Origin: Hoplostethus atlanticus
Lineage: Eukaryota; Chordata; Actinopteri; Trachichthyiformes; Trachichthyidae
Assembly: GCA_034670405.1 (NCBI GenBank)
Contig: JAXDDX010000023.1
Location: 4,797,501 to 4,861,500, forward strand
DNA length: 64,000 nt
Direction: 5' to 3'
Under the pieces are notes generated by a model that ran no database searches, was not told the DNA's origin, and worked only from the letters and a program-made list of their open reading frames with translations. The position numbers and the translations under genes were made by a program. Shown here one piece after another: positions 1 to 64,000 of this stretch. How positions within the stretch are numbered: the first letter of the stretch is position 1; each line of letters opens with the position of its first letter.

Positions 1-234
1 AGCAACCGGCAGAAGAAAGTTGTTGGTGTAACTTTGCTGCGGGGTTGTTGTTTCTCCTTGATGTCATCCGTCGCCACCCCAGTGACGCAGTGGGTCAACA
101 TCCCAGACAGGCCAACATGCTGCTACCGCTATGAACACATGATCAGGGAGAGGCCTAATAAAGAGCTAATATGGAGGCTCACACACACACACACACACAT
201 GGTGACATGATAGATGCACAGGGGTTCCCAGGCC

Positions 235-246
235 GTGTGTGTGCGT

Positions 247-284
<38 letters not shown>
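235..284 (+). repeat. GT microsatellite with GC interruptions
   Basis: 50 bases of GT with three gtgc interruptions near the 5' end. Confidence 0.9.
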
Positions 285-2296
285 CAGTCACAGGTCCCAG
301 TGGTTTAATTATTTAGGCTGTATTAAATCTTCATTTCCACAGCCCTCACAGTCGGCCTCCTAATGGAGAACACAGATGAATATTGTATTTACACCATCAA
401 CCCTCGACTGTGTGTGTGAGTCAGGGAGAGAGAGAGAGAGGGGGAGAAAGAGAGAGAGAGAGAGAGATAAATGCGGAGTCACTGAGAGAAAGAGAGATGA
501 AGGTAGTTGAAGAAAGATGAATAACAGTGCAAAGTGAGCTGAGGGGGGAAAGAAGTGCAGGGAGAGCAATGAAGGAGAGAGAGAGAGCGATTGAGGAACG
601 GCGAGCGCCTCCCGAAAAGGGGGAGGCAGCGAGAGGGGAGAGGAAGCAGGCGGTCCCGTAGCTAGCTTTCCGTCATGTCGGCATTTCACCGTGCTGTTGT
701 ACCAAAGTGGCCTGCACTGATTCTTATTCCAACCTCCATTTACCAGACACACAGGAGCTGCATGCAGGTGGACTCTGCTGGTGCTGCCTCAGTTAGCATC
801 AATACATCAGCTCTTCATTTTATCACTTTCTAATTACAGGTTTACTTTTTAACAACATTTAATTTTGAGGAAAATCTGAGATTAAGGAGAGAGGTATTAC
901 ATTAGGGAGACATTCACAGTTGGAAGAAAGCCAAATAAGGCTTCCCTGCCATGAAGTGTGTGGTTGCACCAACACGTATGACTGGCAGTAGTGTTGTTTT
1001 CTTTCCTTATATTGTATTGCATTACTTTGGTGATGGATATCCGCTCTTAAATGAATCCGGAACGTTTGTTTCTTTATTGTGGTTATTAAATTCAGTTGGA
1101 GGTAGATTCCCTGGTGCAGATGGAGGAGTGTTAAGTGCTCAACACGGTGTGGTAGATCAGCATGTTGTCAGACTGGAGAGACTGTATGTTTTGTTGTTGT
1201 TGTTTACGGTGGCATAAATCAGCACGTCGCTGGGCTCGTTCATCTGGTTTCTATGTTGTTTCCTGCTGAATGCTGGTGGTACCCTTGTTTACTGTAAATG
1301 ATCTATGTTCATTTGTGCTCAGGATACTGGATTAATCTCTAACATTGGGGGACGGAGGCCTTGATAAATGATGTCTTGTTTAACTCGGGAGTGGAAAGCC
1401 AAACACCAAGCAGAAGGATTGCATTGCAGATATGAGCATAGATGGTCCTGGTCCCCATCTGTTGGATAACCACATTAACTGTCCTTCGTCTATCCTAACA
1501 TTGAAAGATGGTGCTGTCTGCAGAGCAGGCCGATAGACAGCAGACAGCAGATAGCAGAGCACATCTACCTCTGAAATCAAGGTTTGTTTGAAAAGCTGAA
1601 AAGCACAAGGTTTGATCGGCGCTGACATATCTGGGTTAGAATGATCGCTGGGCGCCAGGCGCTCTCCCCCTTTTCTCTCTCTCTCATGAAAATCCATAAG
1701 GAAAAAAGACCCTCTGATTCAAGTGAATAGATATGCACACGTTCCTGCTTTTCATTGTTTTATAGCATGCTGTGTGTGTGTGTGTGTGTGTATAAGAGGA
1801 CATACATGCAAGTAGAAGCAGCTGAGCTCCTGTGCTGTGAGACTTTGATAATCCATTCTGAATAACATTTATGACACACTCCCGTCATCGCTCTATAATT
1901 CAAACCCTCTCTCATTCCTCCACACTCCTCTTTCCCCATTTATTCCTCATCTCTCTCTCTCTCTCTCTCTCTCTCCCTCCATCTCTTCCTCCCTGCCTCA
2001 CTCTTTCGTGAGGAAACGAAGGGAGTGGGCGGACAATCTCACAGTTCCTTTCAAGGTTCAAAGTCCCTTTGCTTCCTCCGCTTCCCTCGCTCCCACACTC
2101 CTCAGCATGTTGCTGCCTTATTAAATTGTTCCACTCTTTCTCCCTCTACCTCTCCCTCTCTTTCTTTCTATCTTTCTATTCCCTCCTCTGTCTCTCTGTC
2201 TCTCTCTCTCTCTGTCTCTCCCCTCAACTGCATCTGGTTGGTCACAGAATATCCTCTTGTTATCTACCTGCTAATGAGCCTGCCTCAGCCGATGTG

Positions 2297-2336
<40 letters not shown>

Positions 2337-2669
2337 GGTATGCACCATACCCTGAAGTTTACATAGATCACTTATATTCATACCTATTTATATGTACATG
2401 TACTGTGTTACATATAGTGATCAAATAGTGTATATAAGCGTGTACAGTTGCTCATGTATATTTGTACGTGCACATCTAGTGCATGTGATCATCTATGAGC
2501 TTGTAAACACACTGTGTGATCGTTAAATGTGACACGTGAGGAAAAAGCCCAGAAAAGTAATTCCAAACAAGGAGCCACACACAGATTCACTCCATCTTTA
2601 TTGGAATTGATTTAATGGCACCTTTACTTCCCTCCCCCCGTCCCTATGGCTGCTGTGAGGCCCTGTGAT

Positions 2670-2705
<36 letters not shown>

Positions 2706-2875
2706 CCAATTAAGTGTGTTGGCCGTTGTGCTGATTCCCAACAAACACATGGTAGCGTGCTCACAGAAGCCCTGCTCTCACCATGTCACCACCACAGTGT
2801 TAGTACCAGCTCTAGGTATTAGTACTTTGATACCACACACAGCAGACACATGATACAGGGACTATCTGGTTCTGG

Positions 2876-3294
2876 TAGGGCTGCACCATTATGGCAAAAT
2901 GATAATCCTCATTGTTTGCTAAATATTGTGGTCACGATTGTCTGTATATTTTCACAATTTTCAGTGCAGTGTTCAAATAATAAATAAGTACTATAAATAA
3001 GTACTTGTTTGTTCATCTGGTTCTTCACATTGAGAGACAGGAGAAGGATCTCCTCCTCTAGCATCGGGCCGATCCATTCTTTTCCCACTTTGATCATCGC
3101 TACATCTTTCCCAACATGGTCTATGTAAGGTTTCTCTGTTCTCAGAGCCTTTTGGTCACACGGGTGCTGCACGGCAACGGGTGTGATTGATCATGTGTAA
3201 TGGAAGCGCTTGATATACCACACCGGAAATATAACAAACCCTTCAACATCGCCAAATAACATACATGATTATCAAGATGAATTGTGCAGGCGTA
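2876..3294 (-). mobile_element. non-autonomous hAT-like DNA transposon
   Basis: About 420 bases bounded by imperfect inverted ends (TAGGGCTGCACCATT at 2876 against the reverse complement of 3280-3294, 12 of 15 matching) and by an eight-base target duplication, ggttctgg (2868-2875) and ggttctag (3295-3302). Eight-base duplications and the gggctgcac end are typical of fish hAT elements. On the - strand the interior reads a short peptide VGKEWIGPMLEEEILLLSLN shared with the copy in intron 15. Confidence 0.75.
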
Positions 3295-4869
3295 GGTTCT
3301 AGTTATCACTATATATATGATGGTATTGTTATGGTGTGATACTTACTAAGGCTTGCTTTGGGAGAGAAACACATTAATACAAGCTTTTGAGTTGAGAGCC
3401 ACCGTGACACCGAGCCATTTGTCAGTCTTTAGCCAGACGCGTCGCACCCTGAGTCTGAGTTACTTTGGATAAAACCTCCACCAGATAGCATAAATCATAC
3501 CAGCAGTGTTAAACAGGATAACAAGGCCTGGGAGGTGACATCTTTAGTTAGAGGCCACAAAGGGCTCTTTGGTTTCCTACGCCAGACCACTGTCACAAAG
3601 CCTGGGGGGCATGTAGACAGGCGGCGGGGGGGTCTTTGTCAGGTCCCTCACACACACACACACACACACACACCGCCTGTCTCCCCTCTTTGTACCAGTG
3701 CCCCCCCCACCCCCCTCCTATGTGACCATCCATGCCATCTCATCTCTCCCCCGGGCCCCCTGTATCGCTTTACTTCATTATTTAGCGTGTTATTTTTTCT
3801 ACTCCCTGATCTATAGTCCTCACATCACAGAGCCGGCTAATTAATAATGGATGGACTCGGGGGGGGGAGAATGGGGGAGGGGGGGTCCAGACACCCGCCT
3901 CATTACATATGTGTGGTGTTTTTGGAGCTTTATTAATTTATATCTCGTCAGGCTGCCGACGCCGTCACAACTCTTCTGGCTTTTTAATACATGTATTTAT
4001 TTTTATAGCTCTCGCCTGCGTCTCCGTCCTCCCCTCCACCCTCCCCTCCCTCCCTCCCCTCCCTCTTGATTTTAATCTCTCACCTTGCACATATTTGTAT
4101 TCAGATGCGCACACACACACACACACACACTCACTCGGCCTGCCGACTGTCTCATTATCTGCTCTCGGCGGATGTTAAAAGGTGTTTTGCTCACCTGCGA
4201 GTGAAGATTATCTCATCCGCCCCCCTGAACACTTGTTTTTTTTTCGTCTTGTCTATATTCTTTTTCATTTGGAGCGCTTGTGGAAAGACGTGGCGGCGTG
4301 GCAGACATCAGAGTGCATGACAAATGAAGCGGGGGATATTTTACAGCGGTGCCTGACCCAGAACGACAGCTGCTCTCCTGTGAGAAGACTCACGGCGACG
4401 CTCGATGGAAACCGGCATCCAGGGCGTCGGCAGTGAGCTGTAGCCCAATTTAGGTCAGGCGTTGTGAGACTGTAAGAACAACATCATTAGGAGTAACGGT
4501 CTTAGCTGAACGATAGCTTGCTACACTCTAAAAACCTAGCATGAAATAAAAATAAATGGGCACTTAAAATATGTATTGACTGGAAGGGAATCTGGAGTTA
4601 TTTCATCTTATCTGCATGCAGGAAATTGGCTCTCATGGACGTAATGAATACATCTTAATAACCCACATAGTTATTTATCCCCCTGCCGGTAACGTATGGG
4701 AGCCGGGACTCCCCGAACGCCGCGCTGGCCGGAGGCAGCAGAGCCGACAGCGGCATTTGAGGGAAAGCAAACAGAGAGGGGTAAGGAAAAGCCCTCTGGC
4801 AGCGTGGCATCGAGCAGAAGTAGGGGACTTGGACGACCGCCACCATAAACACACACTCTCTCTCTCTCT

Positions 4870-4904
<35 letters not shown>

Positions 4905-5396
4905 TTGGTCCAATCCAATCAGTGTGTGAGTTTATTTCTCAGTTAGCTGTGGGCCCTTTGTTTACCCGACTTGTCATCAGCTGGGCAGTCGTAAACAAAG
5001 AATTTCATACTTGGCGATGACATGTTCACTACGATGTGAACATCTGTTGGTGTTGGAAAACACACTTTTGAAAATGTCAAAACGCAAAGAAAATGATCAA
5101 ACTCTCAAATTAGAGCAGATGTTTTTGTGCAGTGCGCCGCTACGGCGAGACCATCTGCAGCGTGCATTCCTTCACATCCATCCTAGCTTAACTAGAAACG
5201 GTTCATCACGCTAGAGCTGGAGTCAGCCTTGTGATGGCGTGAGCTGCTGGTGTGCGCCACAGGAAGTCTTTGCCCAGGGGAATTGTGGGTAGAGAAGCAC
5301 TGACCCAGCCACTTTGCGGTCAACTCCTGAGTCACTCTCAGACACCTTCCTGTGCCAGCTCGCCTGATACCTGCAACAGGGCCTGATGCATGTACG

Positions 5397-5427
<31 letters not shown>

Positions 5428-6840
5428 CGGGTACGCACAGACAAAGGTCCACCTTCTTTTAACCTCATACATATGCACACACACATCACACACACACACA
5501 CACACACACCACTTCCTCCTCAGCTGGTCTTCCTGAAACCAACCGGATGGACTTTCACATCTGGTCCAGAAAACCGCAGCATCCGTCTTCACAGATGAAA
5601 CAAAAGAGGAGGGGAAAAAAACTCTTTCTCCCGGCTTCAAACGAATCCCCCGTTGAAGTATTGTTCCAGTGTACTCTGCACTTTGTAGCCCTAATGCCGG
5701 CTTTGAACTGTTTTGGCACCTGTCACCAATACTGATGAAATACTTTTTCTCTCCTTCTTCCTCTCCATTTCTCTTTCTCAAGCTCCCTTATTCCATTTCT
5801 CTGAAGCTCGCTTTGCATCCTTCTTTCCCTTACATCTTCTATCTCCCCCCTCACCCCCCCCCCCCCCCCCCCTTTTTTTTTCTCTCACCCCTCCTTTCCC
5901 TCGGTGGGAAGTAACGTGATCTCGTCTGTATGCAACATGATTTCTGCACTCTTGCAACATTTCATCCCATGAACTATTCCAGCACCATAACAGGAGTCAG
6001 ACCCACATATATAAAGACGGAGACACTATTCTACTTCCTGTCAGATGATTCACTCTTCTCTCCTGTACTTACCTGGTAACCAATCATTAGATAAAGGTCG
6101 ACAACTGTTCCAGACAGATGTGCTTAACTGCGCTTCTCTTCCCACACTATTCTCACTTATCCCTGTATACTGCCACCACAGCTATATTAGGTCCCTTTTA
6201 TCCGCTGTTTGTCCCGAGCTGTACCTCGAGGTGACCGTGCATTAGCTAGACAGGGGAGAGGATGAAGGGAAGTGGATGCTATAAGGAAAGATGAGTGCCA
6301 GAATAAAGGACAAGCAGACAGCCGGGCCGACGTAAAGTCGATAGGGGGCGGATGAATAAAACATGGGTTAGCAGCAGCCTGCGCTAGGGGCTACGCTAGC
6401 TTCTGACACACTGTGTTCTGCAAGTTAGCTTTGCCACAGCTTTAGCGGCATGATGCTGAAGTGCCACAGTGTTAAAACCCTCTGCTAAACATAAAAATTC
6501 ACCCAGCATCACTTTAGATTTTTATTGCATTTGAGCAAAGAGAGTGAGAGCCTTGGACGCCGCGAGCCCACAGCTTTTGACACGAGCATCCCTGTTTCTG
6601 AGTCAGGACTTCAAGCGCCACTGGTGCAAATCAATCTCTCCTTTTCTCTCTCCCTCCCTCTCTCTCTCTCCCTCTCCCTCTATATCTCTCTCTCCCACAT
6701 CAATTTTCAGGCCTTGTCTGAGGCTCCAGGCAATTAATTAAGTGGGATGTTGTCGGGGAGCTCGGTGTGTTGCGTGGTGTGAAACGCAGCCCATTCACTC
6801 CTGATGTGACTGGATCAAACTCTGACTGTAGGCTGGAGAG

Positions 6841-6864
6841 ATGGATGGATGGATGGATGGATGG
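6841..6864 (+). repeat. ATGG tetranucleotide repeat
   Basis: Six perfect ATGG units. Confidence 0.95.
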
Positions 6865-8101
6865 AGGTGTAGAAAGAACCAGGTCTCCCTTTCTCTCTCT
6901 CTTCCAGTCTAACATGCCCTCTCACCACACTTCTTCTGTTTCTCTCGTCTCTCACCTGTTCTTCATTTCTCGTTTTGAACCTCTCTCTTCTGCCAGATCT
7001 CTCTCTCTTTCCTCTCCTCCATGAACACCTTTGACTTCTTCTCTCCGTCCCCTATTAAACTCACCCCTTCCACTCCCTCTGTCTTCTGTTCCATCCTATC
7101 TCCTTAAGCTCTCTCTCTCTCTCTCGTTTCCTTCCTCCCTAGATCAACTTCTCCCTCCGTTTTTCCTCTCCCTTGCTTTCTCTCACACCCTTTTCCCTCT
7201 CTCCCTTAATTAACCTCTGCATCTTCCTCCCTTCACCTCTCCCTATCGCATCCCCTCCTTCTCAGCCATCCGTTTGCCTCCCCCTCCTCCCTCCCTCCCT
7301 CCCTCCCTCTCTCCAGTTGATTATATACCATGTTGTCAGCAGCCTGCTTCTTCCTATAGTATTCCCTGTTCTCATTATGTGTGTGTGATCAGACGCACAA
7401 GGCCAGGGCTAAGCAGGCTAATGAACAAACCCCGGCATTGTGTTCGGGTCCCCGGGGACACGCCGCAGCTTCTAATGTACAACAGCTTAGAGTGGTGGTG
7501 GGGGGGAGATCACCGTCGGAGAGTCAGCTATCTGCTAGAAGGAGAAACTAAAATGACAAGTGGAGGGTTGGGCGGTGCAGTGAATATTTTACAAGGATCT
7601 GGTTGATGTTTTTCCGTTTCTAAGTGGGGGGGGAAGATGTGTCACCATGTGTTGTTGCATCCCGTCACTCTGGCTGGCTGGGACGTCTGCATCGCCTCCT
7701 GGTTTTCTACTATGCTATTAAAGCAAGGAGGAACTTGAAAGCTGTGCGGGGAGGGAGGGTGTTAAAGATGGAGGTTTCTAACAGGTTAAATGTTGGTTAG
7801 TACGATGAAGGTTATGTGAGGTGCAGCAGTGATCGGTGAAGGAGCCCAGTGCTCTGACCTGGTTTTCCAAAGCCTCCCTTTTTCACATGAAATAGTCCGG
7901 GTCTGACATAACGACATGATCTAACGTTCATTTCATCTTACATGTGCTGCGGGGCTTTTGTGGTGTGAGTCACTTAATAGTGTCTGTAGGTCATTAAATG
8001 TGTGATATGTCAGGAGTGATCTGGTTAGTCATGCTCTTGGCTCCAACAGTACAGTACAGGGTTGGGTTAGATCCACCCAAGGCTTTAACTCATGTTGTAT
8101 A

Positions 8102-8104
<3 letters not shown>

Positions 8105-8174
<70 letters not shown>
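8105..8174 (+). repeat. TC microsatellite, 35 units
   Basis: Uninterrupted over 70 bases. Confidence 0.97.
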
Positions 8175-8177
<3 letters not shown>

Positions 8178-8251
8178 GATTCCCAGTGTTGACGAGGTTT
8201 GCATTCCTGCCAAAGTGTGGCATAAACACTGTAATGACATCACTTGTTCCT

Positions 8252-8282
<31 letters not shown>

Positions 8283-8713
8283 TACATATATATACATACC
8301 CAGGACACATTATGCAAGTGGACTGTCATGTCCTGGTTCAATAAAGTGAACACACACACACACACACAACCATGCATGCAACTGCAGTGTGAAACTCCAT
8401 CCATGCAAACACATCTTTCACAAGACGACACACACACACCTTCTCTCCCACGCCCTCCAGGCCTGTGTTCTCCAGTGAGGTGAGCCAGTGGACGGCCTGT
8501 TTCCAGATGATCTAAACAAGACTGTCAACTCTGGCCCATATCACTGACCCACACACACACACACACACACGAGCTCATTACTGCTTCGCTCCACACATGG
8601 ACATAATACACTCGAGCGTATCTTCCTGCCATAACAATCCAGCACTGTTGTTATGAGAGCAGCGTTTCATGGGGTAAAGAATATTGTTTGAACTTGGTAT
8701 GAAACTCCCTGTA

Positions 8714-8716
<3 letters not shown>

Positions 8717-8777
<61 letters not shown>
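8717..8777 (+). repeat. TC microsatellite, about 30 units
   Basis: Uninterrupted, then continues as an imperfect GTCTCTCT array to about 8797. Confidence 0.97.
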
Positions 8778-8785
<8 letters not shown>

Positions 8786-9097
8786 GTCTCTGTCTCGAGG
8801 GTTGTGATGTTGCAAGGCTAATGGAAGTGTGTCGCACAAGCCCCATCACACGTGCGGACACAATGCGTCACAACCCACTTCTTGAGTTTGACTTCTCGAG
8901 TGTTTTGTAGCAAAGCTGGCGTGTCATCAAACGGCTGGCTCTTGTCCTTCCTCTCTTTCTCTTTCATCCCCTCTTTTCTTATCTCTTTCTCCTTTCCCTC
9001 TGAGTTCAATGAACAAACTCTCTCTTTCTTCTTCAACACTCTCCCATCTCCCACTCTCTAACCAGTCTCTCTCTCTCCTTGTCTTTCTCCCGTGCAG

Positions 9098-9298
9098 GAC
9101 TGCCCCCAGATCCTGCCCTCCACCCAGATCTACATCCCCGTGGGGGTGACCAAGCCCATCACCCTCGCCGCTAAGAACCTGCCCCAGCCCCAGTCGGGAC
9201 AGAGGAACTACGAATGTGTCTTCCACATCCAGGGGGAGACCCACAGTGTCACCGCCCTTCGCTTCAACAGCACCTCCATCCAGTGCCAGAAAACCTCG
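9098..9298 (+). CDS. plxna1: plexin-A1 window exon 1 (IPT2, first part)
   Basis: 67 codons, phase 0 at both ends. It opens [17 protein letters not shown] and includes [18 protein letters not shown], a near-invariant plexin-A signature lying between PSI2 and PSI3. By the ten-domain ectodomain scheme this is the second IPT domain. FNSTS contains an N-glycosylation sequon, consistent with an extracellular position. The acceptor is a pyrimidine tract ending gtgcag and the donor is gtgagt. It lies about 700 residues into a typical plexin-A1, so everything 5' of it is outside the window. Assignment to plexin-A is very secure. Confidence 0.96.
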
Positions 9299-9501
9299 GT
9301 GAGTTAGGAGGAATAAGGAATGATAAGGTTGTTGCTGTTGTTGGTATCAGGAGGACGTTGGTGAGTGGAGGTTGACGATCAAGGGTAATGAGAAACTAGC
9401 TGGATGCCATTTTGGTTCTGGTATTGGCAAAGAACACAGTATAGATGATGCATAGCGCAATTTGCAGGTTAATGTTAAAGTGTAGCGGCAAATAAAAACT
9501 A

Positions 9502-9526
9502 TATAGTGACTTTTTTAGTCACTATA
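9502..9526. repeat. perfect inverted repeat, 10-base stem
   Basis: tatagtgact and agtcactata separated by five T. Isolated hairpin in intron 1; function unknown. Confidence 0.8.
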
Positions 9527-9938
9527 AAACCTCTTGGGTCAACTTGTCGAGCTGTTGAGGAAGGATAGAAGATACTTATGATGTAGTTTAGGTCAGAGGC
9601 ACAGCCATTTAGTGCCATTGGTCTTACCTGGTTACTAAATCATGAGCCCAGTGAGGACATTGACTTGGTCAGAGTTTAAATAATGACCTCCCACTGCTAA
9701 CGACCACTCTGTCCAGTAACATGCTCTCTGTCCTGATAGATCACCGTGCACTGGCTCGCTCTCAATCTAGACAAATGGCCCGGTTGGGATCTTCCGCATC
9801 GAACGTAATCGTTGCCAATTAGATATCGACGTCGACAGACTTCACCTAGATGTTACTGTGTTGATCACGCTTCATTACATACCAAAGGACCGAGGGAAAT
9901 AACGCAGTAATCTGATTACTGGTCCAGGTAATACATCA

Positions 9939-10110
9939 TGACCTCTGCCAAGGTTTCCACCCCTGGTAGTTTGTTAGTCTAGCTGTCAACGGGATATTTC
10001 AAAAACGTCCATGAAATTTGTACAGATTGGCCTTGGGCTAAGGAACAATTGATTCGATTTTGGTGGTGATATGGATCTGGGATTTCTGAGATGATAGGTT
10101 TTTAGCCTGT
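9939..10110 (+). repeat. old dispersed repeat (unassigned family)
   Basis: Contains the ordered blocks gacctctgccaagg, tccatgaaatttg, gggctaaggaacaatt and gattttggtggtgatatgga, which I recognise as wording of a repeat spread through many animal genomes. I cannot name the family or its ends. A single copy is seen here. Confidence 0.45.
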
Positions 10111-10775
10111 AACAAGGGACAAAAGAGATTTGTAGGGTTAAGAAATCAGTTGATAGGAATGATGTCTTTGGGTGTAACAGCAAGATGGAGATTTTGAGTG
10201 TAGCTGTAGCTGGGCTGGTGGGGATGCAGAGCAGTGGGTGTCAGATTAAGGTGCCTAAGAATGTTTTTTGCAGGAGTTTTCAGAACAGAAATTCTGTTTG
10301 TGAGTGTGTGTCTGTATGGGTGTGTATATTTGGAGGATTTACAGGTTGGTAGAGGTATGTGTGTGCGTGTGCCTGTGTATGTGTGTTGAAATATGGTTGT
10401 GTGTATGTGTGTGTGTGTGTTTGTGAGTCTTCAAACTAGCGTGACAGATAAGAGGTAGCTAAGGTTGCGCTTCACTGAGGCTGAAAATGTGAAGAGGAAG
10501 TGTGTCTGAACCTAGTTGGGAGCGGATTGATCATGTTTACACCTTGACTCCATACCTCCATACCTCTCACTCGCTCTGCCCGTAGAACTCATCTTCTTCT
10601 CCGTCTGACATACTTTCTCCTCCTTACTCTCTGCCTCTCCCTCTTCTCTCAAACACTCACTTCTCTGCTGCTAGCTTCCCTCCCCGTATATATATATTTC
10701 TCTATGTCAAGGTGCAGTGCAACACCGTGATGAGAGCTGGTGTTATTGATTTGGTTTTAGATGAGGATGCTGCAG

Positions 10776-10822
10776 CTGTCACATGCTGTAACATGTCAAA
10801 CATGGTAGCTGACATGTGACAG
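10776..10822. repeat. nested inverted repeats
   Basis: ctgtcacatg (10776-10785) pairs with catgtgacag (10813-10822); inside, acatgtca (10791-10798) pairs with tgacatgt (10810-10817). The two stems overlap on the 3' side and so exclude each other. Confidence 0.7.
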
Positions 10823-11937
10823 TAACAGACGTAGACGCCTTCCGTGTTTGACTAATTAGCTTTAGCACCTTGAAGCGCTAACAATATCCAATTACCAATA
10901 GCCGTGGGTTTATCCATCCATGTAGACATGACTAGACACACATGTGTAGCATTTCCCAACAGCAGTCTTTGCTTAGCTGCATAGCTTGCTGGCTAACCAC
11001 TGTGACAGCTAACATAGCCGTCTGACTCTGTCTGTATTGACAGGCAGTCGTTAGGTGCTGGGATGCGCTAGCCAGTCGTTTGTGAAGGCAGGGCTAATTA
11101 GCTAGCGATAGGGCTGTCTCTCCACAGAGATGTCTGTTTATTGACTGTTTATTGTAGCAGCAAGCCAGTGCTAATCAGCAGCACAGCCCGGGCCCAGCCA
11201 AAAGCTGGATTTCTCCATTTGATGCCCACAAAGCAGACATGCTAGCAGCAATTAGCCTCGAGCTGTCAGCGCTTAGCCGTTTTTAGCAATTAGCTGTGCG
11301 GTCTTGACCGCTCGGTCAGATATCGATGCGACGTGTACATTGAGTCTACATGAGGGCTTGGTTAGATTCAGTGGATGAAAAAGGTGCCAGCTGTATGAAG
11401 TTGCTATTAAAGCATAATTCATCCATGCTTGAGCTTATGAGTATAATTATGTGTCATGAATTATTAGGATGAGAGTCTTATTATAGCACCGGAGCAGTAT
11501 TTCAAAAGAATGAGCATCTCAAATATTAGTTTATCCATTTTTAGACCTTCATATCTCTACTTTTCATGGACAGCCTTCCATGTTTGTTCCTACGCTGACC
11601 GTGTTCAGCTCCGTCTCAATGAATCATGTATGATTCAATGATTCTGCTATGCTGCAGACACACTGCTGCCTGGGTGCATAGGCATGGCGCTGTGGGGGTT
11701 AATCAATGTCTCTGTGCATGTGTGCACATGTGCATCCTTCAATATGCCCAAGGCTATGTATTCCATTGTGTGTGTGTGTGTGGTCCCATTATACCAACAG
11801 CTATTGTACAGAGACTGTTGGGGGTTTTGCTAATCAATGGGATAAACACACAGGTGTTAATCCTCAGTTTAGCCTTGTGTTTGAGATACACACAAGTGTT
11901 TACCACTGTGTCAAACTGACACATACACTCACATATT

Positions 11938-12245
11938 GTAGGAAAGGGGAAGGGAAGATTGTGGAGTGAATTCATATCAGTTCATATCAAGTAATGGAGG
12001 AGAGGGGAGGAGAAGAGAGCAGAGGAAAAGATAAATGTAGAGGAGTTGAGGGAAGATGAAAGGAGGATAGAAAAGAAGAGAGGAGGAGAAGAAACCATAC
12101 CAGGATAGAAGAGGCAAGATGGGTATAGGGAAATTGTAGTGTAGTAGACAAGTTGAGGTGAGATGAATGGAGAAAAGTGAGAAGGGGAGTGATATATTGA
12201 AGAGAACAAAGAAAGGAAGACGTGAGAGGGTATGAGGGAGAAAGT
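11938..12245 (+). other. purine-rich tract in intron 1
   Basis: About 300 bases in which A and G strongly predominate on the + strand, made of irregular gagga/aggag units rather than a perfect array. Not coding. Confidence 0.8.
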
Positions 12246-13244
12246 GTCTCCCAAGGCCAAAACTCATTCTCTTCCCTTTTCATACAATATCGTTATAACA
12301 ACCAAAAGAAGAAACCATCCACAGAATATGGAGGATATCGCAGCCAGATCACGTTTCAACTCCAGTTTCCCACACATTACTCCTTTTACATTGAAAATAG
12401 GAACTCAATACTCTTGTATAGTATCCCCTAACAGGAGACTGTCAATAACCTACTGTATATGTGACACACGTGATATACGATAGTGTAACGTCAGCTCCAT
12501 ACTAACCTTGTTTGGTATTGGCTGTCCATAAAAAAATATTGGTCCTATGGTATTTCTGTATTAGGTTACTGTACATACTGAATCATCCCAAAGGGGGAAG
12601 AGCAGGCGTATCACAAGACATGAGAAAGAACGCACCGTAACAAGTATTGGAAAAAAACGTTGTCTTTTGAAGCTGAGATATGAAACGAATAGGCTGCTTT
12701 ATATTCAAGCTCTCAGGGCTTTGAAGAATGACGAGTTTAGGGTAGGGATTTTTCAAATTTGCTCAGAGCTCGAGTTTAAAAAAAAAGATTGACACTTATG
12801 TCGAAAAAGGAATGATTCATCACACACTTTCTTGGAGGAATTCACACTTGAGGAAGTTGTGCATGCAGCCAAACGTAATTAAAAGATTTTGGAGTCTGCC
12901 AAAGTTGACGAGGAGGCAGACTGCCCGAGGTCCTGTACCGACTTAGCTGGTGGAAAACACTGATCGTTTAAAGGGTGTCCTCTCCATATTTCTTATTCCC
13001 AAAAAAAAAAGGCCCACATTACCAGGGACACACACTGAGCCATCCGCCAGGCCTTATGGTCGCGGTTAGCCACGGTCAGCAGCAACCCAAACAACAAGCT
13101 GCTGTCTTGATCAGCCTCCTTCCTGTTTGCTGACCGTGTCCAGACCTGCTTCCTGGTGTGTGTGGGCCAATCGGAGGCTGAGGTTAGAGCACAAGGGCCA
13201 ATCAGATGCTGGGAAGTTGTGCTCTGAGTGCCAAAAGGGTCAAT

Positions 13245-13283
<39 letters not shown>

Positions 13284-13855
13284 CTCTCGCTGGGGTCTGA
13301 GGCTGATTGAACACAGCTGGGTGCCGTTTGAAGGTCTAGGGAGAGAAGAGAAGTAAAGTCTTTTCAATCCCAGTTGCTTTTTCTTTCCCTCTGTCCTCGC
13401 TCTGCTGTTTCTCACTTTTTGTCTCTTCTATCCATACTTCAGTGTCACTGTCCTTTCCCCCCCCCCCCTCTCTCTCTCCCTCTTTATCCTTCTTCCCTGT
13501 TTCTCCCTGGAGGGTGGGAATGAGAAAGGACAGATAATATCAGCGCGGGCCTTACACCATTACCTTCCGTCCGATAAACCAGTAGGCCACTCCATCACCC
13601 TCTTTCTCTCACTCCTTCACCGCTGAGAAAAAAAGGGGAGAGGGGAGAGAGAAAAAAAAAGAAAGAAAGATACGAGGGCAGGAGGAGAAAATCTAGTTTG
13701 GGATAGTGTGTGTGTCTGTGTGTTATTTTTCTGTGTGTGTGTAGAGCAGCTGTTTGTTAAAAGCAGAGATGGGAAGTATCAGGGGTCCTGATGGCATCCA
13801 ATTAAGGCAGATAAAATGATGATGAATTGCAGTCGGCCAGTGGAAATGGACGTCC

Positions 13856-13879
13856 GTGTGTGTGTGTGTGCATGAGCTT

Positions 13880-13938
<59 letters not shown>
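13856..13938. repeat. GT array facing AC array (hairpin)
   Basis: A GT array (13856-13870) is followed after 11 bases by an AC array (13882-13938). The two are complementary, so the transcript can fold into a GU/AC duplex. Confidence 0.9.
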
Positions 13939-13940
<2 letters not shown>

Positions 13941-14889
13941 AGAAAAAGGCAAGCAAGGAAATCAGCCATAGGGATTGGAAGAAGATTGGGCTAGGCAAGA
14001 GAGAAAAACACAGAGAAAAAGACAGAGAGGAGGAAGAGAAAAAAGGTGAAGAAGCTAAGTGTTGGAGTAAGAGAGGGAGGAATGAGAGAGATGGATAGGA
14101 GGATGAGGAGGATAATAGAGGAAGAGTGATGTAAGACTATAATGAGACCATATGGAGAGAGAGAGAGAGAGAGAGAGGTTGGAGGAGAGAGAGAGGACAT
14201 AGCTGAGAAATAATCTGCTCTGTTCCAATGGGAAATGAGAGAAGGATCGCAGACAAGAAAGATGGATGGATAGATGGATGGACGGATAGATGGAGCAAAT
14301 AGAGGTCTGGAGAAGAGTTGGAGGCCAAGTGTGTCTGCAGGGATAGCAGTTAATACAAACCACACTGGTCTAATGGTGTCACACACCCCTACTCTGAGAG
14401 AGAGAGAGAGAGAGAGAGACATAGATCACAGCGCTGTTACTCTTTTCCTCTGACTTTGTGAAGACTTTCAGGAGTATTTTCAACTCTATCACCTATCCGT
14501 CTTTTAGACCTATTTAGCTTTCATTTAAAAACTAAGAAAAATCGCTAAATAAATACGAGGAAAAAAAAACTTTAAAAAGACTCCATAACACACACACAAA
14601 CACACACACACACAGACGCAGTGTTGGAGGTGGCAGAAACAGGGCTAATGAGGGCCTCGGTGATGGGAGGTGTAGGGAGTGGGAGCAGCGGAGCATGGTA
14701 AGGTCTGGTCTGGCATGGTCTGGCACCGCGTAATGAGATATAAACACTGGACCTGCCACCGCAGTCAGCCGCGCCACACACTGATACTGTTTTAATTGGC
14801 CTGCGGACCGTCTGTGTGTGTGTGTGTGTGTGTTTTGGGTGTGGGGGGGGTAAAAGTCTTATTGGGAACTTATTGGAATGGAGGGAGGC

Positions 14890-14925
14890 GATGGATCGCT
14901 CTGCGTCGATGGATCGCTCTGCGTC
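14890..14925 (+). repeat. 18-base perfect tandem duplication
   Basis: gatggatcgctctgcgtc occurs twice head to tail without change. Confidence 0.95.
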
Positions 14926-15051
14926 CGGCTACCAGACTTGCACCTGCTTTCTGGCTTTTCTGAAATGACTCTGATTGGCCCACAGGGGGCGCCACATTGT
15001 TTGTTCAGTGTGTGAGAGTGTGAGATTTCAAAGAGCGTTTATGGGAATTTG

Positions 15052-15053
<2 letters not shown>

Positions 15054-15101
<48 letters not shown>
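15054..15101 (+). repeat. GT microsatellite, 24 units
   Basis: Uninterrupted. Confidence 0.97.
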
Positions 15102-15103
<2 letters not shown>

Positions 15104-15899
15104 GTGATTTACTGGGTGACTTATTGTGTGTGCATGCTTTCACTGACTGCCCTCCCATCCATCTCTCTGCTAAGCAGCAGAGGGAGAGAGGGAAGGGAAG
15201 GGAGAGAGAGAGGTGTCTAGTAGTATTCTACCTTCCCTCTCTCCAAAACAACTCCTCCTCTCCTTCTGTCCCTCCTCCTCTCTCTCTCCTCTACCTGCCC
15301 CCCCCTCTCCTCCTCCTCCTCCTCCCTCTTCATCTCCATCCCTCCTCCGGCTCACCGCCTCTCCTCCTCCCTGACAGGTGAAGAGCAGTGCTCCCACGCT
15401 CCTGTCCTGGCTAAATAAGAATTAATTGCCGCTCAGCTATCAGCATATGGCAGCTTCTCCACCCTTCCTCCGCCCCTCTCTCCCTCCCTCTCTCTCTCCC
15501 TCTCTGCCCCCATCTCTCTCTCTCTCTCTGTCCTCTCTTTACTCTCCCTGCTTCTATCTGTGCTATCTCTCCCCTTTACTCTCTTACTCTACTCTTTCTT
15601 CCCTTGTCCTTGTCTCTCTACACCGTTTCCCCTTTCTCTCCCTCCCTATCATCTCTCCTTCCCGCTCTCACCGCTCCATCTCTACCTCCTCTCTAGAGCC
15701 CTACCCCTCCTCCTCCTCCTCAGTTGTAGGGAGATGGTTTGATGGGGGGGGGGAGAGAAGCTGCAAAAGTAATTGGTGCAGCAAGACTCTCCCGGCCAGT
15801 GCATATAGGAGAGGAGAGGAGAGGAAGGGGGAGGTGGGGGAGATGAGAGGGGAGAGGCTTGTCACACATGGTTAAACCGGAGGTGAGCACCTCTGCCTG

Positions 15900-15900
<1 letters not shown>

Positions 15901-15949
<49 letters not shown>
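15901..15949 (+). repeat. CT microsatellite, about 24 units
   Basis: Uninterrupted. Confidence 0.97.
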
Positions 15950-15952
<3 letters not shown>

Positions 15953-16475
15953 CTGTCTGACTACATTTGCAGCCGTTTAAAATCTGTGAAGTAGCCGAGT
16001 CCAAACCCCAGACACCTCAAACCCAGTCGCTGTCCCTGGATGCTGATTGTCTGTGTCCTTGACGCCTCGTAGACAAACAGCTGAGAAACCTGTAACCCGG
16101 GTGGTGCTGCTGGACTGGGATCGGCTACCATAGCTCGGCTTGTGCATCTGAATTGGATGCAACTGCAGGTTCACGTACAGACCGCATCAATTATTAACCC
16201 AGTCCAGCTGAAAAGCAACGTGCAAACTGATTACGGGGAGAAATCCAGGGAGCATGAGTAAGGGGATGAAACGAATTAGTCCTATCCAAGTCATTATTTG
16301 CAACATTTTCATATACATTAATGTCGGATTTGCCACTATTGCCGGTTGATAAGCCATAACCAGTTGACTGTTCGGACCGCCCGGTGTCACGTAGGTCTCT
16401 CCCTGGAAACGTCCTCCGGCGCAGGAAGTGACGCGGAGTACGTAGACGAACGACTGGGTAGTGTAGCAATGAGCA

Positions 16476-16600
16476 GCGGTCCGATGAAAAAGACAGTACT
16501 GGCCACACTGTTTGACTGACAGGTAGGGAAGTGACAGTGCTAAAACATCACATTCATTACTGCTTATCACGAGATGTCACCGATATTAAAAAAAACAACA
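16476..16600 (+). repeat. dispersed repeat copy A
   Basis: Shares a 22-base block (16497-16518, starting tactggccac) with 53104-53125 at 20 of 22 positions, followed by aagtg, an aaaaca..aca stretch, and agatgtcacc (16572-16581) in the same order and at similar spacing as copy B. No family was assigned. Confidence 0.6.
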
Positions 16601-17066
16601 ACACAGATCTAGCAGATTAGCACTTTAATAGACTATTACGCTGGAAACATAGTGCATGTGTCAGTTCCTGTTTGATTTCTCCCCTTCCTTGTGTGTGTGC
16701 TGCGATAGTTTGGGTGTTTGACTGTACAGTAAAATGTCATCTATATTTAGGCGTAGTGGTTAGATGGATTGGTTCAGTGACATGTGTGACTGAGCGGCGG
16801 CGTTAGAGAGGCGAGAATGACCGAAGAAGGATGCAATTAATTGAAAGCGTTGGGGGGATATTGAAAACATGGACATTTCTGCAAACGACCAGAAATCAGC
16901 CCTTTGTGCGAGGAGGTCTGGTGAGCTGGCTTAATGTGCAGGGTGAAAAATGGGAAACATTGGCGATGGCAGCATTATTTTTCCCTCAAGCCAGCACTTT
17001 TCCTCCCTTCTCTCTCTCTCTCTCTTTATTTCCATCAATGAAGAACGTATGTGTGCGAGCGTGAAA

Positions 17067-17070
<4 letters not shown>

Positions 17071-17124
<54 letters not shown>
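17071..17124 (+). repeat. GT microsatellite, 27 units
   Basis: Uninterrupted. Confidence 0.97.
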
Positions 17125-17125
<1 letters not shown>

Positions 17126-17256
17126 CGGGTGTGTGTGCGAGAGATAAGCTGGGTAACTGGGTCCGGCCATGCTCCAATCCTGTTAGCATTAGCGATTAGC
17201 GCTGGCTAACAGGCCCCTATTATGAGCCGGGGCTAATTCCACGCCGCCTAACCATC

Positions 17257-17299
<43 letters not shown>

Positions 17300-17948
17300 C
17301 ACTAAGCTATGGGAAGGATTACCACTTGATCCTTGATTAGGAAGCCATATCTGCCTGGAAGTTGGAAGTCTTGTGTGTGTGTGTGAGTGTGCGTAGTAGG
17401 GTAGTGTGTGTGCCGGGCCTTATCGAGACGGGCAAAACACACGTCACGTTGAACCGGCGTTCGGCCTTTTCTTTTGCATCGTCCTAACGTGTCGTCTTTT
17501 ACCACCGTGTCATCGCATCAGTCTCTCTCTCCGTGGATAATCAAGATAGAAAGATGTGTTGCGTTGTGCCAGGACATAATTTGTAACAACTGTCACTGTC
17601 ACCTTGAGAGGGAGGTACAGAGGGAGGGAGGGAGGGACGAGGGGGAGGGAAAGACGGAGAGGGAGAGACCCACCTCCCCTATCCCAGGTAAAAGCCTGCC
17701 CGAGGCTAGTTTGGTATTTTTAGCCGTCCGGCTTGCGCACACCTTCAGAGTGACTAATTATCAGGCTGTGACCCTCACAGGTACCCGTTGTTACGGCATA
17801 ACTCTCTCTCTTCACCCCTCCACCCCCTCCCTTCGTTCATCCATCCCTCTTCTCCCCGCTTCATTTTTTTAAGCGACAGAGGTCCAGCTGGTGAGTCGGT
17901 GATGTTTGCACATGCACGTTGGCAGTTTTCCTTTCCTTTCCTTTCATC

Positions 17949-17950
<2 letters not shown>

Positions 17951-17987
<37 letters not shown>

Positions 17988-17989
17988 TC
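17951..17989 (+). repeat. TTTC tetranucleotide repeat
   Basis: About nine and a half TTCT/TTTC units, preceded by imperfect CCTTT units from 17930. Confidence 0.95.
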
Positions 17990-18840
17990 CCTTGTCCTTT
18001 GTTTTGTCCTGCTCTGTTTCGTTATTAGAAACAAAGGGGAAGTGTGGATGCTCTCTCCTTCTCTTCCTGGCCATCTCCCTCTCTCTGTATTTATTCCCAG
18101 CAGACATTTTGAATAGATGTGGAAATAAAGTGTCAAATAACGAGTTGAGATGACGTCCATTGTTTATAAATCTGGGGGCCTGAATGTCTTTCTGATATCA
18201 GTTTCCAAAGCTGTCACCGTGGAAGAACGTGAACAGTTTGTGTTTGGGTTGCCAGTGAACCGTCTCCTGCACATCCTCTTCCTCCCTGTCTGTATCTCCT
18301 CTTCTTCATCTCCTTCTCTTCCTATATCTATTTTTCTGTTTTTTCTCTGTCTATTATATTTATTTCATCCATTTATTTCCACTTTCATACACTCCATTTC
18401 TGCCCTATGTGTTTTTAAAGAATCCTAATCACTAGTGGGCCGTTGTTGCTCCGGTCTGTTTCACCTCTCCGTAGGCTGAAGGTCTCGGGCACAGAGGTTC
18501 TACTATTTCCTGTTGCATCACCCTCTTACTGTACACATTGGCACAGTTGGGATTAAATCAGAGAATACTCTTTGTGCTGCACACTCACTCACTCTCCCAC
18601 ACACACACACACACACTGACCTTTTGAAAGTAACCCCTGCTTAATTTTTGTGTTTTGATATTGGAGTCCACTGTGAAGTGAATAAACCATGTGCAAGGTG
18701 TGTGTGTGTGTGTATTCCCCGGACTTCGCACTGATGCTGTTTGGCTATGAAAGTTTAATAAGCCTTCGGTGCGATGAGAGGAGATGGGCTTTGGGATCTT
18801 AACCCAACCCTTCTTCACCCCCTGCCCCCCTTCATTGCCC

Positions 18841-18879
<39 letters not shown>

Positions 18880-19056
18880 CTCCCTGACTAAATATTCATG
18901 TTTTCATGTTAAGGTACCTGCTCGAGCAGATCCCAACATCCCCTCTGTCAACACAGACCCCCCCTGTGAGGATGGATACACAGATACACACACATACATC
19001 TGTAATGTGGACATGCACGAGGGAAAAGGGGCAGGCAGTGTTATTGTTTTGACTGT

Positions 19057-19090
<34 letters not shown>

Positions 19091-19321
19091 GAAGTGTAAG
19101 ACTTGTCGGGGTGTAACGAGGGGTTAAGGGGTGTACACACATCTATCTCTCTATCAGTGGAATGTGCCCTCTCATGTGAGTCGTGGGGGGGTTCAGGCCA
19201 GCTTCTGATTGGCCGTTCAGTCCCATTGGTTTTTACTTGGCAGTTCACTGTGGGGCCGAGGGAGTGGAGGGAAGCTTGACCCCTTGTCCTTTACTGTAGC
19301 CTCTCCCGAGTCCTGTTAGCT

Positions 19322-19327
<6 letters not shown>

Positions 19328-19372
<45 letters not shown>
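19328..19372 (+). repeat. TC microsatellite, about 22 units
   Basis: Uninterrupted. Confidence 0.97.
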
Positions 19373-19375
<3 letters not shown>

Positions 19376-19610
19376 TCTCACTCTCTGTCTCTCTCCCTCC
19401 ACATGTTCTCAGGGCAGTCTTCCCGAGCATCTCCCTCTCTTCTCCTCTTCCTCAATCCATCCTTCCTCTCACTCTCTGGCACACACACATTTCCTCCGTC
19501 TCTGCTTGGTGAGTGCTCTAGTCAGGGTGGTCTCTTGAGGGAGAGGGAGGGAGGGAGGGAGAGATTGAGGAGGGTCGTATGCTAGGTCTGCGGTGAGGAG
19601 AAATAATAGC

Positions 19611-19618
19611 TGACGTCA
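19611..19618. promoter_or_regulatory. full CRE palindrome
   Basis: TGACGTCA, the CREB/ATF site, in intron 1. An isolated eight-base match, so it may be chance. Confidence 0.2.
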
Positions 19619-21599
19619 AAAAATGTGTGCGTTGCTGTGTGTGTTTACGTATCTACGTCTGCTTGTGCCAGAATGTTTCTTTCTTGTAGAGACAACGCAA
19701 TCAGTCTTTGATGCAGGCGTGTTGCTGGCGTGTGTCACTAGGAAACCGTCGCGTGTTCGGAAGGCATATTCCCAGTACACGCGTGTTCCTCTGGAGGTGT
19801 TTGGTGGATGTATGTGAAAAGGAATCTGCTCCGTAGTTTTCTTGCTCGACTGTGGCCGTTAGGGGGATGGAGGGAGGGGAGAGAAAGGCAGATTGATATG
19901 GGGAGGAGGGTTAGGACGAGGTAGAGGGAAGGAATAATGAGGGAGAAAAAGGGGAAAGAGTGGGTGGAAAGGGGGATTGGAAGAGAGGCAGAGGAATATA
20001 TGAAAAGACCAAGGCAGACATGTCAGGGAACAAATTGAAAATGCCAGTTTCACTTTAGCCCCCTCCACCTCAGGCGCCCCTGCCTCTTATTCCATGTGTA
20101 AATGAATGATGTCCGCAGCATAACACACGATCACCTCTCTCTATCCATCTTCCTCCCTCACCCCTCCTTCTCTCTCTCTCTCTCTCTCTCTTTCCTGCTG
20201 TATCATCCTCTCTCCGCCTCGTTCCTACCCTATCTCCCATCCCTTTCACGCTCTTTATACCAGCCTTCCCCTTTCTCCCAGCACAATCCTCATCTGTCAT
20301 CCTGACCCATACACCGTTGCAACCATTTCCCTGTCTCTTAAGCATCACTTCTCACTTGCTTCCCCTCATCTTTCTCTCCGTCCTGAGTGCTCTCTCCAGT
20401 GTTATTCTCACCTTAACACGCTCCTCTTCTGCATCCTTTCCCCTCCCTCTCTCTGACCCCACACCACAGTGCACCAAGCCCGTCATGGCGTGTTGTCTGT
20501 ACTAAGATACTAGGTGCATTCTGGGATTGAAAGACCAGCCACTTATCTAACAAAGCCTGCATACGCCTTGGGTCTTTTTTTCCCTCTTATTCTCTTCCAA
20601 CTTTACTGAGGTGTAAAAAGTCGGAGCCAGTTATACTACAGTGGTGCAGTCTAGAGCCACCTAGCTTGATATATATATACACTAACCCGCTGTTAAAGTT
20701 GAATGTACTGTGGGCCAGCTCCCGGATGCCAGATGAAGTCACTCAGGGGTAAAAGTTACCTCTTCAATAAGTAATGCCTACTAAATAAGTCAGAGCACCA
20801 ACATGTGCCTGGAAACAACATTTTCAAAGAAATTCCCCCTTAAAGTAAACTCTTAGTAGCTCCTCTGAGGTGCTTGGAGACGTCTGCCTGTAATTGGATA
20901 TCAGCATCTAGCGCCTTTGGGGGGGCCTCCCTGAATGTAAACCATCCAATCGCAAATGTGAAGAATGAATTAATCAGCCAATCACGCGTTGTGCCGTTGC
21001 TGCGTCCTCTCGTTTTCTTATCTTCCGTAGGCACATTTCCTGCACTTTTTTTCCCCCTCAAATACATTTGAATTCCCTCTTAATACCAATGTCAAGATAA
21101 CTTCCACAGAATCACATTTGAGTGGGCGATATCACATAGCGGCAAAGTCGGAGCTAGATCCAATCTGTTGGGGCCCGTAGCCTCGGGCCGGGGGCTTTCA
21201 CATTGGATTTTATCACCACTCCACTAGAGGTGAATAGCCCTACTATCTATCACCCCGAGGCCGTTGAAGATAGTGACCGCTGCTAGTGCTGTGAGAGTGA
21301 GTGGGCAGCCTTTGACTGACAGGGGCATTAGGCTAACATGGCCTGTCTAAAGTCTTACCAGCCATCACCCTCACATCGCTGCAATAGGCCTACAACAATA
21401 TCATCAAAGTTCAGAAGAGGCGATCTCTTACTATCACGTATCTGTGTTGTCTCGTGTCAGAGAATTCAAAAGAGTAGTAGTTAATAATGGAAAATCTGGC
21501 TTGGCTAGCTGCCGTGGGGCTCTTGATGAAAGAAGAGGTGTGTATAGTGTGTAAGGGTGTACCTGAGTGTGTGTGCCTGCTCGATTTTATTTGAGTCGT

Positions 21600-21930
21600 T
21601 GATAATTGATTCGGGGGGATTTCTCACAGGAGCTGTTGTTGTTATTTCTGCAGCGAACGCGCCGCTATCACATTACCGCTTTTTGGAGCTTGTTGTCTCA
21701 TTTAGAGCAATTCCATAAAAATGATTATCCTGACTACAAGTCAATTACATTTCAACTCTTATTAGTTCAGGATGCAAAAATGAAATTAGATGAGAATATT
21801 ATTGTGGTAAGATATATTACGCTTTTCATTCATCACTTGAATGGGATGAGTCATGCGGTGATGGGGATTCCAATCTCTTTTAATCAGCTCTGTGCTCTGG
21901 CAGGCGGCGGAGGATGTGCTGCGTGTTAAA
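21600..21930. other. candidate conserved noncoding element
   Basis: AT-rich unique sequence without repeats, about 260 bases upstream of exon 2, with homeodomain-like words (gataattgattc, caattacatt). It is open in one + frame for 107 codons, but no splice context or family match supports coding. Confidence 0.3.
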
Positions 21931-22185
21931 ATCACAATATAGCCTGTCGCTCATCAGTCATTTTTATAGCCCTTCAACTCTGTGAGCACCGCAGGGCATG
22001 ACATTACCACCAGCCACCAGCTGCAATAGGGTCACTTTTGGCTGGTAAGGTTGTTTTTTTTTTGTCAAACTAGCCTGCCACTTCTTTATTTTACTCTAAA
22101 TATCAAAAAGTGATCGGTGTGACTAAAACCTTTGCTGCATGTTGTGATATCAGTCTTAATATGTTGGTTGTGTTGTGTGTTTCAG

Positions 22186-22282
22186 TATAACTACGAGGGC
22201 AACGACATCAGTGACCTGCCAGTCGACCTGTCTGTGGTGTGGAACGGCAACTTTGTCATCGACAACCCGTACAACATCAAAG
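22186..22282 (+). CDS. plxna1: plexin-A1 window exon 2 (IPT2, last part)
   Basis: 97 bases, entering in phase 0 and leaving in phase 1. It encodes [18 protein letters not shown] followed by [14 protein letters not shown]. The segment VVWNGNF.IDNP is a plexin-A hallmark and forms the end strands of IPT2 just before PSI3. The acceptor is tgtttcag and the donor gtgagt. The final G pairs with CC of the next exon to make Ala, giving the family sequence AHLYKC across the junction. Confidence 0.96.
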
Positions 22283-24454
22283 GTGAGTTGGTCCTGTGAC
22301 TCTAGCCTCTGTTGCAAGGTAATAGATAGGAGCCATCAGAGCCTGTTGTTTCTGTCAACACAATGCCCAATGTCCATGAATGTCATGAGGAAATTGTATT
22401 AGTCTTGCCGAGGACTGGTGAGAAAATGTGAGAGAGTCGAGTTCCTTAGTTATCAACAATTTCTGACCGTTTTAAAACGATGCTGATTCGTCACTTGTCA
22501 TCTTAGCCTTGTCTTTACTAGTTAAACGACTCGTAAAAGCTCCAACCCAGAACCTGCAGGAACGTCCGTAGTGCTGCGGCTCTCTGGAAGCCAGCTCCGA
22601 CTGCATAGTAAATCATTTATAGTGTGACCAGAAGACCTCGGCTAGCCCACCCCTCTGCAATTGATATTCTTGGTCTGTGAGCAGCGCAAACACTGTGGTT
22701 ACTGCAGACCTCCTTAAGTATGTGTGTGTGTGAGGGTGAGAGGGAGAGATACTGGTGCAGTATGCCACTGAACTGTGTGCATCACAGGCATATGTTGCAT
22801 GTCTGAGATATCTGTGAAAAACGGCAACTTCAGGAATGCGCTCAAAAGTTTTACACTCACATCTGTGTAAGAGCATTACAGGAATATACTGTATTGTCAA
22901 AGTAAATATCTGGTATCTATACTTGCACATCTATTTGTGCCCATCGTCTCCATATACGACCACGCCTTACCTTTCAAACAAAGGACCCTGTGGATAATGA
23001 TTAACCACACACACACACACACACTGCATACGTGCCACTGTGGGAGAAGACAATGGCGATCATGTCTATTGGATATAATTACTTCTGAGGCAGTCTTTAT
23101 CGTGCTGTCTCTATAATTGTCGTGGCCTGTACAGCACAGCGGGGGGTCTGTAGCACTATTCTCCTGCTGCGAGGTAAAGTAACATCAACTACTGCCTGTA
23201 CACTTGATACAGTCTGAGGGTGACAGAGGAGTTAGTACATTAGAGGGAGCGTTCGGTTGTATTTGCTACACAAGTTAAATGCACATTGAGCAATACACAG
23301 GATTTGATGTGCCTCGTCCCTTGTGTCACGGTGTGGAGTGAGCATTTCACATGTAATCACACAAGGGATAGCTGCATCAACTCCTGAGCGCTGTGAGGTC
23401 ATTTTGTCGGTAATGTAAGCTGCGCTAGTAAGATAGGATAACGATACCGCGTCACTTTGTTCAGTTTCTTTTTACTCTGCGTAGATGTACAGAGCGTGAT
23501 CAATACATGATGGTATATGAGCTGCAGTGTACATTGTCACACTGCATCATTTTGTTACATCGGACGGAGCTGTTCATCGGCTTTGCATCGTGACATTAGA
23601 TGACATTGTAGACTCAGATATCCAATTTGTCCCCAAGAATGAAGGTTAAGTGTTTCTCAGGCCGCTGGCTGACTGACCGGTGTTATCCTGGTATGTTCTT
23701 AACATGTACCGTTATATATGAGAATGAGAAACACGCTTCGGTATTGCAGGCCGCCATGGCGCAATGGTGTTTACCTTCATGCAGGGGAAGTAACGCTTTG
23801 ACAGAGTGGTTCACCCGAGGACAAAGCGCTGCTGAACGACATCTGTACCATGCAGTGTACAGCTGTGTGTTATCTCCAGTGTAAATCTACTGAAGTGCTT
23901 CCTGAGTGTGACCGTCCAGCGTCTGTCCGTCCGTCTGTCCGTCTGTCTCTCTCCCTCTGTCTCCCCCTCCCTCCCTATTTCTCAATCATGACAATCATCA
24001 AGCGTTGCTCCTTTTTAAATACTGATATGTTAATGTAATTAGAGAGGAGTCCATTAGCAGCCAGTAATTGGTACAGGGTTACTGTAAAGCTGGTCCATGA
24101 CCAATGGGATTTGGGGATGGGATAGAGGAGGGGGGAAGATTCCTCTGCACAATTCCTGTGCCCTTTGGGAAATGGCACTTTAACTCAACTTTATTTTAAT
24201 GACATTAAAGAGGTTTTGGAGGTTCGGCGAGGGAGTTGGGGAACCTGGTTCATTTTGGTTGGTTGTTCTGCAGGTTGTATATCTACTAAGTTGGTTTGTA
24301 CTGCAATAATGCAACACAAGCTCTATTGATGGAGAAGTAATTTTATTCTCTCCCTTCTTTCCCCACCACTTTCTCATTTCTTTGCACTTTTCATTTTCTT
24401 TCTTACACCCTCAATCATACTCTTTCCCTTGCTCCCTCCTCCTCTCCTCACCAG
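22283..24454 (+). other. intron 2
   Basis: 2.2 kb with few repeats: one CA array at 23007-23024 and a small CTGT/CCGT-rich stretch at about 23920-23960. Otherwise unique sequence with no exon or RNA gene I can recognise. Confidence 0.8.
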
Positions 24455-24645
24455 CCCACCTGTATAAGTGCTATGCACTGAGGGACAGCTGTGGGATGTG
24501 TCTGAAGGCCGATCCCAGGTTCGAGTGCGGCTGGTGTGTTCAGGAGAAGAAGTGCTCCCTCAGACAGGAGTGCACTCCCCCAGAGAGCAGCTGGATGCAT
24601 GCCGCCACCGGAAACAGCCGCTGTGCACACCCCAAGATCATCAAG
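24455..24645 (+). CDS. plxna1: plexin-A1 window exon 3 (PSI3)
   Basis: 191 bases (phase 1 to 0), 63 full codons plus the split Ala. It is one complete PSI (plexin-semaphorin-integrin) cysteine-rich module: the eight expected cysteines appear in the blocks HLYKC, DSC, GMC, FECGWC, KKC, QEC and [16 protein letters not shown]-type sequence is typical of plexin-A. The module is a disulfide knot that acts as a rigid spacer in the ring-shaped ectodomain (family knowledge). The donor gtaagg is followed 20 bases later by a short CA array. Confidence 0.97.
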
Positions 24646-25181
24646 GTAAGGCAGGATATAGTGACACACACACACACACCCAGATAGGGCAGTGTTGGCC
24701 AGTGGAGCCCACAAGGACTTAGAACGCACATACATATTTACACCCCATTGCAGTTCATAATAGTTGATATGATTCCTAAACAAACCAACGTATCATACAA
24801 AGTACATTACCAGTTTTCCAGGTTTTACAGATTCAGTTGACCACCTGTATATTGACTCTTGGTCTCTGACTGCTCAGCGCTAAGGAAAAACGTCAAATTG
24901 AAGCCCCGCCTTTCGCTACAGATGAGAAACTTGACAAAGTCGGGCCATTATTAAAAGTTGGCTTGCTGAAGGAAGGAGTTTTTAAATTCCTACTGGTGCA
25001 GTGTCATTGTTTTGTCTCGGTGAGTGAAGGGTACGTCGTAGGAGGGAAGGCGGCAGGGAGGATAGACGAGTTAGGAGCCTTCACAGCGACTGCAGCCATA
25101 ACACAGATGGGCTGGCCAGGGGGAGGCAGGCCGCAGACACCAAGACTGAACGCACTGACATGATGAGAGATGATGGCTAGG

Positions 25182-25228
<47 letters not shown>

Positions 25229-25340
25229 CACCTGGGGAGGGGGAGAGGGTGGGTGTCTGTTGTGTGTGAGAGAGACAAAGAGAGAGAATGTTTGTGGAAG
25301 TGCGCTAATTGTGTCACCATGTGTGTGTCGCACAGAAAGT

Positions 25341-25379
<39 letters not shown>

Positions 25380-26040
25380 TCTGTCAGTCAGCGCTGGGGT
25401 AATCTGTGTGTGTGCATGTGTCTGACAGGCCGGGTGAGTCAAGGCGTCTAAACACCACGGCGTACCCATCTGTTGCCGTCGGTAACCGTGGCGGTGGTCC
25501 TCGTCTGGCTGTGACCCAGGTCACTGCCCCTACAGCTCACCACTGGGACTGACACACACAAACACACTCACACACACTCTCACACAGAGCCCGGTTTGAA
25601 AGCCACGCACCGCTGTGTGAGACGTGTCAAGAAGTACACTCCTCTTCTTCTCTCCGTCTCCCTCCATCCATCTTTTCTCTTCACACTTCCTCCCTTGCTG
25701 CGTTTTTTTTTCCCGAACCCAACCGTATCTCCAACAAGACGGAGCATCTGTGTCAGTCGGAACGAGCGCCATTTCTCTCCATTTAAAGGAGTGTGAAATA
25801 TATGTATGGTGGTATAATGCATGCCCATTTCACCGACACAGACTCGTATGGCTGGAGCCCTCAGTACATTTCCTGTGTGACACGGGTTCGTCTCTCTGAA
25901 TGCGTAATGGAGATATTGGATAATTGGGGCACTGGCACATAGATAAATCCTTTAGCTAATGCGCTCTCTCTCTCTTCTCTCGTCCCGCTCGCTTCAGTTA
26001 TCTCTTTGAAACAAGCACGCAGAGGCAATTGGGTTGTGGT

Positions 26041-26086
<46 letters not shown>

Positions 26087-26147
26087 CAAGAGAGATGGGG
26101 AAAGTGGGTGTATGAAGGGTGACGAGGGATGTGTGTGTAAGACAAAT

Positions 26148-26191
<44 letters not shown>

Positions 26192-27273
26192 GTCTGCACA
26201 AGTGCAAGAGTGTGTTCATGCATGCATGCGGAGGGGTGGGGTAAATCCTGGCCTCGGGGCAAGATGTTGGTGGCAGAGTCAAAAAGCAGCTGTAGAAGAG
26301 CTTCAAAAACAGAGGGGGGGGGGGATTTAGGTTTGAAAACATGGCAGAGGAAAGGAGAGACAAAGAAGAAGGGGAGACGAGACGGAGAGACTCGCCGCCG
26401 AAACACAGAGTGAAGTGTTATCACCGAGCGGCGCTTCCATCCCTCACCTCTCCCCTCCACCTTTGACATTTGGCGGCGTGACATTTAACGCTAAAAGAAC
26501 ATCCGCAGACAACAAAGAAAGTCTCCCCTTTTCTTCTGCATCCTTTAGAAGAGCATCGCATCCGCCACACAAATTGAATATTACTCCGCTTCTCGCCACC
26601 CCATTCGGTCAAATCCCTCTTTCCTCCTGCTTTGTTCGTTTCTGCGGCGCGCTAGCCGCTGTGTGGCCATTAGCTAGCGGATTAGCCGCTAATTTCATTT
26701 GGACCGGAGAACGTGTGTTTGACTGGCAAGGAAACGCCAGTCAGCCACCCAGAGCTTTCAGAGCAGCAAGTGTTAAAACCATTTGGTGTCATTTCTGAGT
26801 GTGCTATTGCCCATTTGACGGTGTTCAATACTGCGCAATCGGGTACCATTCCGGTAATAGTCCTGGCACCTAAGGACTATTTACCAAAAACAGCAATCGG
26901 CGTTCGGTTCTAGGCTTGACTTGCGTGGTGTTTGACATTGCGGCTATAACATTAACCTATACGATTTAGCAGTTTACGGCTGTACCCGTCTGTTCTACTT
27001 CTATTTTTTAGCGCGCTACGCTTTTTCTCTGCTCTCTGACATTGTGCATTAATTAGTGCTCCATTCACAAACAAGCCGGGTCCCCGGAGAGTCGATACAA
27101 TAACTCCCAGCACCGTGCGTGAGCGAGCGTGCACGAACGCAACACTCACAAGAGAAACACACACAATGAGACGCCTGCATCTGAGATTTGTTCACAGAGA
27201 TAGAAACACGTAAGCTACAATTTAAAATGAGTAGCCTGTATGGTATGTTTAAAATCACATTCACAGACAGTGA

Positions 27274-27309
<36 letters not shown>

Positions 27310-27463
27310 CTGGTGTCTCTGTGTGGTGTAGCAGTGTCCTAGTGCTGGCCTTGGCTGCTGCCTGGCCCTCCATCATCCATCATCGTCTGCCTGGCTACTC
27401 CTAGGGGACGAGAAGAGCATTACAGCTAGCCCTCGGAAACCAATTAAAACAACACAGGCCATG

Positions 27464-27507
<44 letters not shown>

Positions 27508-27674
27508 CACACGTGTTCTGTTGCTGTGTGATAGTGCATGTGCGGGTGTGGATGTGCGGCACACAAGTGTGTTCATTGTTTTTGTTTGTGTATAAGAAAT
27601 TGGATTTTTTTTTTGTGTGTGTGCTGAATTATTTTTTTTCTGGTTTTGCTTGTGTTCATGTCAGTGTGTGATTA

Positions 27675-27716
<42 letters not shown>

Positions 27717-29274
27717 AGTCTCTTGGCCCATGTGGTTGTGAAAGGCCACTGATTTCTCCCCCATGTATTGTTAAGCTGCAATATTGGCCTTTGCCGTACA
27801 TGCTGGGTTAAGCTCTTTCTCTTTCTCCCCCTGTCACTCTCTCCATCCCCATTTCATGCTTCCCTACATTTTTTTCTCTCTCTCTCTTACTACCTCTCAA
27901 TTCTTCTATCCTTCCTTCCCCTCTTCCCCCTGTCTCACTCCCTCTTTCTGTCCTCCCCGCCTCCATCCATTGATGTGTTTTCCTTCCCATTAACCAACCT
28001 CCATCTCTGTCTCTTTCTCTCCCTCTTCCTCTCTCTCCTTCCCTTCCACTTCCCCCCCCCCCCCCACTTCTCTCCTCCCTCCCTCTCTCCGTCGTCCAAC
28101 ACTGACAGAGATGTCTTCCTCTTTAGAGGTCTGTATCGACCAGGCTTCGGTGAATTGCCATTGTGTTTTAGAGCTGAACATTGTGCCTCAGTGTTACAGC
28201 CTTGAGGAAAAGAACCGAGCCAACGCCGAGTAAACACCCACGCTCTATTGAAACACCATTACCCAGAAGTCCCTTAACGGCCTGGATGTCTTAATGATTC
28301 CTAGTTATTAAAGTAGAATTAAGACTTGGTGTCATGATCCCTTAATTTGACAATTCACAAATAACTTTCATCTTCTTAATTGGACCAGTGCAACATCCCC
28401 AGTGTGATTTAGACTGTATATTCTTTACAATCAACAGTGATTCTCCAACTGTAAGGCTTTGTAACGCCACATGATATATTTCATGTAGTCTAATGTCGAC
28501 ATTTATTAAGCACAGACTTTCCCCTGCCTCCCCCTCCCCTCCCCTCGCCTCCCTCCACTCCCCCAATCAGTCTGTTAGTGAGATCCTTCTCTTTCATATC
28601 AGAGATAAGACTTCAGCAGCCCTCTGCTGTGTTCATATCACTCTCTCTCTCTCTCTCTCTCTCTCTCCCCCCGCCTGCTCCTTCCTTTCCTTCTCTTCTT
28701 CTCTTCCTCTCTAACTAGCAGATGCTATCTGTACTCTGCTGCTCAGCCGGCCACAATAGGCCTCACACAAAGCCTCCGACACAACGGGACAAAGTCGGAG
28801 ACGGAGAGAAAAAAGGGAGTTTGAATGGGCGTCGGGCGCTGCGGCGGACGGGAGGAGAATAGAACGAGTGTTTAGGCTGGTGGCTTTTATCAGAAAGGGT
28901 TTCTGTTTGTGTTGTTTCGTGGTGGATGTAGCGACTTGTGTGTGTGTTTTTTGATAAGACTGCTTCTGGAGAAAGAGAGATTTGATTACCATATCTGAAG
29001 ACGCCGACTGCCGTGCCGCCGTGTGCCACTCACTCTTTTGTCTCCCAGCAAAAATATATGCATTCAGGCACCATGACGAGAGAGAGAGAGAGAGAATTAC
29101 AGAGACAGAAGTCCAGAAAGGGAAATGGAGGAGCAGTGAGAGGGAGGAGGGGGAAGAGTCGGGGAGGGAGGAGGGACGTTGGGGCCAAGTCAGGGCCGTC
29201 AGTCTGGAAAACGCTGCTTAATTATATCACTGTGGCATTTCAGCTCAGCCTGTACCACACCGGGCAGTGTTCCC

Positions 29275-29319
<45 letters not shown>

Positions 29320-29456
29320 GTATTGAGTCCTGAGCACCTAGCCCGTACCTTTTCTGTAATGATGTTGGACTGGCTCTCATTGCCGTGCTACTGGGCTGAA
29401 AAATAGAGTAGAGAGGGTTTGAGAAAGCGGGATTGATCATCTTGTACTCTGGGAAG

Positions 29457-29492
<36 letters not shown>

Positions 29493-30606
29493 GAGCAGAT
29501 ACACCTAACACGTCTTGGTACCCACACACTCTTTATGCCTGGTTGTAACCCCACTCCATAGCCATTAAAATGCTTCTCAACATTTCTCTTACATTTCCAC
29601 AGTCTGTTGACAGCGGGAACAGTCGAATCTGTTACAGTCGAATCTGCTAACATCACAACCGGCCAACAAAAATACAAATTAGATCTGCGGTCTCCAAATA
29701 CGTGGTTTGGGACGATGTTTTGTACTGGCATGGTTTTGCCGCTTAGCCCCGCCTCTCCCTGTGCATCTCTATTTGTGTGTGTCTGTGTACATGAGCTACC
29801 TGGATGCCCATTTCTACTTTCTTTATCTACAGAAGGCAATCGTTTATCAGTGGGTGTATGAATTTATAGCTACATGTGTGGTTGCGTGTGCACGTGAGCC
29901 TCATGCACGTGCACATAATAGTGTACAGGGTGAACAAGAGAGCAAGGGTTAGAGCCCGATCACACACCATTCATCTTCGTTTAGGGGCAGCGAGGTCAAA
30001 GTGTCACCTTACCCCATTCAACCAACCTTCCCCCCACACGTAGGAGGGCTGAGACAAATGACCCAACACACACACTCACACACTCACACACGCACAGCGT
30101 TAATCCAATTAGCCCTAGCGCTAATCATGCTAGTAATGACTGATGACCACGGGGGCCATTGTCTGGGTCGCGGGCTAGATGAATGGGAGTGTGATTAGTG
30201 ACTGGGCTAGCCTCAGGTAGCCATTAGCACCTCCGCACACCTTTCAAGGACCTCTAGGGGAACGAGGGGTAGTAATTGTGTTGGGAGGATTAATCGTCAC
30301 AAGGTTAAATGAGAGATTTAAGTAAGGGCCTGGTGGGTGGGTCCGGGTTAAGTGCGCGACTTGTCAGATTGTGCGTGTTTTGACTGAGTTGAGGTGGCGC
30401 TAATGGATCCGCGGTCATTTTTCACCTCGCTTAATCGAAGCGGCATGTATTTGATTTCAATCTGAATGGGGGAAATGGCCTGAACGACTTTCGTGAACTG
30501 TGAAATGACTCGCGCCGTGCTGAAACCATTGGATAAAGGCGTCCATTATGCTGTGTATGTTGGTGTGAGTAACTTTGTCCCCTCTTGCTTTGCTCCTCTT
30601 GTCCAG
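24646..30606 (+). other. intron 3
   Basis: 6 kb, repeat-rich: CA 25184-25225, GT 25343-25378, 26045-26082 and 26149-26188, AC 27275-27307, GT 27468-27502 and 27679-27713, C run 28052-28065, CT 28641-28667, GT 29280-29317 and 29459-29488. A pyrimidine-rich block spans about 27790-28100. A unique AT-rich stretch at about 28250-28510 and TAGC-rich patches at 26640-26710 and 30085-30230 lack microsatellites. No exon found. Confidence 0.8.
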
Positions 30607-30758
30607 CTGTTTCCAGAGACCGGGCCCAGACAGGGGGGAACCATGCTGACCATCACCGGGGAGAACCTGGGCTTGCAGTTCAAAGACATCCAGAACGGGG
30701 TGCGCATCGGCAAGGTGGCCTGCAACCCTCAGGAGGACCAGTACATCAGCGCTGAGCA
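30607..30758 (+). CDS. plxna1: plexin-A1 window exon 4 (IPT3, first part)
   Basis: 152 bases, phase 0 to 2. It encodes [20 protein letters not shown], then [19 protein letters not shown] and DQYISAE plus two bases of Gln. PxxGPxxGGTxLTITGxNL is the classic start of an IPT/TIG immunoglobulin-like fold shared by plexins and MET-family receptors. The acceptor is ttgtccag and the donor gtatgt. The CAG codon is completed by the first base of exon 5, giving ISAEQIVC across the junction as in the family. Confidence 0.96.
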
Positions 30759-31582
30759 GTATGTTGACGCCCATCTCTTTTCCCTCTCTGCTCTTGTTCG
30801 CTGTCTTTCTGTGTTGTTTCTGTGACTCTTTTTCTTTCCCTCTCTGTCCAATAGTGATGAGTACTAAACACAACACACACTTACTCTCTCACAGACCTAT
30901 AGGTTTCAGCAACGCCTCCAAAGGTTAAACGCCGCTTTCCCCTTCAAGCAAAACCAATTCCCTGCAAGCGGGCACACTGTGTGTTTGCCTGCTACACCTC
31001 CCTGGCTGCTGAAATGTGAAGCTCGTGCAAATCAAACAGCGGTACTGGTGGCACCGATAGTCGCCTGCATAGATGGAAACACACACTACATGGAAATGTC
31101 TGCATTAAGGCCTGCATTAAAACCGCTAGATGAGTTATACAGTTGGGGATCACAGCTGGAGACGTTCCCCAATATTTTGTTTCCAACTATGTAACCGTCA
31201 CTTATAGACAAGCGCTCCGTTCGGTTAGCTCTGCAGTCCCAGCTGAATGTGTTTCCTCTGTTCCCCTCACCAACAAGGAAACATGAGGAATGTGATTTTG
31301 ATGGTTTGACAGTCAGGACAATAGAACGGCGCACAGCCCTCGCCAGCGATGACAGGTGTCCCCAAAATGGGTTTAGAAATATGCTGGCGCCGTATCAACC
31401 TCGATTTAGTGCGGCCGCGTCGCGGCGTTCATACAGAGCGTCGTGTTTCAGCGTTAGAGTAGCGGTGGCTCTATCCTGGAACATTTTCTTTACCTCATTC
31501 ATTTTGTCCTAATGATTACATCCAAAACCACAAAGGTGTCGACATATTTAACCCCGTCACGCCCGCTATACTGCCGTGGCTC

Positions 31583-31596
31583 GTTGCCATGGCACC
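31583..31596. promoter_or_regulatory. RFX-like X-box palindrome
   Basis: GTTGCCATGGCACC, one change from the perfect palindrome GTTGCCATGGCAAC bound by RFX factors. It lies inside a CpG-rich intronic block. Confidence 0.4.
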
Positions 31597-32434
31597 CGGA
31601 GGAAGAGGGCGCGGCCGGCAGCGGGGCTGTCATGCTAATTAAAAGAGATGTCAGCCACGCGGCGCCATTAGTGGGCGGATCGCTCTACCTCATCTCCCCG
31701 ACCCCGTCAGAGCTGTAATATGGGAGGCGGGGGGTTAAGGGACAGACAGCGCAGGGTCAAAGGTCAACTGCCGGGGGGAGTGGAGGGGAAGGAGGTATGA
31801 TGACTGGTGAACATGGACGTAATGGAGACGCGTTGTTCTCGTCCTGCCTTCCTCATGCTGTCCTGTCTCCCTGCATACATCACACAGCAAAACGATGACC
31901 ACGTTTTACTGTAATGCTTTTGATGGCTTTTCCCTATTTCTGTAATTGGAGAGGCGTCAGTAATGTGGCTGTTTTGATAGTAGAAGGCCTGTAATTTATC
32001 TCAGTTATCAAATATTACTTGGTGAGATTGTTGGGAGGAGTAAATCATTGCCAGTAGCAAGAAAAACAGTGCAGAGTTTCCCTCTTTATTGCAGTCTTAG
32101 TCGTTTCTAAGTGACAATTAAACTGAATGCACCATGTTTTATTTTTTACTCTCTAAGTACGTCTCCGTTATGGGAATGAGGGAGTTTAAAGCATCACTGT
32201 CCACTGAAGCCGACTGTAAAATCTGCCCGTCTCTGACATTAGCCTCCAACCGCGTAACAGCAGCGCCATGCAGCCACCTGTTATTTGCAGCAGTAATGAT
32301 GCGAGTGAGGCTGAGCTCCTCGTGGAGAGCCGTCCAGCGTTGTAATCATGGCCTCCATCGCAGCGGGAGGCGCAGAAATAAATGAAGGGGGGGGACGAAA
32401 AAATAAACCGCATTGGAATGTGGAAGTCATCGTC

Positions 32435-32462
32435 GTGGCAACGGTGCAGTTGCCGTGGCCAC
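32435..32462. promoter_or_regulatory. paired RFX-like half-sites
   Basis: GTGGCAAC (32435-32442) and GTTGCCGTGGCCAC (32449-32462), facing each other across six bases. Confidence 0.25.
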
Positions 32463-32689
32463 CTGCAGGGAGGACGGAAGCAGCGGCGGAGTAGGAGGGA
32501 GGGTGAGGAGATGGGTAGGATACGAGCTCGTTCAATTAATCAGCCGCTCTCACTTTAACTCTATCTCTCTCGCTCGCCCTCTCTCTCTCTCTTATTCTCT
32601 TCCTGCCGCTCTCGCTCTTTTTCTCTGTCGTATTCGTTTGTTCTGGCTAATTAACAGTCAAGTTTGTCTCCAGTGGGTGAAACATGAAG

Positions 32690-32722
32690 TGTGTGCGTGT
32701 GCGTGTGTGCGCGTGTGTGTGC

Positions 32723-32768
<46 letters not shown>
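32690..32768 (+). repeat. GT/GC alternating purine-pyrimidine array
   Basis: 79 bases, the first part with GTGC and GCGC units and then pure GT. Strict purine-pyrimidine alternation with CG steps favours left-handed Z-DNA. A CA array follows at 32924-32966. Confidence 0.95.
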
Positions 32769-32769
<1 letters not shown>

Positions 32770-32922
32770 CTCCCCCTGGGCTATGCTGCCACCTCAGCCT
32801 CTCGTCCTCTCGCTCAATCATTTCTCCAATGGATTTTCATTTGGCCGGCCAGCGCCAAGGGCCAAATGCAAGGCTTACGGTTCGACAATATCCACTAATA
32901 CAGACACACAGATATATACATG

Positions 32923-32967
<45 letters not shown>

Positions 32968-33157
32968 CACCTCCCACTCTCTGCACTCCAATGGTAGTAG
33001 AGAAGGAAATGTTCTGTGATGGTACATTTGATCTTATTGTGGGTATTTTTATGGCTAAACAATAGAATACAATGAAAAACATACATTTATTTGGATGTCA
33101 GTGATATTGAAACTCTCTCTCCACCTCCCTGTCTCTCTCTCCGTCTCCCTCTCTCAG

Positions 33158-33281
33158 GATTGTGTGTCGGCTGAACGATGCAACAGGTTACAGGGTGCAG
33201 GAGGCTCAGGTGGAAGTGTGTGTGAGGGACTGCATACACCCTGACTACAAAGCCACCTCAACCAAGGCGTTCACCTTTGTT
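33158..33281 (+). CDS. plxna1: plexin-A1 window exon 5 (IPT3, last part)
   Basis: 124 bases, phase 2 to 0. After completing Gln it encodes [20 protein letters not shown] then [20 protein letters not shown] and V. VEVCVRDC is a strongly conserved plexin-A block at the end of this IPT domain. The acceptor has a good CT-rich tract. The donor gtaagtgtgtgtg lies inside a GT array, so alternative GT dinucleotides are abundant just downstream. Confidence 0.95.
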
Positions 33282-33430
33282 GTAAGTGTGTGTGTGTGTG
33301 TGGGTCAGTGTCACAGTCTCATCCACTCGAGGTCCTGACAGATGAGACAAAGCTGTTTCCAGTTATTTGATATTGCCTTTGACATCCCTAGTGGAGTCCG
33401 TGCCTGACCTCCCTGTGTGTCCCTCCTCAG

Positions 33431-33567
33431 TCTCCGTACTTTACCCGTGTCCACCCACCCAATGGGCCGCTGTCTGGAGGAACCAGGATCACCATTGAGG
33501 GCAATCACCTCAACGCAGGCAGCGCCGTAGCCGTAAAGATAGGACTCCACTCCTGCCGCTTTGAGAG
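33431..33567 (+). CDS. plxna1: plexin-A1 window exon 6 (IPT4, first part)
   Basis: 137 bases, phase 0 to 2. It encodes [20 protein letters not shown], then [18 protein letters not shown] and LHSCRFE. The motif GPLSGGTxIxIEGxxLNAGS identifies the fourth IPT domain of plexin-A. Intron 5 before it is only 149 bases (33282-33430). The donor is gtgagc, with the split Arg codon AG/G shared with exon 7. Confidence 0.95.
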
Positions 33568-35783
33568 GTGAGCGAATCCAACGTACCCCAAGCACAACAA
33601 ATACAGGGTGTTGCTGTAAATAAATCCTCAGGCAAAGAGAAGTCTGTTTTTCAGATGAGTGATGGTTTCAAATCTCATTATCTACAGATTGTACATTCAA
33701 GTGTTCTGCCCTATAAACAGCAGTAACTACATTTTGTGTTTTAGGGTTTAGATGCAGTTTAAAGTTACACCTGTAAATGATATTCTGCAATATACAGTCT
33801 AGTTCTGTACAAGCAACACAAGGCTGCAGTTTTGTTCTTAGTGGACGACCATTTTTAGTCACCGTGATGTTGTACCATCTGAGGTCTCCGGTTTACGACC
33901 TCCTTTCTGGACATTTGCCAGTCTTGGTCTAACCGCCATAGATACTTTTTCATTATCTAATAACGACAGCTATTTTATATTAGAAACTCACTGTATATCT
34001 TTAACTAGCAACAGCGGTGGGAAAAAAACCATAGCCGGAAGGAAGATGATCTACTGTCGTGACAGCAATTGTTGGGGGAATGACGGTATCGCATTTCTCA
34101 CGGGTGCCGCTATCATCGCTCAGTTGTTCTGTAAAGTGCATTTGTGAAGTGCATGACCCACATTTTTGTCAGGCATATGACTATAATTTAGAATGAATGA
34201 TATGGTGTTGTTGGTAATTGGTGACTCACACATTCTCCTGCTTTGAACCTTTTATAGTTTTTTGAGTTTGTTTGAGTTTCCGCGATAATCTACTGCTGCT
34301 ATCTTCAGTTATCACTCAGCCTGCGCCAGGATTTCAAGAAGAGGAGACACGGATCCAATTTGATGTGATGATGACTCTAATTCCTTGAGCCAACAACTCT
34401 ATTGTTTCATTTAGTCCTTTCCTGGCATCCCGGCAGCCAACTGAGCTCTGGACTAAATCCACTCATAAATGGTGTCTGGCAGATGGCGTAGAAAAGACAC
34501 CTCGCAGAAGAGATTGTTAGCACGCCTCTGCAACAAGCACCTAAATAACGGACTGAAAGGAAAAGTCCAGTAGATGATTATTAGCTTCAAATATTTTTTT
34601 TACATCTTGTTTGACATCTCATGCATGTAGCTGACACTGGTGTCCAGAGGGACGTCCAATGAGTGCAGCTCTAGAATAAGGTTGAATTCCTAGATTACTA
34701 CATTTACAAGCATTCAATAAGAGAGAGAGAGCAAGGTGAGAGCCTCAGACGGGCTGGGAGAAGAAATAAAATTAAGGGATTTCTTTTTGAGGGAGAGAAA
34801 ATTTGATATCACACTGTTGTTATTATAGTGGCTTCCTGCTTGGGCAACAAGTGACAGGTTGAACTAATGAGCTCGGACCTATCCAGTTCTTTTTATATCA
34901 TATCAAAGGGACAAAGTAAAGGCCAATTTAAAGCACTGTGGCACATCCCCAGAAAGGTGAACATAATAGTCTTGGCCTTTCATTCTCCAAGCAGCAATAA
35001 CCTTTATGGCCAAAAGTAATGAACTGGTTGAGTCCATCTCTTTTAATGTGTCTTTGTATTCAGCGGGGCCGTCTCTTTAATCAAAACCTATTTACCCCGA
35101 GTCACTCATCCTCTTATCTCCCTCCGCAACCCCCCCTTTCATTCCCTCTCCCTTTTCTTTCTTTCTTTCTCTACCCCCCCTCTTCTTTTGGCTTTCTTTT
35201 GTGTGACAGTAACCTTGTCAGAAATACGTACGCGGCACCACAGGCACTCTCAGGTACGGCGGCGGTGTTGTGAAAACGGTTGCCATGGAAACCCAGCACT
35301 GGCGGAATGTGGAAAACCTTTTTTTTTTCTTTCCCCCTTCTTCTTTCTTCATTCCCTCCTCTCTTCAGTCGCCTCTCAATCTGAGCGTTAGTGGAGGGCG
35401 CTGTTGAAATTGCCTCCTGGGAGACAGCAGGGATGTGCCCATGCTTTGCCCCGACGCCGCCACAAGCCGCCGGGATAGCGCCGCCGAAATAGGTTTTCTA
35501 CTCTTTCATCTCCTCCATCATTTTTTTCCGTCTTTCCGCGGATTTCACTTTCACAGCAGATATAAAGGGGGGAGGATTTGTGTACGGATCGGCTCGCTCT
35601 TCTCATGTCGGGAATGTCACGCCGCGCCGCCTGCCATCGCGCTCGCACAATGCACACGCAGCCATTTACACTGTCGCACGCAGACGATGAGTGACGTGAA
35701 ACACATACTAGCACAATGTTAACGCTAATAACTACTTACGTGCTGGATGTACATTCACAGACCTAGTGCACACCTGCGTGATG

Positions 35784-35821
<38 letters not shown>

Positions 35822-36040
35822 ACGGTCACTCCCCTCACTGCTCTGCCAACAGCGTTTCCCCCTGTCAGGGGAGGGGACAGTGGAGCGAGCCACTGGGTTG
35901 GAGTGCAGAGTTAGGTGGCGGCAGGGGCAATGTTTCCCAGCAGGCAACAGCTGGCTGCCTGTCTGCGAGGGAGGGGGGGGGGGGTGGGGGGGTGACATCA
36001 CACAGAGACGACTAGCCTGATCCCACACTTCAGATCTATC

Positions 36041-36076
<36 letters not shown>

Positions 36077-36363
36077 TGAAGTACAGCTCTCTGTGATATG
36101 GGCTGATGATGAAACCACGGCCAGCCAGACTGAAAGCTTTGGCCTTGGAGATGGCCAACTCTGTGTGTGTGTGTGTGTGTGTGTGTCTTCTTTTTTTGTA
36201 ATTTCTGATAAATATTTGATGTGTTTTTTATGGTCAGCAGATGTTTTTTTGCCTACACACACAACTTCCAAATCCTCCAAATCCTCTTCTCCTCCTATAG
36301 CCTTCTGGTACAGGTGTAATTTAACATCTACCTCTCTTCCTCATCCTCATCCTCCTCTTCAAG
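33568..36363 (+). other. intron 6
   Basis: 2.8 kb. The first 1.5 kb (33570-35090) is unique sequence nearly free of microsatellites. A CpG-rich block at about 35220-35700 contains an RFX-type palindrome at 35279-35292. Repeats: CA 35788-35818, a G run at 35968-35992, GA 36047-36072, GT 36163-36186. No exon found. Confidence 0.8.
35279..35292. promoter_or_regulatory. RFX-like X-box palindrome
   Basis: GTTGCCATGGAAAC, a textbook X-box half-site pair, inside the CpG-rich block of intron 6. Confidence 0.45.
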
Positions 36364-36531
36364 GCGGACCAGCAAGGAGATCGTGTGCGTGACTCCGGCG
36401 GGCCAGGCCCCGGGCCCCACCCCGGTCATGGTGGACATCAACTCCGCTGAGCTGAGGAACCCGGAGGTCAAGTTCAACTACACCGACGATCCCACCATCC
36501 TCAAGATCGAGCCTGACTGGAGCATCGCCAG
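36364..36531 (+). CDS. plxna1: plexin-A1 window exon 7 (IPT4 end, IPT5 start)
   Basis: 168 bases, phase 2 to 2. It encodes [39 protein letters not shown] and [16 protein letters not shown] plus [17 protein letters not shown] is the linker between IPT4 and IPT5 and includes a sequon (NYT). The trailing AG needs one more base to make Ser, expected to be followed by Gly-Gly-Thr of the IPT5 signature in the next exon. That next exon is not visible: the following recognised exon (40682) is in phase 0, so direct joining gives a frameshift and an early TGA. Confidence 0.95.
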
Positions 36532-37521
36532 GTGAGGGGACGCGTCCTATAGTTCATCTGTGGGTCTTTACATTATGTATCCTATACATCGACACACACT
36601 TCCTTGTTTGATCTACGATTCTGCTTGATGTGCATCTATAGAGCAGATCCATAAATACATTAAAGGAGAAGAATCCCACCCATCATTTATTAATGGGTGC
36701 TTGTGGTGGTTGGCCCGTACGTTATATGTTATCCTGCAGGAGCGAGGCCAGCTAATCTGAAATAGGAACTGTAGGGAGAAGACGGTGAATGTATTATTCA
36801 GTCGGCGTACTCCCTGGCTTAGTCTCGGAGCAAAACTAAGTAAACACTCCTCTCCGCTTTCAGGCTCGTCTCGCATTCAAAGGCCTTTTTTCCTTTTTAT
36901 TCTGTTTATCTTTACGTTTTCAAAAGTAAATCTTTGAGAGCGGGGAACAGCGGGGGAAAGGAGGCTCCCGGAGCACGTTGATGAGCTGCGGTGGAGATGC
37001 ATCTGTAAATATGACTTGACTTATTGAAATGAGACGACATAGCCACGGGAAGGTTTCCCATGCAAACACAAGCTGTGTTGTGGGGGAGCCTCCAAATGCT
37101 AATGGGCTCGCTAGCATGACCTAGAAACTCCTTCACTCCTCGGCTCACATCGACACACACATCTTTCTGTTGACTGTCTCATTGACTCCTGCAGAACTTC
37201 TCGTCCGTTGTTTAGATCTTGCTGTTGCTCTCATCCCTTGTGAAACTTTCCCACATTGTTTACTACGTGCTACGCTACGATCATTTATCAGACCATTTCA
37301 TTTTGATGTTTCGTAAGTGTCACGCTGCCATTTACACACGACGCCTCTGACCTCCTGAGGAAACGACACGGGTATCTGAGTGGCAGTTGCATCTCTCGGG
37401 ACGACCCCAAAACAGATTTAGCTGCCAGGCAAAATGTCCACCGGGGAGCAGGACAATCTACCGCGCTGGCGTCACGGGGGGGTCGAGGTGAAAATGGGAG
37501 CAGTGTTCTTCAAACTCTGCA

Positions 37522-37559
37522 GGGAGGAGGAGGAGGAGGAGGAGGAGGAGGAGGAGGAG
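37522..37559 (+). repeat. GGA triplet repeat
   Basis: Twelve GGA/GAG units; the + strand could form stacked purine structures. Confidence 0.95.
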
Positions 37560-38283
37560 TCCCCCATCATGCAACAGAGGTGTGAGCAGGACAAGACGTC
37601 TCATTTGGAAAAGGGATGAGTGAAAGGTAGAGGGCAGGAGAGGCAAACAAAAAAACAACAAATGCTTGCTCCAGGCTCTAAGGGACGGGCAGGGGGAGTG
37701 GGGGCGGGGAATGACCTCACTGCTCACCTCCATGTTTGGTGTTTCGCTCAGCTCTCCCAGAGGTAGTGCATGGTTCTCCGGGCCAGTCGCGCCTGTATTT
37801 ACCGAGGTATTTCGTGGCTATGTCCCCCTCGGTGACCCTGGTGCTTAGAGCCGTGCCGCTGCAGCCCCAAAACACCAATCTGACACGACTCAGCCTTGTT
37901 CCACTCCCGGCGCAGGGTGTTAGGAAGAAACCGATGTAGGTGCTCAGGCGAACAACAGACACATGGCACTGCAGAAATTGTATGACACCATATCCTGTTT
38001 ACACAATACATTACACAGTGGGCATTATGTGATGCTTACCCTAGAGAATTGCCCTCTTGGAGTCTTGGCACATGGAAGCACAGCGGTTTCACTGATTTTG
38101 AGCACAGCTGTCTCCACATGCTCACATGTCTACCGCTTGCTGACCATTTCATTCAGGCAGCTGTATGAAACTCGGCCAGTAGGGAGATCTTTCTCCTGTC
38201 TTCTGGCCAGACCCTCTGCACCCACCTCAACATCTGTCTGTCCCCCCAACACCCCTCAATGGCCCTAACCCCTGTTCAGTGGA

Positions 38284-38321
<38 letters not shown>

Positions 38322-38476
38322 GCCAGCTCCCCAGCCCCCCGATCCACCTCCCAGTACAAAGCCCACTCTCACCCCAAGGCCTCGGGGCTGGCCTCACCTC
38401 CCTCCCCCAGACACCACTCCATCTGGCCTGCACAAACCACAGCCAACTCCCTGGATATGAATGTTTTTTCTTGGCT

Positions 38477-38477
<1 letters not shown>

Positions 38478-38549
<72 letters not shown>
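38478..38549 (+). repeat. GT microsatellite, 36 units
   Basis: Uninterrupted over 72 bases. Confidence 0.97.
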
Positions 38550-38556
<7 letters not shown>

Positions 38557-40681
38557 CACATTGCAGGACACTCTAATTCCACCACGGGCTGGTGTTTGGC
38601 AGGTTAGCTAGCAAGTCCTCAGTTACTCCTCGGAGGAAAGATAGTAGCCAGTTTTTTCTGTCTGAGTTGTTTTGGTAGATTCTTGGGTTTTGGGGCACAT
38701 GAGCAGTATTACAGTAATACTCGATGTGTTCAAGGGTTATGCTACTGCTACCCATCGCTCCCCCCGTACCTGTTGTTGAATGAACCATGTTGACTCACTG
38801 TTTTCAGTTTGTATGTTGTATGTAGGCTGTATATAGGTGCTGTCGGATACCTCACATCAGGTAAAGTTCAGCTCATGCCAGCAGAGTTAACTGGCGGTTG
38901 TAGGGAATAGTTGACATTCAACCATGTACAACGTCATTGTGACGTACCAGTTCAACTTCTACATGGTCTAAAAGTGTGTCTGAAGAATGTCAGTCAGGTA
39001 CAAGATGCATTTGCACTGACCTCCAGCACACTTCTATATACGGTTAACAGCTATTTAACGTTCGGCCCTCGAAGAGATTACTAACATTATAACATTACGA
39101 AATGGTGCTGTTTTCACCGACTTCAGAAGCCATATTAGCGGTTTAAATGCCAAGGGCCCTTTCTAGCGTTCCACTGAGAAAGCTTGCATTACTAACATTA
39201 CTCAACATCACGCTGAAAGTAGGGTGCAATGCATCAAGCAGGCGAGGGAAACTACAGACATGATGCAATAGTATTAACATTAAATGCAAATGAGGGCCTC
39301 TAGGTCCCACTGATGAAATTTTTTACATTGTTAACTCCTGCACGCTTCTGATAGTTATGCTCTGTCTCCCTCGAGTGGAAATGGACATTACGAGACATCC
39401 TGGACATAGGTGAACCATTACGAGCAGTGCAAGTGGTCTGTAGTGTTCCCCCCTGATTTTTGAAATGTATATTTTCCGTCTGTGAATGTGTGGTGGGATC
39501 CCGTACTGATGCTCTTTCTCCTCTTTTATCCTGTTCCTTCTCATCTGGCAACAAACAGATGGCTCAAGACAGTCAACACTGCGTTGAACCAACACACACA
39601 TGACATACACACAATGACGATTGGGGTATGGGACATTAGATTCTCTCTTTCTTCTTCCTCTCTCTCTCTTTCTGGAAAAACAGATGCTCAGACAGACACA
39701 CCTGGGACACACACACACACACACACACACACCTGACCCGTCGGTCACCCAGCCAAGGGCCTATTTTCTGTGTTTTTGATGTTGAATTTCCTTTTAGCAG
39801 TTTAACCTTTGAAATGTCAACCAGCAATAAAGCCGCTCTGGCAAATCCCTCCTCTTCACCTTCACCACCACAGGGCTTGGCTAACCTTTCTCCCATCCTC
39901 CCATCACTCTCCTCCTCCCTCCCCTCTACCTGGAGAAATACCTTCTTTCCTTTTGTCCCTCTCTGCATTTTTTTTTTTATTTCCCTTGGTCAAATACATG
40001 TTTTTTCATTGACATATAATCAAAGTTTTCTTTTCCGTGGCCTTGTGGTTCCACACACCCTGTTGGGATGGTAAATTGACTGTGACATGTAGCATGTAAT
40101 GTAAGGCTAAAGGCATATTGTGAAACCACCCCGGTGTCTCTTTAGCCATGCCGTGTTACGGTTGTTGGCTAGTGGCTAACCTCACCTGTTTCCTTCTACG
40201 CCATCACGGTCTAATTTCTTCATCAGTGACTGAGTTGAGTGTCGAGCCCCACGGGGGATTTCAACATGATATCAACACTGATTACAGCACCGGTGTTATT
40301 AAGTCTGCCTGTTCCTCATTATGTCATTAAGGAGACATTCAATCACCCCGCGTCACAACAACAACATGCCTCGGTCTGAACTCTTTTAGCCGTCATACGT
40401 ATTGTTGACCACTTAGGTTTTAGTTAGCATGATCTTGTATACAAGGATTTTCTATTTCTCCACATCAGTCAAACATAATTCAACTCTGTATTTCTTACAT
40501 ACTCTCCCTCCTTTCCTCGTTCCCTTTCCTTCTGTCTCACTGCCTTCGACTCCCCCTTGCTATTTCTCTTGCTTCCTCTATCGTTCCCTCTCTATCTGCC
40601 CTTTTTATTCACTCTCTCTATATATATATATATATCTCCTTCATTGTCTTTCTAACTCTTGTTCCCTCCTCCTCTCTCTAG

Positions 40682-40918
40682 AACTGTACGGTTGTCAACA
40701 ACACCGTGATGATGTGTCTGGCGCCGTCTGTGGTCGGATCCGACAAGGGCTTCTCCGAGGCGGGCAGCAGTCCGGATGAGATCGGCTTCGTCATGGACGA
40801 CGTGCACTCTGTGCTGGTGGTCAACGAGAGCTTCAGCTACCACCCGGACCCTGTGTTCGAACCCCTGAGCTCCACGGGCATGCTGGAGCTGAAGCCCAGC
40901 TCGCCGCTCATCCTCAAG
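40682..40918 (+). CDS. plxna1: plexin-A1 window exon 8 (IPT5 end, IPT6 start)
   Basis: 79 codons, phase 0 at both ends. It begins [18 protein letters not shown], continues [18 protein letters not shown], and ends [20 protein letters not shown] plus K. [15 protein letters not shown] and [13 protein letters not shown] are plexin-A blocks. Sequons NCT, NNT and NES mark an extracellular part. The insert [14 protein letters not shown] is variable among paralogs. Acceptor ctctctag, donor gtaagg. Confidence 0.95.
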
Positions 40919-41829
40919 GTAAGGGCCCCTGTGCTCTGTGCGTTGATCCCGATCTGCTCTGGTCTTCACCTGGCTTGTCTTCACATCACATCTCTTCTTT
41001 TTTCCTCTCCTCTTGGCTTTGCTTCCCTTCTTCTCTCTTCTCTGTGCTTCTCTTCCTTGCACATCTCTTCACTTCTTTCCCTATCCTCTGTTCTGCCATT
41101 GCTCTCTTTTCTTGTCTTTTCTCTCTTCTCTGTTATAAAGGCCAGATGTGAGTGTGGTGCTCCTGGGTGCATCAAAAAATCCTACAGGAACCACTGCATT
41201 GTACAAAACACATTAAGATCCTGGCATGAAGCTTTTTGAATCCAACATCCAGTCCTAATGAGGAAGAGACATCTTTAGACTCTTGACAGAAGAAGTTTAG
41301 CACTTCGTTGACACACTCATAGGGTCGCAGTAGCAGATAGCAGCATGCTACTAAGTGAGTCTAGCTGCGAAAAAGTTCAATCTCACACATTTTTATTTTA
41401 GAAAACGCTGCGCCGACCTCCCAGGCAGCATCCAACACAGAGGATGAGACACTGACAAGACATTTGACTTGATCCAAACGTTCCTGCGTAGACAGTTTCC
41501 ACCCCCCTCTCTCTCTTTCAGACCCGACTCAACCTTGAAAGATGTTTCCTCTTCGCCTCCTGTCTCTAATGGGGTTTGGGGACCTTTTAAAAGAAAGAAG
41601 TAGCTTCTAAAACGCCCCCCCCTTTAGAATCAGGTGGAAAGAAGTCACGCTTGTGAAATGGACCCACATGCCGCTCTGCCACCTGCTCAACTTTCTATCA
41701 GATCGGCTCTGAAGAGAGAGTTCATAGCCGTGTGTTTATTCTAAGCCATAGAGGTGCTTTTCCCTACCCATTTGAATCCAAAGTGCCTTTAAAAAAAAGG
41801 CTTTGCCCCACCCACCCACGCTCTCTTTT

Positions 41830-42125
41830 GTCGTTTCACCTCTTACCTTGAACCTCAAAGCCGTTCGGGGAGCAAGAGAGAAAATTATCAAGCAATTTCA
41901 TGGAAAAATATAGCTTATTTTCTCTCTGCCAGTCAGGGTGGTGTTGAAGAATCCCGCCTCTTTCCCCCATACCTTTAAATAAAAATTCATAATGAAAAGC
42001 TTTGATTGCCCCGCTGTGCTCCGGGTAAGGAGTTTCAAAAATAAGCAGCACAGGAACGGCATCCTATTAAATAATTGTGGAGAAATTAGACGTGCATCGA
42101 GATTTTCCAAGCTATTAATTCCTCC
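41830..42125. other. candidate conserved noncoding element
   Basis: Repeat-free block in intron 8 with words such as aaattatcaagcaattt, aaattcataatgaaa and attaaataattgtgg, which resemble homeodomain site clusters of vertebrate enhancers. Confidence 0.3.
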
Positions 42126-42578
42126 CCCCCCCCCCCTGCAAAGCGTGGTTGGTGAGGAGAGGCGGGACGGCTGTCGGAGGGGATTTCTGTAGGATTTATT
42201 TACTCCTCTAATTGGTCCCCCTCCCTAAGCCCACCAGCACACAATCAGTCAATCTACAGCCTTGCTTCCTGTGCCAGGCTGGAGCCGTCAGATGGGTTTA
42301 TTCCTCTCGGATATTGACTGGCTAGGTCTAGCGGGGTAACAAACTTAACCCCGGGACAACGTTGGGGACTTAGAGAAGGTACACTATGGAGGGGCTTCTG
42401 ATACTCTGGGTGTCCCTTCAGTGAGTCCCAACGTGAAACACAACGTGAGCCACCATATTGCTTGTGTGTTAAGAGGTTTACTGCTTCAGTTTAGACAGAC
42501 AGATCTCTTATAAGCAGGTAGTTTACTTCAGTTTAGCTGTGTGATAAAGTTGGCTTAGCACCTATGGAACTGATCAAA

Positions 42579-42580
<2 letters not shown>

Positions 42581-42668
<88 letters not shown>
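42581..42668 (+). repeat. GT microsatellite, 44 units, abutting exon 9 acceptor
   Basis: 88 uninterrupted bases followed by TTTCCAG and exon 9. This is the second-longest perfect array of the window and the only one of this size placed directly on a splice acceptor without an intervening pyrimidine tract. Confidence 0.97.
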
Positions 42669-42672
<4 letters not shown>

Positions 42673-42675
42673 CAG

Positions 42676-42819
42676 GGCCGTAACCTGATCCCAGCGGCTC
42701 CTGGTAACACCAAGCTGAACTACACGGTGCTGATCGGGGAGACGCCCTGCATCCTCACCCTGTCTGAGAGCCAGCTGCTGTGTGAATGGCCTAACCTGAC
42801 CGGAGAGCACAAAGTCACC
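42676..42819 (+). CDS. plxna1: plexin-A1 window exon 9 (IPT6, middle)
   Basis: 48 codons, phase 0 at both ends. It encodes [20 protein letters not shown], then [19 protein letters not shown] and [27 protein letters not shown] is a plexin-A signature of the membrane-proximal IPT domain, with sequons NYT and NLT. Its 3' splice site lies directly after 44 GT units, leaving a minimal pyrimidine tract of TTTCC. Because the exon is a multiple of three, skipping it would keep the frame and delete the core of IPT6. Confidence 0.96.
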
Positions 42820-43571
42820 GTGAGTACCCCTACACTGTTCATAGTGTAACGTGTCTGTTGTGACTGGGTAGAGGATGGCACTAGCTAGGTTCGGGGGTTT
42901 GATGCCCACATGCAACAGCAGAAGAAGCTCCTGAAGATGCACACCGTCTCTCTCGCCAAGTTAAATTGTGTTAGGTTAAACTGTTAAATGCCTCTCGTTC
43001 CTTCGTCTCTGTCGAGTGTTTTTCTTCCCACCGCTCCAGCGTCTTGTTTTCTTACCCTCTTCCAGCCTCTCGTCCTCCATCTTCTTCTATAGCCCCTGTT
43101 GTCTCTGTGGCACTTCCTCTGCGCTCTTCGTTCCCCTTATTCATGTCAATCCACTTCCTGCCTTTTCATTCATTTGTCTCATTCTTTCCTCCCCATCCAT
43201 CAGAACTAAATCCCTTCAATTACACTAGATTTCTCTTCCCCCATTCATACGGTGACACACACACACACACACACATCCCGTCTCTTATATTGTTGGCTGT
43301 GTTTGTGACTGCATTTATGTCTTAGAGGCTTTTGAATGGTCTTGTTTGGCTGGCAGTCTCCTTTTGGATTTCAACAGTATCGATATTCAATGGAGACCAA
43401 AAAAATGGCTGGTGGGCGAGCGAGGTCCACGTCTATTTTTACACTCCTCCAGTCGGTACGTTTCATAGACGTAAGCCAGTTCAACATGGAATAAAAGGGA
43501 AAAAAAACATATCCCCTCTTTTTTTATTCATACGTTCAGGGAGCCGGGACTGGTTTGAAGTGATATGGTTG

Positions 43572-43644
<73 letters not shown>

Positions 43645-44083
43645 CCGGTGGTTTCAAAGACGGCCCCAGGGCACAGATGTTGCTTCCCCCTGACCCAGAT
43701 ATGTGCGGGGGTGGCGGGGAGGTTTTGGCACAGTTGGGTTTGCCAACGTAGACTCAACATTGAGTTCAGAACCTTGGAGTGTTTATTCTAACATGAGATG
43801 TGTAGTTGGTGTCATCATCACTATAGCTCCTGTACTGTAGATGAAGATGATGTGTGTGACTGTAACAGTGTGTATGGTTCATGGTTATCTATTGGTAGCA
43901 GCTGCCAGTTCATTTGTTACTTGGTGTAGATGAGAGCCCGGTCAGTGCTGCTGTAAACAGGCCCATACTAACCCACAGACACTCTGACTATCTGTGCACA
44001 TCAGTATTGATTGTTTTCATTTAATTCATCCACCTGCTAAGCGATCGGAGAACCTAAGCTTGCTGTGTGTGTCTGCCCTCTAG
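42820..44083 (+). other. intron 9
   Basis: 1.26 kb with a CA array at 43254-43274 and a 35-unit GT array at 43574-43643. The remainder is unique sequence without recognisable exon. Confidence 0.8.
43574..43643 (+). repeat. GT microsatellite, 35 units
   Basis: Uninterrupted; mid-intron 9. Confidence 0.97.
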
Positions 44084-44425
<342 letters not shown>

Positions 44426-44526
44426 TAACTTCCTGTAAAGCTTTCCCCTGCTGCAGCTTACCTCAAATGCCACACTTCCATTCAATAGGCCTATCCATTT
44501 CTCTCTGCTCCCTTTCTGTGCTCTGT

Positions 44527-44565
<39 letters not shown>

Positions 44566-44609
44566 CCTCTCGGTGCCAACTGTCCCCTGCTGTTCGGTGG
44601 TGATGCTGT

Positions 44610-44642
<33 letters not shown>

Positions 44643-44834
44643 GTTGGTGTATTTCCAGAGGAACACTTTGATCTGAGCCAGTCACCAGATGTTGGCTCTC
44701 CACCCCATGAGAGAGCCGCCTGGCTGGCCTCTCCACCATTCACACTGAGAGACAGGGAGAGATGGGGCACAGGGAGATTGAGGTTGGATGGGCAAGGGGT
44801 GAGAAAGGGAGGGATAGTGAGAAAGCAGTGTCAA

Positions 44835-44865
<31 letters not shown>

Positions 44866-45232
44866 CCAGTACAGTACCATAGATGAATTTGGCAGGAGGC
44901 AGCATGGATCCAAAGAGTCTACTGATGCTGTTTGTCTGGCAAGAGAGAGAGAAACAGATGGGGAGAGGGAGGGGGAGAGGATACTGACACCAGGGCCGTG
45001 AGGGTCCAGCTGTAGTGTAGATTACTAACTTGTTGCATTACTTTCATACAGATACTCCCCACATCACTTTAGTTACTAGCATGTGGTGCTCCGGTCAGTG
45101 GGAACACACAGGAGTTGTCCAGTTCTGAACGGAGTCCCTGAATGCAACATGTTCCTCTACAGACAGTTTACAGCTTTATAACAAGGTTTTTGTATTGTTC
45201 GATTTTTGTGCTAGTCATGCTGCTCAGAGGGT

Positions 45233-45234
<2 letters not shown>

Positions 45235-45294
<60 letters not shown>
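45235..45294 (+). repeat. GT microsatellite, 30 units
   Basis: Uninterrupted. Confidence 0.97.
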
Positions 45295-45298
<4 letters not shown>

Positions 45299-45429
45299 TT
45301 CACACCACTCCCACTGACACACAATCTTGCACAACCACCGACCCACACACACACACAGCAAGCTACAGAGTGATTGGCTGGGCCAGGTGCCCTGACCCCG
45401 TGTGACCTCTGCTGTCACCACTGTCTGGA

Positions 45430-46110
45430 AGACGCCAACAGGATGGATGGAGGGAGGGAAGGAAGATAAATTCGAGGACAAGTTGTGAGAGGAGAAAAGG
45501 AGAGATGGATATGGATGGGAAGATTGTCTATGAGGGGATAAACAAGAGAGAGGGAGGCAGGGTGAGAGAGATTGGAGGGCAGTAAAAGACACAGGGAAAG
45601 AAAGGATGGAAGGAGAGAAGGGAGATGGATAGGATGGTAGGGGAGAAAGAGAGGGAGGTAATAGATAAAAAGAAGGTTGGAGAGAGGGATGGATGGATGG
45701 GAGGTCAGCAGGGGAGAAAGGGAGGATTGATAAGATGTGGGAGAAAGACAAGGAGTTAAGACTAGATAGATGAATGGATGGATGGATATTGGGATGAAAA
45801 GCGAGAAAGTGAAGATTTGTTTACTCTTAATTTAATCAAGTAAAATTCCTACAATCACAGCACAAAAAATACACTCCCAACTTCAATTAGGGGAAAGATG
45901 GATGAAGGTAGAGAAGGAGAGAGATGGAGGGTAAGAAGGGAGCCAACGACAGAGAGATGGAAAGATGGAGAGATGCAGCAGAGGAGAGAAAGCCACCTGG
46001 GAGAGAGAGAGGTGACCCCTGAGATGTCACTTAGAGAGAGAGAGAGAGAGAACAAGAGAGAGGGAGGGAGGGAGAGAGAAAGAACGAGAGAGATAAAAAA
46101 GAGATAGGAA
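45430..46110 (+). other. purine-rich tract in intron 10
   Basis: About 680 bases of GA-rich sequence with scattered ggatgg units, interrupted by an AT-rich patch at about 45800-45890. Confidence 0.8.
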
Positions 46111-46213
46111 GAGAGGGATGGGGTGACACAAGCCATCTGTTAGTCTGGGCTTTAGTTTGTTATTTGTTTGGGTGTGTATCCCTGTGTTGGTGTGTTCTGG
46201 ATGACACCACAGG

Positions 46214-46258
<45 letters not shown>

Positions 46259-46370
46259 TACACACACACAGGCTGGGAAAATGGAAAATGTGCAAAAAAC
46301 AGTGACACGTAACACTCACATAAATCATCTGGGCACTATGTTGTGTGTTCGGCTTTGGGGCAAGACGGGA

Positions 46371-46400
46371 AAGAGTGTGTAAGAGTGTGTAAGAGTGTGT
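46371..46400 (+). repeat. ten-base tandem repeat, three copies
   Basis: aagagtgtgt is repeated three times exactly, then continues into gtgtgc. Confidence 0.95.
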
Positions 46401-46933
46401 GTGCACTTCCATCCTGAACTGCCCTCAAGTACCAGAACGGTTCCTACATGCTCTCTCTCTCTCTCTCTCTTCCCTCCATCTTTCTCTCTGTTCTTAGCAC
46501 AGAGCACTACCGTGAACTTCCTCCTCAAAATGCTGCTTGTCATTCCTGCTGCTCCACACTCCTCCATCTTCTTCTTTTTTTTTACCTGCGTTTCAGTTTC
46601 AGCGTTTTATAATCATTTCATTCCCTTTTTCCACTCTAAAACAAGTCTTAATGACTGAGACATCAGTCGTCAAAGCAGAGAAACCATCCTAACACGGCTG
46701 TAGTGTAGTGTGGTGTAGTGTAGTGCCGCTTTGTACAGTTTGTTTGTTTTTCTTTGCTTTACTTTTGATCATTTTGCTTTCATTTCAGCTCTTTTCCCTT
46801 TGTTATGGAGCCTTTGAAAACGATGTTTGAAGACATTTCCAAAGAAAGTTATAAATACATTTTGGGAAGAATGTTTTTTTACCAGTACATACCCATAACC
46901 ATCATCCCCCCCCCCCCCCCTCCTCTCTTGCAG

Positions 46934-47076
46934 CCTTTGCGGAGCTGCAGACCGACATCCACGAGCTGACCCAGGAGCTGGACGGGGCGGGAATCCCCTT
47001 CCTGGACTACCGCACCTACGCCATGAGGGTGCTCTTCCCCGGGATCGAGGACCACCCCGTGCTCAAGGAGATGGAG
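46934..47076 (+). CDS. plxna1: plexin-A1 window exon 11 (juxtamembrane / GAP entry)
   Basis: 143 bases, phase 1 to 0. It encodes [36 protein letters not shown] and [11 protein letters not shown]. The first part finishes the juxtamembrane coiled coil; [16 protein letters not shown] is nearly invariant in plexins and packs against the GAP core. The pyrimidine tract is C15 plus tcctctcttgcag. The donor gtacgg overlaps a second GT three bases on. Confidence 0.97.
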
Positions 47077-48487
<1,411 letters not shown>

Positions 48488-48796
48488 TAAAGAGTAGGAT
48501 GTCCTTGAGAGGAGGCGCCCTACTGAAACAAGCTCCCTGAGCATCACGTTAGTTCGTTACTGTGACTCTTATTGGCTATAAGTTCAATTAAACTTGACTT
48601 TCAAAGAAAACACCAATCGGTCCTCTTCTTCGACAATGGATACGAAGATAACCTGCGGAAGAAGGGATGGGAACAGATGAAAGAAAGTGCAGATGACGGC
48701 CTGCGAGGACGTTCGGTGATCTGTTTTTTCTCGTCCAGCTGAAGCTCTGGAAGGTGGAGGACGGCGACTGTAGCTTTTAGAGAGCTATGTGACGTT

Positions 48797-48897
<101 letters not shown>

Positions 48898-48989
48898 CCT
48901 GTCCCTGTCAGAGAGGATTACACCCCTGAGCACACACACACTCCCAATAGAGCCGCAGTCAGAGACCTCTCACACACACACACACACAG

Positions 48990-49420
48990 TGAGAAAGGTA
49001 GGCTGGGAGATGGTAGAAGGGTAAAGGGAGAGGAGCAGGATATACCGTACGAGGAGGGGAGATAGAGAGAGAGAGGGGGATAGATAAGGGGGAAGATGTA
49101 CAGCACTAAAAGCAGGGGAGGATGGAGGAGGGGAGGAAAGAACGTAGGGCAAAAGAGACGGCAAATAGGGCACAGTGAAAGAGAGGAAAATGGAGAGAGT
49201 CGGCAAAGGGAGGGAGGGGGAAGTGGTGATTGACAGAAAGAGAGGGCAAAATGTCTAGAGGGAGACTCGTGCAGGATGAAAATGGATAGAGCAGAGGAAC
49301 AGATGGAGGAAGGGAAGGATGGAAGGACAGTAGGAAGGTAAAGAGGGGCAGTACGGTAGATGGGAAAAATGGGTTACTGCAGACAGTCGGGCAGGAAAAG
49401 TCAGACACGTATTTAAGGAA
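48990..49420 (+). other. purine-rich tract in intron 12
   Basis: About 430 bases of irregular GA-rich sequence with few pyrimidine runs; resembles the tracts in introns 1 and 10. Confidence 0.8.
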
Positions 49421-51097
49421 AGACACAATTAGAGAAATGGCTTGTCTCCAAATAAATTGGAATTAGACATTAAATGATAAAAAAAAAAGTGCTGTTTTTT
49501 TTTCCTCTCCTCCCTCTCCTCGGAGAGATATTTAATTAAAAATCTAATCAAATAAATGACTCTCAGCCAGTGTGCCTGTGTGAAGCCTTTTCCAATCCCC
49601 TCTTGGGGCGTGCGGTCACAACACGCTGTCCCTGCTAACTACACTAGCCTCAGGAGCTGGCGGTCATCAGCTGGGCGACTGTTACACACGGTGAGGTCTG
49701 GTTTGGTCTTTTTACGGCAGCAGATCGGCGGCGGAAGACCGTCTACGCAGAGAGACACGGGAGGAAAACTTTGCTGCCTGCTCCCTTGTGGATTTCCATC
49801 CCCTTTTGATGAAAATGTTGCAATTCGTATCGAGCATGTTTGGATTGATTTGTACAACATAGCATCACATTTGAAGCATTATTCAGAGTTGCAGTATTGC
49901 TAGAAAGTTTGAAAGTTGCTTGTTTAGAAAGTTTGGAGCGATGGAGGCAGGGAGGGTCGCCCACTATCAAGACCTGACATGCCCAAAAGCATGTTCTGTC
50001 CAGGTGCGTTTCCCTCCCCCGTCCTCCATCCCTCCCTCGCTGCCTCCCTCCATCCCTCGCTGCCTCATCCTTCATCCACTACATTTTGCTGACAACCAAG
50101 AAAAAACAAAACAATTCCTCATACATCAAACACTCGCCAGTCAAACAGGAGGCTTGTGGAAACACAACGAGTCTCAGTCCAGCCACAGGCCGTCGCCGTC
50201 TTCATCCACTGGCCTACTTTCCTTTCCTTTGCTTTATTTATATTCATGTCCCTCAATCTTCATGAAAAACTCAATTTCTGTTCAAAGTTGACAATGAAAT
50301 ATCTTCGTCTGGTGTCATTACTCAAGAGAGTGAACCTTGCTTCAGCTTGCCACGCCCGACACCAGGCTAATTGAAGGAGAAGCTAGCTAGCAGAGTCTTC
50401 CAGCAAACTCTCCCATTCACCTAGCAGGCAAACAGGGAATGGATAATGAAGCATCTTTTTTCCTCTCAGGTGTTTAAAAGGAGGGATGGAGGAAGGAGGT
50501 AAAACTCGGGACGTTGAGGGAAAGAGAAACTTTTTCCCCTCCCCTCTCCCCACGTACCCCCGGCGCCGGTCTCCCGTTTTAGCTGTTTAACAAATTAGAT
50601 GCAATAAGTCCGTTAATTACAATGCCTTTTAATTGCTCTGTTTTCTTTTGCGGGCGTGCACGGTGTGTCTGTGTGTGGGAGCGTGCACGTGCGGAGGTTC
50701 CCCTCATTACGCGGCAGGTTTGTGATTAACGAGAGAAGTTAGCGAATTATACTAATTGCTGTGGTTTTAATGAAGACGGGTGGGTTAGCTAGGAGGAAAG
50801 TAAAAGGGGTGGGGGGGGGGAGACAATGAAAGATACGTCTGGGTTTGTTATGCCAAGTTAATTTGTTTGCGTGTGGGGGAGGGAGAGGGAGACAGGGCTC
50901 GGTTGTTTGAAGGCTAACCGCACGCCGTCTGATAATACCGTGTTCTCTTTGATGTGCGAGCGTGTCTTAAATGCCTTTTCCCCCGCGATGAAAGAGTGTT
51001 GGTTTATGCCCACAGATCGTAGCTGGGGGGAGGGAGGGGGGGAGGTTTGGGACAACTCCAAAACCTCCCAACGTTGAATTTGGAAATAACATGATGA

Positions 51098-51400
<303 letters not shown>

Positions 51401-51799
51401 TAACACACACACACAGCTGCAGCGCTAGATAAGGCGGAGGCAGCAGGCTACCTCTCCCTTACCTCGGCCTTTCATGTGGCAGATTCTCCTCCCTGAATGG
51501 AGTTTGAAGAGCTGTTCAGACACAGTTGGTCATGTTGTTATGATCGCCGTCGCCCGTCGCACTAACCTGTCCTCTCTTTGTGTCCCTTGCTGGATTCTGG
51601 AGACGAGAAAGTGTGTGTGTGTGTGTGTGTGTGAGGGGGTGTATGTGTGTGTTTATATGCATGCATGTGTGTGTGTGTATATCGCCTTTGGAGGTTTGGA
51701 GCTTAAGGGAACGGTAGAAGAGGCAGCCAGACATCTAACACAATGCTTTCTCTCATTTCTGTCCCTCTGTCTGTATTTCAGCTTTCTATTTCTGAATTC

Positions 51800-51802
<3 letters not shown>

Positions 51803-51873
<71 letters not shown>
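51803..51873 (+). repeat. TC microsatellite, about 35 units
   Basis: Uninterrupted over 71 bases. Confidence 0.97.
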
Positions 51874-51878
<5 letters not shown>

Positions 51879-52050
51879 GGAATCAGAGAGAATGATTGTG
51901 GTTTAAACTGCACTACACCTACACCCTCATCCTCTGCATTCAAAGGCTGCTGGAGCTAATCAGTTAGCAGCAAGGCCTCAAACCCCCAGCCAGAACAGGC
52001 ATTCTGCTGGACAGCTAACCAGCCAGGCCCCCAGGGGTCCCACTCAGCAG

Positions 52051-52089
<39 letters not shown>

Positions 52090-52147
52090 GGCTCCGGTAG
52101 TGAGTGTTGGAGTTTAGAGACAGGGGAGAAGTTTACCAGGGAAGCTG

Positions 52148-52149
<2 letters not shown>

Positions 52150-52200
<51 letters not shown>
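52150..52200 (+). repeat. GT microsatellite, about 25 units
   Basis: Uninterrupted, 60 bases downstream of another GT array (52051-52087). Confidence 0.97.
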
Positions 52201-52202
<2 letters not shown>

Positions 52203-53082
52203 AAAATGTGCGCTTGTGCCTCCATCTTTTAAACAGCTGTCTGTCTAATAACTTCAGACGAGACAGGAGCAACATTGGGAGGAGAGGCAAGGGCAGAGGG
52301 ATGGAGAGAGGAGAGCTGGAAGGAGTAATGGTTATGGAAGGATGAGAGAAATGGGGAGGGGGGGTGATGGGAATGGAAAGGAAAGAAAGAGGGAGGGGAA
52401 ATGGAGGGATGGAGTGAGTGAGCACAGAAGCCGAGCCTTCCTGTAGCTAACAGCAAGGTTAGGAGTCCAGTTTTTATTTAACCTCGACTGTTCAGCCTCT
52501 CCCTCCCTCTGAAATGGAAATGCGTTTTAGGGCTCAATTAAAAGAGAAAGACCTGGAACAGTACGGGGGTTCATCCAGGTATGAACGGAGGGAGGTGAAG
52601 CAGGTGTTCAAAGGAAGGAAGGAGATGAGGCTTACTGAAGGGGAACAGGACTAAGAAAAAAAAATCCTTTTATCCATTTCCTTATTCTTAGGATTTACTA
52701 GCCGTCCCTTGTTCTGGGTTATGACTTGGCTCGTAGAGACAGAGGTGAATCACATCGCTCTGCTGGTGCTGCAAGTTGCTCTGGGTAAAAGATGGAGGTG
52801 CTGAGGTGGATGAAAGGCAATATTATGAGAATTCAGAGTAATAATCTGTGGTGTTGTTGTATAAATGGATGTGTTGCTTCTCTCTGTTGCCGGCTGATAC
52901 AACACAATAGACATTTGCTTTTCTAAACAAACTGTCAGGTAAATGTTTTTTCCGGGAAAAATCCTGTGATGCATTGTAGGCAGCATGGTGTTGTTGTTTC
53001 CAGCAACAGCAGTTTATTTGTAATAAATAGAAGAGCTGCATAGTTGAGCAGCGATAGCCTGCCGTGGCTGAACAGACCAAGA

Positions 53083-53215
53083 AAAGAGCGCCACCTACAG
53101 AAGTACTGGCCACGCTGTTTGATTGGAAAGTGATCTCTAGTGAAGTGCAGTGCAAAAACACCACAGCAATGACCGCTTAGCACCACAGATGTCACCAAAA
53201 TAAAACAAAAAAAAC
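53083..53215 (+). repeat. dispersed repeat copy B
   Basis: Partner of 16476-16600: tactggccac block at 53104, agatgtcacc at 53187-53196, then an A-rich tail in both. Same orientation, diverged. It could be a SINE or a short DNA element. Confidence 0.6.
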
Positions 53216-53586
53216 CTTTAAATGGGTTCAGAAATACTCTATTGACTCAGCTGCATTTATCTGAATGAGATCATGAGGTTATTCCTTCCTGAGACCATTC
53301 TGAAGTACGTTCATGAACACAGAATGAGGGGAAGGGAGAGGCTGTGCAGGCAGGCAATGCTTCGTTGGCAGCGCGGCGGAACGAGGGAGTGAAAAAGAGG
53401 TGAGAAAGAGGGAGAGAGAGAGAGAGACAGAGGCCCAACATCCCAGCGCTCGTTGCCTGGTTGACACGTCTCACACACCAAAGTGCTTCTCCAAGCGTTT
53501 TTCACTCCTCAGTCGTTAACCTTCTATTAACTCCTCCATCAATTGCCACTCACTCACACTCTCACTCTCACCCTCTTATTTCTCTG

Positions 53587-53620
<34 letters not shown>

Positions 53621-53890
53621 TTACACACCTTATTAAAGGGTGTTTTTCCCAGAGAAGAGACACAGGGGAGAGGTGTGTGTGTGTGTGTGTGTGTGTGTGT
53701 CAGTTGTCAGTGTGCCAGTAGCCAACACAGGCCACGGCCTCGTCATTTACCACTCTGCTGTAGGAGGCTGGTATAAGATCAGAACCACGACGGGAGAGCT
53801 GGTCAGCAAAGATGTGGACTTTGTTTTGTTGCGTTGTGTTTTTTGCTGGTGACGTTATTGCACAGTTGCATTGTATTGAGATGTATTTGA

Positions 53891-54661
<771 letters not shown>

Positions 54662-54821
54662 ACGCTGCACTGCGTGAACCCGGAGAACGAGAACGCGGCG
54701 GAGGTGACGGTGAAGGGTCTGAACTGCGACACGGTGACTCAGGTGAAGGAGAAGCTGCTGGACGCCGTCTACAAGGGCACCCCGTACTCCCAGAGACCCA
54801 AGGCCTCTGATATGGACCTGG
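54662..54821 (+). CDS. plxna1: plexin-A1 window exon 15 (Rho-GTPase-binding domain)
   Basis: 160 bases, phase 0 to 1. It encodes [40 protein letters not shown] and [13 protein letters not shown]. This is the ubiquitin-like RBD inserted in the GAP domain, which binds active Rac1 and Rnd1 (family knowledge). CDTVTQ.KEKLLDA.YKG.PYSQRP is diagnostic of plexins. Acceptor ccctgcag, donor gtaagg. Confidence 0.97.
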
Positions 54822-56079
<1,258 letters not shown>

Positions 56080-56176
56080 GTGACAGACGGTTCGGTGATT
56101 GCCCTGGTGCCTAAACAGAACTCAGCCTACAACATCTCCAACTCCTCCACGTTCACCAAGTCCCTCAGCAGATATG
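56080..56176 (+). CDS. plxna1: plexin-A1 window exon 17 (RBD end)
   Basis: 97 bases, phase 0 to 1. It encodes [20 protein letters not shown] and [12 protein letters not shown]. The segment [15 protein letters not shown] favours PLXNA1 over A2 and A3 from memory of the paralogs. The donor gtaagagaggtgtgtgtg runs into a GT-rich stretch. The final G joins AG of exon 18 to give Glu when the canonical acceptor is used. Confidence 0.96.
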
Positions 56177-57384
56177 GTAAGAGAGGTGTGTGTGTGTGTG
56201 TTTGCATGTGTGTATGTTCGTGTGTGTGTGTGTTCATGTCCAACAAGGCGCCTGTAAAGACAAAATACCCACGGCACTCAATGAAAGCAAAATTTTGACT
56301 TTGATGTCGGCACCAGATTTGTCAGCCAGTTTAGGTGAACTGCGTTTCGCTCCAAGACGTGCTGGACTGTTGGATGCTGTTACCTGGTTTCCAGCTGTCA
56401 AAAAACCTTTTAACTACTCCAATCCACACAAATACGTCCAAGAGTATCAAAAGATTATAAAATGTAACACGTGAATTCAATGTTATGCAAGAATATCAAA
56501 GTGGTATCAACATTTCAGTTACCATGGCGACACTACTTTCAAATTCACATACCTTTTTACCGTCGGTGGAAAACGGCGTGTCTGACAACTGTTTGATATC
56601 AAGGAGAGTGGTGGGCGTGGTCCGTCTGTCAGTCAGTGTGTCTTTACTTTGAGCCCTGACCGCCGGAGCCAGGCTTGTGTCACGTCACTCACACTAGCCT
56701 CTGTCTGTCACAGGGGATGGATGGATAGATGGACAGGGACAGGGAGACCCCCCCACCCCCCACCCCGGGGTTCCTCTAGTCGGGCTTTCTGGCTGGCTAG
56801 CTCCTGTCCTCACCAGCTCTTTATCACTGCTCACTTCTCTCTTTGTTTTGTGTTTGACTTCCTGTCTCCCTCTGACCCCGTTACACCTGACGTTAACATG
56901 CTTCCTGTGTGATGGATTGTAATCGGGTAGCACAAAAACACATCAAATCCAGAGGTTAATGCACCCAAGACACCTTTGGAGGGGGTCAGAGTCGCATTTG
57001 GCAGCATTAAAACCAAATTGTAGTCCACATTCAGGAGCTAAATGGAAATAAACCAACCAGTAAGCACACACACATCAAGCCGGGGGAGGCAGCGAGACGA
57101 GGTATTTACCGTCAATTTCAAAGGACGGAAATACTACCAGAGGAAGTGATGCTGCGTGACAATCTGCATTTTGGCGCTGGAAAGAGAAATTGGATTTCAG
57201 TGTGTATACCAGAGATGCATTTTAATGTCAAGTGTGAAGGAGGGCCACTGTCCCTCTGCATCACTCTCTCCTTTCCACTTTCTCTACTCCCTTCCTGCTC
57301 TTATCACCTTTCTGTCGCTGTCTCTCTTTTCCACTCTCCCCATCCCTCTGCTACTGAAACTCTGTCCCTGAGCTCTGCCTAGCC

Positions 57385-57420
<36 letters not shown>

Positions 57421-57835
57421 TAACTCTCTGTACTACCCCGGCTTGGATCTGTCCCCAAAATTCTCTCCCTGACATTTTGAACCTCTCAATCCTCCCCTGC
57501 TTTCTGCACGGAGGTGACAGGCATTCAAACAGAAAGCCTTAATGCTCAGTGTCACAAAATAGGGGATCACTGTCCAACAAAGGGAGGGGAGCAGGAGAGA
57601 GTGACAGACAAATTTATTGTGGAAAGAAAGCGTGACGTGTAAGTAGGTGAAACTGTCACCTTTCAAAACCCTTTTAACTTCCCGGGGAGGTTTTGCTCTC
57701 TTCGTTATTATACATGCTTTACTTTCCACCAACACAACCGAAATGAGTCCCCTGATGACAAAATGAAGTTTACTAAGGTAGAAAAAAAAGTTCCGATCAG
57801 TTATTAATCTTCCTCCTCTTCCTCCTCCTGTGCAG
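56177..57835 (+). other. intron 17
   Basis: 1.66 kb. GT-rich sequence after the donor, an RFX-type palindrome at 56518-56531, a CA array at 57389-57417, and otherwise unique sequence. A possibly conserved AT-richer patch lies at about 57140-57240. Confidence 0.75.
56518..56531. promoter_or_regulatory. RFX-like X-box palindrome
   Basis: GTTACCATGGCGAC in intron 17; fits GTTNCC-ATGG-NAAC apart from one base. Confidence 0.35.
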
Positions 57836-60599
<2,764 letters not shown>

Positions 60600-60777
60600 T
60601 GAGGTGATGAAGTGTTTTGAAGACGCCTATCGCATCACGTTTAACAGTTGCACTCGTTCCTTTCCCCCTCTCTACTTCTTCATTCTATACTTTCCCTCTT
60701 TTCTGATCCTCGATTCCTTCATGTCCTACCTTTACTCTTCTCTATTCTATACATTTCTGTCCCTTTTTATATTGTAA

Positions 60778-61530
<753 letters not shown>

Positions 61531-61626
61531 ATCTTGTCAGCTTTGGAGCGTGACGAGCAGGCGAGGAGACAGAGACTGAGGAGCAAGCTGGAGCAGGTCA
61601 TCGACACAATGGCGCTAGCCAGCTGA
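61531..61626 (+). CDS. plxna1: plexin-A1 window exon 22 (C-terminus and stop)
   Basis: 96 bases, phase 0, 31 codons plus TGA at 61624-61626. It encodes [20 protein letters not shown] and [11 protein letters not shown]. The basic helical tail [16 protein letters not shown] is the plexin-A1 C-terminus; there is no PDZ-binding motif of the plexin-B kind. Confidence 0.97.
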
Positions 61627-61812
61627 GGACCGACCACCAACCATCTCTTCCTCCTTCTGCTCTTCACTCCTCCTCTCCATCTCTCTTATCTCCCTTGCTC
61701 CTCTCACCCAGAGAACAAACAAAACTCCAACCCCCGACAACACGACAGACAAACTGCAAAGGACTGAAGCAGTACACTGCAAAATGGGGGGGGTTCGGCA
61801 GAGATGGGCGGG

Positions 61813-61814
<2 letters not shown>

Positions 61815-61861
<47 letters not shown>
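61815..61861 (+). repeat. GT microsatellite in the 3' UTR
   Basis: About 23 units, 190 bases after the stop codon, so expected in the mature mRNA as a UG array. Confidence 0.95.
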
Positions 61862-61862
<1 letters not shown>

Positions 61863-62398
61863 TGAAGGCCACATGGTGTGTGTGCACACCTGTCTGTGTG
61901 AGAGACAGGGACACTGGACGCACACGCATACACCGAGACCATGTCACCAGAAAGCATTTGATTATTGTGGCTGTTGTCGTTCGTGGTTTGCTTCGTTTTA
62001 TTTTCTGGAGATGTGTCGTGATGAGGCGATGGTCAGGAAAGCAACAATTTGAACTTGGAAAAGGAACTCCATGTTTGGCATCATGAGCAGGATGGGATGT
62101 TTTGGGACATGGACCAATCTGTGATGAGCCAATGGAGAGAGGCTCCCCGGGGTCACGTGACTCCGGAAGGCGTTACAGTTTAAAAGGATGTTGGGTTTTT
62201 CTTTTTCTTTTTTGTATAAATGTAATCAACTGCCCACTCTCTGATCTCTCGCCACTTGTATTACTGCTGAATTTGCACAATTTACAGAAAACGTTACAAA
62301 GGAAGACTATATAGATATTATATATAAATACAGCTACGTTTTTAAAGAAACCAAGATTAGGGTGAAAACATGTTTTTTTTTCCATTTAATCAACAAAC

Positions 62399-62404
62399 AA
62401 TAAA
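62399..62404 (+). terminator. candidate polyadenylation signal AATAAA
   Basis: Canonical hexamer 773 bases after the stop codon. It is followed by A-rich rather than clearly GT-rich sequence, so it could be a weak or proximal site. Confidence 0.4.
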
Positions 62405-64000
62405 AAAACAAACAGCGAAACACGATTTGATATTTCAAGTAAAAAAAAAAAAATTCAATGTAGGAAAAAAAAAAAGATGAAAAAGAAACAAAAAAGTTGT
62501 ACTGTGCCATGTTTTCTTTGAATGTTGTTTAGTGCAAAGACATTTTGTTAGATGGAATGTGCTACCGTATGATTTTAATATGAACATGCCTAGTGACTGA
62601 AAAGAATTGTTTGAGTAACGAACCATCATAAGATCCTGAAAAAAGGCGAGAAGCACGACAACACACGTGACTGTCATTCTTTTTCTGCTTGGGACAGTTG
62701 AGGAGGAGGTGTCATGGTCATAACATGAAGTTGCCGTTGTTTCTAATTCAATCAGTGCAATCTTTGGTTTCGCAAAACCAAACACACACTCACAGGACTG
62801 TTGCATTATGGTGGCCACATGACACCGAGGCGCCGCGGCTGGTTCTTTCCTTCCAGGGCTCAACGAGTGACAGTTTAGTGGGTCATGGTACAGCGAACAA
62901 TGAAGTAGCTACGTTGCACTAACTGAAGCGGTGGGTATCCCCCCGATTGCCCCACGACGTTGTAGCCACCATGTCTGATGAACCGGGCAGATTCCACCAG
63001 TCCTGGTTTATCATCACATACAACCATGCTACCCCAAGACATGGCCGACCTTGATGGTACTGTTCAGGGGGCCGTTACGTTTTAGACACAGTCCGAATAA
63101 CCCCCCCCCCCCCCGGAAGCTGTGAGAGCAGAGCCGAAGTCATGGTGGCGGCAGACTTTGTTTACCTCTTCACAGGAGCCACACGGAGGTCAGGTGGGGC
63201 TCAGCCAATCCCCTCGGTCGGGAAAAGCCGTTTCCCGCCTCAGGCCACATTTCTTCCACTTTCTCAATGTTAATACTCAAATAGTGAGGCAAGGTAAAGA
63301 TATACCGAGTGTTTCTCTCCACCTCTAACCTATCAGTTTGAGACAGGGGCTTCAGCGTCTCCTCTATGAAGGGGGGTTTAAGGTTCAGAGAGATACGACG
63401 GTGGGACACCTCGGCTCATTAGCTACACAAGGCTGAGTAATCCTCCCCTTAGCCTCCAGCCCTTGTTTCAAAACAAGCCTATTGCCATGTGTGGCTTAAG
63501 CTTCTTCTTTTTTTCATTACTGCTCTTAAGAGGATTTCTTTTTCCCTCTTTTGAAGTCTGGAAGTCATGGATTTTGACTTTGTGGTGAGAAACAATGTTA
63601 TTTTTGTGACTTTTTTTTTTCCTGCTTGCCGAAACCAAACTGTGGTCTGTATAATGTTTTTGTTGATGTTTTCATTTGTAAATTGTATACTTTTTCATGA
63701 TGAACAGAAGCTATTTGCCATTTTTTTTTTTGTAATCAGGTTGTTTTTTGGTTTTTTTTTGGTTGTCTCTTTATTTTTCGACATGTAAATTGTACATTAA
63801 CGGTACACAGAAGACAAAATTCTCTTCAGTTCGCCTGAAGTTGAAGTACTTGACCGATCTCAAGGTTTATTTTCCTGATCTCAAGGATCAAAATGAAAAA
63901 TGTTGCATCAGTTGAGCATCTGTGTCTTTTGTGATGGAAACGTATCTTGCTGCTTTTACTCTACCTTGTTTTTTTATCAAACCTTAGGGCTGTCATTTGA

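Follow-up and report, generated by a model that had tools for sequence, protein, structure and literature searches.

Is the exon that is missing from a plexin-A1-type gene of Hoplostethus atlanticus absent from the animal or only from its assembly? The gene lies in the window, the whole stretch of 64,000 bases analysed here (C23:4797501-4861500), and is one of two plexin-A1-type genes in a genome of 632.8 Mb and 1161 contigs, the other being located on C40. The window gene appears to encode a receptor for nerve guidance, and the presence of two such genes suggests a ray-finned fish. According to the original prediction, exon 7 ends in phase 2, exon 8 begins in phase 0, and the exon of 3n+1 bases that should stand between them is found on neither strand of the interval; a local assembly deletion, a strongly diverged exon and a real lesion were offered as explanations. 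The absence of an IPT5 exon from the intron between exons 7 and 8 is confirmed by the analyses described below, and it is probably a local deletion in the assembly, rather than a loss in the animal, that accounts for it.

A plexin-A1-type gene broken between exons 7 and 8

Twenty-one exons were recognised on the plus strand between positions 9098, where the first of them starts, and 61626 (summed length, 3342 nt), by their similarity to the C40 paralogue together with splice sites, which are canonical at the recognised exons. Apart from the IPT5 exon, all exons of the C40 counterpart (exons 1-21) are present. The best solved-structure match of exons 7 and 8 is Plexin-A1, ahead of Plexin-A2 and A4 (Table 1). 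In line with this identity, a Pfam scan of exons 1-16 identifies TIG_2, TIG, PSI, Plexin_cytopl (the cytoplasmic RasGAP) and Plexin_RBD (RhoGTPase-binding), i.e., the plexin-A1 arrangement of PSI and IPT/TIG outside and RhoGTPase-binding and RasGAP inside, with exons 17-21 being judged via their match to C40. A complete IPT5, including the segment that begins GGT in Plexin-A1, is lacking, which is taken as an assembly defect and not as evidence against orthology.

The exon order agrees with that of the C40 paralogue, which has one intron more, within the counterpart of window exon 12. Intron loss at this point was considered as a sign of a copied gene and dropped, as the plexin genes on C67 and C140 are also intronless there; because both run through the point without interruption, the extra C40 intron looks derived. 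Exons 8, 12 and 17 each have an interrupted match in the C140 plexin, apparently because of extra introns.

Table 1. Features around the missing exon, in window positions; the IPT repeat numbers of exons 7 and 8 are those that we assume
Feature	Position	Strand	Remarks
Exon 7 (end of IPT4, start of IPT5)	36364..36531	+	Ends in phase 2 (GCC AG), donor gtgagg; PDB match Plexin-A1, E 1.4e-20
Intron 7-8, lacking the expected 94-nt IPT5 exon	36532..40681	+	Covered by profile, alignment and splice-candidate scans
Open stretch, 67 nt	38411..38477	+	Right phase, good-looking splice sites, no IPT5 similarity; probably chance
GT array	38478..38556	+	39.5 units, 97% matches; possible, unproven site of assembly collapse
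Exon 8 (rest of IPT5, start of IPT6)	40682..40918	+	Starts in phase 0 (ctctag, then AAC TGT); PDB match Plexin-A1, E 4.7e-27
Exon 17 (cytoplasmic region)	57836..58027	+	One-base insertion relative to the C40 paralogue; second frame break of the gene

The reading frame is intact through exons 1-7, breaks where phase 2 meets phase 0 and resumes with exon 8; the only other frame break found in the gene is the insertion within exon 17. The exon boundaries thus bear out the predicted phases, and the intron separating exon 7 from exon 8 coincides exactly with the interval 36532-40681, flanked by a donor and an acceptor that are both canonical and intact. Joining exon 7 directly to exon 8 produces the frameshift that had been foreseen, with nine new residues followed by TGA TGA. 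Read-through was rejected on either side: the frame of exon 7 reaches a TGA just past its donor, and a TAG precedes the frame of exon 8.

The expected exon in paralogous loci

Five other plexin loci of this genome (C40, C140, C35, C20 and C67) carry the exon that starts IPT5, in each case 94 nt long (1 nt plus 31 codons), with AG/GT sites, phase 2 to 0 and a peptide of the form G-x-T-x-x-x-V-[TS]-G-T-N-L. These loci were found via the IPT5 exon itself, and a plexin gene without it would not appear in such searches. They agree with the postulated 3n+1 exon, the size of which had been guessed slightly too high, at about 97 bases. Neighbouring plexin exons are present on both sides in C40, C140 and C67 and on the exon 8 side only in C35, and none lies within the 3.1 kb inspected in C20. 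In C40 and C140 the IPT5 exon lies near an AC/TG run.

Searches of the interval and the window

A protein profile was built from four paralogous exons and one mouse segment, with the C40 exon held out. This profile recovers the C40 exon at 54 bits, and its best match in the six frames of 36532-40681 reaches 3.1 bits (E 12). Over the full 64,000 bases, on either strand, the profile's best match (9.0 bits, 30484-30822) overlapped exon 4, that is, another IPT repeat, and a location of the exon elsewhere in the window or on the other strand was rejected. A DNA profile run over the whole window gave 13 matches listed at E up to 100, none of them in the interval. Smith-Waterman alignment of the five known exons, on two strands, to the interval gave scores that were equalled by 44-99 of 100 shuffles in nine of ten comparisons; the tenth was equalled by only 4 of 100, a result that points against absence. 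Additionally, 459 phase-compatible open candidates bounded by AG and GT/GC (61-148 nt; 199 on the plus and 260 on the minus strand) were scored with a profile that included the C40 exon, which itself obtained 73.4 bits; the best scores were 0.7 bits on the plus and 2.4 bits on the minus strand. Profiles, alignments and splice candidates therefore agree with the original prediction that neither strand of the interval holds the exon.

On the evidence of these three kinds of scan, the strongly diverged exon that had been suggested is unlikely. More broadly, it is quite improbable that the exon is present but diverged past recognition, or replaced by an unrelated exon such as the one that 38411-38477 could form. 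At the protein level, identity to the paralogue is still 75% for exon 7 and 63-85% for exon 8, and divergence of the IPT5 exon alone would be unexpected. As for replacement, the splice sites of 38411-38477 sum to 19.4, compared with 18.6 for the highest sum in the 17 other introns that reach 300 bases and with 8.8 + 7.1 for the real C40 IPT5 exon, and six candidates in the interval pass both site thresholds (1.45 per kb, versus 0.31 over the other introns). However, the peptide of this open stretch shows no resemblance to IPT5 and falls outside the 8 best of the plus-strand candidates, the stretch would supply 22 full codons and not 31, intron 11 is denser in candidates (2.01 per kb), and pyrimidine- and GT-rich stretches produce such sites by chance, which is probably how 38411-38477 arose. 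It is very doubtful indeed that the canonical exon was truly lost and a short unrelated exon of this kind spliced in, a change that would alter the receptor extracellularly at IPT5. The open stretch ends at the GT array and outscores every other splice candidate of the 18 introns tested.

Searches of the whole genome

A first protein query, assembled in part from PDB alignments, yielded nine matches (E up to 10), comprising the five IPT5 exons, exon 7 of the window and C40 genes, and matches on C93 (E 0.02) and C1 (E 5.4). The peptide of the C40 exon gave six, the same five exons and one match at E 2.2. Neither of these whole-genome protein searches, both of which recover the five known IPT5 exons, shows a sixth; each scores only the top candidates of a permissive first pass. 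An orphan copy on another contig was rejected; the five IPT5 exons found are those of C40, C140, C35, C20 and C67. As DNA, the C40 exon matched itself and nothing else, not even the further four known exons, so that this search is insensitive and its result weak evidence. A second, haplotypic copy of the intron was not found for 36532-38476 or 38560-39460, each of which matched only itself in the genome.

Constraint on the gene and the case for a real loss

Between the window gene and C40, dN/dS is 0.239 in exons 1, 2, 4, 6 and 7 (250 codons, without exons 3 and 5, which differ in length), 0.059 in exons 8-21 (739 codons, not counting a few at insertions and at the end of exon 13) and 0.031 in exons 10-21 (613 codons), pairwise values that reflect old history and would not reveal a recent loss. 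An old pseudogene could explain two frame breaks in one gene, but the low dN/dS of exons 10-21 (0.031) and the canonical splice sites of the recognised exons make this extremely unlikely. Of the real lesion that had been offered as an explanation, the old form consequently misfits the strong downstream constraint, and the recent form is the likelier of the two.

If the exon was instead removed by a genuine deletion of recent date, whether fixed or heterozygous in the individual sequenced, the allele would be a null whose receptor is cut short within IPT5, and the C40 paralogue might compensate for it. Such an event would agree with the clean absence of the exon, with the failure to find a second intron copy in the two stretches searched, with the existence of a duplicate plexin-A1 gene on C40 and with the second frame break in exon 17. 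It is nonetheless unlikely, given the strong constraint downstream and the lack of an excess of changes there on the window lineage: amino-acid changes downstream of the gap number 7 in the window gene versus 8 in C40 with C140 as outgroup, and 6 versus 7 with C67. In the upstream exons the corresponding counts are 7 versus 9 (outgroup C140) and 10 versus 3 (outgroup C67), the last of which counts against an assembly error. Moreover, C40 carries three one-base insertions in this assembly, and if the sequence were taken literally, neither copy would be functional.

One-base insertions and the quality of the assembly

One-base coding insertions were seen in exon 17 of the window gene (1 of 21 exons), in exons 1, 8 and 13 of C40 (3 of 22) and in exon 12 of C67 (1 of 13), but in none of the 19 exons of C140, indels of the paralogues being visible only where a match was split or shortened. 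All five frame-breaking changes look like insertions, a pattern that is associated with uncorrected long reads. Their presence in three of the four plexin genes examined suggests base errors of the assembly, a much likelier explanation than the breakage of three plexin genes in a single animal. In its account of false gene losses, PMC9516821 places missing exons among the most frequent kinds in assemblies, with frameshifts as another type; it deals with earlier assemblies built on reads of short or intermediate length, and missing exons were fewest in the only fish that it includes.

We infer that the loss lies in the assembly: the animal's gene would very probably contain a normal IPT5 exon of 94 nt, which the assembly would have lost along with part of the surrounding intron 7-8 sequence. 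Among the three explanations originally offered, local assembly deletion fits best, because five loci keep the exon at identical length and phase, the flanking sites are intact and the constraint downstream is strong, and because the one-base insertions point to base errors and missing exons of this kind are documented in PMC9516821. Positive signs of misassembly were not found, neither as an N anywhere in the window nor as a second intron copy in the two stretches searched. The GT array, the start of which had been placed correctly but which had been read as 36 units ending at 38549, is a natural suspect as the place of collapse. It is a possible site and not an established one, because the window holds 14 arrays with a TRF score of at least 100 (16 rows; the GT array and 13 others) and only one missing exon.

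Implications and comparison with known systems

The main value of the case is as a caution: calling plexin-A1 lost or a pseudogene from this assembly would very likely be an error, and a receptor truncated by automatic annotation is a further risk. If the loss were real, it would provide a natural null of one plexin-A1 duplicate. That reduced plexin-A1 has consequences in a fish is indicated by the knockdown experiments in PMC8460429, in which depletion of zebrafish plxna1a led to brain and eye defects.

The window gene resembles vertebrate PLXNA1 and zebrafish plxna1a and plxna1b in its best structure match and its Pfam domains, and differs from Plexin-A1 in lacking the IPT5 exon and in carrying the one-base insertion in exon 17. 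Whereas the errors described in PMC9516821 were checked with reads and newer assemblies, the present one was read from the assembly alone. The likeness to the missing-exon losses described there lies in a single exon without a match, here in two protein searches of the assembly, within a gene that is otherwise recognisable and constrained, albeit with a further one-base insertion.
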